NCBI GenBank assembly: GCA_029946125.1
Contig: JAQSDX010000002.1
Coordinates: 1 to 64,000 of the forward strand
Reading direction: 5' to 3'
From: Candidatus Methylobacter titanis
GTDB taxonomy: Bacteria; Pseudomonadota; Gammaproteobacteria; Methylococcales; Methylomonadaceae
Length of the DNA: 64,000 nt
Positions 1 to 64,000 of the stretch are shown here, in pieces. Positions within the stretch are counted from its first letter, which is position 1; every line of letters begins with the position of its first letter. The position numbers and the translations under genes were made by a program. A model generated the notes under the pieces. That model searched no databases and was not told the DNA's origin. It worked only from the letters and a program-made list of their open reading frames with translations.

Positions 1-190
1 GTATTTTTTGCTCAACCTGAGCAAGAAGCCGCATGAATACTAGGATTGCACTTCGGAGTTGAATCCGCCTCATATTTCATGTGAAGCTTTCTAACTTTGG
101 GGCACTTATGTCAGCCGACCAGCCGGGTGGGCACATGCTGTTCGTGCCCACGCGAGCAATCTTCGGATTGACCGCAAACCCTAACTAAAC
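1..190. other. cluster of stable hairpins, possible structured RNA
   Basis: No gene is recognised here. Perfect or near-perfect hairpins follow one another: 8-24 (7-bp stem, loop ACC), 43-66 (GGATT/AATCC with an inner UUCG-type loop), 127-151 (GTGGGCAC/GTGCCCAC) and 157-170 (CAATC-TTCG-GATTG). They end at the strong terminator at 191-225. This could be the 3' part of a structured non-coding RNA read on the plus strand and cut by the window edge. A short open frame also stops at 34-36 and could be the tail of a gene outside the window. I cannot match it to a named RNA family. Confidence 0.35.
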
Positions 191-225
191 AAAACCGCCC
201 TTTGGAAACTTTGGGCGGTTTTTTT
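191..225 (+). terminator. intrinsic terminator
   Basis: AAAACCGCCC (191-200) pairs with GGGCGGTTTT (213-222) and a T-run continues to 225. It closes the transcript that contains the hairpin cluster upstream. The A-run on the other side makes it potentially bidirectional, so it may also serve the porin gene reading toward it. Confidence 0.85.
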
Positions 226-419
226 GTTCGCGAAAAACGATGGGCAAAAAAACGCTGCCCACCGATCTTCCACGTTATCCTCCCCGATGACCAATCGGGG
301 ATTCTGATCCTTTGAGAGTTCGGAACCAAGACATAAGGGTTCGCTATCCAGCCAAAGCTTGATTCTTTCTAGCTGTTGAGCAGTTATGATTTTTGGGATT
401 GTTGCAAACCGGGCAATGG

Positions 420-1670
420 TTAAAAACTGATATTCCCCTGCAACCAGATTTTTTGAGTATCGGTGCCAAATTGATCGGCATCGTAATAAGCGTATTTGGC
501 CAACAGGGAATAATGCTTGCCGAATTTTTTAGTGGCCTGAAAATCCCATTCCTTGCCGTAATGAAGGCTCCCGGTGTCATCGGTAAAATCATGGTAAACC
601 CCGGTTAACACCACGCTGCCGCGATCCAGGACGGTATGCACTGCACCGGATACATCGCGGATACCGTCTCTAGGCGTAACCAGGAATAAGTCCGCCCAAC
701 CCTGGAACGCATGGTTGGTGCCTAGCGGCGTATCAAAGGTTTTATTGAGTCCTTTGCCGTCAAGCTGTTCAACTGCCCCTTGGAAGGTGAAATTATAGGC
801 GGTAACGCCGCCCATCAGGTTGATGCGATCGGTATCGTAGTCGTTTGCGCCGTGTCCGTAATCTGTCTGATGCGCCCATTCGGCGGTATAGACCACGCCG
901 TAGTTATCACTCAGCTTTAGAGCGTCTCCCGGTTTTTGATAGTTGGTCATGCGCAAGCCGTAGGTTTGGCTGGATTTTTCATAATTTTCGCGTTCGGTAT
1001 AATCCAGCCAGTAGCCGTAACCGACCAGGTTGCCGTAATCGCCGACTTTATAACTGATGTTCAGAATCGGGGCTTCGATATTTTCGGTGGTGGAGGTAAA
1101 TGTATTGACGTTGCCGATATAGCCTGCGTTAACGGTCAGGCCGAACAGCTGTTGATTGCTGTGGGTGATCAGCACCGAATCAAAGGTGGTTTCCATCTGC
1201 CGCCAGCCGACGTTGCCGATAAAGCGGTCGTCGTCGAGCTTGATGCGTTGCCGTCCGCCTTTAATCACCGTATCGGGGATACCGGCATAGCTGAGCCATA
1301 GTTGGTTGAGTTCGCTTTTTTCAGGATCGGCAACCGTTGAGTAAGCGGTATTGCCGTTGCGCGTACTGTTGAAATCCTCCTGCATGGCCAGATTGCCTTC
1401 GTATTCGGCATAGCCCTGCAGGCCGTGAAAGGTCGGCGACAGCAAGCCTGCCCGCAGGCGTGCAGTGTTGGCATTGGCGGTTTTTTGCGGGCCTCGGTCT
1501 TGATCGACATTTTCGTAACGGTAATTCAAGTCAATCTTGACCGCGCCGTTTTTACCGTAATGATAAAAATTGAGCGCGTCTTCAACATCCTGGGTAACAC
1601 CGGCTAAGGCTGAACCGCTTACGACTAGCGCCAGTAACGATACGGGAAGTTTTGTTTTTTTCAGCGGCAT
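420..1670 (-). CDS. alginate-export-family outer-membrane porin, likely nitrate porin
   Basis: A 416-residue protein with a Sec signal peptide (about residues 1-23, ending SALAG) followed by alternating aromatic and polar stretches typical of a transmembrane beta-barrel. It ends in a terminal aromatic, GNISF. The fold resembles the alginate export (AlgE/OprD-like) porin family. It is the last gene of the nrtA-nrtB-nrtCD run on the same strand, 135 bp after nrtCD, so the likely role is passage of nitrate or nitrite across the outer membrane. Family assignment is from sequence character; substrate is inferred from context only. Confidence 0.75.
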   Translation of the reverse strand: MPLKKTKLPVSLLALVVSGSALAGVTQDVEDALNFYHYGKNGAVKIDLNYRYENVDQDRGPQKTANANTARLRAGLLSPTFHGLQGYAEYEGNLAMQEDFNSTRNGNTAYSTVADPEKSELNQLWLSYAGIPDTVIKGGRQRIKLDDDRFIGNVGWRQMETTFDSVLITHSNQQLFGLTVNAGYIGNVNTFTSTTENIEAPILNISYKVGDYGNLVGYGYWLDYTERENYEKSSQTYGLRMTNYQKPGDALKLSDNYGVVYTAEWAHQTDYGHGANDYDTDRINLMGGVTAYNFTFQGAVEQLDGKGLNKTFDTPLGTNHAFQGWADLFLVTPRDGIRDVSGAVHTVLDRGSVVLTGVYHDFTDDTGSLHYGKEWDFQATKKFGKHYSLLAKYAYYDADQFGTDTQKIWLQGNISF

Positions 1671-1703
1671 AAAGCCTCCTTTTGTGTTTAATGTTATGCA
1701 ATA

Positions 1704-1775
1704 CGTAGGATGTGCTGAACAAAGTGAAGCGCATCGTTCGCGATTGATGCGCTTCGTACCTCAGCACATCCTACG
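1704..1775. repeat. REP-like inverted repeat between porin and nrtCD
   Basis: Left arm 1704-1735 (CGTAGGATGTGCTGA... GCGCATC) is mirrored by the right arm 1746-1775 (GATGCGCTTCGTACC...CATCCTACG). It can fold into a long imperfect hairpin in the transcript between nrtCD and the porin gene. It may stabilise upstream mRNA or uncouple porin expression. Confidence 0.8.
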
Positions 1776-1805
1776 CATTGACTGTTTTTATGCTTTTTGT
1801 AGACC

Positions 1806-3749
1806 CTAATGCGTATGGTCGCACTCGGTCAGAAAGCTCAAGATGCTTTCCCGGTATTTGTAGTAATCGGGATGTTCCAGCAGGGCTTTGCGGCTGCGCG
1901 GCCTGGGCAAGTCAATGTCTTCGATTTTGCCGATTTTAGCGTGCGGGCCGTTGGTCATCATGACCACCCGGTCTGCCAGCAGGATGGCTTCGTCGACATC
2001 ATGGGTGACCACAATGGCGGTGACCTGGGTTCTGTCCCAGACTTCCATCAACACTTCCTGCAATTCCCAGCGGGTCAACGAATCCAGCATGCCGAACGGC
2101 TCGTCCAGCAACAGCAGCTTGGGCGATAAGGCGAAGGCGCGGGCGATGCCGACGCGCTGGCGCATGCCGTTGGACATGTCGGCGGCTTTTTTGTACAGCG
2201 AGTCGCCCAAACCGACGCGGGTCAGGTAATAGCTGACGATGTCATTGCGTTCCGATTTGGCCGCATGGGGATAGACCTTATCAACGCCCAACATCACGTT
2301 TTCGAATGCGGTCAGCCAGGGAAACAGGCTGGGCGCCTGAAACACCACGCCGCGATCGGGACCTGCGCTGTCAACTTCCTTGTTGTCCAGGATAATAACG
2401 CCTTCGGAGATGCTGTTTAAACCGGCGGTCATCGATAGCACCGTGGATTTACCGCAGCCGGAATGGCCGATGATCGAGATGAATTCGCCTTTTTTCATTT
2501 TCAGGTCGAAACCGTCCACGACCTTAACCGAACTGTTGCCGTCAGGGGTTGGATAAATTTTACACAGCTTTGAAAATTCCAGATAACGCGGGCGAGCTAC
2601 CTCATCCTGTGTGGGTTTTATCGCCAGGGATGGTGTGTATGCCGCAAGTCTGCCGGGAGCAGACGCGGCGATCGCCAGGGATGGTGTGTATGCCGCAAGT
2701 CTGCCGGGAGCAGACGCGGCGATCGCCAGGGATGGTGTGTATGCCGCAAGGTTGCCGGGAGCAGGCACGGCGATCGCCAGGGATGGTGTGAATGCCGCAA
2801 GCCTGCCGGGAGCAGGCGCGGCGAAGGCCGAATAAGCACGATTCCAGTCACTGTCGGTGTTAGGTTTTATTTTGGGCAGGACGATTTTATCAGCGCCTAA
2901 AGTCTGGTTTTTTGCGCTGCCGATGTCCATTAAATAACGGGTTATTTCGGCGCGTAAGCGTTTAAACTCGGGGTTATGGTTTAACGCGGTCCGGTCTCTG
3001 GGACGCTCGATATTGACCGGAAAATCCGGGCCGAAGGTCGCATCGGGGCCGGGATTAAGCGGAATAACCCGATCCGCCATATAGATGGCTTCATCGACAT
3101 CGTTGGTAATCAGGATGACGGTTTTCTTTTCCTGTTCCCAGATTTGCAAAATCTCATCCTGCAAGTTACCGCGCGTCAACGCATCCAGCGCACTGAGCGG
3201 TTCGTCCAGCAACAAAATATCGGGACTGGCCGCTAAGGCGCGGGCGACATTGACCCGTTGACGCATGCCGCCGGACAGCTCGGCGGGTTTTTTCGCCATC
3301 GCCGCGCCGAGATTGACCATCCTGACGTACTTTTCGGTATGTGCGCGACGCTGATCGGCAGGCCAGTGTTTGAATATCTGATCGACCGCCAGCGCCACGT
3401 TTTCGAACACCGTCAGCCACGGCATCAGCGAGTAGTTTTGGAACACCACGCCGCGATCCGGTCCCGGCGAGGTAATCGGTGATCCTTGTTTTAGCACCTC
3501 GCCGCTGTCGGCCTGAATCAACCCGGCAATCGTTGAAATCAGCGTGGTTTTGCCGCTGCCGGAAAAACCGACAATGGCGACGAATTCGCCTGCTTTAATG
3601 CTCAGGTTGATATTGTTGAGTATGGATGCCGCACCATAGCTTTTGCACACCGCCTTTAATTCGAGTAAAGGCTGGTAGGCGTCATTCGATGGCGCAGGCG
3701 GGTTATTTTGCATGTGTTTATTGACAATGTTGAGGTTCAAGACGGACAT
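1806..3749 (-). CDS. nrtCD: nitrate ABC transporter, two fused ATP-binding domains (NrtC/NrtD-like)
   Basis: A 647-residue protein with two complete ABC ATPase domains in tandem, where most nitrate/sulfonate/taurine-type transporters use one domain per chain. Domain 1 (about 27-270) has Walker [11 protein letters not shown]-loop [10 protein letters not shown], signature LSGGMRQRV and Walker [13 protein letters not shown]. Domain 2 (about 395-647) has Walker [20 protein letters not shown], a degenerate signature MSNGMRQRV and [12 protein letters not shown]. The degenerate second signature suggests one strong and one weak ATP site. The linker (about residues 309-377) is built of 17-residue repeats [17 protein letters not shown], encoded by 51-bp DNA repeats. 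It sits between nrtB and the porin gene. Confidence 0.9.
2620..2825. repeat. four 51-bp tandem repeats inside nrtCD
   Basis: Cores starting ATCGCCAGGGATGGTGTG begin at 2620, 2671, 2722 and 2773, exactly 51 bp apart, which is 17 codons. The unit contains a GCGATCGC palindrome at the junctions. The later copies drift slightly (for example AATGCCGC in the fourth). The array lies exactly in the linker between the two ATPase domains and keeps the frame. A related copy occurs in recO at 33880-33905 in the opposite orientation. Confidence 0.95.
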
Positions 3750-3806
3750 CTCGGCTCCTGGTTAGACATAGAAAAAGCAGTTGTCCACGAAAGCGAGGTC
3801 ATGATT

Positions 3807-3863
3807 GTGGGGGCGACTTGCGTCGCCGATTGTTACTGTCTGGGCGACTTGCGTCGCCCCCAC
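3807..3863. repeat. REP-like palindromes in the nrtB-nrtCD gap
   Basis: Two units GGGGGCGACTTGCGTCGCC and GGGCGACTTGCGTCGCCCCC, each self-complementary, and the pair is also inverted so that GTGGGGGC at one end matches GCCCCCAC at the other. Related units are at 52076-52213, 19518-19540 and, inside lnt, 41169-41215. Confidence 0.85.
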
Positions 3864-3897
3864 ATCAGTATTTTTCGTGCTTTTCGCGGATAAATAA

Positions 3898-4914
3898 TTA
3901 AAGCGTTCTACCAAAAGAGAATAGGTTTTGTAGTGACTGCATGATGCGGTCCAACGCAAAGCCGATCAGTCCGATGGTAAACACTGCGACCATAATTCTT
4001 CCTAAGGAGTTGGAACTGCCGTTCTGGAATTCATCCCAGACGAATTTACCCAACCCCGGATTTTGCGCCAGCATTTCCGCAGCGATTAACACCATCCAAC
4101 CGACGCCCAAGGACAAGCGCATGCCGGTGAAAATGTAAGGCAACGCGGACGGCAAAATGATCTTCCTGATTTGGGTGCTCCAGCCAAGGCGCAACACCTT
4201 ACCGACATTGATCAGGTCCTTGTCTATCGATGACACGCCGATGGCGGTATTGATCAGCGTCGGCCACAGCGAACACAGCGTGACGGTAACGGCAGAAGTC
4301 AGAAAAGATTTTTCAAACCAGGAGTCATCGCCGGTCACATACACGGCGCTGACTACCAGCGTGACAATCGGCAGCCAGGCCAATGGCGATACCGGTTTAA
4401 AAATCTGCACCAGCGGATTGATCGCGGTGCTAAACACCGGACTCATGCCGCAGAACAGACCTAGCGGTACGGCGATCAGTGTGGCAATGACAAAGCCTGC
4501 AAACACCGTGTACAGACTGGTATAAATCTTATCCAGATAGGTAGCCTGGCCGTTATAGGGACGGATTTTGATTTGGGCATTGGGATCTTCGGCACGTTTT
4601 TGCTCATTGCGGGTTTGCTGGCGCTGGTAATACTCGGCTTCTTTAGCGCGTTCGGCGTAATGATCGTCAAGCAATCCGCCTGCTTCGTGCCACACCGCGA
4701 CCGGCCCGGGAATAGTGCCCAGACTGGTGTTAACCTTGGATGCGGAAAAGCTCCACAGTCCAAGGAAAATCATAAAAGCGAGTATCGGCACGCCCATGAT
4801 CAGCCACAGTTGGCGGATTTGCAGCGAGGGATTCTCTCCGGCCGCTATTTTTGCCAGAGGAACAAACCAGGTGAGTCCGGTTATGTTTAAAAATTTGATC
4901 AGTTGGTTATGCAT
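3898..4914 (-). CDS. nrtB: nitrate ABC transporter permease
   Basis: A 338-residue inner-membrane protein of the NrtB/SsuC/TauC permease type. One transmembrane segment lies near residues 36-56, then a hydrophilic stretch (about 60-125), then the BPD_transp_1-type core with five to six helices. A cytoplasmic coupling-loop region (near LRLGWSTQIRKIILPSALPYIFTGMRLSLGVGWMV) contacts the ATPase in this family. It is encoded between nrtA and nrtCD; each gap is 130-150 bp and holds a palindromic repeat. It should form the channel with the fused NrtCD ATPase. Confidence 0.93.
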   Translation of the reverse strand: MHNQLIKFLNITGLTWFVPLAKIAAGENPSLQIRQLWLIMGVPILAFMIFLGLWSFSASKVNTSLGTIPGPVAVWHEAGGLLDDHYAERAKEAEYYQRQQTRNEQKRAEDPNAQIKIRPYNGQATYLDKIYTSLYTVFAGFVIATLIAVPLGLFCGMSPVFSTAINPLVQIFKPVSPLAWLPIVTLVVSAVYVTGDDSWFEKSFLTSAVTVTLCSLWPTLINTAIGVSSIDKDLINVGKVLRLGWSTQIRKIILPSALPYIFTGMRLSLGVGWMVLIAAEMLAQNPGLGKFVWDEFQNGSSNSLGRIMVAVFTIGLIGFALDRIMQSLQNLFSFGRTL

Positions 4915-4995
4915 GGTCGGTACCTCTAAAAGCAGGTGGTAAAAAAAGGTTAAAGGTAAAAAAGGTGCTGCATCCTTGCGCTAACTCAACTTAGT

Positions 4996-5025
4996 ATCGT
5001 TCCCACGCCGGAGCGTGGGAACGAT
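4996..5025. repeat. perfect palindromic repeat in the nrtA-nrtB gap
   Basis: ATCGTTCCCACGC, a short CGGA loop region, then GCGTGGGAACGAT: a perfect 13-bp stem. The same family, less perfect, occurs at 15372-15424 upstream of nirB. In the mRNA it would form a strong hairpin directly after nrtA, which could protect the abundant binding-protein message from 3' decay. Confidence 0.85.
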
Positions 5026-5045
5026 GTCAATGCTGCAAATATCAA

Positions 5046-6437
5046 CTACTCGACTACCTTGCCGCCGACCACTTTTTGCTTGCCCTTAAGACCGATAGCA
5101 AATTTACTCAGATACTCATTAGGCTGGGTCGCGTCGAAACTGATACCGTCAATAAAGTCGGCGCTGGGCGGTTTGATGCCGGTTTCGTTGTCGGCAGGAA
5201 AATCACTGGTTTTGGCCTTGCCTTCGGCAACCAAGGCCTTTGCCGCAGCCATGTATATATCAGGGCGATACACTTTTTTAGCGGTTTCCAGATACCATGA
5301 ATCAGGTTTGAATTCGTTGATTTGCCCCCAGCGGCGCATTTGAGTCAGACTCCAGACCGCATCGCTGTAGTAAGGATAAGAACCGTTATGGCGGAAGAAC
5401 ACGTTGAAATCAGGCAAGTCGCGTTTGTCGCCTTTTTCATATTCGAAGGTGCCGTTCATGCTGTTGGCAAGAACCTCATAATCAGCGCCGACATATTGTT
5501 TTTGCGCCAACATTTCCACGCTTTCATTGCGGTTTTTGTTGTTTTCGGCATCCAGCCACATCGCTGCGCGAATCAGGGCTTTGATGACCGCTTTGTGGGT
5601 ATTGGGGTTTTTGTCCGCCCATTCTTTAGTCACGCCAAAGATTTTTTCAGCACTGTTCTTCATCAGTTCATAATCACTGATGACCGGCACGCCGATGCCT
5701 TTGAATACCGCTTGCTGGTTCCACGGTTCGCCAACGCAGTAGCCGGCAATCGTGCCTGAATCCATGGTGGCCGGCATTTGCGGCGGCGGCGTGACCGACA
5801 GCATGGCTTCGGCGTCGATCTGGCCGGAAGTATCTTCAGGCGGTGCGTAAAAACCGGGTTTAATACCACCGGCCGCCAGCCAGTAACGTAACTTCATATT
5901 GTGCGTGCCGACCGGGAAAGTCATCGCCATGTTGAAAGGCTTACCCGCACTTTTGTATTTTTCCAGCACCGGTTTTAAGGTATCCGCTTTGATCGGGTGA
6001 ACCAGCTTGCCGTCTTTCACCGGAATCTGCGGCTTCATTTGCTTCCAGACCTCGTTGGATACGGTAATCGCATCGCCGTTTAAGGTCATGGTGAAGGCGC
6101 TGACAATATCGGCTTTGGTGCCGTAGCCGATGGCGGTGCCAAAGGGCAGGGTTGCCAGCATATGCGCTCCATCCAGTTCGCCGCCTATCACCCGATCCAG
6201 CAACACTTTCCAGTTGGCTTGCGCTTCCACTTGCACGGAAAGACCTTCATCATCGAAATAGCCTTTTTCCAAGGCAACCGCTAAAGGAGCCATATCGGTC
6301 AGTTTGATGAAGCCGAGTTTGAGGCTGTCTTTTTCCAGCTTTTCAGCCGCATTGGCACTTAAGCTAAAGGTTAATAGAGATGCAGCAGTTAATGCCGCAG
6401 CCAGTTTCTTAATAATCACTATCCGGGTTTGTTTCAT
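5046..6437 (-). CDS. nrtA: periplasmic nitrate-binding protein
   Basis: A 463-residue NrtA-family solute-binding protein with a signal peptide (MKQTRIVIIKKLAAALTAAS ... ANA). I chose the ATG at 6437, not the longer frame to 6503: it has a GAGG ribosome site (GATGAGGTCATC) right before it. The longer frame would start within the leader terminator. Typical features include KLGFIKLTDMAPLAVALEKG near the N-terminus and the GYCVGEPWN stretch shared by NrtA, NasS and CynA. It is the first gene of the uptake operon, preceded by an ANTAR-type leader and a sigma-54 promoter. Confidence 0.94.
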   Translation of the reverse strand: MKQTRIVIIKKLAAALTAASLLTFSLSANAAEKLEKDSLKLGFIKLTDMAPLAVALEKGYFDDEGLSVQVEAQANWKVLLDRVIGGELDGAHMLATLPFGTAIGYGTKADIVSAFTMTLNGDAITVSNEVWKQMKPQIPVKDGKLVHPIKADTLKPVLEKYKSAGKPFNMAMTFPVGTHNMKLRYWLAAGGIKPGFYAPPEDTSGQIDAEAMLSVTPPPQMPATMDSGTIAGYCVGEPWNQQAVFKGIGVPVISDYELMKNSAEKIFGVTKEWADKNPNTHKAVIKALIRAAMWLDAENNKNRNESVEMLAQKQYVGADYEVLANSMNGTFEYEKGDKRDLPDFNVFFRHNGSYPYYSDAVWSLTQMRRWGQINEFKPDSWYLETAKKVYRPDIYMAAAKALVAEGKAKTSDFPADNETGIKPPSADFIDGISFDATQPNEYLSKFAIGLKGKQKVVGGKVVE

Positions 6438-6467
6438 GATGACCTCATCAAGCTGAAAAAATCGAGC

Positions 6468-6582
6468 AAAAAAAAGCGTCGCCAAACAGAATGTCCGATG
6501 CACTCAGTCCGGTTAGACGCCTTTGTCAATATGGTTCGCCGTTGAACCAAGATTTTTTTAGTGCTCCGCCATTGGAGCCTTA
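6468..6582 (-). promoter_or_regulatory. ANTAR-type antitermination leader of nrtA
   Basis: Read on the minus strand, hairpin P1 (6578-6563) is GCTCC, loop AATGGC, GGAGC. Hairpin P2 (6548-6533) is GGTTC, loop AACGGC, GAACC. Both have 5-bp stems and six-base loops with A at position 1 and G at position 4, the known ANTAR recognition pattern. P2 is followed by GCGTC (6520-6516), a 35-nt intervening stretch, GACGC (6480-6476) and eight Ts (6475-6468), an intrinsic terminator about 30 bp before the nrtA start. The predicted start from the sigma-54 promoter (about 6582) falls 4 nt before P1. NasT, encoded nearby, is the obvious partner. Confidence 0.85.
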
Positions 6583-6592
6583 TCCTGTTAAA

Positions 6593-6608
6593 AGCAAACG
6601 TTATGCCA
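6593..6608 (-). promoter_or_regulatory. sigma-54 promoter of nrtA
   Basis: On the minus strand the sequence is TGGCAT-AACGT-TTGCTT. The GG (6607-6606) and GC (6595-6594) are separated by exactly 10 bases, as in -24/-12 promoters. The predicted start is near 6582, immediately before the P1 hairpin of the leader, which supports both calls. Confidence 0.8.
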
Positions 6609-6738
6609 AAATCGCCTGTTAGCTGTTTTTATAAGGTTTGTTTAATAAATACAGTTTGTTATGTCTTGTCTTTGGGCTGGGAATGAGAGTAAGGCTGTTG
6701 CAGACAACGCATCGAATCTGGGCGATTTCCCGGTGTTA

Positions 6739-6755
6739 TGCACCAATTGAGTTCT
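6739..6755. promoter_or_regulatory. NtrC-like half-site upstream of nrtA
   Basis: TGCACCAATTGAGTTCT. The left half TGCACC matches the NtrC consensus arm; the right half is poor. Nearly the same 16-mer (TGCACCAATCTAGTTC) lies upstream of nirB. It is about 157-173 bp upstream of the predicted nrtA start, a workable enhancer distance. It could also serve the divergent GAF gene. Confidence 0.5.
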
Positions 6756-6948
6756 TTTAATGGGGCATGTCGTGGGCGATTTCCCCCTAAATACCGATAA
6801 GGCACGGCGGTTTTATCCTGTTTCTGCAATCCGGCATAGAATCTGCATCGTCAGAGCAGTTGTCGGCTTCTAACCTAAACCGGGAGAGTTGAGACCCTTG
6901 TGGGAGCGGCGTCCACATTGACATAACGCCCTATGCGACTCATTCAAC

Positions 6949-7866
6949 ATGAATACATTTATTAAAGTAACGGAAATCTGGCTGCCGACAAAAGACCGTA
7001 CCCGATTGGAATTTGGTGCCGGACTGTACGGCGCCTTGACTGAGTTTCGCGTCGCCAGCGAAAAGGAATCCTTCGCTTATGACGAAGGTTTGCCCGGCAA
7101 AGCATGGGCTGCCGGTCATCCTGTGGTATTAACGGCATTCGATCATTCTTATTTCAAACGAACACCATCGGCTAAAAAGGCCGGTTTAACCTGCGGTATT
7201 GCCCTGCCTATTTTTTCAGGCGAGTTTCTGATGGCTGTAGTGGTTTTTTTGTGTGGGGACGATCAACACCATGCCGGCGCCATAGAAGTGTGGAGTAACA
7301 GTTTGGAAAGCAATGCCGAGCTGGCTGTTATTGACGGCTATTACGGTACGCTGGATGATTTTGAACGTATATCCAGAAACATCAAATTCACCAGCGGTTC
7401 CGGTTTGCCTGGACAGGTATGGGCAACAGGCATGCCTATGCTTATAGAAGATATGGGGCTTGCTGCTGTTTTTATCCGAAACGCGGATGCCGGAAAAGCC
7501 GGGATAACCACGGCGCTAGGTATTCCGGTTTCGGTGGTTGCCAATCAGGTTTACATCATGACCTTTTTATCGGCCAAAGCGACGCCAATTGCCCAACGGT
7601 TACAGATATGGGTGCCGGATCAAAGCGGGCAGTATTTGGTGTGCCAGTCGGGATACAGCAAACAAAATGATGAACTGGCCGAAATATTTGAAACCGTCTC
7701 GGTGCGCAAAGGCGAGGGATTATTGGGTAGAGTCTGGTTGACCGGGGTTCCGGCTATCCGAAATAACTCAGATGGCGCTGTGGTAGAAGGCCGCTTGAAT
7801 TCGATGCTGGCAATGCCGGTGATAGACGCTGGAAAGCTGAAAGCAGTGGTTACTTTTTTATTTTAG
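6949..7866 (+). CDS. three-module GAF-like sensor protein next to the nitrate genes
   Basis: A 305-residue soluble protein. The motif G-L-x-G-x-x-W-x-x-G-x-P occurs three times at residues 47, 152 and 257 (GLPGKAWAAGHP, GLPGQVWATGMP, GLLGRVWLTGVP), exactly 105 residues apart. The protein is therefore three tandem GAF-like modules with no output domain. It is divergent from nrtA and convergent with nasT. I infer a sensory partner for the nitrate locus, perhaps taking the place of NasS as NasT's control protein, but nothing in the sequence shows its ligand. Shine-Dalgarno support for the ATG is weak. Confidence 0.7.
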   Translation: MNTFIKVTEIWLPTKDRTRLEFGAGLYGALTEFRVASEKESFAYDEGLPGKAWAAGHPVVLTAFDHSYFKRTPSAKKAGLTCGIALPIFSGEFLMAVVVFLCGDDQHHAGAIEVWSNSLESNAELAVIDGYYGTLDDFERISRNIKFTSGSGLPGQVWATGMPMLIEDMGLAAVFIRNADAGKAGITTALGIPVSVVANQVYIMTFLSAKATPIAQRLQIWVPDQSGQYLVCQSGYSKQNDELAEIFETVSVRKGEGLLGRVWLTGVPAIRNNSDGAVVEGRLNSMLAMPVIDAGKLKAVVTFLF

Positions 7867-7921
7867 CCAAGGAGACTTGCCGCACGCGGCTGGGTTGCAT
7901 CTTTTCGCACCCCAACATTCA

Positions 7922-8497
7922 CTATTTGAGAAGTTCAGCCATAGCAATTACGTTTTTTGCCATTTCTCCGATGGCGATATTGCGATCCATCGCCAGTTTT
8001 CTCAGGGTGTGGTAGGCGTCGTCTTCGGTAAAACCACGGGTTTTAATCAAAATGCCTTTTGCCCGGTCTAGCAGTTTTCTTTCTTCTAGCTTGGATTTTG
8101 TTTTTTCCAGTTCGTTTTTAAGCTGTTGCCGTTCTTTAAATCTTGCCACGGCGATGTGGATAATGCTGTCAATGCGACCGATTTCCAGGCCGTTGACAAC
8201 ATAAGCACCGACTCCGGCCTTAATGATTTGATCAATGGTGTTAGGCGTGTCGTCAGTGGCAAAAATAATCATGGGCAGCGGATGATTCCGGTTTAGGTAA
8301 GCGATGTCCTGAAAATATTTTTTAGGGCTGTCAATATTAAACATAACCAGTTCGGTATCGTTGTTCGCCACTAAGGATTGTATGTTCGCTTCAGGCATGG
8401 CAGTGCTGGCGACCGAATAGCCCTTGGCGATCAGTATTTTTTCCAATAACTGATCGGCAGTTTCATCTTCAATAAGTAATATAGTTAAGGCGTTCAT
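7922..8497 (-). CDS. nasT: NasT-type ANTAR antitermination regulator
   Basis: A 191-residue protein with a receiver-like domain (1-120), a coiled coil (about 125-145, QQLKNELEKTKSKLEERKLL) and a C-terminal ANTAR domain (about 130-190, DRAKGILIKTRGFTEDDAYHTLRKLAMD). ANTAR proteins bind paired hexaloop hairpins and prevent termination, exactly the structure seen ahead of nrtA. Acidic residues E10-D11-E12 are kept, but the usual phospho-acceptor Asp position reads Asn54 (FNIDSP), so control by phosphorylation is doubtful. In known NasST systems NasT is held by nitrate-binding NasS; no nasS is in the window. Confidence 0.9.
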   Translation of the reverse strand: MNALTILLIEDETADQLLEKILIAKGYSVASTAMPEANIQSLVANNDTELVMFNIDSPKKYFQDIAYLNRNHPLPMIIFATDDTPNTIDQIIKAGVGAYVVNGLEIGRIDSIIHIAVARFKERQQLKNELEKTKSKLEERKLLDRAKGILIKTRGFTEDDAYHTLRKLAMDRNIAIGEMAKNVIAMAELLK

Positions 8498-8618
8498 TTT
8501 TAAATAGTCAGTACAAACTACGCCGTTTATTAAAAGGAGGGTAGGGTATCAACATGACGGTAATGCATCAAGCGGCTGCATTTTTTGCCTGTTTGTAGCA
8601 TTGATCACACGTCGATAA

Positions 8619-9011
8619 TTAATGCGCTTCCATATCTTCCAGTTCGATATTGAGCGCTCTGGTTGACAGCAACAGCTCGCTTATGGATGCTAATAACGAT
8701 AACACGATAAAAACCATGCTGAAGCCAAAAGCAAGGTTGCCGTCATATTGCAGTCCGTAAAAGATCAGTCCCATGGCGATTATGCAGCAGATAATGCCGA
8801 TGACCGCCAGCAACTGCATCGCCACAATAAAGCGGATGCGCTGCCTCAGACTGTCGATCTGTTTTTTGGCAATCGGGCTTTGGGTTTTGTTAAACAGGTT
8901 ATGTTGTTCCCTGATCCGGTTGGCAATGGCCAGGAAACGGTTGGAATAGGCCAAAAATAAAACTGAAATGGCCGGAAATAACAGGGCAGGGGTGGTGATG
9001 GTAATGTCCAT
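8619..9011 (-). CDS. DUF2721 membrane protein
   Basis: A 130-residue protein resembling the DUF2721 family: a hydrophobic N-terminal segment (ALLFPAISVLFLAYSNRFLAI), a charged cytoplasmic stretch (RIREQHNLF...DSLRQRI), then two further helices (about 62-85 and 92-115) and an acidic tail. Function is unknown. It stands alone between nasT and the chemoreceptor gene on the same strand, 121 bp upstream of nasT. Confidence 0.75.
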   Translation of the reverse strand: MDITITTPALLFPAISVLFLAYSNRFLAIANRIREQHNLFNKTQSPIAKKQIDSLRQRIRFIVAMQLLAVIGIICCIIAMGLIFYGLQYDGNLAFGFSMVFIVLSLLASISELLLSTRALNIELEDMEAH

Positions 9012-9178
9012 GGTTTTTTAAATAAGGGTTGATGTTGTGCGGTATGCTATTAAATTTATCACGATCAGTGATAACCAAGCGACCCGAGTAAAGTCGTAAA
9101 AAAACCGTCGGGCTGACGGGGTTAGTCTCTGAAGTGGCAGTAATGCCGTCAGCAGCAGAAACCAGTAGCGATACCGAC

Positions 9179-11356
9179 TCACTCCTGAGCAATCAGGAAT
9201 CCCCTTGCTTTAGCTGGCTGGGGAAGGATGTCAAAAAATGAACTGTTATTCAGTTTAAATCCACCGACTGTGGTTACCAGGTGTTGCGCCTGGTCTTCCA
9301 GCGATTCTGCTGAAGCGGCTGCTTGTTCTACCAGTGCTGCATTCTGTTGGGTTACGTCGTCCATTTGAGTGATGGCTTGATTGACTTGTTCGATGCCGGA
9401 GGTTTGCTCAATTGAAGCCGCAGTGATTTCGGCCATCATCTTGGTAACGCCACCGATGGAGTTGACGATTTCTTCCATGGTTAGTCCTGCCTGGGCAACC
9501 AGTTTGCTGCCTCCTGAGACTTTGTCTACTGAATCATTAATCAGGCTTTTAATTTCTCCAGCAGCCATCGCGGCACGTTGCGCAAGATTGCGCACTTCAA
9601 CTGCCACCACGGCAAAGCCCCGGCCTTGTTCTCCGGCACGGGCCGCTTCTACCGCAGCATTGAGGGCAAGTATGTTGGTCTGGAAAGCGATGTCGTCGAT
9701 TACCGAAATAATATCCCCGATTTTACGTGAAGATTCATTAATATCGCCCATGGTCATAACGACTTGCTCGACCACTTCGACACCTTTGCTGGCTATGCTG
9801 GAGGCGTCAACAGCAAGTTGGTTGGCGTGCTTGGCGTTTGCGGCATTATGCTGGACGGTGGATGTCAGTTGTTCCATGCTGGCGGCGGTTTGTTCCAGGC
9901 TGGCCGCTTGCTCCTCAGTGCGATGCGAGAGATTATTGTTGCCGGCGGCAATTTCTTTAGCTGCGGTGTTAATGCTGTTGGTGGAGTCCTTGATGTCTCC
10001 TACCAAGCCTTTGATATTTTCTACAATATTATTGATGCCGATAATCACCTCGCCAAAAGTTCCGGGATAGTCTTTGTCGATGGTTTGGGTCAGGTCGCCT
10101 TGGGATAGTGCATTGGCGACCCGCAATACGTCGTTGAAGCCGATATCGCAGGTTTCCATCAGGTTATTGAAATTAGTCAAAATCCCTTTGAACATGAACT
10201 CAAATCTATCCGTATCACTACGCATGGAGAAATCGCCTTTGGCGCCTGCTTCTGCGAGCATTTTGATTTCGTTGTTAATGGCAAGGAAGGTCTTTTTTGC
10301 GCTGTTCATGGTCTCGGTAATGACGATTGTTTCACCTGGAAGAATATCCATATCAATAGAAAAGTCGCCTTTGGCATACTGAGTGACGATACCGAGCAGC
10401 TTTCTATTAATCGCGATACGCGATTGAATTAATTCATTAACTTCATGCGCCATTTTGGCATAGGTGCCGGAAAATTTTGCAACATTCAGCTGCTCTTTGA
10501 CCATACCTTCTGCGTGCTTTTGCGCCATAGTATCTAAATCGGTAACGAAAGCGTTAATAGAATTCTGCATGGTTTTCATGGAGCTTAATACATCTCCGAT
10601 CTCATCGCTTTGATCAATATCGATGTTGGAGTTCAGATCACCAACCGCAATGGCTCCGGCCACTTGTTGGATGGTTTTAAGCGAGCGTAAAATGCCGCGA
10701 CTGATCAGGATGGTCAATACAACGGCTATGGCAACACTGAATGCAAAAATGCCAGCCAAGACGATTGTATATCGGTGTATGGTGCTCAGTGCTTGCGCCT
10801 CATTTCCTGCATTACGGGCCGTTGTAAGCCGCACGACTTCATCAATAGCAGTACGATGCTGCTCATAAGCGAGACGCATTTTCTGGAGGCTAAGCATTAA
10901 TCCGTTGCGTTCTGCGGACTGAATGGCTGGCAGGAAATTGTGCTCAGCTTCATCATAAAAGCTTTGCGCCGCCCGATAAGAGTATTCAAGTAAAGGAGTA
11001 TGAAGCTCCTGTTCCAAAGACTGGCCTAACCAATAGCGATGACGCGACTCGTATTTTGTTTTTAGCGTTTGAAAATGCAACACCAAGGCACTGATTTCGA
11101 CAGGGTCGTTAGCCTGGGTCAGTTGCAGCGTCACCAGATAGGATTCGATGATATATTCAGGCGGCGGCAGCACATCAGCAATAATATCTTTGCCTTGGAC
11201 AATACGCTGATAAATCGGGCCATTAATATTCAGTGTATTCATGGCCTTGAATGTTGCGAAACCGAACAGCGAAAAGCCGATAACCAAGGTGCCTACGATG
11301 AGTGTAAAACGCATTTTGATGGTTAACCGGCCAAAATTCTTTATGTTATTTAACAT
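9179..11356 (-). CDS. methyl-accepting chemotaxis protein with several HAMP-like modules
   Basis: 725 residues from the ATG at 11356 ([17 protein letters not shown]); ten more residues are possible upstream. The first transmembrane helix lies near residues 18-38, a periplasmic helical sensor region extends to about 210, and the second helix is followed by a HAMP domain. Two further HAMP-like segments follow (around [20 protein letters not shown] and [20 protein letters not shown]). The signalling hairpin contains the conserved tip [31 protein letters not shown]. It should bind CheW/CheA, none of which is encoded here. No CheR/CheB pentapeptide is visible at the C-terminus. Confidence 0.93.
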
Positions 11357-11459
11357 GATACATACCTGTTTTTTATCAGTAAACATTGCGACCAGGCAAG
11401 TAAGGCGTGCCGCCCGCCATCTCCGTTATTGAACGCCCAACGTTGATGGATAGTTGAAA

Positions 11460-12632
11460 TCATAGCCATTCGGCAGCAATATCCATTAATAAAATACGCT
11501 GGTCGTCCAATCTGAGTGACAGGGTTTTACACAGTATATCGGTATTAAAATCCCGATAACGTTCCGACGTTACAATGCGGTAGCAGTCATTTTCTGACTC
11601 CAATGCGAGCAATTGGTAAAAATAAGGTCGCCATGCCCAGTTAAAACCCAGTTGTGTGGCGTCATCGAACCACTTACCATCGGCAAAATTAAAATTGGAT
11701 GAGATTTGGTCGCCTTGGTTATTGCATAAATAGAACCGTAGCACGCCGCTTTTTTCGAAGGGGTGCGCTGCTAATTGATTAAGGTTGAAATCGGTTTCCA
11801 GCGCTTTTCTCAGGACTTCGACCAAGTCCTTAATGTGGGAGATAAACTGTATCTTGCGTTCTTCTTTGACTAAGGTTCTTTTCAGGAAGGTCTTTCTGAG
11901 TGAGCTGATTTGTTGTTGAAAATGCAGCGGTTGTTTGAATTGGGCGGTGGCGGGCGAAAATAGGTAACCTTGCATATATTGGGCACCGCAGCTCAAACCG
12001 AAATAGAAGTCTTCATCGGTTTCCACGCCTTCGCAAACGATACGACAACCGGTGCGTTTCGCCAGACGGGAGATCAAATGCACGATATCCCTGGCAATGC
12101 CGCCTTTGGCCGCATTTTGGAATAACTGCATATCCAATTTGATGATGTCGGGTTGAATGGCCATGACTCTTTCCAGCTGAGAAAAGCCGGCACCGAAATC
12201 ATCAATCGCTATTTTCAAGCCATGCCTGCGATAGATGGCGGCAATTTCAACGAGATTGTCCAGATCGCCTTTCGATTCGGTTATTTCAATAATGATGCGG
12301 CTTCTGTCAATAGTAAACTCGTCCAGCATCAGCAGGGTCGGTAATGCAGTAAAGTCGGTGATTCGGTCGATCCAGGCGGCCGAGATGTTGAGGGTTAAAT
12401 AACCGTTGAAATTTGTTTGGCTGAATTGCTCCAGCGCTTGCCGACGAACCATGCGGTCCCAGGCTATCAGTTGATCGGGCGCAATATCCGCAGAAGAAAA
12501 TAATTCGCCTGCGGAAATAACCCGGCCTTCGGTATCGTGTTGCCGAGCTAAGGCCTCATAGCCGATAATCGTGCCACTGGCTGCGCCGACAATGGGCTGA
12601 AAATAAGGGAACAGTTGTTTTTCTGGGTTCAT
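11460..12632 (-). CDS. EAL-domain c-di-GMP phosphodiesterase with C-terminal sensor
   Basis: A 390-residue protein. The EAL domain (about 8-235) keeps the catalytic residues: YEALAR, NISAAW, IEITES, IDDFGAG, IKLD and CEGVET, so hydrolysis of cyclic-di-GMP is expected. The C-terminal half (about 245-390) resembles the PAS/Cache-like module of YkuI-type proteins, with the RPYFYQLL stretch as a likely ligand-pocket element. There is no transmembrane helix, so it is cytosolic. It lies 103 bp upstream of the chemoreceptor gene on the same strand and could affect motility or the amyloid/biofilm cluster at 20-24 kb; that link is inference. Confidence 0.9.
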   Translation of the reverse strand: MNPEKQLFPYFQPIVGAASGTIIGYEALARQHDTEGRVISAGELFSSADIAPDQLIAWDRMVRRQALEQFSQTNFNGYLTLNISAAWIDRITDFTALPTLLMLDEFTIDRSRIIIEITESKGDLDNLVEIAAIYRRHGLKIAIDDFGAGFSQLERVMAIQPDIIKLDMQLFQNAAKGGIARDIVHLISRLAKRTGCRIVCEGVETDEDFYFGLSCGAQYMQGYLFSPATAQFKQPLHFQQQISSLRKTFLKRTLVKEERKIQFISHIKDLVEVLRKALETDFNLNQLAAHPFEKSGVLRFYLCNNQGDQISSNFNFADGKWFDDATQLGFNWAWRPYFYQLLALESENDCYRIVTSERYRDFNTDILCKTLSLRLDDQRILLMDIAAEWL

Positions 12633-12791
12633 GTCAATAGGATTTGTTTGAAGAGGGCGGCATTGGCGTCCTTGATACGCCTAAGGCAAGCGATGTGCCA
12701 AAGTTGACGAGTACGGGGAGTCATTTTAATCCGTCTGATTTGGGTGCTTGCGCGTCTATTTGAAATGACAAGTCGGCAATGTTGGCGCTTT

Positions 12792-12827
12792 AAATTGGTG
12801 CGAACCTTAAAAGTGCTGCACCAATTT
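12792..12827. promoter_or_regulatory. 10-bp inverted repeat between EAL and UMF1 genes, NtrC-like arms
   Basis: AAATTGGTGC (12792-12801) and GCACCAATTT (12818-12827) form a perfect inverted repeat with a 16-bp spacer in a divergent promoter region. The arms match the TGCACCAAT element found upstream of nrtA and nirB. No -24/-12 promoter with correct spacing was found beside it. The rest of the 334-bp gap shows no gene. Confidence 0.5.
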
Positions 12828-12966
12828 GGTTGTTTTGCATGAGTATAAAGGATATGCGACTATCGGCTTTTAACTGGCTGTCCCGGCTTAAATAGGAAGC
12901 CGGATGTGCTAAGTGAATATAATTTGGTACAAAAATAAACTTTTATCAATCGATAAGGAACTGTTT

Positions 12967-14289
12967 ATGCGTCAGCGATCGAGAGCGTCGAATAAAGAAA
13001 TAGTCGGTTGGGCGATGTTTGATTTCGCCAATCAGGCCTATACCTTGCTGATTGTTACGGTGGTATTCGGCGATTTATTTACCCGGATTATCGTCGGTGA
13101 TGCGCCAGATTACCGGCTGGGTAATCTGCTGTGGAGTTTGTCGCTGGCGACCGGTTATTTAGGCGTGGTGATTTTATCGCCGATTGCCGGTGCCGTCATG
13201 GATTACACCGCGAGCAAGAAGCGCTTTTTGTTCGCCAGCTATCTGTTGACTGTTATCAGCACCGGCGCGCTTTATTTTGTCGCGCCGGGTTACGCCTGGC
13301 TCGGGGTGTTGCTGTTGATCGTTTCCAATTTCGGTTATTCGATTGGTGAAGCCTTTATCGCTTCTTTTTTGCCTGATCTTGGCCCGCCCGAAGATCTCGG
13401 CAAGATTTCCGGTTTTGGCTGGGCGCTGGGTTATATCGGCGGCATGGTTTCTGCGGTTTTTGTGCTGCTGGTGTTAGGCGAGGTGAGCGCGGAAAACTTT
13501 GAGAGCATTCGCTGGGTCGGTCCGTGGGCGGCTTTTTTCTTTCTGGTTGCGGCTATACCCACGTTTTTATGGGTCAGAGAGCGTGGTGTTGCCCGGCCTG
13601 TACCGGCCGGGATTTCTTATTTCAGCTTAGGTTTCGGCCGAGTGAAAACGACGCTTGGCCATATTAAGGAGCATCGTGATCTGGCGGCGCTGCTGGTGTC
13701 CATGTTCTTTGCGATGAGCGGGATTTATATCATCATCACTTATGCCTTTATCTACGGCGCTCAGGTTATCGGCTGGGACGAACAGGTGCGGACGTGGATG
13801 TTTATTATCGTGCAGCTCACTGCAGCACTAGGCGCTATCGCTTTCGGCTTTGTTCAGGATCGGTTCGGCGCCTTGTTTACTTACCGGTTGACATTGCTTT
13901 TGTGGATACTTGCGATAGCGTTGATTTATCTGACGCCGGTATTTACTGACATCATGCGGACTCATTTTGGAGTCGATTGGCAGGCGCAATATGTGTTTTT
14001 GCTGGTCGGCTGCGTGGCAGGGTTAAGTCTGGGCTCCTGTCAGTCGTCTACCCGGACTCTGGTAGGCTTATTTACGCCGTTATCGCGTTCAGCCGAGTAT
14101 TTTGGCTTTTGGGGTTTGTCGATGAAATTGGCCGGTATGGCCGGGCTTATGGCTATCGGCCTGCTGCAGATTTTGGTTGGCCTAAAAAGTGCTATCTTAT
14201 TTTGTCTTGTCTTGTTTGCTGCGGCGCTGTTTTTCAGTCGCGAGGTCGATGAAGTAAGAGGGCGTCGCGCTGCGGATACAACGCATTGA
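12967..14289 (+). CDS. UMF1-family major facilitator transporter
   Basis: A 440-residue integral membrane protein of the UMF1 (Atg22-like) MFS family. The hallmark start EIVGWAMFDFANQAYTLLIVTVVFG lies at residues 10-35, followed by about twelve hydrophobic segments. I set the start at 12967 because AAGGAA sits 8 nt upstream; the frame can be extended to 12913 without such a site. Members are thought to export small metabolites; the substrate is unknown. The gene stands alone, divergent from the EAL gene, with a conserved element in the shared upstream region. Confidence 0.88.
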   Translation: MRQRSRASNKEIVGWAMFDFANQAYTLLIVTVVFGDLFTRIIVGDAPDYRLGNLLWSLSLATGYLGVVILSPIAGAVMDYTASKKRFLFASYLLTVISTGALYFVAPGYAWLGVLLLIVSNFGYSIGEAFIASFLPDLGPPEDLGKISGFGWALGYIGGMVSAVFVLLVLGEVSAENFESIRWVGPWAAFFFLVAAIPTFLWVRERGVARPVPAGISYFSLGFGRVKTTLGHIKEHRDLAALLVSMFFAMSGIYIIITYAFIYGAQVIGWDEQVRTWMFIIVQLTAALGAIAFGFVQDRFGALFTYRLTLLLWILAIALIYLTPVFTDIMRTHFGVDWQAQYVFLLVGCVAGLSLGSCQSSTRTLVGLFTPLSRSAEYFGFWGLSMKLAGMAGLMAIGLLQILVGLKSAILFCLVLFAAALFFSREVDEVRGRRAADTTH

Positions 14290-14399
14290 CGGAACGGTAA
14301 TAATCGCCTGTTCAATATCAGTTATAATGTTGCCTGATTCGTAGTTTTAGCATTGATTCGCACTGCGATGCATCAGGCATCAACATCAGGGGTTCATGA

Positions 14400-15350
14400 T
14401 TGAACCTGCAACACACTAAATTATCAATCGATATTATGACAACAAAATATACTCCCCTAAAAGATCACGATACCCCTATCAAGGTATTGTTTACCGGTTA
14501 TTTGTGTACAGTGGCCCTAGGCTATTTTTTCGCCTTAATCCAGATTTTGTTTACTCATGGGATGGCGGACGGCAAATTCGGTTTATCTGTTGATGATATC
14601 GTTTACAGTTATTACGGCAACCGTTCCGGTACGGTTTTGGAGCAGAAACTGAATGGTTCGATGAAAGATAAAGCGCCGGAACTGGAGCGTTTTAAAATCA
14701 TGGAATGGGTTAGAGAGGGAGCGGATATTGATGCCTATAAAGATGAAGGTGTCGACAAGATCATTGAGAACCGTTGTGTGATGTGTCATAACAAGGAAGC
14801 CTCCGGGATACCGGATTTTACCGACTTTGCCGCGTTACAAGCCTTATCCGAACAGGATACCGGCGCTACCTTCGCCTCGCTAACCCGTGTTTCCCATGTG
14901 CATATGTTCGGCATCAGTTTTATTTTTATGTTTGTCGGGCTGATTTTTAGTTTTTCGGAGACCACCACCACTCAATATAAATGTATTGCTATCGGCATGC
15001 CCTATGCCTTTCTGGTGGCCGATATATTGTCGTGGTGGTTGACCAAGATTCACCCGATGTTTGCCTGGTTGGTTATTTTTGCCGGTATGGGCATGGGCGT
15101 TTCATTCATGTTTATGTGGGTCACGTCTATTCTGGAAATGTGGCTGTTTAAGCCGGTATTTATTAATGGCTTGGGTGCGCGTTATTTACAACGGCGCGAT
15201 AGTACTGAGGCATCATTTGTGGATCGGACATGGTTTTATCTTAAGCTGCTGGCAAAGCAGATTAAACCGGCAGCGGCTTTTGTCACAGAACGGTGGCTAA
15301 CGCGCGGCTTGCCTGTTGTGAAAGGCTGGTTGAAAAAATATCGCAAATAG
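14400..15350 (+). CDS. multi-pass membrane protein with one c-type heme site
   Basis: A 316-residue protein. A first helix lies near residues 28-50, a periplasmic domain (about 52-155) has a single heme-binding motif CVMCH (near 135) preceded by an acidic segment, and four more hydrophobic segments span about 165-260. A basic tail follows. His residues at VSHVHMFG in the first helix after the heme domain could bind a further cofactor. The TTG at 14400 has AGGGG seven bases upstream; ATG 14436 is the alternative. I recall similar proteins from methanotroph genomes under misleading names, but I cannot assign a reaction. Likely a membrane electron carrier. Confidence 0.65.
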   Translation: MNLQHTKLSIDIMTTKYTPLKDHDTPIKVLFTGYLCTVALGYFFALIQILFTHGMADGKFGLSVDDIVYSYYGNRSGTVLEQKLNGSMKDKAPELERFKIMEWVREGADIDAYKDEGVDKIIENRCVMCHNKEASGIPDFTDFAALQALSEQDTGATFASLTRVSHVHMFGISFIFMFVGLIFSFSETTTTQYKCIAIGMPYAFLVADILSWWLTKIHPMFAWLVIFAGMGMGVSFMFMWVTSILEMWLFKPVFINGLGARYLQRRDSTEASFVDRTWFYLKLLAKQIKPAAAFVTERWLTRGLPVVKGWLKKYRK

Positions 15351-15371
15351 TGACAGCGCACTACGGCAATT

Positions 15372-15424
15372 ATCGTTCCCATGCTCCGGCGTGGGAATGC
15401 AGTTCGGGACGTTCCAACGTCCCG
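15372..15424. repeat. palindromic repeat upstream of nirB
   Basis: ATCGTTCCCATGCTCCGGCGTGGGAATGC followed by GGGACGTTCCAACGTCCC, two adjacent palindromes. The first is related to the perfect palindrome at 4996-5025. It lies just after the membrane cytochrome gene and before the nirB control region. Confidence 0.75.
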
Positions 15425-15501
15425 TTTCGTCATCTATCGCGCGAATAAATTCGTACCCACGATATTCAACCCTCACTATTTTCAGCTTCACTTAATGGCG
15501 G

Positions 15502-15548
15502 TGCACCGTTACCTCGCATTAATTTTCTCTGTGCACCAATCTAGTTCA
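15502..15548. promoter_or_regulatory. two NtrC-like sites upstream of nirB
   Basis: TGCACC-GTTAC-CTCGCA (15502-15518) and TGCACC-AATCT-AGTTCA (15532-15548). Both have the left NtrC arm intact and a weaker right arm. They are 30 bp apart, three helical turns, and centred about 99 and 129 bp upstream of the predicted nirB start. That is the classical enhancer position for NtrC. Confidence 0.6.
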
Positions 15549-15612
15549 TCAACAAGCTTGATTTTCATCTTAACAAGTTGCTGCGACTTTAAAATCAATA
15601 ACTTGTTCATTC

Positions 15613-15628
15613 TGGCATAGCCATTGCT
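15613..15628 (+). promoter_or_regulatory. sigma-54 promoter of nirB
   Basis: TGGCAT-AGCCA-TTGCTC. GG (15614-15615) and GC (15626-15627) are separated by exactly 10 bases. Predicted start near 15639 gives a 32-nt 5' UTR, too short for an ANTAR leader. The first six bases are identical to the nrtA promoter (TGGCAT), and both have TTGCT at -12. Confidence 0.8.
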
Positions 15629-15670
15629 CTATAACCCCTAAACAGCAAACATTGTTATCGGAGTTGTAGT

Positions 15671-18208
15671 ATGAGCGTAAAACAAACATTGGTCGTCATT
15701 GGCAACGGCATGGTCGGGCAGCATTTTTTGGCGAGTCTGGCCGAAAGTCCCATCAAAGAACAGTACGAAATCATCACTTTTTGCGAAGAACCCAGAGCGG
15801 CCTATGACCGGGTGCATTTGTCGTCTTTTTTCACCGGCACCACGGCACAGGAGTTGTCTTTAGTCGAAGACGGTTTTTTTGAGCGGCATGGTATCACTCT
15901 TCATTTGGGCGACAAGGCCGCAAGCATCGACCGGACTGCTAAAACCGTCACCTCGGCAAAAGGTGTAAGCATTGCTTACGACAAGCTGGTGCTGGCGACC
16001 GGTTCTTATCCATTCGTACCGCCCGTTCCCGGGCATGATCGGCCTCAATGTCTGGTTTATCGCACCATTGAGGATCTTGAGGCCATGGCTGCCGCTGCCA
16101 AAACCGGCAAGGTCGGCACCGTGGTCGGCGGCGGTTTGTTGGGTCTTGAAGCGGCCAAGGCGTTAATGGATTTAGGCTTGGAAACCCATGTGGTCGAATT
16201 TGCGCCGCGCTTGATGGCGGTGCAGCTTGATGACGCAGGCGGTGCGATGCTGCGGCGTAAGATCGAGGATTTGGGCGTGACTGTGCATACCGGCAAAAAT
16301 ACCAGCATCATTACCGACGGCGAACACTGCATCAACAAAATGTGTTTTGCCGATGGCGAAGAGTTGGAAACCGACATCGTGCTGTTTTCGGCAGGTATTC
16401 GTCCGCGTGATGATCTTGCCAGGGCTTCCGGGCTGGAAGTCGGTCAGCGCGGCGGCATCGTCATCGATAACCAATGTCGCACCTCCGATGACAGCATTTA
16501 TGCGATCGGCGAGTGCGCGTTGTGGAACGGTATGATTTACGGGCTGGTCGCACCGGGTTATGCGATGGCGCGCACCGTGGTGGCTGATTTGGCAGGTACA
16601 GAGGCCAGCTTTACCGGCGCGGATATGAGTACCAAGCTGAAGCTGATGGGTGTGGATGTCGCCAGTATCGGCGACGCTCATGCCAAAACCCAGGGGGCGA
16701 TGGTTTATACCTACCAAAATGGCGATAGCGAAGTGTATAAACGCCTGGTCGTCAGTCAGGATAAAAAACAATTACTGGGCGCGGTGTTGGTCGGCGATGC
16801 CTCGGGTTACAGCACTTTATTGCAGTATTGCCTGAACGGTATCGAGCTGCCGGCTTATCCCGATGCGCTGATTTTACCGCACCGCTCCGATGAGTCGGTC
16901 GGCTTGGGGCCTGATGCCTTGCCCGCTTCGGCGCAAATCTGTTCCTGTTACGATGTGACCAAGGGCGCGATTTGTTCGGCGATAGAAGGCGGCTGTATGA
17001 CGATGGGCGCTTTAAAAGCCGAAACCAAAGCCGCAACCGGTTGCGGCGGCTGTGCGGCGTTGCTGAAATCGGTCATGGATTCGGAACTGTCGAAACAGGG
17101 TTTTGCAGTGAATACCGATCTCTGTGAGCACTTTGCCTATACCCGGCAGGATCTTCATAACCTGGTTCGGATTAATGAAATCAAAACTTTTTCCGAATTG
17201 CTGCATAAACACGGCAAGGGCTTGGGTTGTGAAATTTGCAAACCGACCATCGCTAATATCCTGGCGTCGCAATGGAATGAGCATGTGCTGGAAAAAGATC
17301 ACTTAGGATTGCAGGACACCAACGACACCTTTTTAGCCAATATGCAAAAAGACGGCACTTATTCGGTGGTGCCACGCATCACCGGTGGCGAAATCAGCCC
17401 AGACATGCTGATCGCCTTGGGCCAGGTCGGTAAAAAATACAAGCTCTATACCAAGATTACCGGCGGCCAGCGCGTGGATATGTTTGGCGCGCGGGTCGAT
17501 CAACTGCCGCATATCTGGAAAGAATTGATCGATGCCGGTTTCGAATCGGGTCATGCTTACGGCAAATCGCTACGTACGGTTAAATCCTGTGTCGGCAGCA
17601 CCTGGTGTCGTTACGGCGTCGATGACAGCGTGGGTTTGGCGATAGAGCTGGAAAACCGCTACAAGGGTTTGCGTTCACCGCATAAAATTAAATTTGCGGT
17701 GTCCGGTTGCACCCGGGAATGCGCCGAAGCGCAGGGCAAGGATGTCGGCATTATCGCGACCGAAAACGGCTGGAATTTGTATGTCTGCGGCAACGGCGGC
17801 ATGAAACCGCGTCATGCCGATTTATTCGCCACCGGCCTGGATAAGGAAACGCTGATTAAGTATATCGACCGTTTCTTGAGTTTTTATGTGCGTACTGCAG
17901 GCCGTCTGCAACGCACTTCGGTATGGATGGAAAACATGGAAGGCGGGCTGGATTACCTGAAATCGGTGGTGCTTGAAGACAAGCTGGGCTTGTGCGATCA
18001 GCTGGAGCAGCAAATGCAGTATGTGATCGACACTTATCAATGCGAATGGAAAGCCACGATTGAAGATGAGGCTAAACTCAAGCGCTTTAGGCATTTTGTC
18101 AACAGCGACCGGCCCGACGATAATGTGGTGTTTGTCGAAGAACGCGGTCAAATTCGCCCTGCGGATGACGAGGAACGGAAACATTTCAAACTGGTGGAGA
18201 TGGCGTAA
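15671..18208 (+). CDS. nirB: assimilatory nitrite reductase (NADH), large subunit
   Basis: An 845-residue NirB, the usual family length. Domains are FAD/NAD(P)H oxidoreductase (1-410, with VVIGNGMVGQHF and TVVGGGLLGLEAAKAL nucleotide folds), a BFD-type [2Fe-2S] domain (about 419-480, CSCYDVTKG and CGGC), and the ferredoxin-like and siroheme/[4Fe-4S] domain. The four cluster cysteines are visible in SCVGSTWCRYG and SGCTRECAEAQGKD. It reduces nitrite to ammonium in the cytosol with NirD. A GGAG ribosome site precedes the ATG. It is the first gene of an operon with nirD and a PhzF-like gene, under a sigma-54 promoter. Confidence 0.97.
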   Translation: MSVKQTLVVIGNGMVGQHFLASLAESPIKEQYEIITFCEEPRAAYDRVHLSSFFTGTTAQELSLVEDGFFERHGITLHLGDKAASIDRTAKTVTSAKGVSIAYDKLVLATGSYPFVPPVPGHDRPQCLVYRTIEDLEAMAAAAKTGKVGTVVGGGLLGLEAAKALMDLGLETHVVEFAPRLMAVQLDDAGGAMLRRKIEDLGVTVHTGKNTSIITDGEHCINKMCFADGEELETDIVLFSAGIRPRDDLARASGLEVGQRGGIVIDNQCRTSDDSIYAIGECALWNGMIYGLVAPGYAMARTVVADLAGTEASFTGADMSTKLKLMGVDVASIGDAHAKTQGAMVYTYQNGDSEVYKRLVVSQDKKQLLGAVLVGDASGYSTLLQYCLNGIELPAYPDALILPHRSDESVGLGPDALPASAQICSCYDVTKGAICSAIEGGCMTMGALKAETKAATGCGGCAALLKSVMDSELSKQGFAVNTDLCEHFAYTRQDLHNLVRINEIKTFSELLHKHGKGLGCEICKPTIANILASQWNEHVLEKDHLGLQDTNDTFLANMQKDGTYSVVPRITGGEISPDMLIALGQVGKKYKLYTKITGGQRVDMFGARVDQLPHIWKELIDAGFESGHAYGKSLRTVKSCVGSTWCRYGVDDSVGLAIELENRYKGLRSPHKIKFAVSGCTRECAEAQGKDVGIIATENGWNLYVCGNGGMKPRHADLFATGLDKETLIKYIDRFLSFYVRTAGRLQRTSVWMENMEGGLDYLKSVVLEDKLGLCDQLEQQMQYVIDTYQCEWKATIEDEAKLKRFRHFVNSDRPDDNVVFVEERGQIRPADDEERKHFKLVEMA

Positions 18209-18565
18209 ATGGCTAAGTGGATAGAGGTTTGCAGTATTGATGATTTACAGCCTGATTCCGGCGTTTGCGCGTTGCTTGACGGGGAGCAGGTGGCGATCTT
18301 TTACCTGTCGGAAGCTGAAAGTATTTATGCTGTCGGCAATTACGACCCGTTCGGTAAGGCCAATGTGTTATCGCGCGGTTTAATCGGTGACATTAACGGC
18401 CAGCCGGTGGTTGCATCGCCCCTATACAAACAGCATTTTAACCTGCAAACCGGGGTTTGCCTGGAAGATGAAACCGTGCAAATACCTGTTTACCCGATAC
18501 GCATTGAAAACGGCAGCGTTAAAGTCAATCTTTCATTATTACAGCATGGCGGAGCCGCGTTATGA
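18209..18565 (+). CDS. nirD: nitrite reductase small subunit
   Basis: A 118-residue NirD, a Rieske-like fold that lacks the Cys/His cluster ligands of true Rieske proteins. Residues around VGNYDPFGKANVLSRGL and PLYKQHFNLQTG match the family. The ATG follows the nirB stop directly. It pairs with NirB in cytosolic nitrite reduction. Confidence 0.95.
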   Translation: MAKWIEVCSIDDLQPDSGVCALLDGEQVAIFYLSEAESIYAVGNYDPFGKANVLSRGLIGDINGQPVVASPLYKQHFNLQTGVCLEDETVQIPVYPIRIENGSVKVNLSLLQHGGAAL

Positions 18566-19485
18566 AATACCCTTATTACATCGCCGATGTGTTTACTAAG
18601 CAGATTTTCAATGGCGCGCAAATCGCTGTTTTCCCTCATGCCGAAGGTTTAAGCCAACAGCAAATGCAGCTGGTGGCTAGGGAGTTAAATCTGTCGGAAA
18701 CGGTATTTGTATTTCCTTCCGATAAACCAATAACCACGCGCGTGATGCGTATTTTCTCGCCGCAGGCCGAAATCGATTTTGCCGGACACCCTATTATCGC
18801 CGCCGCTTTTGTGTTGGCGAGTTGCGGGGATATTCAATTGACCGCTGCGATTACGCCGATGGTGTTTGAGCAAAATACCGGCCCGGTTAAGGTCAATATT
18901 TCCGTTGAAAATGATCAGCCCAGCTTTGTGCAGTTCACCCGTAAAGTGACGTCTATCATTGACCGATTCACCCCCAGTGATGAGGAGTTAGCAAGTTTTC
19001 TGTCGATACAGCCGTCGGAACTCGACCATAAAAAATATGCCACGCGCCTGGTGTCTTGCGGTGTTCCGTATCTGGTCGTTCCCGTTTGGCAATATGAAAG
19101 CGTCAGGGCAGCAAAATTCAATTATGCGGCCTGGAGTCAGTCTAGCGCCCCGCAAACTGCCGCCCAGGAAATCCTGCTGTTTTCCCCGAAAACTCCGTTT
19201 GCGGATTCGGATTTTAATGCCCGATTGCTCGGTCCCCGTATCGGCATGCACGAAGATCCGCCGGTCGGCAATGCGATGCCCGCCTTTGCCTCGTATCTGT
19301 GTTCATTTGATTTCATGAAAAAAGGCACGTACACCTTTGCTGTAGATCGCGGCGATCAAAACAGCCGCCGCAGTGTGCTGAACCTGGAAATGGATCATAA
19401 AGGCGAATACACGCTGACTATTCGGGTCGGTGGCGCGGCGGTGATGGTGGCGGAAGGGGTGATGACTATTCCGGCTGAGGAATGA
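18562..19485 (+). CDS. PhzF-family isomerase-like protein
   Basis: A 307-residue PhzF/YddE-family protein. The N-terminal half carries YYIADVFTKQIFNGAQIAVF and the catalytic-Glu motif NLSETVFVF (Glu47); the second half repeats the hot-dog-like fold and ends near the usual family length. The start overlaps the nirD stop (ATGA), so it is translationally coupled to nitrite reductase. Members are epimerases/isomerases such as the phenazine enzyme PhzF; no phenazine genes are nearby. Its metabolic link to nitrogen assimilation is unknown. Confidence 0.85.
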   Translation: MKYPYYIADVFTKQIFNGAQIAVFPHAEGLSQQQMQLVARELNLSETVFVFPSDKPITTRVMRIFSPQAEIDFAGHPIIAAAFVLASCGDIQLTAAITPMVFEQNTGPVKVNISVENDQPSFVQFTRKVTSIIDRFTPSDEELASFLSIQPSELDHKKYATRLVSCGVPYLVVPVWQYESVRAAKFNYAAWSQSSAPQTAAQEILLFSPKTPFADSDFNARLLGPRIGMHEDPPVGNAMPAFASYLCSFDFMKKGTYTFAVDRGDQNSRRSVLNLEMDHKGEYTLTIRVGGAAVMVAEGVMTIPAEE

Positions 19486-19517
19486 AATCCACATAACGTG
19501 AACACGCGATAAATCGT

Positions 19518-19540
19518 AGGGCGACCGGTTGGTCGCTCCT
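19518..19540. repeat. short REP-like hairpin after the nirBD operon
   Basis: AGGGCGACCGGTTGGTCGCTCCT folds with an 8-9 bp stem. It belongs to the same GGGCGAC palindrome family as 3807-3863 and 52076-52213. It may act as a transcript end between convergent nirBD and amyloid operons, although there is no T-run. Confidence 0.7.
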
Positions 19541-19591
19541 TGCGCAAAGGGTTGAGTTATTTGATTTTCATTCCTTAGCGGGTTTTTCAGT

Positions 19592-20908
19592 CTATAGAAA
19601 ATCGAAAGTCATTGGCACCCTGAAATTAAGTGAAACGTCTTGTGAATCGTTAGTCGTGCCAATACCTAAAGATAAATTGAAGGTGGTTTTGGGGGTGTAT
19701 TTGAACGAATAACCCACCAGGAGCTGCCCTATATCCAATGTACTCCCCCCAATGCCCTTGCCATCAATTTCAGATTCTAAAACATGTTTGTGCGAGTACC
19801 CTAAACTAAATGATGAGCGTTCATTAATGCCGAAGCCAAGACCAAAACTTAATCCTAGCGTATCCCCAGGATTAATCTTGCCGAAATTCGTACTGGTTTC
19901 AGCATTGTAACTATAGCTAAGATTGCCGAAAAAAACCGCCGGATCCGTTGGATAAAGCACGGTAAGACTGGGCTGAAAACTGAAGTATCCGGCCCCCGTC
20001 GGTAATTCGGTTGGAAATGTTGCGCCGGGCACCCCTTGAGCTTGTACATATTCAACATCAAAAGGGCTTTTTCCTGTGGGCGCCGTTGCCACTATATTGC
20101 CAACAAGAATCGGCCAGCCATTAGATCCGTTGGTAAGTTGGTAGCGTCCGGCAAATTCAAGATCGCCGATGTCATTTCCGGTGGCATTGAAAGTTTCATC
20201 AGCGCCCGCGCCAATACTTACCGGCCTTGAGCGTTGGGTATCATCACGGTAGACATAAGGAAGCCTGAACTCTACTTCCAGACGATCCGTCACCCCATAA
20301 CGAGTTCCCAGGGTGCCGATAAAACTGTGCCGTTTAACTTCGCGAAGATCAATCAGACCGATGGCAATGGCCGGAAGAAAGGTAAAGGCATCGAGAAATA
20401 CCCGGTTGTTACTGGTGTAGGCGTATTGCATGGATGGCTCAAAAACAATATTCCCTTTTCGGGTTAACACGCCGCCCACGGTATCGCTTAATCTGGGTAT
20501 TTCCGGTGGCCGTGGTTTCTCTGTTGTTCCGGGAGGTGCCTGGCCAACTGGCTTGGACGGAAGCGGATTAGGCGATGTTGATGGCTGTTTTTTAGTATTC
20601 GCTGCGACAATTTGCGGTTTATTGGATGCCTGTTTGACCGGCATCTGTTTCTCTGCGCCTTGATTTGTCAGGGAATCAAGGCGCAATTTTAGTTGTTCCA
20701 GCGCTTTGCCTTGCTCAGCAATAATCTGCCGTTGTAGTTGAAATTCTTTTTGCTGCTCGGCAAGCAGTTTCTTATATTGCGCCACAGAATTATTTTGCTT
20801 ACCGGTTTCTGCATAGCCTGGATTTACAAAAAAAACACAGCAGATAAAAATGAACCCTTTAATGGCACCGAATAAAAAAAACTGTTCCCTCTTAAAATAC
20901 ATCTTCAT
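19592..20908 (-). CDS. coiled-coil outer-membrane beta-barrel, FapF-like
   Basis: A 438-residue protein with a signal peptide (ending about residue 33, PGYA-ET), a coiled coil (about 38-85, QYKKLLAEQQKEFQLQRQII...), a proline-rich linker (about 108-140) and a beta-barrel (about 145-438) ending in Phe-Leu. This architecture is that of FapF, the trimeric outer-membrane channel that secretes amyloid subunits in Pseudomonas. It is the last gene of the cluster at 19.6-24.1 kb, 314 bp after the previous gene. FapF-like function is inferred from architecture and neighbours. Confidence 0.75.
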   Translation of the reverse strand: MKMYFKREQFFLFGAIKGFIFICCVFFVNPGYAETGKQNNSVAQYKKLLAEQQKEFQLQRQIIAEQGKALEQLKLRLDSLTNQGAEKQMPVKQASNKPQIVAANTKKQPSTSPNPLPSKPVGQAPPGTTEKPRPPEIPRLSDTVGGVLTRKGNIVFEPSMQYAYTSNNRVFLDAFTFLPAIAIGLIDLREVKRHSFIGTLGTRYGVTDRLEVEFRLPYVYRDDTQRSRPVSIGAGADETFNATGNDIGDLEFAGRYQLTNGSNGWPILVGNIVATAPTGKSPFDVEYVQAQGVPGATFPTELPTGAGYFSFQPSLTVLYPTDPAVFFGNLSYSYNAETSTNFGKINPGDTLGLSFGLGFGINERSSFSLGYSHKHVLESEIDGKGIGGSTLDIGQLLVGYSFKYTPKTTFNLSLGIGTTNDSQDVSLNFRVPMTFDFL

Positions 20909-21222
20909 ATGATTGTTTCCCTGTTTCCCTGTTTCAGTAGTAAAGTAAGAGCTATTGAATTCCTCGCTATATTTAAGGGTTCAATCCAATTGCAATAACT
21001 TTTAAGGACTTATTCGCAAGTAAAAAGCTTGATCAAAAGAACATGCGCGAATAAATTATCCAGCTGACTTTATACGTTATTAGTTCCGTTAGGGCAATTA
21101 GTGTAAATACTTAAGAATCAGCGCTGGATTAGTCCTTCGACAGACTAGGAATAAGCAGTAAGCTTTTTGATTTGTTTAGCGGTTACTCGTGATCTCGTCG
21201 AGCGCCGAATCCTTGGCTTCAG
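20909..21222. other. gap within the amyloid cluster
   Basis: I see no gene in these 314 bases. The region is AT-rich and could hold a separate promoter for the barrel gene, but I found no convincing -10/-35 or -24/-12 pair. A short imperfect repeat (TAGTCCTTCGACAGACTAG, near 21130) can form a small hairpin. Confidence 0.4.
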
Positions 21223-21720
21223 TTAACGCATATTGGGTAAGATAAGGTTATTAAAAACCATACCGTTACTATTTGCATTCAAGTTTTTTAAGTTACTGAC
21301 AGCTATATTAATATCGGTAACAGTGCTGATAACTTGATTATCCAGGTTATTCTGAATAACAGAACCCAACTCTGGCATCGCCAAATCTTGAGCTTGATTC
21401 ATATTGCCATTCTGAAACAATGAAGCATTGCCCGGTAATTGGAAAAACGAGGAAGAAACGACCGCGCCATTTAACGAAGTCATTCTCTCTAAACTAAAAT
21501 CTATGTTCACTCCGTTTGGAAGTATAAAACCGCCTCTTAGTTGATCCAGTTCACTGTCAGATGCTCGCTCCCAGTTGTCAAACTGGTGGGCAGCAATGGT
21601 TGAAATTTCATCGGCCACTACCTGACAGGCGAAGCCGGAACTGCCGCAAACGACTATGCAAAATACAGCCTTGATAAATTTCCGGTAGACGTTAAATTGA
21701 TATGCTTTCACGTTAAACAC
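21223..21720 (-). CDS. secreted protein with double-glycine-like motif, FapE-like
   Basis: A 165-residue protein with an N-terminal hydrophobic signal (about 14-36). The segment SELDQLRGGFILPNG (57-70) resembles a double-glycine leader; C39 peptidases cut after GG, and a C39 peptidase gene is directly upstream (9-bp gap). After it come NIDFSLERMTSLNG and a C-terminal stretch VIQNNLDNQVIS...INIAV that shares the IQN-x-x-x-N pattern with the two other small secreted proteins here. It is probably an accessory amyloid component or substrate of the peptidase. The family resemblance is from memory. Confidence 0.65.
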   Translation of the reverse strand: MFNVKAYQFNVYRKFIKAVFCIVVCGSSGFACQVVADEISTIAAHQFDNWERASDSELDQLRGGFILPNGVNIDFSLERMTSLNGAVVSSSFFQLPGNASLFQNGNMNQAQDLAMPELGSVIQNNLDNQVISTVTDINIAVSNLKNLNANSNGMVFNNLILPNMR

Positions 21721-21729
21721 TCCGCTTAA

Positions 21730-22425
21730 TTAAAAATCCCAGCGTCCAGGTTGCAACATATTGAATTGACCTAAACTGGCTCTATCAACGGCAGAACCTA
21801 ACGGCGCCTTGACCCTAAGCGCCCACTCTTGCTGATCTTGAAAATGCCTGGCCGCTACATCCTGTTTATCATGGATTAAAAATAAAATACGGTTGCCCCA
21901 CATTTGTTCAAACTCATCGCGAGGCATTGCTTTTATACCTACAGCGGGATCTCCCACCAGAACTTCCTGCTCATTGAGTCCTTTAATAATAACGAAATGC
22001 ATGTAACCGTTATTATTGATAATCGTGACTGCCGGCACATTGGCTGTAATCAATTGATCCAAGTTGATCTTGAAACCATCGGAGCGATAGCCGCGTCTTT
22101 CCAGATAAAGTTTAATATCCAGTAACGAAAACCCCTGCTTTTGAATTTTCTGCTGATCGCCATTTTTATACATATCAACAAATACACTTTGTTCGTTTAC
22201 CACATCGTCATAGTGATAAGTCAGCAGGCTGGCTAAAGTTGCCGAGCCGCAGCTGAAATCGTACTGTTGCTTGTATACCGTCTTGAAGCGTCGCTCTAAA
22301 AAACTGGTCACAGGAACGTTATAGTTACCGCCACCTGCAATGCCGCCATTAAAGTCGAGGGAATCTGCATGACTACAAAACGTAGGCAGCATCAGAAGAG
22401 CACATTTAGCAAAAAATCGTCTCAT
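21730..22425 (-). CDS. periplasmic C39-like cysteine peptidase, FapD-like
   Basis: A 231-residue protein with a signal peptide (to about 20). The C39 fold is clear: QQYDFSCGSATLASLLTYHY (Gln53/54, catalytic Cys59), YMHFVIIKG (His143) and VLVGDPAVG (Asp159). There is no ABC transporter domain, unlike bacteriocin exporters, so it acts alone in the periplasm. In Pseudomonas the equivalent FapD is needed for amyloid export. Probable substrates are the flanking small proteins with RGG and RGREG motifs. The ATG follows the previous gene by 27 bp. Confidence 0.85.
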   Translation of the reverse strand: MRRFFAKCALLMLPTFCSHADSLDFNGGIAGGGNYNVPVTSFLERRFKTVYKQQYDFSCGSATLASLLTYHYDDVVNEQSVFVDMYKNGDQQKIQKQGFSLLDIKLYLERRGYRSDGFKINLDQLITANVPAVTIINNNGYMHFVIIKGLNEQEVLVGDPAVGIKAMPRDEFEQMWGNRILFLIHDKQDVAARHFQDQQEWALRVKAPLGSAVDRASLGQFNMLQPGRWDF

Positions 22426-22452
22426 GTCGCAGTTCCACTGAATAAAAAATGA

Positions 22453-22815
22453 TTAAGGTATGATCGTTACATTAAGGATAGTCGAATCCTGAATAATGAC
22501 GTTGTTACCGCTGTTTTGAATAACACTGGTAATGCCGCTTGCCTGTGTAAAGGAGCCTCCATCGATTATATTGGCACCATTTATATTGTTGCTTGCTTGG
22601 TTATCAGTCAGGGTGGCGCGCAAGTTCATGTTATTAAGAGTCAATATATCTACTCCTTCACGCCCCCGCGCATTGTCCAGCTCTTCTAACTGCACCGTTT
22701 CCGTAGCAGAAAAAAGTAACGTATCCTGATGTTGAGCAGAATCAGCATTCGCCGCCTGACTTTGCACCATAACGACAAGTAGCGTTAACAAACAGCTCTT
22801 TAAACTTGTTCCCAT
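22453..22815 (-). CDS. small secreted protein with amyloid-type C-terminus
   Basis: A 120-residue protein with a signal peptide (to about 25, NADS). QLEELDNARGREGVDI (42-56) resembles the ELDQLRGGF motif of the neighbouring protein, with a split glycine pair. The C-terminal half is Asn-rich (NDNQASNNINGANI-type text) and ends with SVIQNSGNNVIIQDSTILNV, the same signature as the large repeat protein. It lies between the major repeat protein and the peptidase and could be a nucleator or minor subunit (FapA/FapB position). A GGAG-like site precedes the ATG. Confidence 0.6.
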   Translation of the reverse strand: MGTSLKSCLLTLLVVMVQSQAANADSAQHQDTLLFSATETVQLEELDNARGREGVDILTLNNMNLRATLTDNQASNNINGANIIDGGSFTQASGITSVIQNSGNNVIIQDSTILNVTIIP

Positions 22816-22918
22816 GACATACTCCTTACCTATTTGATGATATGCCAGTTAAGAGCCGGTGAGTAATGACTCACTCACCGGCAAACTGAAGTTTATTAAC
22901 GAATACCGTTAATAAATC

Positions 22919-24142
22919 TTAAGGAGCAATAGATGCAGAGCCTTGGGTAACATTTACAGTGCCGTCAACTAATACAGATTGTTGCGCTAAACCATTGCCA
23001 GAGTTTTGAAAGGTTTGAGTAATACCTGCGTTGCCTACAATCGAGTTATCGATACTATTGCCAACGGGTACATTGTTAAATGCCAAACTGACGGGGATAG
23101 TGCCAGCAAGACCTGTAACTGAACCGGTCAAATCTTGATTGTTGACTTTGAAATAGCTAGTTGCATCACCGCCGCCATTAGCCGCAGCCGATCCGTCTCC
23201 ACCTGCACTCGCATAGCTGTTATCAGAGTGGTTGCTGTTGTCTGTAATTGCATCGCCGCCACCATTAGCCGCAGCTGATCCGATTCCACTTGCATTTGCC
23301 TGGCTATTGTCTGTAGTTGCAGTTGCAGTGCTGCCATTATTAGCCGCAGCTGATCCTTGAGCACTTGCATCAGCCAAGCTGTTATCGCTGTTATCAGAAT
23401 TGTCAGAATTGTCAGAATTGTCTGAGCGATCCGACCAAGCAGTACTGCCATTGTTAGCCGCTGCGTCGGTTGCGGTAGCGGCGCTATTGTCAGAATTATC
23501 CGAGCGATCCGACCAAGCGTTACTGCCATTGTTAGCCGCTGCGTCAGTTGCAGTAGCTGCACTATTGTCAGAGTTATCGCTGTTATCAGAATTATCAGAA
23601 TTGTCAGAGTTATCTGAACGATCTGATATGGCGAGACTGGTTCCGTTAGCCGCTGCATCGGTTGCAGTAGCTGCAGTACTGTTGTCTGTAGTAGAGTTAT
23701 CTGAGTTATCAGAGTTGTCATTTAAGCTGTCAGAAACGGTAACAGGAACGTTTGTGGAGTTGTCACTGTTATTGCTGTTATCACTGTTATTGCTGTTATC
23801 AGAATTGTCATTTAAGCTGTCAGAAACGGTAACAGGAACGTTTGTAGAGTTGTCACTGTTATTGCTGTTATCACTGTTGTTAGTGTTGTCAGAGTTGTCA
23901 TTTAAGCTGTCAGAAACGGTAACAGGAACGTTTGTGGAGTTGTCACTGTTATTAGTGTTATCTGTCGCAGTCGAAAATTCATTTGCAGCCGTACTTGCTC
24001 CAGACTGATCGCTAGTCGCCGTTGCAGTCTGATCTCCATATGCTTTATCCGCTGTGTTGGTAGGATTCGCCCATGCACTGGAAACTGAGCCTAATGCAAG
24101 AAGAATACTTGCGGTTAATATTTTTTTATTAAATTGTTTCAT
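22919..24142 (-). CDS. Ser/Asn/Asp-repeat secreted protein, putative major amyloid subunit
   Basis: 407 residues from the ATG at 24142 (MKQFNKKILTASIL), which has GGAG upstream; a longer frame to 24175 lacks one. The signal peptide ends at WANP. The body is low-complexity: three 30-residue units (TNVPVTVSDSLNDNSDN...), then blocks of DNS repeats separated by AATATDAAANNG, then Gly/Ala/Asn-rich repeats. The C-terminal 70 residues are not repetitive (TIPVSLAFNNVPVGNS, GITQTFQNSGNGLAQQSVLV) and match the signature of amyloid-type secreted proteins. Position and export genes suggest the FapC role, though no CxxC motif is present. It could instead be an adhesive or ion-binding filament. Confidence 0.65.
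   Translation of the reverse strand: MKQFNKKILTASILLALGSVSSAWANPTNTADKAYGDQTATATSDQSGASTAANEFSTATDNTNNSDNSTNVPVTVSDSLNDNSDNTNNSDNSNNSDNSTNVPVTVSDSLNDNSDNSNNSDNSNNSDNSTNVPVTVSDSLNDNSDNSDNSTTDNSTAATATDAAANGTSLAISDRSDNSDNSDNSDNSDNSDNSAATATDAAANNGSNAWSDRSDNSDNSAATATDAAANNGSTAWSDRSDNSDNSDNSDNSDNSLADASAQGSAAANNGSTATATTDNSQANASGIGSAAANGGGDAITDNSNHSDNSYASAGGDGSAAANGGGDATSYFKVNNQDLTGSVTGLAGTIPVSLAFNNVPVGNSIDNSIVGNAGITQTFQNSGNGLAQQSVLVDGTVNVTQGSASIAP
23718..23970. repeat. 90-bp tandem repeats in the amyloid-like gene
   Basis: Units beginning TCATTTAAGCTGTCAGAAAC start at 23718, 23808 and 23898, exactly 90 bp (30 codons) apart, with only scattered third-position changes. The adjoining region 23390-23620 is a shorter-period repeat (TCAGAATTG/TCAGAGTTA). 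Such arrays are prone to slippage, so length may vary between strains. Confidence 0.95.
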
Positions 24143-24175
24143 TGTTGTTACTCCATGAATATATTCAAAAATCAT

Positions 24176-24516
24176 CGGATATTGCGCGTTAATAATATCT
24201 GATGAGACTGGAACAACCGCCTATCTCACCCTTTCGGCAAGATAACTGGTTATCACGGTTGCAGTATCCTTAATTGGTTCTTAAATTTCCATAGAAGCAA
24301 TATCAAAAAAACATTAAAAATCATTTAGATACGTAGGATTACTTAGGTGGTAAGGCGTATGATTAATAGGGTTATCCAATTTTCATTATTGTCAAAATAC
24401 GTGTTGCGAGGTGTATTTAATAAGGCTTGTCGTTTGTTTTGAAGTCGATTCAGGTGATAATGCGGGCCACACTATGACAGGCGTGCTTTTATGCGGGCTC
24501 AAACGGAATAAGCTTT
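24176..24516. other. divergent promoter region between amyloid cluster and cobO
   Basis: A 341-bp AT-rich region with no gene seen. It should contain the promoters for the amyloid cluster (minus) and cobO (plus). I found no convincing sigma-54 element or B12 riboswitch. Confidence 0.4.
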
Positions 24517-25053
24517 ATGAAATCGAGAGATAGAAGACGGGGGCTGGTTTTAGTCAACACTGGCACAGGCAAAGGGAAATCTTCCAGTGCTCTGGGTATG
24601 GTTTTTCGTGCCGCAGGCTGGGATATGAAGGTCTGTGTGATTCAATATATTAAGGGGCAATGGCAAACCGGCGAACAAAAAGCTGCCGAACGTTTTGATA
24701 ATATTGAATGGCATGCGATGGGTGACGGCTTTACTTGGGATACTAAGAATCCTGAGCAGGATATTAAAACCAGTCGGGAAATTTGGGAGTTTAGTAAGGC
24801 TAAAATTCTGTCTGGAGAGTTTGATCTGGTGTTGCTGGACGAGATCAATTACTGCTGCGGCTATAATTGGATTTCCGGCGAGGAAATCGCCGATTTTATT
24901 CGCGACCAAAAACCGTCCTGGACGCATTTGATTTTGACCGGTCGCAATGCCGCTCCCGAAGTGATCAGTTGTGCCGATACCGTAACCGAGATGACCAAAA
25001 TAAAACACGCTTTTGAGCAAGGGATTAAAGCCGAGCAGGGCATTGAATTTTAA
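24517..25053 (+). CDS. cobO: cob(I)yrinic acid a,c-diamide adenosyltransferase
   Basis: A 178-residue CobO/BtuR-family ATP:corrinoid adenosyltransferase. The P-loop NTGTGKGKSSSALGM begins at residue 13, followed by VCVIQYIKGQWQTGE, WHAMGDGFTWDT and the Walker-B-like LVLLDEINYCCGY. It adds the 5'-deoxyadenosyl group to cobalamin precursors in the cytosol. It stands alone here with no other cobalamin gene, so it may serve salvage. A GGAATAAG ribosome site lies just upstream. Confidence 0.94.
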   Translation: MKSRDRRRGLVLVNTGTGKGKSSSALGMVFRAAGWDMKVCVIQYIKGQWQTGEQKAAERFDNIEWHAMGDGFTWDTKNPEQDIKTSREIWEFSKAKILSGEFDLVLLDEINYCCGYNWISGEEIADFIRDQKPSWTHLILTGRNAAPEVISCADTVTEMTKIKHAFEQGIKAEQGIEF

Positions 25054-25222
25054 AGTGCGGGTTATTTGATCGGTAGTATTAGCTAGTGTAGCGGGTGCAA
25101 AACGTTGAATCGGTACAACATAAGTTGTTGAGGCTAGGTAGATCATCATATAGAATTTTAAGGCAAATGCTCTGGGCAACCTGTAAAATAAAAATTGATT
25201 ATTATAAATGAGGAGAAGAAGT

Positions 25223-25594
25223 ATGTCTGAAGTACAAAAAATCATCATGGCTGTTGCAGCCGTTTTTATAATGGGTTTTGTTTTGGTCAGCGCCAGTAAA
25301 GAGGATCAAACTATAGAGCAAATGGAAAGCGCGGCAAAGATTAGAGCCGTCGTTGCGATGCAAATGATGGCAAATGAAAAATGCCCCGAGAAAATTAAGG
25401 AGATAACAGGAGAGCAGGTATATCTTACGTCTGAAACCGAGAGCGATAAGGAGACTTATCTCACTTTAAAATGGGTGGGCGAAAATGCTGAAAAGGGTGG
25501 ATTTAAAAACGCATCATGTACGTTGAACTCGTCTTTGGGTGGAATTTCGGAACTGATTATTGATGATAAGGTCATCATAAAGAAAAAAATCTAG
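25223..25594 (+). CDS. small membrane-anchored protein of unknown function
   Basis: A 123-residue protein starting at the ATG at 25223, preceded by GAGGAGAAGAAG; a start 15 bp earlier overlaps that site. There is one N-terminal transmembrane segment (about 8-25, IMAVAAVFIMGFVLVSAS), then a charged soluble domain with two cysteines (NEKCPEKI and NASCTLN) that could form a disulfide. The domain probably faces the periplasm. No family recognised. Confidence 0.6.
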   Translation: MSEVQKIIMAVAAVFIMGFVLVSASKEDQTIEQMESAAKIRAVVAMQMMANEKCPEKIKEITGEQVYLTSETESDKETYLTLKWVGENAEKGGFKNASCTLNSSLGGISELIIDDKVIIKKKI

Positions 25595-25606
25595 GTTACA
25601 TGGAAT

Positions 25607-25648
25607 TTGGATCAAATCACACGACAGGCATGACTTGATCCAAATCAG
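25607..25648. promoter_or_regulatory. inverted repeat with FNR-like box
   Basis: TTGGATCAAATCA (25607-25619) and TGACTTGATCCAA (25631-25643) are inverted with one mismatch. Overlapping the right arm, TTGAT-CCAA-ATCAG (25635-25648) matches the FNR/ANR box TTGAT-N4-ATCAA at nine of ten positions. It lies about 170 bp before the cold-shock-domain gene. There is no T-run, so it is not a usual terminator. Confidence 0.45.
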
Positions 25649-25816
25649 CTGATGTGCATGCCATTAGATTTATTGAGCGGTGTTTTTTATCGTGACTCTG
25701 GAATATGTTTTGTTTGTTCAGTCTAAAAGCAGCAGTAAAACATAGATACTACAAGGCTAACGCCCCTTAATCTACATGCATGTAGATAAGGCTAAAAACA
25801 ACAAAAAGAAATTTTT

Positions 25817-26146
25817 ATGACAAAAACAATGATTAAGGGAGTTTTAAAGACATGGAAAGAAGATCGGGGGTTTGGCTTCATCAGCCCTGATGATGGCGGA
25901 AAAGATGTTTTTATCCATATTTCTGCGCTTAAAGGTACGAGCCGTCGTCCCGTGACCGGCGATGTTATTTATTATCAGATTGCAAGAGATAACCGGGGCA
26001 AGTTCAAAGCGGTTGACGCCTATATTGACGGCGTTGAAATTCTAGAGGACAAAGCTTCCGGCTTTTTTAATACCAAGACAGGCGTCATGCTGTTAGCGCT
26101 GGCTTTAGCGGTTATTGTCGCAGTTGTTGTATTTGTTGCCAGTTAA
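25817..26146 (+). CDS. cold-shock-domain protein with C-terminal membrane anchor
   Basis: A 109-residue protein. Residues 5-72 form a cold-shock domain with RNP-type motifs GFGFISPDDGG and DVFIHISAL. A short linker leads to a single transmembrane segment (about 88-107, MLLALALAVIVAVVVFV). It would hold a nucleic-acid-binding domain at the inner membrane. Longer relatives carry a DUF1294 membrane domain after the cold-shock domain; here only one helix remains. The gene stands alone. Confidence 0.8.
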   Translation: MTKTMIKGVLKTWKEDRGFGFISPDDGGKDVFIHISALKGTSRRPVTGDVIYYQIARDNRGKFKAVDAYIDGVEILEDKASGFFNTKTGVMLLALALAVIVAVVVFVAS

Positions 26147-26787
26147 GAAAAGCTGAGGATGTTTTTCTACAAGCCGATGTGTCGCGCTACATTGGCTTGT
26201 TTATAAGCGATTGAGTCGATGGCGTTATGGCATGAATTTGTATTTTGTTCTTATCAGCGCAGCCGTGTTAAGTCGTATTTGTTTTTGTGAGCCAATAAAG
26301 CCAGACAATTTAGCTATATCGAGCCATATTACTTCCATAAAGGCCATACGCTATCAATTTTTACTGAAGCATCCTCAGTTAGCCTAGCATCGGCTTGATA
26401 GGGTTTTTCAAGGTTTGGGGGCGGCTATTTTTCGTATTTGTCGCCGTGCGAAAAAACGCACGGTGTTGATGCCGGCTCACGTTATTGACGATGCTTGGCA
26501 TGGGTTTATTTTTCTACCTGCTGCATCATGAACGGGTTTGTAACAAGGCGCTGGGGCGTGTTTTACATTTTACAATCCACCTTAAAAACAGATCATGGCT
26601 TTATTTATCGGTTAGGTTGTAAAAATCAATGCAACAGGAAGTTATTGCACCGGTTCCTCGGGGCTTCGGGTAAGGGGCCAGATTTCGGTGACTTGAATGG
26701 CTTTTTAGGTTATAGCCGCGCTGACTGCGGCGGCGGTGATGATTGAGAGTTGTTCGTTCATTTAGAGACATACGCTAAGGATTTGTA
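26147..26787. other. 641-bp region without a clear gene
   Basis: Open frames here are short, lack ribosome sites and show no family resemblance. A small hairpin GATGTGTCGCGC... near 26175 follows the cold-shock gene (AAGCCGATGTG...CATTGGCTT). The rest may be decayed coding sequence, but I cannot say of what. Confidence 0.4.
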
Positions 26788-27843
26788 ATGACTGATTCAC
26801 AAAAATGGCTGGTTTTCGCTTTTATCTCTGGTTCGATCTGGCTGCTTTACCTGCTGGCCCCGGTATTGATGCCGTTTGCATTTGCAGCAATGTTGGCTTA
26901 TTTAGGTGATCCGCTGACCGATAAGCTGGAAACCTACCGATTATCCAGAACCAAAGCAGTATTGGTCGTTTTTTCGGCGATGACGCTGGTTTTTGTACTG
27001 GTTTTACTGCTGCTGGTTCCCCTTCTGGAATATCAAATCGAGCGCTTTTTGAGCAATCTGCCCGCTTATGTCTCATGGTTGAATGAGACTGTCATTCCCT
27101 GGACGCAGCGCCGATTTCATCTGGGCATCAAGCCGGTTAACCTCAATCAGATTATTAATCTGGTTAAAAATCATTGGGAGCAGGCGGGCGGCATTGCTGC
27201 GGCGCTTATGAGTTCTGTTTCGCATTCCGGTGGGGTGCTGGCCGAATGGGTGATGAATCTGCTGCTAATTCCCGTGGTCACTTTCTATTTATTGCGCGAT
27301 TGGGACAGCCTGATTGTCAAAATGCATGATTTATTGCCCCGGCGTATAGCGCCCATCACAGCCAAGCTCACGGGCGAAGTTGACACGGTATTATCGGCTT
27401 TTGTTCGGGGGCAATTTTATGTGATGCTGGCCTTGGGCTGTATTTACAGTATCGGGCTGTGGATGACGGGTCTCGATTTGGCTTTGCTGATAGGCATGCT
27501 GGCAGGTCTGGTCAGTTTTGTGCCTTATCTGGGTTCTATTGTCGGCATCGTTATCGCTGGTATTGCGGCTTTGGTGCAATTTCATGAGTTAATACAACTG
27601 GTGCCGGTCGCCATTGTTTTCATCATAGGGCAATCGCTGGAAGGTATGCTGTTAACGCCGATGTTGGTGGGCGACAAAATTGGCTTGCATCCAGTTGCTG
27701 TGATGTTTGCGGTATTGGCTGGCGGTCAATTATTCGGCTTTTTGGGTGTTTTGCTGGCATTGCCTGTCGCGTCGATCGGTATGGTGTTATTACGGCATAT
27801 GCATGATTTGTATCGAGATAGCGATTTTTACGTTCGTCAATGA
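26788..27843 (+). CDS. AI-2E-family (PerM-like) transporter
   Basis: A 351-residue membrane protein of the AI-2E exporter/PerM superfamily. Two to three helices at the N-terminus (WLLYLLAPVLMPFAFAAMLAYLGDPL), an amphipathic central domain, then a C-terminal bundle with GLVSFVPYLGSIVGIVIAGIAALVQF and GQSLEGMLLTPMLVGDKIGLHPVAVMFAVLAGGQLFG, the family signature. Substrates differ among members. The stop overlaps the start of the next gene by four bases (ATGATG region), so they are coupled. Confidence 0.92.
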   Translation: MTDSQKWLVFAFISGSIWLLYLLAPVLMPFAFAAMLAYLGDPLTDKLETYRLSRTKAVLVVFSAMTLVFVLVLLLLVPLLEYQIERFLSNLPAYVSWLNETVIPWTQRRFHLGIKPVNLNQIINLVKNHWEQAGGIAAALMSSVSHSGGVLAEWVMNLLLIPVVTFYLLRDWDSLIVKMHDLLPRRIAPITAKLTGEVDTVLSAFVRGQFYVMLALGCIYSIGLWMTGLDLALLIGMLAGLVSFVPYLGSIVGIVIAGIAALVQFHELIQLVPVAIVFIIGQSLEGMLLTPMLVGDKIGLHPVAVMFAVLAGGQLFGFLGVLLALPVASIGMVLLRHMHDLYRDSDFYVRQ

Positions 27844-28646
27844 TGTTACTTAGATCTGTCATTTTGATGCTTTGCATCGCGCGGTTTCTGGGCGATGTGT
27901 GCTGGGCTAGTGATGAAAAGCGGGAGGCCGATTTTGCCGAAAGCATTAACAAGACCTTGGCTATCGGTAAGGCGGTTTGGCTGGAAGCTGAAGGAAAGAA
28001 GTTTCTCAGTCTTTATACGGAAATAGAAAAGGTTAGCGGCAACGGCGTGGTTATTATTCTTCATGATATGGATGGGCATCCTGATCAGCGGCAACTTGTT
28101 TACGGGTTGAGGGTCTTTTTGCCCGAGCATAACTGGGCAACGCTGGCGCTGCAAATGCCGCTTCGGGAAGTTGGCGTTGCCGGAGAGGAATACTATGCGT
28201 TGTTTCCCGAGGCGGCGGCGCGGATTCAGGCCGGAATTAGCTATGCAAAGAACAACGGTGCAGAAAATATTGTTGTGGTCGGTTATGGTTTGGGAGGGTT
28301 GATGGGGATCTATGCGCTAAGTGGACAGGCGGCAGACATTATGGCGCTGGTAACCATTAGTTTGCCGGTGCCGAAGACCGAAAACAAGGCGGCTCAAACG
28401 CTGGAGTTTATCAAGAAGATCAAGGTTCCGATGCTGGATATTTATGGCGCATTAGACGTGGCGGATGTTACCGGCAGCGCCAGAGATCGGCGCTTGGCGG
28501 CAAAAGAAAATACGGCTTATCGGCAGATTAAGATCAATGATGAAGGCCACGCTTATCTGCATGATGAAGGCTTGCTGGTTAAGCGGGTATACAGTTGGCT
28601 GGGGGTGACGCTGAAGGTTCCTGCTCCCGAACCCTCAGTTCAATGA
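27840..28646 (+). CDS. DUF3530-type alpha/beta-hydrolase-like secreted protein
   Basis: A 268-residue protein with a signal peptide (to about 24) and an alpha/beta-hydrolase-like core. VVVGYGLGGLMGIYAL occupies the nucleophile-elbow position, but the serine of GxSxG is replaced by glycine (GYGLGG). A possible Asp (IYGALDVAD) and His (NDEGHAYLH) remain. It therefore may not be a hydrolase in the usual sense. It is translationally coupled to the upstream transporter gene. Confidence 0.75.
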   Translation: MMLLRSVILMLCIARFLGDVCWASDEKREADFAESINKTLAIGKAVWLEAEGKKFLSLYTEIEKVSGNGVVIILHDMDGHPDQRQLVYGLRVFLPEHNWATLALQMPLREVGVAGEEYYALFPEAAARIQAGISYAKNNGAENIVVVGYGLGGLMGIYALSGQAADIMALVTISLPVPKTENKAAQTLEFIKKIKVPMLDIYGALDVADVTGSARDRRLAAKENTAYRQIKINDEGHAYLHDEGLLVKRVYSWLGVTLKVPAPEPSVQ

Positions 28647-28767
28647 CTTGTGGTTATTTTAACAGGCCTAAATCTGTTACAATATACGGCTAAAACAGGC
28701 GTGCAAATACGATAACGGCAGACGTTGGCACAACGCATTAACACTATCATAACAAGTTGAAAACTAA

Positions 28768-30567
28768 GTGGATTTAAAACATATAAGAAATTTTTCCATT
28801 ATCGCGCATATCGATCATGGTAAATCGACGCTGGCGGATCGTTTTATTCAACTATGCGGCGGCTTAAGCGTCAGGGAGATGTCAGCGCAAGTACTTGATT
28901 CGATGGATATTGAAAAAGAGCGGGGTATCACCATTAAGGCGCAAAGCGTCACCCTCGATTTTAAAGCGAAAGACGGCGAGACCTATCAGCTTAATTTCAT
29001 CGATACCCCGGGACATGTGGATTTTTCTTACGAAGTTTCCCGGTCTCTGGCGGCTTGCGAAGGCGCGCTGTTGGTCGTCGATGCGGCTCAGGGTGTTGAA
29101 GCGCAAAGTGTTGCCAATTGTTATACGGCGATAGAGCAGGGCTTGGAAGTGGTGCCGGTGCTGAATAAAATCGATTTGCCCTCTGCCGAGCCTGAGCGGG
29201 TGAAGGCCGAAATCGAAGAAGTGATCGGTATTTCTGCTGACGAGGCGCTGATGATCAGCGCTAAAACCGGCTTGGGCGTTGAGGATGTGCTGGAACAACT
29301 GGTGCTGAAGATTCCTCCGCCGCAAGGCAATATAGACGGCCCGTTACAGGCCTTGATTATCGATTCCTGGTTCGATAGCTATCTGGGCGTAGTGTCGTTA
29401 GTCCGAATTATGCATGGCAGTATCCGCAGAAAACAAAAGATCACCATCATGTCCACCGGTAAGTCTTTTATTGCTGAAAAAGTCGGCGTTTTCACGCCAA
29501 AACGGCTGGAAAAAGACATACTCAATACCGGTGAAGTGGGTTATGTCGTGGCCGGTATCAAAGATATTTTTGGTGCGCCGGTCGGCGACACCATTACCTG
29601 GACAGATAATCCGGCTGCCGAACAGCTGACTGGATTTCAAAAGGTTCAGGCACGCGTTTTCGCAGGCCTGTATCCGGTGACTTCGGATCATTATGAAGAT
29701 TTGCGCGAAGCGCTCAATAAGTTGAATCTGAATGATGCTTCCTTGCACTTTGAGCCGGAAACCTCCCAGGCTTTGGGCTTTGGTTTTCGCTGCGGTTTTC
29801 TCGGTATGCTGCATATGGAGATTGTGCAGGAGCGTTTGGAAAGGGAATACGATGTCGATCTGATTACTACGGCCCCCACCGTTGTCTATGAAGTTATTAC
29901 CCATAACGATCAGATTCTGATGATCGATAATCCGGCTAAACTGCCGGATATGGGCACTATCAAGGAGATCAGGGAGCCTATTATCCGGGCCAATATCCTG
30001 GTTCCTCAGGCTTATCTGGGCGGCGTAATCACGCTGTGTATAGAAAAGCGTGGCGTGCAAAAGGATATGCAGTATGTCGGCAGGCAGGTGGCGTTGCATT
30101 ATGAAATGCCGCTGAGCGAAGTGGTGCTGGATTTCTTCGATCGTTTAAAGTCGGTGAGTCGGGGCTTTGCCTCGTTTGACTACGAGTTTCTGCGCTTCCA
30201 GCCGGCCGAACTGGTCAAGCTGGACGTGTTGATCAATGCTGAAAAGGTCGATGCCTTGTCTATCATCGTGCATCGCGACTTAAGCAACAACCGGGGTCGG
30301 GATCTGGTCGAAAAAATGAAAGAGCTGATCCCGCGGCAAATGTATGAGGTTGCGATCCAGGCGGCCATCGGCTCCAAGGTAATCGCTCGCTCCACCGTTA
30401 AAGCAATGCGCAAAAACGTGATTGCCAAATGTTACGGTGGCGATATTAGTCGTAAGAAAAAATTGCTGGAAAAACAGAAAGCCGGTAAAAAACGTATGAA
30501 ACAGGTCGGCAATATTGAGATCCCTCAAGAGGCATTTCTGGCTGTTTTGCAGCTTAATAAAGAATAA
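28768..30567 (+). CDS. lepA: elongation factor 4 (LepA), ribosomal back-translocase
   Basis: A 599-residue LepA with GTG start. G-domain motifs are [23 protein letters not shown] and SAKTG; domains II-III follow, and the LepA-specific C-terminal domain ends with [19 protein letters not shown]. It is a translational GTPase acting on stalled or mistranslocated ribosomes. It opens the conserved lepA-lepB-rnc-era-recO-pdxJ block. Confidence 0.98.
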
Positions 30568-30575
30568 GAGCAGAC

Positions 30576-30660
30576 GAAAGGCAAAAGGCGCAAGGCGAAA
30601 AAACCAAGCTTCAATTACATCGCCTTTGCCTTTCGTCTTTAGCCCTTCGCCTTAAACCTT
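30576..30660. repeat. imperfect inverted repeat between lepA and lepB
   Basis: CGAAAGGCAAAAGGCG on the left is mirrored by CGCCTTTGCCTTTCG on the right. The inner part AAAAACC-AAGCTTCA and the right arm TTTCGTCTTTA recur at 34386-34430 after recO, and a GGTGAAA version occurs at 37821-37850. It may function as a transcript-processing hairpin. Confidence 0.75.
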
Positions 30661-30679
30661 TAACCTAAAGTATATAATT

Positions 30680-31456
30680 ATGGACTACGATTTTTCCTTT
30701 TTTCTTGCCGTCGCCACACTGGTTACGGGTGTTATTTGGGGCGGGTATTTACTGGTGCTCAAATCAACGGGAGCCACTTTTGATGAAGAAAATGAACCCG
30801 TACTGGTAGAATATGCGCGCTCTTTTTTTCCGGTTGTGCTGATTGTGCTAGTGCTGCGCTCATTTATAGCTGAGCCTTTTCGCATACCTTCAGCATCGAT
30901 GATGCCGACTTTACTGATAGGCGATTTTATTCTGGTGAATAAATTTACTTACGGAATACGTTTGCCGGTTTTAAACACGAAAATCATTGAAATGAATCAA
31001 CCCAAGCGTGGGGATATCGTCGTTTTTCGGTATCCTAAAAATCCGGCTGTCGATTATATCAAGCGTGTGATTGGCTTGCCGGGTGACCGGGTCGCCTATT
31101 ATGATAAGAAGCTGCATATCAATGAACAACCCGTCAGCCAAGTGTCTTTGGGGCGTTATCAGGGCGTAGGGCAAGGCGAGGACATGACCGGTAATGAGCT
31201 TATATTAGAAGATTTGACCGGTGTTGAGCACAATATTCTGATCAGAAATGGTGCCGCTTCAGCCGAAGGTGTTTATGTGGTGCCGAAGGGGAGTTATTTT
31301 GTGATGGGCGATAATCGCGATAACAGTAACGATAGCCGTTACTGGGGCACAGTTCCTGAAGAAAATCTGGTTGGAAAAGCATTTTTTATCTGGATGAGCT
31401 GGGATTGGCAACATAAAGGTGTGGGGTTTGATCGTATTGGCACGGTGTTAAAATAA
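30680..31456 (+). CDS. lepB: signal peptidase I
   Basis: A 258-residue type I signal peptidase. Two N-terminal helices (about 5-28 and 50-68) precede the catalytic serine in PSASMMPTL (Ser74 region), the general-base lysine in YIKRVIGLPGDRV, and box E GDNRDNSNDSRYWG. It removes signal peptides of exported proteins at the periplasmic face. It lies 113 bp after lepA, with an inverted repeat in the gap. Confidence 0.97.
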   Translation: MDYDFSFFLAVATLVTGVIWGGYLLVLKSTGATFDEENEPVLVEYARSFFPVVLIVLVLRSFIAEPFRIPSASMMPTLLIGDFILVNKFTYGIRLPVLNTKIIEMNQPKRGDIVVFRYPKNPAVDYIKRVIGLPGDRVAYYDKKLHINEQPVSQVSLGRYQGVGQGEDMTGNELILEDLTGVEHNILIRNGAASAEGVYVVPKGSYFVMGDNRDNSNDSRYWGTVPEENLVGKAFFIWMSWDWQHKGVGFDRIGTVLK

Positions 31457-31478
31457 CCTGCGTTATAGTTGTTTATTT

Positions 31479-31666
31479 GTAACTACTCAGCCATCAATAT
31501 AATAATAGAACGCAGATGCAGCTTCCCCTCCTGCTCACGCTAAGCGCCTACATCCCTGTAGGCGACACTGATAAATATGATAAACGCGGATAACTCGAAA
31601 AAATCTTATTTGATCTTAATGATCAGCGTTATCTGTGTTCCATTTTTCTAACTACTGAGTAGTTAC
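31479..31666. mobile_element. 188-bp MITE-like element with 8-bp target duplication
   Basis: GTAACTACTCAG (31479-31490) and CTGAGTAGTTAC (31655-31666) are perfect 12-bp terminal inverted repeats. The flanks are identical 8-bp direct repeats GTTTATTT (31471-31478 and 31667-31674), a target-site duplication. There is no gene inside. The interior contains an ACGCAGAT...ATCTGTGTTC inverted repeat and, within it, a copy of the 45-bp repeat found in the gene at 45609. A related solo end (TAACTACTGAGCAGTTA) lies near 50500. Confidence 0.85.
31518..31564. repeat. copy of the CTCCTGCTCACGC repeat nested in the MITE
   Basis: GCAGCTTCCCCTCCTGCTCACGC followed by GCCTACATCCCTGTAGGC. It matches the 45-bp units at 45813-45902 (GCTTCCGCTCCTGCTCACGC and CCTACGTCCTGTAGGC). 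Its 3' part is a self-complementary GCCTAC...GTAGGC hairpin. Confidence 0.8.
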
Positions 31667-31695
31667 GTTTATTTAATCAATCATCTGGAGAAAAA

Positions 31696-32073
31696 ATGAA
31701 TTCGTCACCTAAAAATCAGCAAGGTTTAACCTTGATTTCGATTGTTTTAATTCTGGGACTCATCGGATTTTTTGTCGTATTGACACTTAAGGTGGTTCCG
31801 GTTTATCTGGATCATGGCAAGGTAAAAAGTGCTTTGGCGGCCTTACAAGCAATGCCTGATATCCAAACGAAAAGCGAGTTTGAAATCAGGGACAGCTTAA
31901 GCAAGCGCTTTAACATCAATTATGTCTACGATGTCACCAAGGATGATATTAAGGTCGTCAAACAGGGTAATTATGTGAAAGTGGATATTGAGTATGAGAC
32001 TGTCGTGAAATTGGTCGATAATCTGAGTTTATTGGCCGAGTTCCATGATTCTTTCGAGGCTGGTCAAGAGTGA
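31696..32073 (+). CDS. DUF4845 membrane protein of the lep-rnc block
   Basis: A 125-residue protein. One helix near the N-terminus (about 12-35, GLTLISIVLILGLIGFFVVLTLKV) looks like a pseudopilin-type start, then a soluble domain. A DUF4845 protein between lepB and rnc is common in gammaproteobacteria. Function unknown. A GGAG site precedes the ATG and its stop overlaps the rnc start. Confidence 0.82.
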   Translation: MNSSPKNQQGLTLISIVLILGLIGFFVVLTLKVVPVYLDHGKVKSALAALQAMPDIQTKSEFEIRDSLSKRFNINYVYDVTKDDIKVVKQGNYVKVDIEYETVVKLVDNLSLLAEFHDSFEAGQE

Positions 32074-32753
32074 TAAAAAAGCCCGAAGTGTTATGTAAAA
32101 AGCTGGGCCTGGTATTTAATGATCCACAGCTTTTTACCGTGGCTATAACCCATCGGAGCGCAAGTTCTAACAATAACGAACGCTTGGAATTTTTGGGTGA
32201 TTCGATTTTAGGCTTTGTTATTGCCCAAAAATTATATGAACTGTTTCCCAGTGCCAGTGAAGGTGTTTTAAGTCGGTTAAGAGCGAGTTTGGTTAATCAA
32301 GGGTCGTTGGCAGAGTTGGCAAGAAAACATCAGTTAGGCGATTATTTATTGCTGGGTTCGGGGGAGTTAAAAAGCGGCGGCTTTCGTCGTGATTCCATTC
32401 TGTCCGATGCAGTCGAAGCCATTATAGGTGCGCTGTACAATGATCAGGGTATGGATGTTTGTCAGCAATGGATCTTGCAATTATTTGCAGAAAAGCTGGC
32501 CAATTTATCGTTGGATAATTGGCGGAAAGATCCTAAAACTCAATTGCAGGAGTTAATGCAATCCAGAAAAATGGAGCTGCCGGATTATACCTTAATGACC
32601 ATGTCCGGACTTGCACATGAACAAACTTTCAAGGTTAAATGTACTACGCCATTAACAACAGGGTCTTGTGTTGGTATGGGAAATTCCAGAAAAAAAGCCG
32701 AGCAGTCGGCGGCCGAGCTTATGCTCGAATTATTAAATAAGGATAGTAAATGA
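32070..32753 (+). CDS. rnc: ribonuclease III
   Basis: A 227-residue RNase III with a GTG start that overlaps the preceding stop. The endonuclease signature NNERLEFLGDSILGFVIA and the second acidic site DAVEAIIGALYND are intact. The C-terminal double-stranded RNA-binding domain (about 155-225) ends NSRKKAEQSAAELML. It processes rRNA and other duplex RNA. It overlaps era by four bases. Confidence 0.97.
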   Translation: MIKKPEVLCKKLGLVFNDPQLFTVAITHRSASSNNNERLEFLGDSILGFVIAQKLYELFPSASEGVLSRLRASLVNQGSLAELARKHQLGDYLLLGSGELKSGGFRRDSILSDAVEAIIGALYNDQGMDVCQQWILQLFAEKLANLSLDNWRKDPKTQLQELMQSRKMELPDYTLMTMSGLAHEQTFKVKCTTPLTTGSCVGMGNSRKKAEQSAAELMLELLNKDSK

Positions 32754-33631
32754 ATTGCGGTTTCGTAGCCCTGATTGGGCGTCCCAATGTGGGCAAATCA
32801 ACACTGATGAATCATTTGTTGAAGCAGAAGATCAGTATTACCTCGCGCAAGCCGCAAACAACCCGGCATCGAATTCTCGGCATTAACACCACTGACGCAG
32901 GGCAGGCTATTTATATGGATACGCCGGGCATGCATAACAGTGAAAAGCGAGCTTTGAACCGTTATTTAAACCGGACGGCGGAGACGACCTTGCTGGGTGT
33001 CGATGTGATAGTCTGGCTGATTGATGGTTTGTCCTGGCATGAATATGATGAAGTCATCTTCAAAAAACTGGAGCAGGCGGGTTTGCCGGTTATTCTTGCG
33101 GTAAACAAGGTCGATAAGGTAGCTGACAAAGAAGCTATTTTGACGTTCTTTAACGATGCCCAGCATCGTTTTCCGTTCAAGCATTTGGTGCCTATTTCTG
33201 CGTTAAAAAGAACCAATCTTGAGCAGTTGGAAAGTTTGATCATGGCGCTGTTGCCTGAACGGGATTTGATCTATCCCGAGGATCAGGTTACCGATCGATC
33301 CGAGCGGTTCTTAGCCGCTGAAATTGTCAGAGAAAAGCTGACCCGGCGCTTAGGCGATGAACTGCCGTATGCGCTGACGGTAGAGATTGAACGCTACGAG
33401 GAAAAACCCGGCATCACCAAAATATATGCCATTATCTGGGTGGAACGCTTGACCCAAAAGAACATTGTAATCGGCAAGGATGGCGAGATGCTGAAAAAAG
33501 TCGGTACCGATGCCCGGCTGGATATAGAAAAGCTGCTCGGCCAGAAGGTTTATTTACAGCTGTGGGTTAAAGTTAAAAAAGGCTGGTCGGATAGTGAACG
33601 CGCCTTACAAAGTTTGGGATTTAATGACTGA
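32750..33631 (+). CDS. era: GTPase Era
   Basis: A 293-residue Era. G motifs are GRPNVGKST, TTRHRILG, DTPGM, NKVDKVAD and PISAL. The C-terminal KH domain has VIGKDGEMLKKVGTDARLDIEKLLG. It binds 16S rRNA during 30S subunit maturation. Start overlaps rnc; its end overlaps recO. Confidence 0.97.
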   Translation: MNCGFVALIGRPNVGKSTLMNHLLKQKISITSRKPQTTRHRILGINTTDAGQAIYMDTPGMHNSEKRALNRYLNRTAETTLLGVDVIVWLIDGLSWHEYDEVIFKKLEQAGLPVILAVNKVDKVADKEAILTFFNDAQHRFPFKHLVPISALKRTNLEQLESLIMALLPERDLIYPEDQVTDRSERFLAAEIVREKLTRRLGDELPYALTVEIERYEEKPGITKIYAIIWVERLTQKNIVIGKDGEMLKKVGTDARLDIEKLLGQKVYLQLWVKVKKGWSDSERALQSLGFND

Positions 33632-34385
33632 ATCCGCAGTTTATTTACAGCCTGCGTTTATCTTGCAGTCTCGTAAATACCGGGAAACCAGTCTGATTAT
33701 TGATGCGTTAACCCGGGATTTCGGCCGTATCTCCCTGCTGGCCAAAGGCGTAAGAAAAGCCAAGTCCAAAACAGCAGGGTTGCTGCAACCCTTTATCCCG
33801 TTAACCCTTTCTTTTTTTGGTAAGGCAGAGTTAAAAACGCTGACTGATGTCGAGCGCCGCGACTATTTTCGCCAAGCTGGCGGCATACACACCCTCCCTG
33901 GCGATAGGGTTCATTCGGTTGGCGAGATAAAGGGGCTTGCACTTTATTGCAGTTTTTATATCAATGAGCTGGTTGTTTGTTTTCTGCATAAATACGACCC
34001 TCACCCCGAAGTATTTGACTATTACCATGAATGTTTATCGAGTCTGGCGGATGGCTTCAGTATGGAAGCGGCATTGCGTCTGTTTGAGCTTAGACTGCTT
34101 GAGTGTTCGGGCTACGGCTTGCAGTTGAGCCATGACGACCATAACAATCCCGTCGAAGCATTAAAAAAATATGATTTCAATGTGGGTCAGGGACCGGTTG
34201 ATGTTGTGGGTGGACAGTTTTCAGGCCGGACTTTTCAGGCGCTCAGTTCCAGAGAATTGACCGATCCGCCGGTGTTAAGCGAAGCAAAAATACTGATGAG
34301 AATGATCATTGATGTATATTTGCAGGGCAGGCAACTTAAAAGCCGGGCAGTTATGGGTAAAGTCATGGCAACTGTTCAGCGGTAG
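33624..34385 (+). CDS. recO: DNA repair protein RecO with repeat-derived insertion
   Basis: A 253-residue RecO from the ATG at 33624, which overlaps the era stop (ATGACTGA). The N-terminal OB fold (AFILQSRKYRETSLIIDALTRDFGRISLLAKGVRK) and helical core (LALYCSFYINELV) are typical; it loads RecA with RecF and RecR. Between ELKTLTDVE and GEIKGLALYC lies RRDYFRQAGGIHTLPGDR, encoded by a copy of the 51-bp repeat also found in nrtCD. I expect this loop to be absent from close relatives. The family's C-terminal zinc cysteines are not evident. Confidence 0.93.
   Translation: MTESAVYLQPAFILQSRKYRETSLIIDALTRDFGRISLLAKGVRKAKSKTAGLLQPFIPLTLSFFGKAELKTLTDVERRDYFRQAGGIHTLPGDRVHSVGEIKGLALYCSFYINELVVCFLHKYDPHPEVFDYYHECLSSLADGFSMEAALRLFELRLLECSGYGLQLSHDDHNNPVEALKKYDFNVGQGPVDVVGGQFSGRTFQALSSRELTDPPVLSEAKILMRMIIDVYLQGRQLKSRAVMGKVMATVQR
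33856..33906. repeat. copy of the 51-bp nrtCD repeat inside recO
   Basis: Core at 33880-33905 is GCGGCATACACACCCTCCC then TGGCGAT, the reverse complement of the nrtCD core with one mismatch. The flank GCCGCGACT at 33856 matches the neighbouring part of the unit more weakly. It is read in a different frame from nrtCD, yet keeps recO open. Confidence 0.85.
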
Positions 34386-34430
34386 GCGAAAGGCGAAAAA
34401 AAACCTAAGCTTCATAGTCTTTCGTCTTTA
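34386..34430. repeat. degenerate copy of the lepA-lepB repeat after recO
   Basis: AGGCGAAAGGCGAAAAAAAACC, then TAAGCTTCATAG, then TCTTTCGTCTTTAATC. It shares the central AAGCTTCA and right arm with 30576-30660. Confidence 0.65.
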
Positions 34431-34514
34431 ATCTTTTTAATCAACATAACGATCAGCTTCGCCTAGATGCACCTACTTTTGGCATCCGTTTTCCCTTATA
34501 AAATTACACTAAAA

Positions 34515-35279
34515 ATGAATAAAACAAATATCCTATTGGGCGTGAACATCGATCATGTTGCCACCTTGAGGCAGGCCAGAGGCACGCTTTACCCTGAACC
34601 GATTCAAGCTGCATTAATTGCAGAACAGGCCGGTGCTGACGGCATTACCGCGCATTTGCGTGAAGACCGTCGACATATTCAGGACAGAGACATCTATCTG
34701 TTAAAAGACATGCTGCATACCCGGCTGAATATGGAAATGGCGGTGACCGACGAGATGGTCGGTATCGCGGTGAAGGTACAGCCATTTGCCTGCTGTCTGG
34801 TGCCGGAAAAACGGGAAGAATTGACTACCGAAGGTGGACTGGATGTCGTCGGCAATTTGCAGCGCATACAATGGGCTTGTGATAAGTTGGCGGCTGCGGG
34901 CGTTGAAGTGTCGCTGTTTATCGACCCGGATGAGATGCAGATTGATGCGGCGGTAAAAGCAGGCGCTCCGGTTATTGAATTGCACACCGGATGTTATGCC
35001 GAGGCGAGCAATCCGTTACAGCAAGCGGATGAACTGGAACGCATCAGGCAGGCTGTCATTTATGCACATAGTGCCGGCTTGCAAGTTAATGCCGGGCATG
35101 GTTTGAATTTTCATAATGTTGAAGCAATATGCGCGATACCGCAAATAGTAGAGCTTAATATCGGCCATTCGATTATCGCGCAGGCGGTGTTTTCAGGCTT
35201 GGCTCAGACTGTTAGGGATTTGAAGCAGATCATGCGCAGCGCAAGATTCATGCAGGGCTGTCCTGCCCAGCACCCTTAG
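34515..35279 (+). CDS. pdxJ: pyridoxine 5'-phosphate synthase
   Basis: A 254-residue PdxJ from the ATG at 34515 ([23 protein letters not shown]). A longer frame to 34467 adds a non-conserved leader. Motifs include [51 protein letters not shown] and [10 protein letters not shown]. It makes pyridoxine phosphate from deoxyxylulose phosphate and aminoacetone phosphate. The last residues (MQGCPAQHP) appear to come from a repeat that overruns the original end. acpS, often next, is absent. Confidence 0.95.
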
Positions 35280-35287
35280 GGTAAATG

Positions 35288-35310
35288 CAAATCCGCTCCC
35301 GGCGGATTTG
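35288..35310. repeat. perfect hairpin after pdxJ
   Basis: CAAATCCGC-TCCCG-GCGGATTTG, a 9-bp perfect stem with no T-run. It is probably a REP-type unit, part of the same repeat that supplies the pdxJ tail. Confidence 0.7.
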
Positions 35311-35337
35311 TGCAGTAGGGTGTCTGGTTTTGAAAGA

Positions 35338-35368
35338 ATAGCCTCCAAAATAGATTTTTAGAGGCTAT
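35338..35368. terminator. bidirectional terminator between pdxJ and the sigma-54 activator
   Basis: ATAGCCTC pairs with GAGGCTAT around an AT-rich loop. Short T-rich tails follow on both strands (CGGTTTTA on plus, TCTTTC on minus). It lies between convergent genes. Confidence 0.6.
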
Positions 35369-35373
35369 CGGTT

Positions 35374-36333
35374 TTACATGGCAAAGCCGTGCTTGTGCAT
35401 ACGGTAAAGCAGGGTATCACGGGAAATGCCCAGCAGTTTTGCGGACTGGCTGCGATTGCCTTTAGTACGGTTCAGCGCTTGATAGATTAAATTAGCCTCT
35501 AAGGTATCCAGCTTTAAGCCGGTTTCAGGTAAAGTGAAGTCGGTTGCAATAGGCGCATTGCTGCTGATTTTATTGTTAAATTCAGGCGGTAGATTTTCCG
35601 GTTCGATAACTCTGCCGGCTAATAAAATACTCAGTCTTTCGCATAAATTACGCAATTCACGGATATTGCCCGGCCATGAGTAGGCTTTTAGCGCTTTTAA
35701 AGCGGGCTTGCTGAATTTGGGTGCCGTCAGCGTATAGGTATCTTCGAACAAGACCATGAAATGTTTGATCAGCGACTCAATATCTTCAGTGCGCTGAGCC
35801 AATGGCGGCAGCTCTAAAGGCACAACATTCAAACGGAAAAACAAATCCGATCGAAACTCACCTGCTTTAATTTGTTTATCGAGGTCGGTGTTGGTTGCCG
35901 AAATGACGCGGACATCGACTTTGTAAGGCTTGATATCACCAACGGCAAGGCATTCGCCTGATTCAAGACAGCGTAATAATTTTGCCTGAATCGATAACGG
36001 CAAGGAATTGATTTCATCGAGAAACAGGGTGCCGCCATCGGCTGCCTGGAACAGGCCTTGTTTGTCGGCGCTGGCCCCGGTAAACGAACCTTTTTTATGG
36101 CCGAACAACTCGGATTCGATCAGGCTTTCGGGTAATGCCGCACAATTTAAGCTAATAAAGGCTTTATTGGCGCGAGCACTGGCCTGTTGTATCGCGGTGG
36201 CAAGCACTTCCTTGCCGGTGCCGGTTTCACCTTTAAGCAACACGGTAACGTCGGTAGCGGCAACGATTCTGGCACTACGAATTAAGGAATCGATTGCAGG
36301 AGATTGACCGATGATCGCGCTAAAATGATCCAT
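35374..36333 (-). CDS. sigma-54-dependent activator without sensory domain
   Basis: A 319-residue protein that is only an AAA+ domain plus Fis-type HTH. Walker A is GETGTGKE, the sigma-54-contact loop reads GSFTGA (usual GAFTGA), Walker B GTLFLDEI, arginine finger region FRSDLFFRLNVV. The C-terminal HTH is ANLIYQALNRTKGNRSQSAKLLGISRDTLLYRM. With no receiver, GAF or PAS domain it may be constitutively active or PspF-like, held by a partner. It is followed by the TauE/SafE gene upstream on the same strand. The sigma-54 promoters found here belong to nitrate genes and more likely use NtrC. Confidence 0.9.
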   Translation of the reverse strand: MDHFSAIIGQSPAIDSLIRSARIVAATDVTVLLKGETGTGKEVLATAIQQASARANKAFISLNCAALPESLIESELFGHKKGSFTGASADKQGLFQAADGGTLFLDEINSLPLSIQAKLLRCLESGECLAVGDIKPYKVDVRVISATNTDLDKQIKAGEFRSDLFFRLNVVPLELPPLAQRTEDIESLIKHFMVLFEDTYTLTAPKFSKPALKALKAYSWPGNIRELRNLCERLSILLAGRVIEPENLPPEFNNKISSNAPIATDFTLPETGLKLDTLEANLIYQALNRTKGNRSQSAKLLGISRDTLLYRMHKHGFAM

Positions 36334-36342
36334 AAAACCCTC

Positions 36343-37071
36343 TTAATGTAATGCCGAATGTGATGTAATCGCCATGGGGTTAAGCCAGGGCAGGGCGGCC
36401 AGTAAAGCGAGTGCAATCATGAACAGGCCGATAGCCTGTTTGAAGTGCTGCATTCTGGACAACCTCGTTAATATGCCGGTCATTATACCGACTCCCATGA
36501 CGGCAGGTAAAGTGCCCAGTCCGAAAAACAACATGGTCAACGCGCTTTGTCTGATGTCGCCTGCAGTTGCTGCGAGCGCCAAAGCCGAATAGACCAAACC
36601 GCATGGCAGCCATCCCCACACCATGCCGAAAAGATAAGCCTGAGTGTAATTTTTTACCGGGATCAGTTTGCGCCCGAAAGGCTCAATCATTTTCCAAAAA
36701 CGCAGGCCGATTTTTTCAATATAGGCAAAGCGCGGGAACCACCCGGCTATATAGAGTCCTGCTCCTGTCATAACGGCAGCGGACAGCAATTGCAGCAGTC
36801 GGTGTCCGCTGATGTCACCCATCGGCATCGTGATCAACGCTTGAATAACGCCAGCCAATGCCCCGGCTATGGTGTAACTGGTGATGCGTCCAATGTTGTA
36901 ATTAAACACAAAAGGAAGCAAGCGACTTTTATTGTTCCGTATTTCAGGGCTAAGGCTTAAGGTTAATGTTCCGATAATCGAGCCGCACATGCCGATGCAA
37001 TGCATGCTGCTGAACAGTCCCATGGTAAAGGCGACCAGATGTGAGGTGGTAAATGCGAGACCAAATTCCAT
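36343..37071 (-). CDS. TauE/SafE- or CcoH-like membrane protein
   Basis: A 242-residue protein with about six transmembrane helices of the TauE/SafE/UreH_2-type (DsbD_2-like) group. The first helix carries GLFSSMHCIGMCGSIIG with a CxxxC pair, and a second motif GMVWGWLPCGLVYSALALA holds a further Cys. These cysteines recall metal or thiol handling in cytochrome oxidase assembly proteins. It lies 10 bp from the activator gene start and 10 bp from pyrF, all on the minus strand, so pyrF, this gene and the activator form one unit. Confidence 0.8.
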   Translation of the reverse strand: MEFGLAFTTSHLVAFTMGLFSSMHCIGMCGSIIGTLTLSLSPEIRNNKSRLLPFVFNYNIGRITSYTIAGALAGVIQALITMPMGDISGHRLLQLLSAAVMTGAGLYIAGWFPRFAYIEKIGLRFWKMIEPFGRKLIPVKNYTQAYLFGMVWGWLPCGLVYSALALAATAGDIRQSALTMLFFGLGTLPAVMGVGIMTGILTRLSRMQHFKQAIGLFMIALALLAALPWLNPMAITSHSALH

Positions 37072-37080
37072 GATTTGAGT

Positions 37081-37815
37081 TTATTGAACCGGTTGAAACT
37101 GCGCAAGAATTTGGCCTTGAATTTTTTCAGCCATGGCTTTACGGTTTTCAGCATCGCGTATAGGTCTGCCGACGACGATATAATCAGCACCATTCTGGAA
37201 GGCCATTTCTACACTGACTACGCGCTTTTGATCGTCTTCTTCGCGGTTATCGACAGGTCTGATACCCGGAGTGATGACTAACAGCTTATGATCCAGTTCC
37301 TTTCTCAGCATAGAGACTTCAAGCCCGGATGACACTATGCCGTCGCAGCCGATTTGCAGGGCGCGTTTGGCACGGGATAAAACCAAAGCGCGCACATCGC
37401 ATTTAAAGCCTAAATCGTCAAGATCGCCACGATCCAAGCTGGTTAACGCAGTGACGGCCAGTACTTTGAGCTCGCCTTTTTCCTTGGCAGCGGCTTCCAT
37501 GATCGCGTCGTTGCCGTGAATGGTGGCAAGATCGACGCCTTTGCTGCTCAAGGCTTTAATGGCACGGCCCACGGTGGCGGGTACATCAAAAAACTTCAGG
37601 TCGACAAAGATTTTTTTATCGTGTTGTTTTAGCCATTCAATGAAGCCGAAATAATCGCCCGACATAAACAGTTCCATGCCGACTTTGTAAAAGATCACCG
37701 AATCGCCGAGTTCTTCGACCAACGCCTGTGCTTCGGGAATGCTGGAGACATCCAGCGCCATGATGAGTCGTTCGCGGACCGGGATGGGTTTGGTTGAGAT
37801 AAATGACTGGGGCAT
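37081..37815 (-). CDS. pyrF: orotidine 5'-phosphate decarboxylase
   Basis: A 244-residue PyrF. Conserved residues are RLIMALDVSS, the catalytic FVDLKFFDVPATVG (Lys/Asp tetrad with the later Asp) and VITPGIRPVDNREEDQ-like text with ADYIVVGRPI. It converts OMP to UMP in pyrimidine synthesis. First gene of the minus-strand unit with the TauE/SafE and activator genes. Confidence 0.96.
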   Translation of the reverse strand: MPQSFISTKPIPVRERLIMALDVSSIPEAQALVEELGDSVIFYKVGMELFMSGDYFGFIEWLKQHDKKIFVDLKFFDVPATVGRAIKALSSKGVDLATIHGNDAIMEAAAKEKGELKVLAVTALTSLDRGDLDDLGFKCDVRALVLSRAKRALQIGCDGIVSSGLEVSMLRKELDHKLLVITPGIRPVDNREEDDQKRVVSVEMAFQNGADYIVVGRPIRDAENRKAMAEKIQGQILAQFQPVQ

Positions 37816-37820
37816 ATTTA

Positions 37821-37850
37821 AGGTGAAAGGTGAAAGGTGAAAGGTGAAAG
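37821..37850. repeat. 7-bp tandem repeat between pyrF and the rhodanese gene
   Basis: AGGTGAA repeated four times (AGGTGAAAGGTGAAAGG...). It lies in the upstream region of pyrF on the minus strand, close to its start, and could vary in number between isolates and alter pyrF expression. Confidence 0.85.
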
Positions 37851-37856
37851 GAAAGT

Positions 37857-38240
37857 TTATTCAGTTGCCAGGCCTTGTTCGTCCCAAGCTTTTATTCCGC
37901 CATCCATACTATAAACCTTGGAAAATCCGGCTGAACTTAATGTCAGTTGCGCTTTTGCGGAACGTACGCCGCTTTGGCATTGGGTGATTATTGGACGGTT
38001 TTTGTAAGGTTCAAGTTCTGCCAGTCGTTCATTGAGTTGACCTAGCGGAATATGAATAGCACCGGGAATATGATGCGCATTCCATTCGTCATCTTCACGC
38101 ACATCGACGATCACGGCTTTGTCTTCGCCCTGCATTGCTGACGCTGCTTTAGCGGAGACGGCATCCGTCTCTGCTAAAGCAAAAGGACCGGTTATTAATA
38201 AAAGAACACCGAGTTGGCAATACTTGGAAAATAGACGCAT
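37857..38240 (-). CDS. periplasmic single-domain rhodanese
   Basis: A 127-residue protein with a signal peptide (to about 23, FALAETD) and one rhodanese domain. The active-site loop is CQSGVRS with the catalytic Cys, preceded by IVDVREDDEWNAHHIPGAIHIPLGQL. It would carry persulfide sulfur or sense thiols in the periplasm. It sits 41 bp upstream of pyrF. Confidence 0.9.
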   Translation of the reverse strand: MRLFSKYCQLGVLLLITGPFALAETDAVSAKAASAMQGEDKAVIVDVREDDEWNAHHIPGAIHIPLGQLNERLAELEPYKNRPIITQCQSGVRSAKAQLTLSSAGFSKVYSMDGGIKAWDEQGLATE

Positions 38241-38333
38241 GTAAACGCTCCCAGAAGATTTAAGTCGCTATATATTACCGGAACTTGTTTTAACGGTGAA
38301 TGTTAAAATGCACTATTGCCACAATAGTGCTCG

Positions 38334-39272
38334 ATGATGAACTTAATATTGATACAAATGACCTTGATAATGGCGTGCGGCTCAGGGTGGCGATTTGCAA
38401 AACCGGCAGGCTTGTCCGCAGAGCACACGCGGCAGGTTTTGACTACAGTGGTTTATTATATGCTGCTGCCGGCCATGGTTCTGGAGGTTTTGTGGTCTGC
38501 TGACATCGGTTTGCACTCGTTCCAGTATACCTTGCTGGGCGTGGGCAGTATTGCTTTAGCCATGCTCTGCATCTGGATGATTGGCGTACTGTTCAAGTTT
38601 GAAGACCGGCGCATGGGCGCGATGATATTGGCGGCGGCATTTCCCAATGTGACTTATCTGGGCTTGCCGGTTTTAGAGCAAACCTTTGGCGGCTGGGCTA
38701 GGTCGGTGGTTATACAAATGGACCTGTTTGCTACCACGCCGTTATTATTTACCGTCGGTGCGCTAGTAGCGCGACACTACGGCGAAGAGACAGCAGAAAA
38801 ACCAAGGCCGGTCTGGCTGTTTTTTAATGCGCCGCCATTCTGGGCAGCGGCGCTTGCGGTTATGCTAAATATGAACGGCGTTGTCGCTCCGGCTTGGCTT
38901 TTAGGCGTGTTACAAAAATTATCCGCCGCAGTGGTGCCGTTGATGCTGTTTTCTCTGGGACTGGCATTAAGTTGGAAGGCAGTAACCGTCCGAAATATCC
39001 CTTATATCATTCCGGTTATGGTCATTAAAATGGCGCTGATGCCGTTGTTTGCGATGGTTTTGATCGGGTATTTGCCTATAACCGGCGAATACCGTGCGGC
39101 GGCGGTGCTTGATCTGTCCATGCCGAGCATGCTGCTGGGCATCGTTTTTTGCGACCGCTACCGGCTGGATAGTTCGCTGTATGCGATGGCGGTAACGGTG
39201 ACGACAGTAATCAGTTTGATAGCACTGCCATTCTGGCATGGGGTGCTGATGAACGGCTGGCGGTTTTTGTAG
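38334..39272 (+). CDS. AEC-family (auxin efflux carrier-type) transporter
   Basis: A 312-residue membrane protein with about ten helices of the AEC family. The N-terminal half includes FPNVTYLGLPVLEQTFGGWA, the C-terminal half mirrors it with LDLSMPSMLLGIVFCDRYRLDSSLYAMAVTVTTVISL. Bacterial members export or import malate, malonate or similar acids; substrate is not predictable here. Divergent from the rhodanese gene with a 93-bp gap. Confidence 0.87.
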   Translation: MMNLILIQMTLIMACGSGWRFAKPAGLSAEHTRQVLTTVVYYMLLPAMVLEVLWSADIGLHSFQYTLLGVGSIALAMLCIWMIGVLFKFEDRRMGAMILAAAFPNVTYLGLPVLEQTFGGWARSVVIQMDLFATTPLLFTVGALVARHYGEETAEKPRPVWLFFNAPPFWAAALAVMLNMNGVVAPAWLLGVLQKLSAAVVPLMLFSLGLALSWKAVTVRNIPYIIPVMVIKMALMPLFAMVLIGYLPITGEYRAAAVLDLSMPSMLLGIVFCDRYRLDSSLYAMAVTVTTVISLIALPFWHGVLMNGWRFL

Positions 39273-39320
39273 GGGCAAAGCATGCCCCGTCCTGTTATTA
39301 GGCGAAACCGTTGCCCGGCT

Positions 39321-40277
39321 TCATTCAAGAGCATGCCCCATCTGGGACGGAGCAACTCCTTTAAGCCATGCGCTGATTGCCGGTTCCTCGGCTAGTCCCT
39401 GCTGATCGATAAAGGTAAACGGCACTGAAACCAGCGCCATGCCTTTGTTGATCTGAACCGCAAAATGTAAATGCGGGCCGGTGGAAAAGCCGGTATTGCC
39501 CGAATAACCGATCAATTGTCCGGCCGCCACCGCCAAGCCCGGATAAACCTGGGCTTTTTCCAGTTCCAGGTGGGCATAAACAGCCATAGAACCGTCATCG
39601 TGCAAAATCCTGATATTGTTGGCTTCGGAGCCGTAGGCCTTATTGGTGCCGCCCTTAAAAAAGTCATCCTCGACTTCCAGGACAATGCCCGATCTGGCCG
39701 CATGAATCGGCGTGCCAATCGGCATCACAATATCTACAGCGTATTGGTTTTGTTCGTCGGTATGGCTGAAACTGCCGCCGAAAGCCTGAGAAATTTGGAA
39801 CGAGGTGTTGGGCGCTATCGGCGGCAAATAGGGTGTCGTGGAACGGTAATGCGCTAAAGGACTGCCGATGATGTAGCGGTATTTAACGGCAAGTTTCGAT
39901 GATTCACGTTCATTGATGGCATTTATCTGAAAAAGCGTGTCTGATTTTCCCGGTTCAATAACAAACAGCCTGGGCAAGTCAGGCGTAGCCCGGACATTGT
40001 CCCGTTCGGAAAAATCGATTTCGACTTCAACAGGGCCTGCATAATCATTGCGGATATAGTATTGGGGGCGTCGTTCTTCGTCCGACTGCAATAGCCAAAC
40101 TAATTGTTTGGGCGCAACTTTAAGCTGTCTGACTTCAAGTCCTTTTTGCTCTGCTTTCGGCGGCTTGTCGGTAAAATGAAATATGCCCTGTTTATCCTGG
40201 AATTTATAGAGCTTTTGCGCGACGGCATTAACTGAACACAATGACAATAGTATGAAAATTAACAGTGATATTTTCAT
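39321..40277 (-). CDS. M23-family peptidoglycan endopeptidase with DUF4124 domain
   Basis: A 318-residue protein with a signal peptide (to about 20, NAVAQ). A DUF4124-like segment (KLYKFQDKQGIFHFTDKPP) is followed by an all-beta middle and a LytM/M23 domain (about 165-300): SHTDEQNQYAVDIVMPIGTPI, AVYAHLEL and GPHLHFAVQ give the zinc ligands. It should cut peptide cross-links or act as an amidase activator in the periplasm. The last residues (SQMGHALE) come from a CATGCCCC-type repeat at its 3' end. A 56-codon membrane ORF lies just upstream. Confidence 0.9.
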   Translation of the reverse strand: MKISLLIFILLSLCSVNAVAQKLYKFQDKQGIFHFTDKPPKAEQKGLEVRQLKVAPKQLVWLLQSDEERRPQYYIRNDYAGPVEVEIDFSERDNVRATPDLPRLFVIEPGKSDTLFQINAINERESSKLAVKYRYIIGSPLAHYRSTTPYLPPIAPNTSFQISQAFGGSFSHTDEQNQYAVDIVMPIGTPIHAARSGIVLEVEDDFFKGGTNKAYGSEANNIRILHDDGSMAVYAHLELEKAQVYPGLAVAAGQLIGYSGNTGFSTGPHLHFAVQINKGMALVSVPFTFIDQQGLAEEPAISAWLKGVAPSQMGHALE

Positions 40278-40297
40278 TGCAAAGAACCTGCCGAGCT

Positions 40298-40468
40298 TTA
40301 GTTTTCAGGTCGGCTGGGGAACAAAGGGTCAACGAACAAAACCGGAATAAACAGCGCAATCATCACTGCAATCGCAACAAAAGCGGGATTAATCATACCA
40401 GCCAGCCAATAAGCTACCAGGCTTCCCCAGACCATACGCATCGGTCTTGGCATTTTAACAATTTTCAA
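40298..40468 (-). CDS. short membrane protein, too short for usual gene calls
   Basis: A 56-residue frame starting at a TTG (40468) six bases after a perfect AAGGAG; an ATG five codons later (40453, MPRPMRMVWGSLVAYW) gives 51 residues. It is very hydrophobic with two likely helices (WGSLVAYWLAGMI and FVAIAVMIALFIPVLFV) and a short polar tail (PLFPSRPEN). It precedes the M23 gene by 20 bp on the same strand and may be co-transcribed. No family recognised. Confidence 0.65.
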   Translation of the reverse strand: MKIVKMPRPMRMVWGSLVAYWLAGMINPAFVAIAVMIALFIPVLFVDPLFPSRPEN

Positions 40469-40610
40469 GCTATGCTCCTTAGGGTAAATAGCCTAGTTGG
40501 GGTGATAGGGACACGTGTTCGGCTGATCCTATATATTTTGGTATTATGACAGTTAATTTCAATGGGCGTCCACTGACAAAAGACGCCCATAAACCGATTT
40601 AAACCTAAAC

Positions 40611-42143
40611 ATGCAGCATTCGAACAGTAAATATTGGGATTTTTGCGCTCCCATTGCCGGACTTTTACTCACCCTATCTTTTGCCCCTTTTAATTATTCC
40701 TGTTTAGCGTTGGCAGCATTGGTTTTTTTGTTTGCGGCTTGGCAGAACAGTTCGGCTAAACGGGCGGCCTTGCGCGGCTATTTATTCGGCTTGGGCGCAT
40801 TCGGTTCGGGCGTGTCCTGGGTCTATATCAGCATGCATGATTTTGGCGGAGCCGGTGTGCTGGGTTCGAGTGTGCTGACCGGCCTTTTCGTTGCTTTTTG
40901 GGCCTTGTTTCCGGCTTTGGCCGGTTATTTTTCGGCAAAAACGAACGGACAAAGCCGGATCATGCTGGTGCCGGTTATCTGGATACTGGTTGAATATCTG
41001 CGGGGCTATTGGCTGCTGAACGGCTTTCCCTGGTTGCAGATTGCCTACTCCCAATTGGAGACGCCTCTGGCCGGATACATACCGGTAATGGGTGTTTACG
41101 GTACCGGCTTTATCTTGGCGTTAACGGCTTCGGTTGTCGTGGAGATTGTTCGGGGAGTTGCAGTGTATTGTAGGGGCGACTTTGGTCGGCCAAGGCGCCT
41201 TGCGTCGCACCTACAGTTAATCATGATGCTGGCAATCCTATGGGGCGCGGGCGGCTTGCTGCGCAATCAAACCTGGACGCATGGCATCGGGCAGCCTTTG
41301 CGGGTGTCGATGATTCAAGGCAATATAGCGCAGGATCAAAAGTGGCGGCCTGAGAATAAAATCAATACGCTGTTGAAATATAAAAAGATGACCGAAGCCC
41401 ATTGGGATTCCACTATCATTATCTGGCCCGAAACCGCCATTCCCGCTTATTTGGATCAGGTTAATGATGCGTTTTTAGTTCCCTTAGGTAACGACGCCAC
41501 ATTGCACCATACCGATTTGATCATCAGCGTTCCCGTTCAGGAAACCGCCTCTAAGCAAAGTTTTAATGCAGTAATCACCCTAGGCAGGGAACAAGGTATC
41601 TATCGTAAAACCCATTTATTGCCTTTTGGGGAATATCTGCCGCTACAACCTTTGTCGGGGTTTGTGCTGAACATGATCAATATAAGGCTGGGTGATTTTA
41701 CCCCTGGAGCTAACAATCAGCCTTTGTTGAAAGCGGGCGGCTATTCGTTCATCACCTTGATCTGTTATGAAGATGCTTTTGGTGATTTGAGTATTCACGG
41801 CTTACCGGACGCAGCTTTTTTGGTTAACGTAACCAATGACGGCTGGTTCGGCGATTCGATAGAGCCGCATCAGCATCTGCAAATGGCAAGCATGCGGGCG
41901 CTGGAAACCGGGCGCTTTTTATTGCGTTCGACCAATACCGGCGTGACTGCTATTGTTTCGCCAAAGGGTGAAATTATCAGTCAAGCACCTTTGTTTGAGG
42001 AAACCGCGCTGACCGGAACGATAATCCCGATGGGCGGCATGACGCCTTATGCCAGATGGGGCGATAAGCCGGTTATTGGGCTAATGGTTATTTTGTTGTT
42101 GGCTTTGCTGGGGTATCCCAAGTTTTTTAAATTAATAGGGTAG
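40611..42143 (+). CDS. lnt: apolipoprotein N-acyltransferase with in-frame repeat
   Basis: A 510-residue Lnt. N-terminal helices (about 10-215) are followed by the nitrilase domain with catalytic Glu (WPETAIP), Lys (YRKTHLLPFGEYLPL) and Cys (ITLICYEDAFGD). It adds the third acyl chain to lipoproteins on the periplasmic side of the inner membrane. Residues about 187-202 (YCRGDFGRPRRLASHL) come from a GGGGCGAC palindromic repeat, inserted between the last helices without breaking the frame. The gene opposes rlpA. Confidence 0.95.
   Translation: MQHSNSKYWDFCAPIAGLLLTLSFAPFNYSCLALAALVFLFAAWQNSSAKRAALRGYLFGLGAFGSGVSWVYISMHDFGGAGVLGSSVLTGLFVAFWALFPALAGYFSAKTNGQSRIMLVPVIWILVEYLRGYWLLNGFPWLQIAYSQLETPLAGYIPVMGVYGTGFILALTASVVVEIVRGVAVYCRGDFGRPRRLASHLQLIMMLAILWGAGGLLRNQTWTHGIGQPLRVSMIQGNIAQDQKWRPENKINTLLKYKKMTEAHWDSTIIIWPETAIPAYLDQVNDAFLVPLGNDATLHHTDLIISVPVQETASKQSFNAVITLGREQGIYRKTHLLPFGEYLPLQPLSGFVLNMINIRLGDFTPGANNQPLLKAGGYSFITLICYEDAFGDLSIHGLPDAAFLVNVTNDGWFGDSIEPHQHLQMASMRALETGRFLLRSTNTGVTAIVSPKGEIISQAPLFEETALTGTIIPMGGMTPYARWGDKPVIGLMVILLLALLGYPKFFKLIG
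41169..41215. repeat. REP-like palindrome inside lnt
   Basis: TGTAGGGGCGAC (41169-41180) and GTCGCACCTACA (about 41204-41215) are inverted with one mismatch; the middle TTTGGTCGGCCAAGG is also palindromic. It is the same family as the intergenic GGGGGCGAC units. Confidence 0.85.
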
Positions 42144-42268
42144 TGTTGTCTTTGGTGTACCGGGGTTTGCAAACCCCGTCTGGCTTGGGAGCAGCTATAC
42201 CCACATGATCATAGCAGGTAATGTGATAGCAAAAATGGGCCGTGGCAGCTTGAGTTTGTTCCGTTCGG

Positions 42269-42784
42269 CTAGTCTGCATTCGAGATATATTCGACTTTGA
42301 CTTCAGCCGTGCCTTTGATGCCTAATTTTTTGGCGGCGCCATGAGACAAATCAATCAGCCGGTTTTTTCTGAACGGGCCGCGATCATTCACCACGACATC
42401 AATAGCACGGCCGTTATGCAGATTGGTTACCCGTACTTTACACGGTAACGGCAGGGTCTTATGGGCGGCCGAGATTCCTTGAGGTCTGAAGCGGGCTCCC
42501 ATCGCGGTTCTATTGCCGGATTCGGAACCGTACCATGAAGCCATACCCCGTTCGCTGTAACCGGCCGCTGATGTCATTGGATAGTAAGTTTTTCCGTTAA
42601 CTTTATAGGGCTTGTTATAAGCCTTAGTAGCATGGCGATAAACGTGCGGGTCTATAGACGATGATAAGGGCGGCTCGGAAGCGCAACCGCCTAATAAGCC
42701 GGTTAACAGCACCATCAGTCCTAATAATCCGGAACCGAAATAATGGCGACTGCGCTCAAAATAAGACTCCAGCGGAGTGTTCAT
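42269..42784 (-). CDS. rlpA: RlpA-family septal ring lipoprotein / lytic transglycosylase
   Basis: A 171-residue protein. A lipobox GLLGGCAS (Cys34) follows the hydrophobic segment, so it is a lipoprotein. The double-psi beta-barrel domain has MASWYGSESGNRTAMGARF and VNDRGPFRKNRLIDLSHGAAKKLGI with the catalytic-type Asp/His residues. There is no C-terminal SPOR domain, so septal targeting would need another cue. It lies 8 bp downstream of the acyl-CoA synthetase/GNAT gene. Confidence 0.9.
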   Translation of the reverse strand: MNTPLESYFERSRHYFGSGLLGLMVLLTGLLGGCASEPPLSSSIDPHVYRHATKAYNKPYKVNGKTYYPMTSAAGYSERGMASWYGSESGNRTAMGARFRPQGISAAHKTLPLPCKVRVTNLHNGRAIDVVVNDRGPFRKNRLIDLSHGAAKKLGIKGTAEVKVEYISNAD

Positions 42785-42792
42785 GGTAATGA

Positions 42793-45474
42793 TTACTTCC
42801 TCAAATCTTTAATAACCCGCACTACTTCCTGATCATCGGCGATACTTTCGATGCTGAAACCCAGCTTAGTCACCAGCGACAACATCGGCTTGTTAACAGC
42901 CAGTACTTCACCTTCAAAGAATGACATGCCTTTGGCTTTGGCGGTTTGCAATAAGGTTTTCATCAGCTTGGTACCAATACCCAAATGCTGGCAGTCGTCG
43001 GCAACGACCAGCGCAAATTCTACCGAATGTCCGTCCGGGTTGACCATGTAACGGCCCACACCCAATTCGTTCGGCATGCTTTTATCGTCGGTTACCGCAA
43101 CAAAAGCCATTTCCCGGTCATAATCGATTTGGGTGAAGCGCACCACCATTTCCGGGGTTAATTCCTGCAAGGATTGCATGAAACGGAAATATTTAGTGCG
43201 TTCGGATAAACGATGGACAAAATCTTTTTCCATGCCGGCATCTTCAGGGCGAATCGGCCTGATGGTAATATTGACGCCGTTAGTTAACAGGTGATGCTGG
43301 ATTAACTCGTGCGGATAAGGATGAATCGCCATGTGCGAATACGGGCTTAACTGATGCGACGTTTCCGCTTTAATACGGGCATCAACTGCCATTACGCCGT
43401 GTTCGTCGACGATCAGCGGATTAATATCCAGCTCTAAAATCTCGGGCAATTCACTGACCATCGTCGATATATTCAGCAATGCATCCACCAACGCTTTCTT
43501 ATTGGCGGGCGGCAAATGACGGAACGCATCCAGATATTTGGCGGCCTTGGTTTTGGCAATCATTTGCTCAACCATATATGCATTCAGCGGCGGCAGCGCG
43601 ACCGCATTATCCTGCAAGATTTCCACCATGGTTCCGCCAAGGCCAAAGCTGATCGCAGGGCCGAATACCGGATCCCTGACCACGCCTATCATCAGTTCGC
43701 GGCCGCTCGGCGATGTAAACATCGGCTCAACCGTCATGCCGACTTCGGTGATCTCGGGATATTTTTGTTTTATCGCAGTTTCCATTTCTAGAAAATTGCG
43801 CGAAATATCTTGGACGCTGTTGATGTTAAGCCGCACTCCGCCGATATCGGATTTATGGCTGAATTCAGCCATATTGACTTTTAACACCACCGGAAAGCGC
43901 AAGGTTTCAGCGGCAATCATCGCATCTTTGGCGCTGGAGACCTTGATGGTCTGGGTGACCGGAATATGGAATGCGGCCAGGATGGCTTTGGATTCCTGCG
44001 TGGTTAACACCTGTCGGCCTTCTGACAACACCCGTTCGATAATCAGGCGGGCGCCGGTAACATCGGGAGTCGCCAGTTCATCGGTAGGCGAGGGGATTTG
44101 TTTCAGCAGGATTTGATTCTGGGTATAGCTGGCCAGGAAGCCAAACGCATCGACAGCGACTTCCGGCGTACTAAAGTGAGCCACCTTGCTGTTGTCAAAA
44201 AGATTACGGCCTTCCTGAACCCGTGCACCGCCGGTCCATGAAGCCAACACCGGTTTTTTGCTGGTTTTTGCGCCTTCGATAATGCATTCGGCGACTTGGG
44301 TCGGATCGGTCATCGCCTGGGGCGTCAGTATGACCAGTATGCCGTCGATATTTTTATCTTTAAGGCAGATTTCCAAGGCTTTTTGGTAACGCTCGGAAGT
44401 CGCGTCACCCAGAATATCGACCGGATTGGCATGCGACCAGTGTACCGGCAACACCTCGTCCAGCGCGGTGATGCTGGCAGGGCTGAGTTCCGCCATTTGG
44501 ATGCCGACATCTTCAGCGCGATCGGTACTCATAACACCGGGTCCTCCGGCATTGGTGATAATCGCCAGGCGGTCTTTTTTGACCACATAATTGTTGGCCA
44601 AAACGCGGGCCGCAGAAAACAGCTCATTGATACTGTAGGCTCTGACCACACCGGCTCTGGCAATCGCGGCATCGAATACATTGTCGCCCCCGACCATCGC
44701 CCCGGTATGCGACATAGCGGCCTTGCAGCCGGCTTCATGCCGGCCTGATTTAATCAGAATCACCGGTTTTAACCGTGCCGCAGCTTTTAGACCGCTTAAA
44801 AAACGACGGGCATCGCGTATGCCTTCAACGTACATCAAAATGCCGGTGGTTTTGCCGTCTGTCGCCAAATAATCCAAAACTTCGCCGAAATCAATATCTG
44901 CCGCGCCGCCCATTGACACCACCGTTGAAAAGCCGATGTCCTGGGATTTGGCCCAATCCAAAATCGCCGTACACACCGCACCGGATTGGGACAATAGCGC
45001 CAGATTGCCGTCTTTAATGGTGCCGTCGCCGAACGTTGCATTAAACTGCGCGCTGGGACGAGCAACGCCCAGACAGTTCGGGCCGATGATGCGGATATTG
45101 TAGCGACGGGCGATGTCCAGAACTTCCTGTTGCAGCCGTTTGCCTTCCGCGCCCAGTTCGCCAAAACCGGCGCTGATAATGATCACCGAGGTAACGCCTT
45201 TTTCGCCGCACTGACGTACTACGCTTGGCACACTAGGTGCCGGTGTCGCAATCACCACCAGATCGAGATCTTCGGGAACGGCATTGAGATCAGGATAAGC
45301 TTTTAAGCCTAATAAGGTTTCGCGTTTGTGGTTGACCGGATAAAGCCCGCCTTTGAAACCCGCTTCCTGCATGTTCAGCAATAACCGGTAGCCTACACTT
45401 TCCTCGCGCTCGGAAGCGCCAACGATAGCAACGGATTTGGGGGTGAAAAAACGGTTCAGATAATGAGGGCCCAT
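42793..45474 (-). CDS. ADP-forming acyl-CoA synthetase-like / GNAT protein acetyltransferase fusion
   Basis: An 893-residue protein of the Pat/YfiQ type. It begins with a CoA-binding Rossmann domain (PKSVAIVGASEREESVGYRLL), then the succinyl-CoA-ligase-like and ATP-grasp domains (VVLKVNMAEFSHKSDIGGVRLN). The C-terminal GNAT domain (about 735-893, GVGRYMVN and LGIGTKLMKTLLQTAK) is the catalytic part in YfiQ, which acetylates acetyl-CoA synthetase. The SQSGA and SHTGAMVG motifs of the ligase are present; a His in the SHTGA motif remains, so ligase activity is possible. An AGGAG site precedes the ATG. Confidence 0.92.
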   Translation of the reverse strand: MGPHYLNRFFTPKSVAIVGASEREESVGYRLLLNMQEAGFKGGLYPVNHKRETLLGLKAYPDLNAVPEDLDLVVIATPAPSVPSVVRQCGEKGVTSVIIISAGFGELGAEGKRLQQEVLDIARRYNIRIIGPNCLGVARPSAQFNATFGDGTIKDGNLALLSQSGAVCTAILDWAKSQDIGFSTVVSMGGAADIDFGEVLDYLATDGKTTGILMYVEGIRDARRFLSGLKAAARLKPVILIKSGRHEAGCKAAMSHTGAMVGGDNVFDAAIARAGVVRAYSINELFSAARVLANNYVVKKDRLAIITNAGGPGVMSTDRAEDVGIQMAELSPASITALDEVLPVHWSHANPVDILGDATSERYQKALEICLKDKNIDGILVILTPQAMTDPTQVAECIIEGAKTSKKPVLASWTGGARVQEGRNLFDNSKVAHFSTPEVAVDAFGFLASYTQNQILLKQIPSPTDELATPDVTGARLIIERVLSEGRQVLTTQESKAILAAFHIPVTQTIKVSSAKDAMIAAETLRFPVVLKVNMAEFSHKSDIGGVRLNINSVQDISRNFLEMETAIKQKYPEITEVGMTVEPMFTSPSGRELMIGVVRDPVFGPAISFGLGGTMVEILQDNAVALPPLNAYMVEQMIAKTKAAKYLDAFRHLPPANKKALVDALLNISTMVSELPEILELDINPLIVDEHGVMAVDARIKAETSHQLSPYSHMAIHPYPHELIQHHLLTNGVNITIRPIRPEDAGMEKDFVHRLSERTKYFRFMQSLQELTPEMVVRFTQIDYDREMAFVAVTDDKSMPNELGVGRYMVNPDGHSVEFALVVADDCQHLGIGTKLMKTLLQTAKAKGMSFFEGEVLAVNKPMLSLVTKLGFSIESIADDQEVVRVIKDLRK

Positions 45475-45608
45475 CGATGCTCCTGAAATAAGGTAATAAA
45501 AATGCGGTTTATGTTAAAAATTCTAACATTGATGACCTATTGAGCTGATTAAATTTTAATGACGCGAGCATAAGCGGCGAGATAAATTGCTACACTAGCC
45601 TTTTTGAC

Positions 45609-46286
45609 TTGACGGGAAATATTTTGAAACGATTGCTGACCCAGCGAAGTAGGGCTTGCTGTGCGCGCCTTTTGATCGGCGTGCTTTTCAGTTTAATGCT
45701 GGATCAGCCGGTATTGGCCCATGCCGGAGTCGATCACAGCAATAGTTGTTTTCTGAATATAGGCGAAACCCGATTGCGAATCAGCGGTTACTCCTTTCAG
45801 CCGGAGCTGGAAGGCAAAGCTTCCGCTCCTGCTCACGCCCCTTACCTACGTCCTGTAGGCAAAGCTTCCGCTCCTGCTCACGCCCCTTACCTACGTCCTG
45901 TAGGCAAACACTTTTGCCACTTTTTTCCCGAACTTGGGCAAATCGTGTTGGCGGTGGAGCCAATGGCGGCAGGACAGGAAAAGACCTTGGTCTCACTGGA
46001 ATTAGCGGCATTGACTTCGTGGTTAAATCCCGCCCAGGCATTTACCGTGATTAAGCGGCAGCCGGAACAGTCTATGAACTCTGGGCCGTCAATTTCGCAA
46101 ACCATCCGGCAGCGCGGTATCTACAGGCTTAATGTTACGTTGCAGGATGGTTCCGGTAATAGCCAGCAACAGCACTTTGTGTTTCTGGTCGGTATTCCGG
46201 TGACTAAGATAATGGTGATGATTGCCGGATTATTGGTTTTGGTGATTGGGTTTGCTGGGATCAGGGGGGTTAAAAAGAAGAGTTGA
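45609..46286 (+). CDS. membrane-anchored protein of unknown function with inserted repeats
   Basis: A 225-residue protein from a TTG (another TTG at 45624 is possible). A signal peptide ends near VLAHAG and a C-terminal helix (about 198-218, MVMIAGLLVLVIGFAGI) is followed by a basic tail, so the middle faces the periplasm. The start HAGVDHSNSCFLNIGETRLRISGYSFQPE resembles a copper-type beta-sandwich, but I cannot name the family. Residues about 70-99 are two copies of ASAPAHAPYLRPVGK from a 45-bp tandem repeat; without them the text would read FQPELEGKHFCHFFPELG. Confidence 0.6.
   Translation: MTGNILKRLLTQRSRACCARLLIGVLFSLMLDQPVLAHAGVDHSNSCFLNIGETRLRISGYSFQPELEGKASAPAHAPYLRPVGKASAPAHAPYLRPVGKHFCHFFPELGQIVLAVEPMAAGQEKTLVSLELAALTSWLNPAQAFTVIKRQPEQSMNSGPSISQTIRQRGIYRLNVTLQDGSGNSQQQHFVFLVGIPVTKIMVMIAGLLVLVIGFAGIRGVKKKS
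45813..45902. repeat. two identical 45-bp tandem repeats inside a gene
   Basis: Units 45813-45857 and 45858-45902, each GGCAAAGCTTCCGCTCCTGC followed by TCACGCCCCTTACCTACGTCCTGTA. They are identical. 45 bp is 15 codons, so the frame holds. A diverged copy is nested in the MITE at 31518-31564. Confidence 0.95.
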
Positions 46287-46674
46287 TAAGCAATTAAAGT
46301 TTGTTGGCGATAATAAAACGAATGACTTCAATCAGCCTCGGCCCACAACGGCCAATGAGAGGTCGGCAATATTTATGCGTTGTCCGTATTGATAAAAAGT
46401 GAACAGGTTTGGGATAATCAAAACTGCCGGTTTTTCGAGCCAGTGCAAATAAGTATTCATGCGTATTGCACATTCAGTTCCCAATAGAGTACTTTTGAAT
46501 CGTGGTTGGGGGAATAGATTATCAACTTTTGACCAGATTATGAGCACGGCTGATGCTTGCAAGTAAATGGGGCGAATTACATTTTGATAGGGGTAAAAGC
46601 TGTTTTATGCTTCGTTGGCAGCAGGTTATGCGTGAAAACGAATTTCATTTTTTCATATTCGGAGGGGAAGTGCC
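46287..46674. other. 388-bp gap without recognised gene
   Basis: A minus-strand frame of 76 codons is open across part of this region but lacks a ribosome site and family resemblance. The strong ribosome site GGAGGGGAAG lies at its end, just before the cytochrome gene. Confidence 0.4.
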
Positions 46675-48081
46675 ATGAACGCATACGACTTAGGGCGGTG
46701 GGCCTCGCTTACGGGGTTGGTTATCTTGCTTTCGGCGTGTGAAACGCCGACGCCACCTACTTCAGAACCTCCGCCACCGCCGCCGCCCAAACAAGTCGGT
46801 GATCCTTTGGTTATCAAGGGGCGCGAACTGTTTTTCAAGGAAACCTTCAACGGCAATGGCCGAACTTGTGGAACCTGCCACCGTGAAGACCATAATCTGA
46901 CGATAGACGCCGCATTTATTGCCACTCTGCCAAAAAACGACCCCTTGTTTGTTGCCGAATTTAATCCTGCGTTGGCGAAGAATTTCGAGAACCCGAAACT
47001 GATGCGTGAATTCGGACTGATTCTGGAAAACCAGGACGGTCCTGATACGTTTAATATGCGCAGCGTACCGCATGTTTTTGCGCAGCGGGTGTCTATAGCC
47101 AGCAACCCGAACAACCGCTTCCATTGTTTCAGCGACACCCAATGCCCTCGAACCGGCTGGTCCGGTGACGGGGCACCTGGAACCCAGGACCTCAAGGCTT
47201 TTGCCACGGGCGCGGTCATCCAGCATTTCACCAAATCCCTGAGCCGCGTGGTCGGCGTCGATTTCCGCCTGCCCACGGAAGCAGAGTTGATCGCTATGGA
47301 AGCCTACCAGCTTAGCGAAGGCCGCCAGGAAGACCTGCAATTGCCATTACCCTTGAAAAGCGTGGTGGCGGCGAAAGGTCAGGAGATTTTCAATTCGCCT
47401 ACTCAGGGCAAGTGTGCATTCTGCCACTTCAATGCCGGAGCCAACGTTGGACCAGGCAGTCCCTTGGGGCAAGGCAATTTGAATTTCAATACCGGTGTGG
47501 AAGATTTGCCCGACCAACCCGAGGACTTGGCGGGTGAACCTAATAACAAGGACGACGGCTTGGGTACGCCCGGCGATGGCACCTTCAACACGCCCTCGTT
47601 GGTTGAAGCGGCGGACACCGGACCGTTTTTCCATAACCATTCGGTGGCGACCATCGAAGGCGCCGTGGCTTTCTACAATGGCGATGCCTTCAACAACTCG
47701 CCGGCCGGTCAAGCAATCCGGGGTGGAGCCAGCAAAGCCATCAACCTGGATGCGACTCAGATGGTCTCAGTGGCAGCGTTTCTCCGCGTCATTAACGCCT
47801 TGCACAACATCGACGAACTGGATGATATGCTGGGCGCAGTCGCACGTAACGAATATCTGGACGGCGAACACCCCGAGCAGGTGATCAAACGTTCGCTCAA
47901 TGATATTGACGACGCCATCATGGCGCTGGCCGGCGGCAGCCTGCATCCGGATGCGGTGAGCGATTTTAAGGAAACCCGTGCGCTCGTAGAGGAAGCCGTA
48001 CAATATCCGTCCCGTCGCATCAAACTTGCCGCGCGTGCGCAGACGGTCATTGCCCGGGCAAAGAGCCACATTGTGAGTTGA
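46675..48081 (+). CDS. di-heme cytochrome c peroxidase/MauG-like lipoprotein
   Basis: A 468-residue protein with lipobox LILLSACE (Cys22) and a proline-rich stalk (PTPPTSEPPPPPPPK). Two c-type heme sites are CGTCH (near 63) and CAFCH (near 247), the spacing seen in bacterial cytochrome c peroxidase and MauG relatives. A loop NNKDDGLGTPGDGTFNTPSLVEAADTGPFFHN precedes the second-heme pocket. It would sit on the outer or inner membrane facing the periplasm. The gene has higher G+C than its neighbours and a strong GGAGGGG ribosome site. It runs with the next small gene. Confidence 0.82.
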   Translation: MNAYDLGRWASLTGLVILLSACETPTPPTSEPPPPPPPKQVGDPLVIKGRELFFKETFNGNGRTCGTCHREDHNLTIDAAFIATLPKNDPLFVAEFNPALAKNFENPKLMREFGLILENQDGPDTFNMRSVPHVFAQRVSIASNPNNRFHCFSDTQCPRTGWSGDGAPGTQDLKAFATGAVIQHFTKSLSRVVGVDFRLPTEAELIAMEAYQLSEGRQEDLQLPLPLKSVVAAKGQEIFNSPTQGKCAFCHFNAGANVGPGSPLGQGNLNFNTGVEDLPDQPEDLAGEPNNKDDGLGTPGDGTFNTPSLVEAADTGPFFHNHSVATIEGAVAFYNGDAFNNSPAGQAIRGGASKAINLDATQMVSVAAFLRVINALHNIDELDDMLGAVARNEYLDGEHPEQVIKRSLNDIDDAIMALAGGSLHPDAVSDFKETRALVEEAVQYPSRRIKLAARAQTVIARAKSHIVS

Positions 48082-48169
48082 GATGCCGCTTATAAGTCAT
48101 ATGGATGAAATGCGGCCGGACTTGGTTTTTGCCGGTCTGCCGCGCCCAACAATCCCGGAGGAGAATACC

Positions 48170-48547
48170 ATGTCTATACGATCATTTTTTTGCCTGGGAC
48201 TCCTGCTAGTCCTGCCAGTCCTAACCCACGCGCAGCAAGCCATGGAGATGTATATCCCTATCGGCGCATCTGTCGGTGTATCGAATATCAGCAGCGTCAT
48301 CGGAAAAGTCGCTGCGGTCGACGAGCAGAATAAAACTTTCACCATCAACGATGCGTCGGGAATATTGACTATCGCGGTGCCGGATAACACTCCCGTTTGG
48401 CTGGATCGCAGCAAAGTAGGGGACAGCAACCAAATCGGCTCGACGGCTGATCTGAAGGCGGAAATGACGGTAGAGGTGAAATATCGGGAAGCCACCCGCA
48501 GTCCCGCGCTTACGGCGGAATGGATCAAGATCGAAATTCCCCGCTGA
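48170..48547 (+). CDS. small exported protein downstream of the di-heme gene
   Basis: A 125-residue protein from the ATG at 48170, which has the strong site GGAGGAG; a longer frame to 48083 has no site. Signal peptide to about 21 (THAQ). The domain SVIGKVAAVDEQNKTFTINDASGILTI...TVEVKYREA reads as a small OB-like beta-barrel (DUF5666-type). Spacing from the di-heme gene is 88 bp, so it is likely co-transcribed; it may be a periplasmic partner. Function unknown. Confidence 0.7.
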   Translation: MSIRSFFCLGLLLVLPVLTHAQQAMEMYIPIGASVGVSNISSVIGKVAAVDEQNKTFTINDASGILTIAVPDNTPVWLDRSKVGDSNQIGSTADLKAEMTVEVKYREATRSPALTAEWIKIEIPR

Positions 48548-48621
48548 CGTTTGCTGGATCGGATCAGACCAACGCAACGCAACGGGTATAGGCCTTGCAT
48601 TCATGTATCGTTTTAAAGTGG

Positions 48622-48654
48622 TATGGCGGATTCGTTGTTAGGCAATCCGCCATA
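48622..48654. repeat. perfect 11-bp hairpin
   Basis: TATGGCGGATT (48622-48632) and AATCCGCCATA (48644-48654) around an 11-base loop. No T-run follows on either strand. It is a REP-type unit after the di-heme gene pair. Confidence 0.75.
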
Positions 48655-48689
48655 AACGGAGTTCTGAATCTGTCGTCCATTCTGACTTT

Positions 48690-48808
48690 TCCAGCCTGCC
48701 GGAGGGAATATCCGGTACTGCCAGTCGAGGGGACTTTAGACTCCGCATTATGCCGAGCATCGCCCCGTTGAAGCTGGAAGCTCCTTTCTTTAGGCAGGAG
48801 TAATTCAC
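48690..48808 (+). mobile_element. right-end remnant of an IS200/IS605-type (TnpB) element, omega-RNA-like
   Basis: The stretch ending CGCCCCGTTGAAGCTGGAAG (48761-48780), CTCCTTTCTTTAGGCAGGAG (48781-48800) and TAATTCAC (48801-48808) has the form I know from the 3' ends of TnpB-carrying IS605/IS1341-type elements: CCGTTGAAGC, then a CTCC/GGAG stem around CTTTAG, then TTCAC. In such elements this end encodes the guide RNA scaffold of TnpB. No tnpB gene lies here; the preceding gene ends at 48547. This is a decayed or orphan end. Its left limit is uncertain. Confidence 0.55.
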
Positions 48809-48890
48809 GTCCGATTGTTTTGATGTTATGCGCTGATTGGCGGCTTGTTGTTACGCCCTATTACAGCGCGACGTGAAACCGCTCTAAGCG

Positions 48891-49532
48891 CTAACTTGAA
48901 GATAGGTTCAGGGCAATTGCCTCCCGATACCGCTCCAAATCCTTCGGCGTATCCAGATCCCACTGTTCGCTCAGTTCGTGATGGGGAAGCTTATAGCGTT
49001 CGATACGGTTGCGGGTTTGGGCTAGCACTTGTGCAGTTCCCCAGGGCATATTGTCAAAGAGTTCCGGGTGGGGCCGGTTGAGTCCGATCATGACATAGCC
49101 GCCGTCTTCTGCGGGGGCTATGACGATTTCATTTTCCTGATTTAAGGCGGTTAACGCTTGTTCCAGATCCTGTCCGGTTAATGACGGGCAATCGCAGCCC
49201 ATTAACAAGGCGCGGGAATAGGTGGCAAGTGCCGAGCAAAAAGCGTGGTGCATGCGTTCGCCTAAATCGGCTCCCTGTTGTTGCTTTAGAACTAACGGAT
49301 AGGCGGCTTTCGACGCCGTAAAAAAAACATGGTCGGTTGTCGGTGCGCACCAGAGTTGTACGGGGCATAAGTTGCTTTGTATAGCCCGTTGCAGCGTTTT
49401 TGTACTGAGTTCGATATGAAGTTCGGCAGCCTGTTCGGCGGTTAATTCCGGGATTAAACGGGTCTTGACCTGGCCGGGAATCGGGGCTTTGCAGAAAATC
49501 ATCAGCACGGCATCGGGATATTGGTAAGTCAT
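48891..49532 (-). CDS. DUF2064-type glycosyltransferase (TIGR04282 group)
   Basis: A 213-residue nucleotide-sugar-transferase-like protein. LMIFCKAPIPGQVKTRLIPELTAEQAAELH is the family start, ALLMGCDCPSLTGQDLEQAL holds the DxD-type motif, and VIAPAEDGGYVMIGLNRPHPELFDNMPWG follows. Relatives are annotated as arsenosugar-type glycosyltransferases, but the substrate here is unknown. It overlaps the sterol-desaturase-like gene by four bases and is coupled to it. Confidence 0.88.
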   Translation of the reverse strand: MTYQYPDAVLMIFCKAPIPGQVKTRLIPELTAEQAAELHIELSTKTLQRAIQSNLCPVQLWCAPTTDHVFFTASKAAYPLVLKQQQGADLGERMHHAFCSALATYSRALLMGCDCPSLTGQDLEQALTALNQENEIVIAPAEDGGYVMIGLNRPHPELFDNMPWGTAQVLAQTRNRIERYKLPHHELSEQWDLDTPKDLERYREAIALNLSSS

Positions 49533-50320
49533 CGTTTCCGTAACGCCTTAAAAGGCAGCAGCAATAATTGCACAAAGCCTAATTCCTGTTGCTGGCGGAA
49601 AGGCTTTAAACCGATAGCCATGGTCGTTTGCGGCTGCCGGGGTTCGGCAACATAGGTTTTGCACAGCCTGTCCCAACAGGAAATGGAAAAGCCGTAATTG
49701 CTGTCGGTTTCGGCCGGAATAGTCGAGTGATGGATGCGGTGCATGTCCGGCGTGATGACCAGCCAGCGCAGTTTTTTATCGATTGCCGGTGGAATGTTGA
49801 TATTGCTGTGATTAAAGGTTGCAGCACCGTTAAGGATAATTTCAAAAGCGATGACCGCCCACGGGTCGGCGCCGATCAAAACAATGCATAGCACCTTGTA
49901 CAGCATGGAAATCATAATCTCCAGCGGGTGAAAGCGCACTGCGGTGGTGGCGTCGAATTCCAGATCGGTATGATGCACTTGATGTAAATGCCAAAGCAGC
50001 GGCCATTTATGCGAAACGATATGCTGGCAGTAAATGGCGAAATCAAGAAACAGCAAAGTCACCATAATCGACAGCCATTCGGGTGCGGGCCATTGGTTTA
50101 GCAGGCCGTAACCTTGGTCTGCGGCGGTAACCGCGCTCAGGTAGGCAATGCCGCCCAGGCTTAAGCGCATGATCGCGATGTTGAATGCGGCGAGCCCCAG
50201 GTTAACCGGCCAGCGTTGTTTGCGGCTGATATGCTGGATTCTTCTGGGACTGACATATTCCCAGGCAATCATGATACAAAAAATACCGAGCGCTGCGCTT
50301 AAACGGATGATGGTTTCCAA
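49529..50320 (-). CDS. sterol desaturase / fatty acid hydroxylase family membrane enzyme
   Basis: A 263-residue membrane protein with about four helices and three histidine boxes: HIVSH (near 109), HQVHH (near 122) and HRIHH (near 198), the di-iron ligands of the ERG3/FAH family. It would hydroxylate or desaturate a lipid. It is first of a two-gene unit with a DUF2064 glycosyltransferase. That pairing suggests modification of a lipid headgroup or hopanoid/sterol, but no sterol gene is in the window. Confidence 0.88.
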   Translation of the reverse strand: METIIRLSAALGIFCIMIAWEYVSPRRIQHISRKQRWPVNLGLAAFNIAIMRLSLGGIAYLSAVTAADQGYGLLNQWPAPEWLSIMVTLLFLDFAIYCQHIVSHKWPLLWHLHQVHHTDLEFDATTAVRFHPLEIMISMLYKVLCIVLIGADPWAVIAFEIILNGAATFNHSNINIPPAIDKKLRWLVITPDMHRIHHSTIPAETDSNYGFSISCWDRLCKTYVAEPRQPQTTMAIGLKPFRQQQELGFVQLLLLPFKALRKR

Positions 50321-50408
50321 AATTGTCTCCTTGCGTTAAAGAATCATAGCTTCTTATCAGTGCAGCTAAATCCACAAAGAAATCGATAGACAGGCTTAAA
50401 AAATCATA

Positions 50409-50453
50409 ACCACGAAGAGTACGAAAGACAGCTTTTTTTATGATCTTCGTGGT
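50409..50453. repeat. inverted repeat before the antiporter gene
   Basis: ACCACGAAGA (50409-50418) and TCTTCGTGGT (50444-50453) are perfect inverted arms. Further on, near 50497-50518, GTAACTACTGAGCAGTTAG resembles one end of the MITE at 31479-31666. The rest of the 291-bp gap shows no gene. Confidence 0.75.
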
Positions 50454-50611
50454 GAATAAAAGCGCCCAATTGCCTGTAGCTGAAGTTACAAAGAATCGCC
50501 GTAACTACTGAGCAGTTAGACGAATTCTACTACTAAAAAATGGTTTGTGATGAATAACTGATTTAAACTCAGTCCCCTTAAGTTTAATTAAACCAACAAT
50601 GGATACAAATT

Positions 50612-51787
50612 ATGGAATCATATCCTTCTGAACTCTTGCTGATTGCATTTGTTGCCATGCTGGCGGCGCTTCTTAGGGAGTTGCCTAGTATCGTTCGCAT
50701 ACCTGTCGTGGTTCTTGAGGTCGTTTTGGGCATGCTGATAGGGCCTCATATGTTCAACTTAGCCACTCCGGACGGTATGATCGGTACATTGGGAGAGCTT
50801 GGTTTAGCTTTTCTGTTATTCATGGTCGGACTTGAGATCGATTTTGATAAAATTCGCGGCAGAGCCTTGTCATTGGCGGTAGGTGGTTGGTTTCTTTCGT
50901 TCTTATTGGCGATGCTTTGTATGTTCTCTTTCAATAGCATCGGACTCATCGAGACGCCGGTAATGTTGGCCGCAGTCGCCTTATCCACTACCGCTTTCGG
51001 TATACTGGCCCCCATTCTGCGTGACCGGGGAGAACTGAACACCGATTTCGGGAAGTATATGTTGGCAACAGCCGCTGTCGGTGAGTTTGTTCCTTTGATG
51101 TTCATTTCGCTTGTAGTGATCCCTGCTAAGGACACTTTTCTGCATACGCTGTTCATGGTGACTTTTATTATCTTTGCCCTAATCGTGGCCAATATTGCCT
51201 TACAAATGCGCTCATCCCCATTAATTGAAAAGCTGGCGCACACCATGCAGAGCAGTGGCCAGCTTCCGGTCAGAATTTGTATCTTGTTGCAGGTTCTATT
51301 GGTCACGCTTGCCGCTACATTTGGCCTGAATATCGTGTTGGGGGCATTTGTTGCCGGCATGGTGGTCGGTCTTGCCATTAAAGGAAATGAGGGCGAATTG
51401 TTGCGGCATAAGCTGGATGCGATCGGTTATGGTTTTCTGATACCCATATTTTTTATCGTTGCAGGCATGAAATTTGAAGTCAGCGCCTTATGGTCCGCCC
51501 CTCTGGCTCCGGTACAAATAGCTCTTTTGTTGGCTTTGATGCTGTTGATTCGAGGCGTTCCGTTGCTGCTATACAAGAAGGAACTGACACCCGAAGAAAA
51601 ATTACCTTTCGCCCTTTATTCTGCTACAGGCCTGCCTCTGATCATTATCATCAGCGAAATCGGCGTTTCCTCCGGACTTATGCCACAGGACAGAGCCTCT
51701 ATACTGGTGAGCGCGGGTATGATTTCGGTATTATTATTTCCCATCCTGGCTGTAAAATTACGCGGAAAATTCACGCTGCCCTGGTGA
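50612..51787 (+). CDS. monovalent cation:proton antiporter (KefB/CPA2 type)
   Basis: A 391-residue membrane protein with about twelve helices of the CPA2 family. GELGLAFLLFMVGLEIDFDKIRG and FFIVAGMKFEVSALW are family hallmarks; the conserved ion-binding region lies around FGLNIVLGAFVAGMVVGLAIKG. It lacks the cytosolic TrkA-N/RCK domain of KefB and KefC, so regulation must differ. It would exchange Na+ or K+ for protons. A truncated chloride-channel fragment follows at once. Confidence 0.9.
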   Translation: MESYPSELLLIAFVAMLAALLRELPSIVRIPVVVLEVVLGMLIGPHMFNLATPDGMIGTLGELGLAFLLFMVGLEIDFDKIRGRALSLAVGGWFLSFLLAMLCMFSFNSIGLIETPVMLAAVALSTTAFGILAPILRDRGELNTDFGKYMLATAAVGEFVPLMFISLVVIPAKDTFLHTLFMVTFIIFALIVANIALQMRSSPLIEKLAHTMQSSGQLPVRICILLQVLLVTLAATFGLNIVLGAFVAGMVVGLAIKGNEGELLRHKLDAIGYGFLIPIFFIVAGMKFEVSALWSAPLAPVQIALLLALMLLIRGVPLLLYKKELTPEEKLPFALYSATGLPLIIIISEIGVSSGLMPQDRASILVSAGMISVLLFPILAVKLRGKFTLPW

Positions 51788-51799
51788 CCCAAGGTAACT

Positions 51800-52069
51800 T
51801 TGGGTTTGGGGCTTATTGTGGAAAAACGTGGGGCTTTTTTTTCCTATATCGCCTGGGAACAACGCCTCGTATTCTGGATAGGCGCAATCATTGTCGGCCT
51901 GGTTATCGTTATGATGACCTTGCTCAGCGAATGGGCGACTCAAGCCTACCGCAGCCTTTCGCTACAATATCCCTGGTTTCATTTTGTCATCCCGCCTGTT
52001 GGAATGGGATTTACTTCAGTGCCGTTGTATCTTGCGCTGTGCGAGCCTTATAAGCCGAAATTAAAATAA
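51800..52069 (+). pseudogene. N-terminal fragment of a ClC-type chloride channel
   Basis: 89 codons from a TTG (GTG at 51818 also possible). WEQRLVFWIGAIIVGLVIVMMTLLSEWATQAY and SLQYPWFHFVIPPVGMG match my knowledge of the first helix and the following loop of bacterial ClC proteins, which are normally over 400 residues. The filter motifs (GSGIP, GREGP) are missing: the frame ends at 52069, and GGGGCGAC-type repeats begin a few bases later. It looks like a channel gene cut off by repeat-associated deletion. Confidence 0.6.
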
Positions 52070-52075
52070 TAAAGG

Positions 52076-52213
52076 GTAGGGGCGACCGGCCGGTCGCCCA
52101 TTGTGCTGCGCTATGAGTTATGTCCTTTTCATTGCTAATGTGGCGGCGACTTGAGTCGCCAATTGAAAATAATAGCGTATTGTCAGCGACAGGGCGACTA
52201 AAGTCGCCCCCAC
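52076..52213. repeat. cluster of GGGGCGAC REP-like palindromes
   Basis: GTAGGGGCGACCGGCCGGTCGCCC (52076-52099) is a near-perfect palindrome. A second inverted pair GTGGCGGCGACTTGAGTCGCC and GGGCGACTAAAGTCGCCCCCAC spans about 52140-52213. They lie between the ClC fragment and recQ, which converge. Confidence 0.9.
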
Positions 52214-52284
52214 AACCACACAGCTGCCCACGCCTTTCTTTGGTGCTGTTCGACACTATTTTCTACCTTTAGCCCGGCTTGCCA

Positions 52285-54420
52285 TCACCCCGTTTGATGC
52301 TGCAAGGCCGCCCGGATGCAACGCAAAATTCCATAACCGTATTGTCCCTCAAACTGCTCATAAACCGGTTTCAGCGCGTTCCTTTGATCCTCGGGCAAAT
52401 CGAGCATAGCGGCCTCTATCTGCCTGATTTCCTGCTCGGGCAATTCAACGACATCGGCCAGCACCAACATCCCCTGTTCCAGAGACTGGGCCAGATGGCT
52501 GTAAATGGTTTCTTCTTTAAGCACTCGTTGCTCAGCAACCTGCTTGACGCTGTAACCCAGGCGGAATAAGGCCACCGATTCCGCCATGGTATCCGACAGA
52601 CCGATCGGCCCGTTGTTAAGGTCGGCGAATTCTTTGATCACCGCCAGAAATTCATCGGCGTACAGTTCCAGCTTGCGTTCGCCGATACCGGACAACAGAC
52701 TCATTTGCTGGCGGTTGGTCGGTTTGGCTTCCAGCATCGCCATCAAGGTGGCGTCAAGAAAAATGATATAGGGCGGCACGTTCTGAGCCTCGGCGATCAT
52801 CTTGCGCTTGGCGCGCAAGGCATTCCACAACAGGGTGTCGTCAGTTTTAGCAAACTGCCTGCCTTCTCTTTTGCCACCCTTGATTTTTGTAGCTTTCAAG
52901 TCCTTGCGCAACATCAATTGCTGCTCGCCGCGCAAAATCGGCCGACAGGCTTCGGTCAGTTGCAACGCGCCAAAGCGGTCGAAATCCACGGCGACCAGTC
53001 CCCGTGCGACCAGCTGCCTGAACACCGAATGCCATTGCTGTTCGTCAATATCAACGCCGATGCCGAAGGTCGACAAGGTATCATGAGCGGCTTTGACAAT
53101 CCGCTCGGTGGCCTTGCCGCGCAATACATCGATCAAATAGGCGACGCCATAGCGTTGCTGGGTGCGGTGGATGCAGGACAGCGCTTTTTGTGCGGCCAGC
53201 GTCCCGTCCCAGGTGTTAACCGGCTCCAGACAGGTGTCGCAATTGCCGCAAGGCTGTTCAAGCAGGTCGCCGAAATAAGCCAGCAAGGCTTGGCGGCGAC
53301 AATGAACCTGCTCGCACAAGGCCAGCATCGCATCCAGTTTGTGGAATTCGACCCGTTTATGCGCCTCATCGGCATTGGAATCCTGCAGCATTTTCCGTAG
53401 CGTAATCACGTCCTGCAAGCCGTAAGCCATCCAGGCGTTGGCGGGCAGGCCATCACGCCCGGCGCGGCCGGTTTCCTGATAATAGGCCTCAACGCTTTTG
53501 GGTAAATCCAGATGCGCGACAAAGCGCACATTAGGCTTGTCGATACCCATGCCGAATGCGATGGTCGCCACAATCACCAAACCCTCGTCCATTAAAAACC
53601 GGTGCTGATGCTTGGAGCGCAAATCGGACGCCATGCCGGCGTGATAGGGCAGGGCGTTGACGCCTTTGGTTCTGAGCCATTCGGCGGTCGTATCGACTTT
53701 TTTCCGCGATAGGCAATAGACAATCCCGGCATCCCCGGCATGTTCGGCGCGAATAAAATCGATCAGCTGGTCGCGGGCATTTTGTTTTTGCACGATCCGG
53801 TAACGGATGTTGGGACGGTCGAAACCGCTCAGATAGAGCTGAGCTTGCTCCAGATTGAGGCGTAATTTGATTTCTTCGCGGGTTTTGTCGTCGGCGGTCG
53901 CGGTCAGCGCGATACGGGGAATGTCGGGAAAACGCTCGTGCAGCAGTGACAGCTGGAGATAATCCACCCGAAAATCGTGCCCCCATTGGGAAACGCAATG
54001 CGCCTCATCAATCGCAAACAGGGCGATTTTGATGCGCTCGAAAAGCGCCCCGGTTCGCGCCGAAGTCAAACGTTCCGGGGCGATGTACAGTAAGTCCAGT
54101 TCGCCGTTAAGCAATTGCTGTTCGATGCTGCGGGATTGTTCCAGCGATAAGGTCGAGTTAAGAAACGCGGCTTTAACACCCAATTGCAGCAAGGCGTTGA
54201 CCTGATCCTGCATCAGCGCGATCAACGGCGAAATGACGATGCCCACGCCGGGCCGGATCAGGGCCGGAATCTGGTAGCACAACGACTTGCCGCCGCCGGT
54301 CGGCATGAGCACCAACGCATCCTGCCCGGCTATCAGTCGTTCGATGACTTCCTGTTGTTGACCCCTGAATTTATCATAGCCGAAAACAGCTTTAAGTATT
54401 TCGATTGGTTTGTTAGTCAT
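52285..54420 (-). CDS. recQ: ATP-dependent DNA helicase RecQ
   Basis: A 711-residue RecQ. Motif [18 protein letters not shown], motif [16 protein letters not shown], motif [12 protein letters not shown]. The RQC zinc site is visible as CGNCDTC with an upstream Cys. The HRDC domain follows ([21 protein letters not shown]), and about 90 extra C-terminal residues ([22 protein letters not shown]...) look like an HTH_40-type extension. It unwinds duplex and recombination intermediates 3' to 5'. Confidence 0.96.
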
Positions 54421-54460
54421 AAACCCTTTTTATGTTTCTGTAGGCAGGAATAAATTGGTT

Positions 54461-54660
54461 TCATAACGGCTCAAATAAAGCCGTCAAATCCCCCGCAGGG
54501 CCGTAGCTTGGGCGCAGAGCATCGCGAAGCCCAACACGTCAGCCATTTAAAAGGCGATAGCTTTGATCGTTGGGCTTCATTGTATTCGGCCCAACGAAAG
54601 GCAACACAGACGGGGTCAGGATTTACATTTGACATTTCTAGTGTAACTTGTAAGTAAGGC
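54461..54660. other. relics: SNF2-gene tail copy and repeat-associated sequence
   Basis: 54461-54496, read on the minus strand, encodes DLTALFEPL and a stop, the same ending as the SNF2 helicase gene that ends at 55505, with only about four nucleotide differences in 30. It is followed by repeat text around GTTGGGCTTC (near 54560) and by GACGGGGTCAGG-type sequence (near 54610), which in other genomes flanks REP-associated transposase genes. No complete gene is present between 54421 and 54794. Confidence 0.6.
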
Positions 54661-54794
54661 ATGCCCCTGTGCTTCTTGCTGAAATTGACCGACCTAAGGC
54701 GCTCAGCTCCGCTCATTCCAGAACGGTTCTCTGAATTAGCCTAGACAGCCTAAGTTTCTATTCTGATGCCCACTTGCTAGTGCTGTTAGAGCAA

Positions 54795-55250
54795 TCAACG
54801 ATCACCACGCTTGATATTGTATTGATGCTCAATACCTTCTGTTAAATTATAACCGGCGTCATTGAATAAATCGCCGGTAAAAAACAAACGCCGATCTATA
54901 ATCCAGGCAATTTTTTTTAGCTGATTGTTTTCTATAATAATGGTTGAAAGATTATGATTGCTATCAATAATCTGATTCACAATGGTTTGTGGGTTAGTAG
55001 GGTCTTCTTTTAGCGCGCCAGACACAATACGCTGAGCAGATTCCATGGTCAGTACTGGATGCGTAATAGGTAGTTCAGTGTTTTTATCATTGTTAAATGA
55101 CTGCGCGTTAAAATAACCAATATCATAGACAAGCTTAAATAACAGACCCATCAGAACCACACCACCGTAAGCACAGAGGCCAATTTTCAATCGCCTTCTA
55201 ACGCGAGGATTTGATAGTTTTTTTAAAATAACGCGAACTTTTATATTCAT
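54795..55250 (-). CDS. membrane-anchored protein, possibly DsbC/DsbG-like N-terminal domain only
   Basis: A 151-residue protein: basic N-terminus, one helix (about 23-43, IGLCAYGGVVLMGLLFKLV), then a periplasmic domain. The ending KIAWIIDRRLFFTGDLFNDAGYNLTE recalls the link from the DsbC/DsbG dimerisation domain to its thioredoxin domain (GDLF...NLTE), but no thioredoxin domain or CxxC follows. It may be a truncated relative or a protein using only that fold. The resemblance is weak. It lies in the region flanked by SNF2-tail copies. Confidence 0.45.
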   Translation of the reverse strand: MNIKVRVILKKLSNPRVRRRLKIGLCAYGGVVLMGLLFKLVYDIGYFNAQSFNNDKNTELPITHPVLTMESAQRIVSGALKEDPTNPQTIVNQIIDSNHNLSTIIIENNQLKKIAWIIDRRLFFTGDLFNDAGYNLTEGIEHQYNIKRGDR

Positions 55251-55322
55251 TTTTATTGTGGTTCCATGGCTTTATTTATACGTAGCGCGTCACTGTCATT
55301 TAGTTAAGAAACACAAGATACC

Positions 55323-55405
55323 GTAGGAGCGGGCCGCGCCCGCGACATTTGGGCAGCGATTGCAGAGTTGTAGGCTTTTCATCGCGGGCATGGCCCGCTC
55401 CTACA
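55323..55405. repeat. GTAGGAGCGGGC inverted repeat
   Basis: GTAGGAGCGGGCCGCGCCCGCGA at the left and TCGCGGGCATGGCCCGCTCC then TAC at the right form long inverted arms, each also internally palindromic. It is a REP-type pair between the small membrane gene and the SNF2 gene. Confidence 0.85.
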
Positions 55406-55504
55406 ACGCTTAATGGCAGTGACGTAGTGCATGGGAATGAGATAAGCTTGAAATAATTAGACACGAAGCTTTACCTGCGATCTTTAGGTTATTGCCTTAA
55501 CGTC

Positions 55505-58500
55505 TTACAACGGCTCAAACAAAGCCGTCAGATCCTCCGCCGTCAGTTTCAACGATTCCTCTTTGGCCCCTTCCTGGTAAATCCCTTCGGCCAAGGCGCG
55601 TTTTTTATCCTGCATCGCGATAATCTTTTCTTCTACCGTATTTTCGGTAATCAGTTTATACACGAATACCGGCTTGTCCTGACCGATACGATAGACGCGG
55701 TCTGCGGCCTGGCTTTCTGCGGCGGGGTTCCACCACGGATCGTAAATAATCACGGTGTCGGCTTCGGTCAGGTTTAAGCCGACTCCGCCCGCTTTCAGGC
55801 TGATCAGGAACACGTTCACTTCGCCGCTTTTAAAGCGTTCTATGGCTTCGTCACGGTTGCGGGTCTGCCCGGTCAGTTTGGTATAACCGATCTTTCGGGC
55901 GTTCAATTCGTTTTCAATCAACGCAATCATGCGGGTGAATTGCGAGAATACCAGAATGCGGCGACCTTCTTCCAGCTGTTCCGGCAATAGCTCCATCAGC
56001 AAATCGAGTTTGGCGGATTCCTGCACTTTTTGCGCTTCTACTAGCCTCAGGGTGCGTGGGTCGCAACAGGTCTGGCGTAATTTAAGCAAGGCGTCCAGGA
56101 TGGTGATATGGCTGCGCGACAGGCCTTTTTGGGCTATCGCATCGCGGACCTTTTTCTCCATGGTCAGGCGGATGCTCTCGTATAAAGCGGCCTGTTTTGG
56201 ATATAGCGGCACTGAGCGAATAATCTCGGTTTTAGGCGGTAATTCGGTGGCGACTTCCTGCTTGGTACGGCGCAGCATGAACGGTGCAACGCGACGCGAC
56301 AGCCGCGCTCTTTGTTCGCTATCGCCATACACTTCAATCGGAGTGCGGTAACGTTTTTTAAAGGTAGCGCTGTCGCTAAGAAAACCCGGCATCAAAAAGT
56401 CGAATTGCGTCCACAGTTCGCCCAGATGATTTTCCATCGGTGTACCGGTCAGGCATAAGCGGTGATTGGACTTTATACGGCGCACCAATTGCGCGGCTTT
56501 GGACAGTGGATTTTTAACGACTTGAGCTTCGTCCAGAATCAGATAATGATACTCATGTTCCAGCAGTGTTTCCTCATCCCGTGTCAGCAAGGGGTAAGTG
56601 GTCAGGATCAGGTCGTAGTCCCTGATTTTGTAGAACAGCTGTTTGCGTTCGGAGCCCTGCAGGATCAGGATTTTCAAGTCGGGGGTGAAGCGTTCGGTTT
56701 CGCGTCGCCAGTTGCTCATCAGACTGGTCGGCGCGATGATCAGGCTGGGCAGACTCATCCGGCCGCTTTGTTTTTCTATTAACAAATGAGCGAGGGTCTG
56801 TATGGTTTTGCCCAGGCCCATGTCGTCGGCCAGAATGCCGGAGAATCTATATTCCCGTAAAAATTGCAGCCAGTTGAGTCCCTGCTGTTGGTAATGGCGC
56901 AGTTCTGCCTGCAAGTTGTTGGGCAGGGCGACATCTTCAATGCCGGTAAAGTTTTGCAGTTTTTGTCCCAGTTCCCGCAACTCTTTGCCGCCGTTAATGC
57001 TGAACAGACCATAGCTGTGTTCTTCGAGGTCGGCCAGTGCGGCGGCGTTAAATCGGGACAGTTTCAATGAGCCGTTTTTATCCATGGTGCTGCTGTTAAA
57101 CAGTTCTAGCAATACATTTAGAAACGGTTTGATCTTGTCGCTGGGCAAGGTCAGGTAGTTGTGCTTGCCTAACGGAATGCTGAGCATTTCCGGCAGGTTT
57201 TCCAAGTCGTAGTTTTCCAGTACCGGCATAATTAACGGCAGTAAAGGCATGGGTTGGCCGTCAACTTCTAGGGTAAAACGCATTTCAAACCAGTCTTGCT
57301 GGCTTTCGCTGATTTCCGCTTCCCAGTTCTGGGCGGTTTGAAAATTAAGCAAAAAGCTGTCGTCTATGTCGATAATCCAGCCATCTTGTTCCAGCTCAGA
57401 CAACATGTTTTGCAGAAAATCGCCCCAGCGTGCGGCGCTGTCCATTATCGTTGGTGCCGGACTATACAAAAACAGTTCTTGTGTGACGGTTTCTGAGGCG
57501 GTAAAACCGAGTTCCGTCAGACGATGTATGGCCAGTTGTTCGGTTTCTAGGTCGCGTGTAATCTTCACCAGTCCTTGAGCGGTTTTTATGACGCTATAGT
57601 CTTCCGAGGGGATTGCAGAAAGTGTCCAGTCGCCGTAGTTGAAACTTACTGCCATAAAATGGCTATATTGCTGGGCCGTTACCTGATGACCGAACAGCAA
57701 TAGTTTCGGTATAGGCGTTAGTTGATCGGCTTCGATTAATTCGACTTTTTTTGGGGCGGGCAGCGGCAGGCCGGGGTGTTCCATAATCAGGCGCTGACTG
57801 AATTCATCGGCATATTCGGCCGGAATGAGCGGGGCGGCCAGAATGTTTTTGAGTTGATCTGTCGAGAGCTTGTGGGCGTTGACTTCACCTATCATGCCCA
57901 AAGCGGCGTCCAGGTATTGCGGTGGATCGGTCAGCAACAAAATTGCAGGGGGAGCGATTTCAACCGCTAATTGATAGTCGCCATTATTGGCTGTTTGCCA
58001 GTCAAATTTTAAATCGCGGGCGGTTCCTTTTGTTAACGGAGCCCGCTCAAGGTCTTGCAGGAATAATCGACCCGTTTTCAGTAACTTGGACAAGGCCAAA
58101 TAACCTGTGGCGCCTTCAATCAAGGGTGCTCCTTTTAATGAAGCGTTAAGTGCAGTCAGCAGTTTGGCAATTTCATGATCCTCCGGTTGAAGATAACTGA
58201 CGTAGGAATAGCCGTAGTAAATATTGTTTAGGGTGGTTTTTCTGCCTTTAGATAAGCCTCCGGTTTTCTTTGCTTTGGTGATTAAAAAATCCAGAGTCAA
58301 TTCGTGTTTTGCGTTGTCGGGTTTGAGGATGTAAGCGGTAAAATCCAGAAAGGGATCGCGTTGTGGTGGCGTTTTTTGTTGCAGACTGTTTAGCCAAGCC
58401 AGACAGTTGGAGGTATCGGGTGTAGAAAGGCTTAACATCGAGTTTTGATACATCAGGCAAGCTGCCGCAACATGCTTGCAGTTAAAACCGACCGGGCAAG

Positions 58501-58744
58501 TACAATCGCCTTCAATTTCTGCCGCACTATAGTCCGGGCGCCAGACGATGCGGATATTTTGCCGGTACGGGTCTTTATGGCTGCCTTTCACGGCGGCATT
58601 GAGCTGTACAAAAAGAGCCCCTTCGCTTTTAACAGTGAGATTAATCACCCTGTTTGTTTCAAAATAGCTGCGTCCACGCTCATAAAAAGCGTCGCCACAT
58701 TCGTAGCGAATATCGGAACGTAGCAGTTTCTTTTGTTTATTCAT
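55505..58744 (-). CDS. SNF2-family helicase with SWIM zinc finger
   Basis: A 1079-residue protein. The SWIM zinc motif CTCPVGFNCKHVAAACL is near 80-96. A long middle region precedes the SNF2 ATPase (about 620-1075): motif I ILADDMGLGKTIQTLAHL, DEAQ-box LILDEAQVVKNP, motif III LTGTPMENHLGELW, C-terminal helicase motifs SLKAGGVGLNLTEADTVI and AADRVYRIGQDKPVFVYKL. It resembles bacterial RapA/HepA-group remodelers with N-terminal SWIM. It probably moves on DNA to displace proteins; the target is unknown. Confidence 0.94.
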   Translation of the reverse strand: MNKQKKLLRSDIRYECGDAFYERGRSYFETNRVINLTVKSEGALFVQLNAAVKGSHKDPYRQNIRIVWRPDYSAAEIEGDCTCPVGFNCKHVAAACLMYQNSMLSLSTPDTSNCLAWLNSLQQKTPPQRDPFLDFTAYILKPDNAKHELTLDFLITKAKKTGGLSKGRKTTLNNIYYGYSYVSYLQPEDHEIAKLLTALNASLKGAPLIEGATGYLALSKLLKTGRLFLQDLERAPLTKGTARDLKFDWQTANNGDYQLAVEIAPPAILLLTDPPQYLDAALGMIGEVNAHKLSTDQLKNILAAPLIPAEYADEFSQRLIMEHPGLPLPAPKKVELIEADQLTPIPKLLLFGHQVTAQQYSHFMAVSFNYGDWTLSAIPSEDYSVIKTAQGLVKITRDLETEQLAIHRLTELGFTASETVTQELFLYSPAPTIMDSAARWGDFLQNMLSELEQDGWIIDIDDSFLLNFQTAQNWEAEISESQQDWFEMRFTLEVDGQPMPLLPLIMPVLENYDLENLPEMLSIPLGKHNYLTLPSDKIKPFLNVLLELFNSSTMDKNGSLKLSRFNAAALADLEEHSYGLFSINGGKELRELGQKLQNFTGIEDVALPNNLQAELRHYQQQGLNWLQFLREYRFSGILADDMGLGKTIQTLAHLLIEKQSGRMSLPSLIIAPTSLMSNWRRETERFTPDLKILILQGSERKQLFYKIRDYDLILTTYPLLTRDEETLLEHEYHYLILDEAQVVKNPLSKAAQLVRRIKSNHRLCLTGTPMENHLGELWTQFDFLMPGFLSDSATFKKRYRTPIEVYGDSEQRARLSRRVAPFMLRRTKQEVATELPPKTEIIRSVPLYPKQAALYESIRLTMEKKVRDAIAQKGLSRSHITILDALLKLRQTCCDPRTLRLVEAQKVQESAKLDLLMELLPEQLEEGRRILVFSQFTRMIALIENELNARKIGYTKLTGQTRNRDEAIERFKSGEVNVFLISLKAGGVGLNLTEADTVIIYDPWWNPAAESQAADRVYRIGQDKPVFVYKLITENTVEEKIIAMQDKKRALAEGIYQEGAKEESLKLTAEDLTALFEPL

Positions 58745-58892
58745 GAAGGCATGGGTACATAGTTGAACAAGGGGTGCTTATTGTACTGCAATTAGGCGCC
58801 ATTGCAGGAATAGGTATATTCAACAATAGCGTTTTCAGGGGATTTCTGGTTAAGTAGGGTCAATAAAATTTGAACATTTCAGGAGAAAAAAT

Positions 58893-59456
58893 ATGAAACG
58901 ATATTTATTACTGACCTGTTTGTTGTTGGGCGCTTGCTCAAGTTTGCCGCCCGCGATAAAAAATCCCCCGCTGCATGACATTTCTTATGCCCAGGCAATC
59001 CAGCAGATTGCCAATTATAAAAATGCGCCGGTGCGTTGGGGCGGCGTTATTATTGATGTGGAAAATGAACAAAATTTCAGTTTGATTCAGGTGCTGTATT
59101 ATCCGTTAAGCAGCAATGCTCGCCCTCAGACAGATCAACCGAATGAGGGACGATTCCTGATCAAAAGCCCTGAGTTTCTCGATCCGGCTGTCTACACCAG
59201 AAATACGAAAATCACAGTTGCGGGAACACTTACAGGTGATGTCGAACGCACAATAGGCAAAAAAGTGTTGCACTTACCGTTGGTTGCCGCCACGAACATT
59301 CACCTTTGGCCGGTTTATGTGTACGACAATCGTTACGATGGTTTTGACTACGGTTTCGGCTATGGTTACGGTCCCTATTATGGCGGTTATCCTTATTTTT
59401 GGGGAAATTACTATTGGCCAGCGTATTCACCCTTTATGCGCGCACCTTTTTATTAA
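58893..59456 (+). CDS. slp: Slp-family outer-membrane lipoprotein
   Basis: A 187-residue protein with lipobox LLLGACSS (Cys15) and the Slp domain (AIQQIANYKNAPVRWGGVIIDVEN..., FLIKSPEFLDPAVY, ITVAGTLTGDVERTIGKK). The C-terminal 40 residues are rich in Tyr and Gly (DGFDYGFGYGYGPYYGGYPYFW split text), typical of the group. E. coli Slp is induced by starvation and acid; the role here is unknown. AGGAG precedes the ATG. Confidence 0.92.
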   Translation: MKRYLLLTCLLLGACSSLPPAIKNPPLHDISYAQAIQQIANYKNAPVRWGGVIIDVENEQNFSLIQVLYYPLSSNARPQTDQPNEGRFLIKSPEFLDPAVYTRNTKITVAGTLTGDVERTIGKKVLHLPLVAATNIHLWPVYVYDNRYDGFDYGFGYGYGPYYGGYPYFWGNYYWPAYSPFMRAPFY

Positions 59457-59515
59457 GTTTACATGCTCGCGCGACCTTTTTTAGCGATAGGTCTAGTTTA
59501 TTTTTTTTGTTGCTA

Positions 59516-59521
59516 TATAAT
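59516..59521 (+). promoter_or_regulatory. -10 element of the tRNA-Leu promoter
   Basis: TATAAT at 59516-59521 is followed by the G/C-rich ACGCGGC, as in stringently controlled stable-RNA promoters. The -35 region is not clear. Confidence 0.6.
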
Positions 59522-59545
59522 ACGCGGCTTACCAAAGTTATCGAT

Positions 59546-59632
59546 GCCTCGGTGGCGAAATTGGTAGACGCAAGGGACTTAAAATCCCTCGTTCGTAAGG
59601 ACGTGCCGGTTCGACTCCGGCCCGAGGCACCA
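59546..59632 (+). tRNA. tRNA-Leu (anticodon TAA)
   Basis: 87 nt with encoded CCA. The acceptor GCCTCGG pairs with CCGAGGC, the D-loop region is GGCGAAATTGGTAGACGC, the anticodon arm GGGACTTAAAATCCC gives TAA. A long variable arm (CGTTCGTAAGGACG) and T-arm GCCGGTTCGACTCCGGC follow. It is the class II leucine tRNA reading UUA/UUG. Confidence 0.97.
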
Positions 59633-59642
59633 TAAAAATCAA

Positions 59643-59673
59643 GGGCTTATGCAATCTGCAAAGCTCTTTTTTT
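59643..59673 (+). terminator. terminator of tRNA-Leu
   Basis: GGGCTT pairs with AAGCTC around a 12-base loop, followed by seven Ts. It lies 10 nt after the encoded CCA. Confidence 0.7.
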
Positions 59674-59787
59674 ATGCCTGTCGCTTTTATAGGCCAATAT
59701 AGACCGCTGGCGGCAGGTCAAAATAAAACCCCATAACAATCCGTAATACAAAAAGCCCTTCCATCAGGTTGCCGTTATTTCCGGTCA

Positions 59788-59949
59788 CTAAGCATCTGAC
59801 GCGCGTCGCCGTCTGTATCTGTAATAAGCTCTATCTGCTAATTTGTACTGCCTATCCTCGTTCTTCATGGGCAGATCGGAGATCTGCTCAGCGTTTAAGA
59901 TTTTCAGATAAAGAAGCCACGCCTCTGTTGTTAATTTCCTAAGCATCAT
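59788..59949 (-). CDS. possible 53-residue basic protein
   Basis: A short open frame MMLRKLTTEAWLLYLKIL...RAYYRYRRRRASDA with a hydrophobic-basic start and a very basic end. It has no clear ribosome site. It lies in the 631-bp gap between tRNA-Leu and sbcD, where nothing else is recognisable. It could be a real small protein or the remnant of an element inserted near the tRNA. I do not recognise it. Confidence 0.3.
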   Translation of the reverse strand: MMLRKLTTEAWLLYLKILNAEQISDLPMKNEDRQYKLADRAYYRYRRRRASDA

Positions 59950-60263
59950 TTTATTTCACATCTACGTCGAAAATGGCACAATAAACTGCTTTAGTATGTT
60001 GTAATTTTGAAGATTACAGACTAAGTCAGATAAGCCTAAAAAAACGGTCGTTATTATATAGGCTAGTCGTAGGATAGGGAGTTCAACTTTTTCAATCAAT
60101 AAGTGCTATTACCTATCGAGTGTTACGATAAAGCCTCACGACAATGATATGAGGCGATGATTGTGGAATCCGCTTCAATATATGATGGGACTGAGTCAAT
60201 ACCTACAGACAGCTTTTCGTTGGTATATGGCACACCATCAATCTCTTCTAAAAAAGAAAACTC

Positions 60264-61538
60264 ATGTTAAGACTATTTCATACCGCAGACTGGCATCTTG
60301 GGCATCATCTACATGGCGTTTCCCGGCAACTGGAGCATCAGCAGTTTCTGGACTGGCTGTTGCTGGAATTGCAAAGCAAACAGGCCGATGCGCTGCTGGT
60401 TGCCGGGGATATTTTTGACTCGGCAAATCCCTCTTCCGCAGCGCAGTCGCAGCTGTACGATTTTCTGGTCAAGGCCAAAGCGCAGCAACCGAATCTGGAT
60501 ATTGTTTTAATCGGCGGCAATCACGATTCGGCGTCACGTCTGGATGCGCCATCGCCCATTCTTAATGCGTTGGGCGTTACCGTGGTCGGCGGCTTGTCGC
60601 GTGACGATCAGGGCGGTATCGATTGGGAGCGTTTGTTGGTGCCGCTGACCAATGCGACGGGCCAGATTAAAGCCTGGTGCGGAGCCATGCCGTTTTTGCG
60701 CAATGCCGATCTGCCCACGACTGTATCAAGCACAATGGAGCCAATGCAATCTGCTGAACAAGACAGTGATCCGTTAATCTCCGGCATGAAAACCCTGTAT
60801 GCTGAGCTGTTCGAAAAACTGCAACAAAAGGCGGGCAATGACGACAGCCTGATTCTGACCGGGCATTGTTATATGGTGAATGGCGCAGTATCCGAATTAA
60901 GCGAACGTAAAATACTGGGCGGCAATCAACATGCGCTGCCGGTCGAATTATTTCCCGCTGATATTGCTTATGTGGCCTTAGGCCATTTGCATCTGGCGCA
61001 AAAAGTCGGTACCCATCAGCACATTCGTTACAGCGGTTCGCCGATTCCACTGTCATTTGATGAAACCGATTATGCGCATCAAGTGGTTCAGGTCGATGTC
61101 CGTTCAGGTCGGCCGGTCGAAACCGTCACCGTAAAAATCCCTCGCAGCGTTCAATTGCTCAGAATCCCCAACGGCAAAGATTTTGCGGTACTGCCTGCGG
61201 TGATCGAGCACTTGGAAAACCTGACCCTCGACGATCTGCCGATAGAGCAACGGCCGCTGCTTGAATTGCGTATCAGGCTGGAAAAACCGGAACCCGGATT
61301 ACGCCAGCAAATTGAAGAAACCATCGCCAAACTGCCGGTGCGCTTATTGAAAATATCCACAGCTTACAGCGGCAGCGAAAAAAGTCTGGCTGATATGAAA
61401 ATCGAAGAACGTCTCGAAGAATTGCAACCCTTGGATGTTTTTCAGCGCTGTTATCAAAACAAGTATGACCGGGAAACGCCCGAAATTATGAATGCGTTAT
61501 TTAATGAGTTGGTTGAAAATCTGCAAGGAAGGGAATAA
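60264..61538 (+). CDS. sbcD: exonuclease subunit SbcD
   Basis: A 424-residue Mre11-type nuclease. Phosphoesterase motifs are HTADWHLGHHL, VAGDIFDSANP, GGNHDSASR, LTGHCY and ALGHLHLAQ. The C-terminal domain caps the site (NLTLDDLPIEQRPLLELRI). With SbcC it cleaves DNA hairpins and protein-blocked ends. Its stop overlaps the sbcC start by one base (TAATG). Confidence 0.96.
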   Translation: MLRLFHTADWHLGHHLHGVSRQLEHQQFLDWLLLELQSKQADALLVAGDIFDSANPSSAAQSQLYDFLVKAKAQQPNLDIVLIGGNHDSASRLDAPSPILNALGVTVVGGLSRDDQGGIDWERLLVPLTNATGQIKAWCGAMPFLRNADLPTTVSSTMEPMQSAEQDSDPLISGMKTLYAELFEKLQQKAGNDDSLILTGHCYMVNGAVSELSERKILGGNQHALPVELFPADIAYVALGHLHLAQKVGTHQHIRYSGSPIPLSFDETDYAHQVVQVDVRSGRPVETVTVKIPRSVQLLRIPNGKDFAVLPAVIEHLENLTLDDLPIEQRPLLELRIRLEKPEPGLRQQIEETIAKLPVRLLKISTAYSGSEKSLADMKIEERLEELQPLDVFQRCYQNKYDRETPEIMNALFNELVENLQGRE

Positions 61539-64000
61539 TGCGCATTTTAGCGATACGCGGGAAAAATCTGGCCAGTTTAGCCGAGCCGTTTGAGATTTTG
61601 CTGAACTCTGGGCCGTTGGAGCAGGCCGGATTATTTGCCATTACCGGGCAAACCGGCGCGGGTAAAAGCACGATTCTGGATGCCTTGTGTCTGGCGCTGT
61701 ACGACAAAATTCCGCGCTTGCCGGACGGTCACGGTTTTGCGGTAGGCCATAAAGATGAAGCTGAAAATCTGCGCGTGACCAGTACCGACGTACGTTCGAT
61801 ATTACGCCGGGGAACCAGTCATGCTTATGCCGAAGTGGATTTCATCGGCAAGGACAAGCAGCATTACCGTGCGCGCTGGGAAGTCAGCAAAGCGCGCGGC
61901 AAAGCGGACGGACGCTTGCAGGCACAAGAAGTCATCTTAAGCAAAATTGACGACGGCCAGCGTATCGGGCAGGGCAAGAGAAACACGCTGGAAATAATCG
62001 GTGAGTTGATCGATCTTAACTTCGACCAGTTCCGCCGCTCGGTGTTATTGGCTCAGGGCGATTTTGCCGCGTTTTTAAAAGCCAAAAAAGACGAGCGTTC
62101 CAGTTTGTTGGAGCGCATCACCGGTACCGAACTGTATTCGGTGCTGTCTATCGCCGCCTTCGACCGCGCCAGTCAGGAAAAGAACGCGTTAACTCAGATT
62201 ACAAACCGGATGCAGGATCAAATTCCGCTGGATGATACGGCTCGCCAACTATTGGAACAGCAACGCGATCAATTTACCGATCAGTTGGCCGATCTGGATA
62301 AACAAATCGCCAGCAACCAGCAAATCATCGACTGGTATGCCGAACTGAAAAAACGCCAAGCTGCTGAACAGCTTGCGCGTGAGGTCGTTGCTGGCAGCCA
62401 ACAGGCGTGGGATGCGGCAGACGCTGAACGCCAGTTGATGCAACAAGTTGAACTTGCGCAGCCTTTAAGACCGCTGTTAAGTCAGTACCAAATGGCAAAT
62501 ACCGAATATTTGGATGCCCAGCACCAACTCAAAGACAGCAGCGACCAGCACCTAGCCGCCGAAGCAAAGCTGCAAACGGCAAAGGAACAGCTCGGCGTTC
62601 TTGCCGTTGCGTTAGTCGAAACCGAACAGCAACAACAGCAGGCGCAACCGCTATTAATCAAAGCGCGGGCCTTGGATACCCGCATTGATGTTATCCGGCA
62701 AACTGTCAGCACCTTGTCCGCAGAAGAAAACCAATTGTTTAATGCGTTGGATAGTGCCGAAAAAGATCATCAATCCTTATTGATTCAACAGGCCGAACAA
62801 ACTACGACGCTGCAACGGCTAACTGTTTGGCTGGAACAAAATCAGGCGATCAAACCCATCGCCGCCGAATGGAGTCGGTGGGATGCTGAGTTGGAACGCT
62901 ATCAAATGCTGAATGCCCGGAAAGCAGACGATATGCTGAACGCGGAGCAGTTAAGGCTAGCGGTTACCCAGGATGAACGCAGCTTGGCCGAATTAAAGTT
63001 GGCGATTGATGACAGTCACAAAAAAGGGGAGTTGCAGCAACAGACGCTGGCGCAACTGAAAACACAGGATAGTCGGCAATCGCTTGAAGACCTGCATCGT
63101 TCAAAAGACGAGCTTGAAATCAAGCGCGAGCAAGTCCTCAAGGCGCTGAATTTGACGAACCATGCCCAGGAGTTGCAACAGGCTATCAAGCAGGACACGG
63201 ATAAACTGGCAGCAACCGAACAGACGATCAATGACAGTACGCTGCAACTGCAAACAGTCAATCAGCAGCGGACAGCTAATGGCGCCGGGTTGAGCGAGGC
63301 TAAAAAAGCCTTGGAACTGATTCAGGCAACCACCCATAAAAACGCCGAGCAATTTCGTTCGTTATTGCAGGACGATCAGCCTTGCCCGGTTTGCGGAGCG
63401 CTGGAGCACCCTTGGAAAGATCAGGTGAGTATAGGTAATGAACAGGCGGCGGCACAGTCGGCACGAGTCGCCGAGCTGGAAAGCCAGAATGAAACACTGA
63501 TTAAAGCTATCGCCGAATTGACCAAAAGCATCAGCCAAGGACAGCAGCAAAAAACAGCGCTGGCGGACGGTTTGATCGAGGCGCAGACAAAATTGGCGCA
63601 GTGCCATAACGACTGGCGGGCGTTAGCGCTACACGATTTCGCCATCACCGATAGCCAGTTGTTGCCCGAACTTAAAAGTCATGAACAGCAGATAAGTTCG
63701 GACTTGGCGCGTATTAAGCAGCAAGAAAAAGCCGCCCTGGAATTACAAAAACAGCTAAAAGTGGCACAGGATTTATTCGATGCGGATCAGAGGAATAAGG
63801 AAAAACTGTCTGCCGAATACGCCTCGCTGGACAAGCAACAGGCCAAAAATAAAGCCGACCTGGAACATGTCTCTGCTGCTATTTTGGAGCAGGCAACACA
63901 ACTGCAAGCGATTGTCGAGTTATTGGCGACACCGTTCCGGCAGCTGGAAAACTGGCAGTCTTATCTACAGGATTCCACCGCAGTATTCAGGCAGGATTGC
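61538..64000 (+). CDS. sbcC: exonuclease subunit SbcC (partial, runs off the window)
   Basis: 821 codons are present and the frame is open to the window end, so the C-terminal ATPase half is missing. Start ATG at 61538 overlaps the sbcD stop. The N-terminal ATPase has Walker A GQTGAGKSTILDALCLALYDK and the Q-loop VLLAQGDFAAFLKAK; a long coiled coil follows with many Gln-rich heptads. The zinc hook CPVCG lies near 63381. SbcC is a Rad50-type SMC-like ATPase. Confidence 0.95.
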   Translation, partial: MRILAIRGKNLASLAEPFEILLNSGPLEQAGLFAITGQTGAGKSTILDALCLALYDKIPRLPDGHGFAVGHKDEAENLRVTSTDVRSILRRGTSHAYAEVDFIGKDKQHYRARWEVSKARGKADGRLQAQEVILSKIDDGQRIGQGKRNTLEIIGELIDLNFDQFRRSVLLAQGDFAAFLKAKKDERSSLLERITGTELYSVLSIAAFDRASQEKNALTQITNRMQDQIPLDDTARQLLEQQRDQFTDQLADLDKQIASNQQIIDWYAELKKRQAAEQLAREVVAGSQQAWDAADAERQLMQQVELAQPLRPLLSQYQMANTEYLDAQHQLKDSSDQHLAAEAKLQTAKEQLGVLAVALVETEQQQQQAQPLLIKARALDTRIDVIRQTVSTLSAEENQLFNALDSAEKDHQSLLIQQAEQTTTLQRLTVWLEQNQAIKPIAAEWSRWDAELERYQMLNARKADDMLNAEQLRLAVTQDERSLAELKLAIDDSHKKGELQQQTLAQLKTQDSRQSLEDLHRSKDELEIKREQVLKALNLTNHAQELQQAIKQDTDKLAATEQTINDSTLQLQTVNQQRTANGAGLSEAKKALELIQATTHKNAEQFRSLLQDDQPCPVCGALEHPWKDQVSIGNEQAAAQSARVAELESQNETLIKAIAELTKSISQGQQQKTALADGLIEAQTKLAQCHNDWRALALHDFAITDSQLLPELKSHEQQISSDLARIKQQEKAALELQKQLKVAQDLFDADQRNKEKLSAEYASLDKQQAKNKADLEHVSAAILEQATQLQAIVELLATPFRQLENWQSYLQDSTAVFRQDC

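Follow-up and report, generated by a model that had tools for sequence, protein, structure and literature searches.

Locus Architecture

The window, a stretch of 64,000 nucleotides from contig JAQSDX010000002.1 of Candidatus Methylobacter titanis, a methane-oxidizing bacterium, carries five genes on the minus strand between 19592 and 24142 (Table 1). The list of open reading frames confirmed these calls as real. From 5' to 3', the genes are repC, small1, fapD-like, the FapE-like gene and fapF-like. All five products have signal-like N-termini, judged visually and with a simple rule on hydrophobicity. The sequence-only reading had described this order as fapC-D-E-F of Pseudomonas. The succession of repeat protein, small protein, D, E and F stands, but the order is not plain fapC-D-E-F because a small protein precedes FapD and neither fapA nor a canonical fapB was seen at the locus. 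For repC, the start at 24142 was preferred over the longer frame starting at 24175, since MKQFNKK or a near form is kept there in most aligned relatives and GGAG lies upstream. Scans found 166 sigma-54 patterns against 211 expected, 7 sigma-70 type promoters against 9.9 expected, and 8 terminators against 5.0 expected (sd 2.3); neither the sigma-70 type promoters nor the terminators were put to use.

Table 1. Genes and features of the Fap-like locus, in window coordinates
Feature	Position	Strand	Basis
repC, 407-aa repeat protein (fibre-subunit slot)	22919..24142	-	ORF; same-slot homologues
Asp-Asn-Ser repeat arrays in repC	23394..23962	-	Tandem Repeats Finder; composition
Ala/Gly/Asn blocks in repC, full (three) and shorter (three)	23153..23656	-	block profile, built in part from the window
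C-terminal Gln/Asn module of repC	22949..23059	-	conserved columns; profile match to small1 and L117/L121 repeats
small1, a small secreted protein carrying one module and a leader-like motif	22453..22815	-	ORF; 11-sequence alignment
VQLEELDNARGR in small1, double-glycine-like leader with proposed cut between R and E	22660..22695	-	12.0 bits
fapD-like C39 peptidase	21730..22425	-	Pfam, NCBIfam and structure matches
FapE-like secreted protein	21223..21720	-	NCBIfam FapE; alignment
Double-glycine-like leader ASDSELDQLRGG of FapE-like protein, proposed cut before F	21529..21564	-	12.7 bits
fapF-like outer-membrane barrel, N-terminal coiled-coil-like part	19592..20908	-	NCBIfam FapF; FapF structures

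Distribution of the Cluster

A search for the same gene order in related genomes was successful, and the cluster is conserved in Methylobacter relatives. In a FapD tree, the window's clade comprises 22 loci with a support of 99, and 13 canonical Fap loci fall outside it. A profile of canonical FapB/FapC repeats (43 repeats from 15 ORFs; our own profile and not the published one) detected no clade member, with a best E of 1.1. For this reason the cluster is called Fap-like and not a member of Fap. In a class sample of 274 genomes, at least nine carry the window's branch (own genome excluded) versus 12 with a FapE-family hit, making this branch about as common as canonical Fap in the sample. A candidate in genome G528 (L136) was a chance match with the cluster absent, and no cluster was found in G719 (L161). 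According to its available text, a 2025 survey retained only clusters with a FapB/FapC repeat (PMC12392863), and a branch without this repeat was therefore probably missed.

Peptidase and Barrel

The FapD-like protein, the single match in its own genome, was recognized by Pfam C39 (1.6e-20), NCBIfam FapD (9.5e-40) and the structure 6mpz (6.9e-07). Its NCBIfam FapD score, 136 of 330 bits, falls below the equivalog cut-off. Cys59, His143 and Asp159 show no variation in any of the 54 rows compared, which bears out the earlier identification of a C39 peptidase with its catalytic residues. Alignment columns 72, 90, 171 and 195 set both Fap branches apart from the rest, and seven FapD columns switch between the window's branch and the canonical branch. 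These columns were considered as a candidate leader-reading pocket, but without a FapD structure no claim is made for it. The barrel likewise proved related to FapF, as first proposed: NCBIfam FapF matched at 6.4e-44 (150 of 700 bits, below the equivalog cut-off), and the FapF structures 5o65 and 5o67 matched at about 1e-31 with both PTG motifs aligned. The homology of FapD-like and FapF-like to the Fap machinery that exports biofilm fibres in Pseudomonas is distant but clear.

The Repeat Protein and Its C-Terminal Module

Asp-Asn-Ser repeats are present in repC as described, with 29 DNS triplets in 407 aa and tandem arrays between 23394 and 23962. They did not hold up as its defining feature. 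Proteins in this slot range from 132 to 807 aa with 0 to 83 DNS copies, and some of 132-133 aa have none. Those of L028, L029, L119 and L135 are K/T/N- or G/A-rich instead, and those of L050, L151 and L152 contain zero copies, so a conserved or ion-binding DNS core was not supported. The absence of CxxC had also been thought unusual. The protein indeed has no Cys, but CxxC is present in just 3 of the 12 canonical-type FapC examined; its absence is therefore ordinary and was discarded as a novelty. Neither the curated families of Pfam and NCBIfam nor solved structures gave a match to repC, while a canonical FapC control matched FapC structures at 4e-22. A structure match of the L121 protein was judged to be chance.

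The conserved part of the repC slot is the C-terminal Gln/Asn module, common with small1, while the DNS part is variable. Comparing modules, small1 matched repC at 96.4% and the FapE-like protein matched small1 at 68.8%, with reversed controls at 0.2-0.6%. The module of repC matched canonical Fap repeats at 0.6%, no better than control, and the FapE-like protein matched the L117/L121 repeats at 0.2%. The slot is filled in L117 by a protein with four such modules and in L121 by one with at least three; these match canonical Fap repeats at 67.9%. In the AlphaFold2 model of repC, the module has a pLDDT of about 32-47. This module and the leader-like motifs described below are additions to the sequence-only reading.

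Leader-like Sites in the FapE-like Protein and small1

NCBIfam FapE matched the FapE-like protein weakly (E 0.002, residues 32-76 only). Its N-terminal piece alone gave a FapE match at E 0.0014, the sole family hit for pieces from the window. N-terminal pieces of relatives gave weak matches to FilA (0.0018), DUF6160 (0.013) and VP1 pheromone (0.063); others, such as InlK (0.00016), were judged implausible.

The consensus for double-glycine leaders has L at -12, E at -8, L at -7, a hydrophobic residue at -4 and G at -2 and -1. A leader-like motif follows the signal-like segment in both the FapE-like protein and small1. The motif of the FapE-like protein fits this spacing, with Ala at -12; that of small1 has Ala at -4 and Arg in place of Gly at -1. 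A matrix built on 12 canonical FapE sites scored the two window sites at 12.7 (FapE-like) and 12.0 bits (small1), against a maximum of 9.0 among 964 background ORFs, none of which scored as high. An ORF near fapD exceeded the background maximum in 20 of the 22 loci; FapE-like ORFs alone did so in 17 and small1 alone in 9. L123 and L135 did not reach background, and the one ORF above it in L119 was FapF. RGGF occurs in 21 of 22 FapE-like ORFs. In 10 further loci, the site reads RGGF in eight and RAGF in two, conservation that is partly plain homology because the query that retrieved these loci was the FapE-like protein of the window. In only five of these 10 did the matrix score exceed the highest among 324 other ORFs. 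Canonical FapB/FapC (n = 19) scored at most 4.7.

Proposed Model and Alternatives

Taken from the sequences, our reading is of a divergent Fap-type export locus with FapD-cut leaders, export through FapF and stacking Gln/Asn modules, to which we assign a probability of roughly 0.55. The five proteins would enter the periplasm by Sec. Before export, both the FapE-like protein and small1 would lose a second leader, of double-glycine-like type, to periplasmic cleavage by FapD, and the trimmed proteins and repC would leave through the FapF-like barrel. Outside the cell, the Gln/Asn modules would stack, possibly as an amyloid-type fibre, with the FapE-like protein and small1 as putative starters and repC as the bulk subunit. 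As for the acidic and variable DNS part, it may form a disordered, hydrated coat or spacer.

The fibre core could instead lie in the Ala/Gly/Asn blocks, folded as a solenoid with the DNS repeats as loops and the C-terminal module as an export signal read by FapF. Besides the blocks of the window, three of them full and three shorter (the first of these weak, E 0.93), copies occur in many relatives, and AlphaFold2 draws the blocks as low-confidence strands with a pLDDT of about 48-69 versus 29-40 for residues 21-150. However, the profile was partly built from the window, the model has a mean pLDDT of 45 and such models are unreliable on repeats. The proteins of L050, L151 and L152 have no usable blocks, yet they retain the C-terminal module, and we consider this core unlikely. 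Fap-like export of a non-amyloid product, with repC as an acidic coat or ion-binding polymer that is either soluble or bound to the surface, would suit the 288-aa low-complexity part, with its charge of -41 and 8% hydrophobic residues, as well as the lack of canonical repeats in the clade by profile. Against this stand the Gln/Asn module common to repC and small1 and the multi-module slot proteins of L117 and L121 with their likeness to canonical repeats. We consider such a product improbable.

The remaining alternative concerns the protease. FapD may target FapF or another protein, the motif of FapE-like proteins and small1 serving otherwise, such as in FapF binding. The available text of a 2017 paper gives FapF as an alternative target, and the FapF proteins of L067, L068 and L116, and by eye that of L135, have motif-like stretches ahead of the barrel. 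The window's FapF, however, scores only 5.1 on the leader matrix, a value reached by 14 of 740 background ORFs, and two of four high-scoring canonical FapF sites fall in the coiled coil or barrel, so chance hits occur. The double-glycine spacing in FapE-like proteins also speaks against this option, which appears quite doubtful.

A wider proposition is given about even odds. FapD-type proteins would be periplasmic leader peptidases whose substrates carry a Sec signal and a double-glycine-type leader in tandem, and removal of the leader would license passage through FapF-like barrels. The FapD target that has been missing would be RG[RKG][FY] in FapE, cut before the last residue. The window's clade would form a separate, widespread branch of this export class, with fibre subunits of its own. 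In the available text of the Pseudomonas papers, the FapD Cys is required for FapC secretion, the FapD target is given as unknown, Fap proteins are without canonical C39 sites and FapE alone among them is without N-terminal peptides (PMC5557850, PMC6173800). The sequences suggest where the Fap protease may cut, a point these papers leave open. With a leader-like site in the FapE of two Fap branches and in a second protein here, the question of the FapD target can be reduced to one assay. A literature search over titles and abstract openings among the matches listed, which took in neither preprints nor most subscription journals and for Methylobacter were mainly on Methylobacterium, returned no FapE leader of this kind and no Methylobacter Fap cluster, which is weak evidence of absence.

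Comparison with Known Systems

Pseudomonas Fap (fapABCDEF) has in common with the window the FapD and FapF homologues, a small FapE-like protein, subunit genes adjoining fapD and the order of repeat protein, small protein, D, E and F. It differs in that fapA was not seen here and canonical FapB/FapC repeats were not found by profile. The window also falls in a separate FapD clade with a weak FapE match, and its repC combines one C-terminal module with a long DNS part. In the available text on the Neisseria Nap island (NapP, NapF), a published FapD/FapF-type pair adjoins GG peptides, so that a C39 peptidase and a FapF homologue again lie beside small double-glycine-site proteins, with periplasmic cutting proposed (PMC11798529). 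Nap yields short, cationic peptides with a link to autolysis, whereas the products of the window are larger and acidic or Asn-rich.

The putative pilus system Fil is also related, with NCBIfam matches of the window's peptidase to FilB (1.2e-34) and of its barrel to FilC (2.2e-14). However, the FapD and FapF models match the window better, and the FilA model is hit by a protein of L125 but by neither repC nor the small proteins of the window. The ABC exporters PCAT1 and ComA share C39 homology (6mpz, 4ry2, ComA) and the leader spacing, whereas the window's peptidase stands alone, outside any ABC transporter, and has a signal-like N-terminus.

Genomic layout and homology of the cluster

The cluster comprises five consecutive minus-strand genes, with intergenic gaps of 103, 27, 9 and 314 bases from the DNS-repeat protein in the fibre-subunit slot (repC) to the barrel. 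Beyond repC, a plus-strand ORF begins at 24517.

Genes of the cluster in the window
Feature	Positions	Strand	Length
repC	24142-22919	minus	407 aa
small1 (small secreted protein between repC and fapD)	22815-22453	minus	120 aa
C39 peptidase (FapD-like)	22425-21730	minus	231 aa
Second small secreted protein (FapE-like)	21720-21223	minus	165 aa
Barrel (FapF-like)	20908-19592	minus	438 aa

The peptidase matched Pfam C39 (1.6e-20), NCBIfam FapD and FilB (9.5e-40 and 1.2e-34, respectively) and a solved double-glycine protease domain (6.9e-07). The barrel matched NCBIfam FapF and FilC (6.4e-44 and 2.2e-14, respectively). Its match to the FapF structures (about 1e-31) covered both PTG motifs in the alignment. 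Because the NCBIfam scores lie far under the equivalog cut-offs, these two proteins are distant relatives of FapD and FapF. The FapE-like protein gave a weak match to NCBIfam FapE (0.002), and profile searches of Pfam and NCBIfam returned no credible family for repC or small1. We firmly assign the genes to a Fap-like export cluster.

A FapD tree of 54 rows, built by a quick method, set the window's type (22 rows) apart by one branch (SH-aLRT 99). The 13 canonical rows, from Fap loci of the Pseudomonas type, formed a separate group (support 92); the remaining 19 made up a third group with weak support (77). Cys59, His143 and Asp159 of FapD were kept in all 54 rows.

Elsewhere in the window, a 647-aa minus-strand ORF (1806-3749) shows by eye two ABC ATPase-like halves, joined by a linker with four copies of a 51-base tandem repeat (2620-2824). 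A perfect 45-base tandem repeat (2.2 copies, plus strand, 45812-45908) lies within a 225-aa ORF (45609-46286).

Leader-like site in FapE-like proteins and small1

Across 11 aligned FapE-like proteins the start was variable and SD.EL...RGGF almost invariant; canonical FapE has EL..MRG[RK][FY], or something close to it, at the equivalent position. A leader matrix was built from 12 of the 13 canonical loci (L077 gave no site; that of L069 was chosen by hand). Sites were chosen by RG[RKG][FYV]; this choice predetermines the last positions and leaves -12 to -4 free. In the window, the FapE-like protein and small1 scored 12.7 and 12.0, respectively, against a background maximum of 9.0 over 964 ORFs. 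An ORF near fapD exceeded this maximum in 20 of the 22 loci of the window's type (FapE-like ORFs alone, 17/22; small1 alone, 9/22). L123 (6.2) and L135 stayed under it, and in L119 FapF was the only protein above background. By pattern search, 21/22 FapE-like ORFs had RGGF, and 20/22 small1 slots a loose motif.

Canonical FapB and FapC (n = 19) never scored above 4.7. Among the 13 canonical FapF proteins, four exceeded 9.0; two of these sites precede the barrel and the other two fall within it or in coiled coil, which shows that chance matches to the matrix do occur. By eye, the FapF of L135 (9067-10479) has two leader-like stretches before the barrel, SQLDRLRGTG and GSLDVLRGTG, and an extra secreted coiled-coil-like protein of 137-153 aa sits between the FapE-like gene and fapF in L118 (7612-8073), L120 (7172-7585) and L122 (9306-9734).

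As a check of the site, 12 further loci were fetched; L161 (no cluster seen) and L151 (apparently L050 again, as the two contigs are equally long) were set aside. The remaining ten carried RGGF (8/10) or RAGF (2/10). The matrix was weaker here, with 5/10 beating 10.6, the best of 324 non-family ORFs. Since the window's FapE-like protein retrieved these loci, they show that the site is conserved but do not speak for an independent origin. Judged from the sequences, FapD likely removes the proposed double-glycine-like leader from the FapE-like protein and small1 before export through FapF.

Repeat protein and C-terminal module

RepC has 29 DNS triplets, and its low-complexity part (288 residues) carries a charge of -41 with 8% hydrophobic residues. 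Proteins in the repC slot ranged from 132 to 807 aa with 0-83 DNS copies; for L115, L116, L117, L119, L121, L123 and L135 the assignment rests on gene position rather than on a match to repC. The DNS repeats are a variable accessory. A fibre-forming product is plausible.

In hhalign comparisons (reversed controls, 0.2-0.6%), the C-terminal Gln/Asn module of repC matched the L117/L121 repeats at 96.8%, and small1 matched these repeats and repC at 95.0% and 96.4%, respectively. The FapE-like C-terminus scored 68.8% against small1 but 0.2% against the L117/L121 repeats. Canonical Fap repeats scored 67.9% (E 4.9e-05) against the L117/L121 repeats, and 11.1%, 0.6% and 0.1% against small1, repC and the FapE-like protein, respectively. 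As the repC value is at control level, repC is linked to canonical repeats through intermediates only. A canonical-repeat profile found no clade member (best E 1.1). The slot proteins of L117 (5593-6504) and L121 (3258-4163) are about 300 aa, with four and at least three module-type repeats, respectively; L121 also has an additional small1-like match of 328 aa (6658-7644).

An AlphaFold2 model of repC from six sequences had a mean pLDDT of 45.1: residues 21-150 reached 29-40, the C-terminal module about 32-47, and the Ala/Gly/Asn part, tentatively drawn as strands, about 48-69.

Distribution in relatives

Of six named loci retrieved with the barrel, five were Methylobacter and one Neptunomonas antarctica. 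Across 61 genomes, the window's own plus 60 relatives, a FapF with 80-86% identity occurred in 8/22 other genomes of the genus and one more in the family. All five genes occur together in the window, L027-L033, L050 and L051, the last with fapF ahead of repC. On the short contigs L036 and L037, FapF was the only cluster gene found. At L035:4959-10531 (genome G009), four cluster genes (FapE-like, FapD, small1 and repC) adjoin a second FapD/FapF pair and two small secreted proteins carrying LSTTQMDGVNAGG and LTETQMDNVSAGG; the close FapF of this genome lies on another contig. G015 holds a fapF scrap (C22:23142-23234; L019, L045) of 30 residues at 83% identity with a stop, and L045 showed none of the other cluster genes; the scrap is likely the remnant of a decayed cluster.

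The FapE-like protein was matched in 18 of 151 genomes of the order, among them G719, yet no cluster was found there. In the class sample (274 genomes), FapE- and FapF-family matches occurred in 12 and 49 genomes, respectively. The window's type was present at nine of its loci (L115-L123), a lower bound because loci were fetched for the stronger FapF matches only. G072 carries both types (L072, L119). L134 and L135 were drawn from a phylum sample of 299 genomes.

Comparison with known FapD/FapF systems

Third-group FapD loci were scanned with a broad pattern (18 loci, L131 left out). In 13 of them, by a hand count without a background rate, a secreted protein has a double-glycine-like stretch by a signal-like segment; nine read L...QMD.V.AG or close, two end in EGG and two in GQ. 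The Nap island is a published example of this arrangement, a FapD/FapF-type pair beside small proteins with double-glycine sites (PMC11798529). The 2017 and 2018 papers (PMC5557850, PMC6173800) report that FapC secretion requires the FapD Cys, that N-terminal peptides are missing for FapE alone among Fap proteins, and that FapD and FapF co-localise in five additional phyla. They call the FapE GG and GA motifs suggestive and the FapD target unknown; the idea that FapE is cut was already published there. The link from the FapE site to UK4 is by family only. To this our analysis adds a conserved site that has the spacing of a leader and occurs in two branches as well as in small1, together with a clade without canonical repeats.
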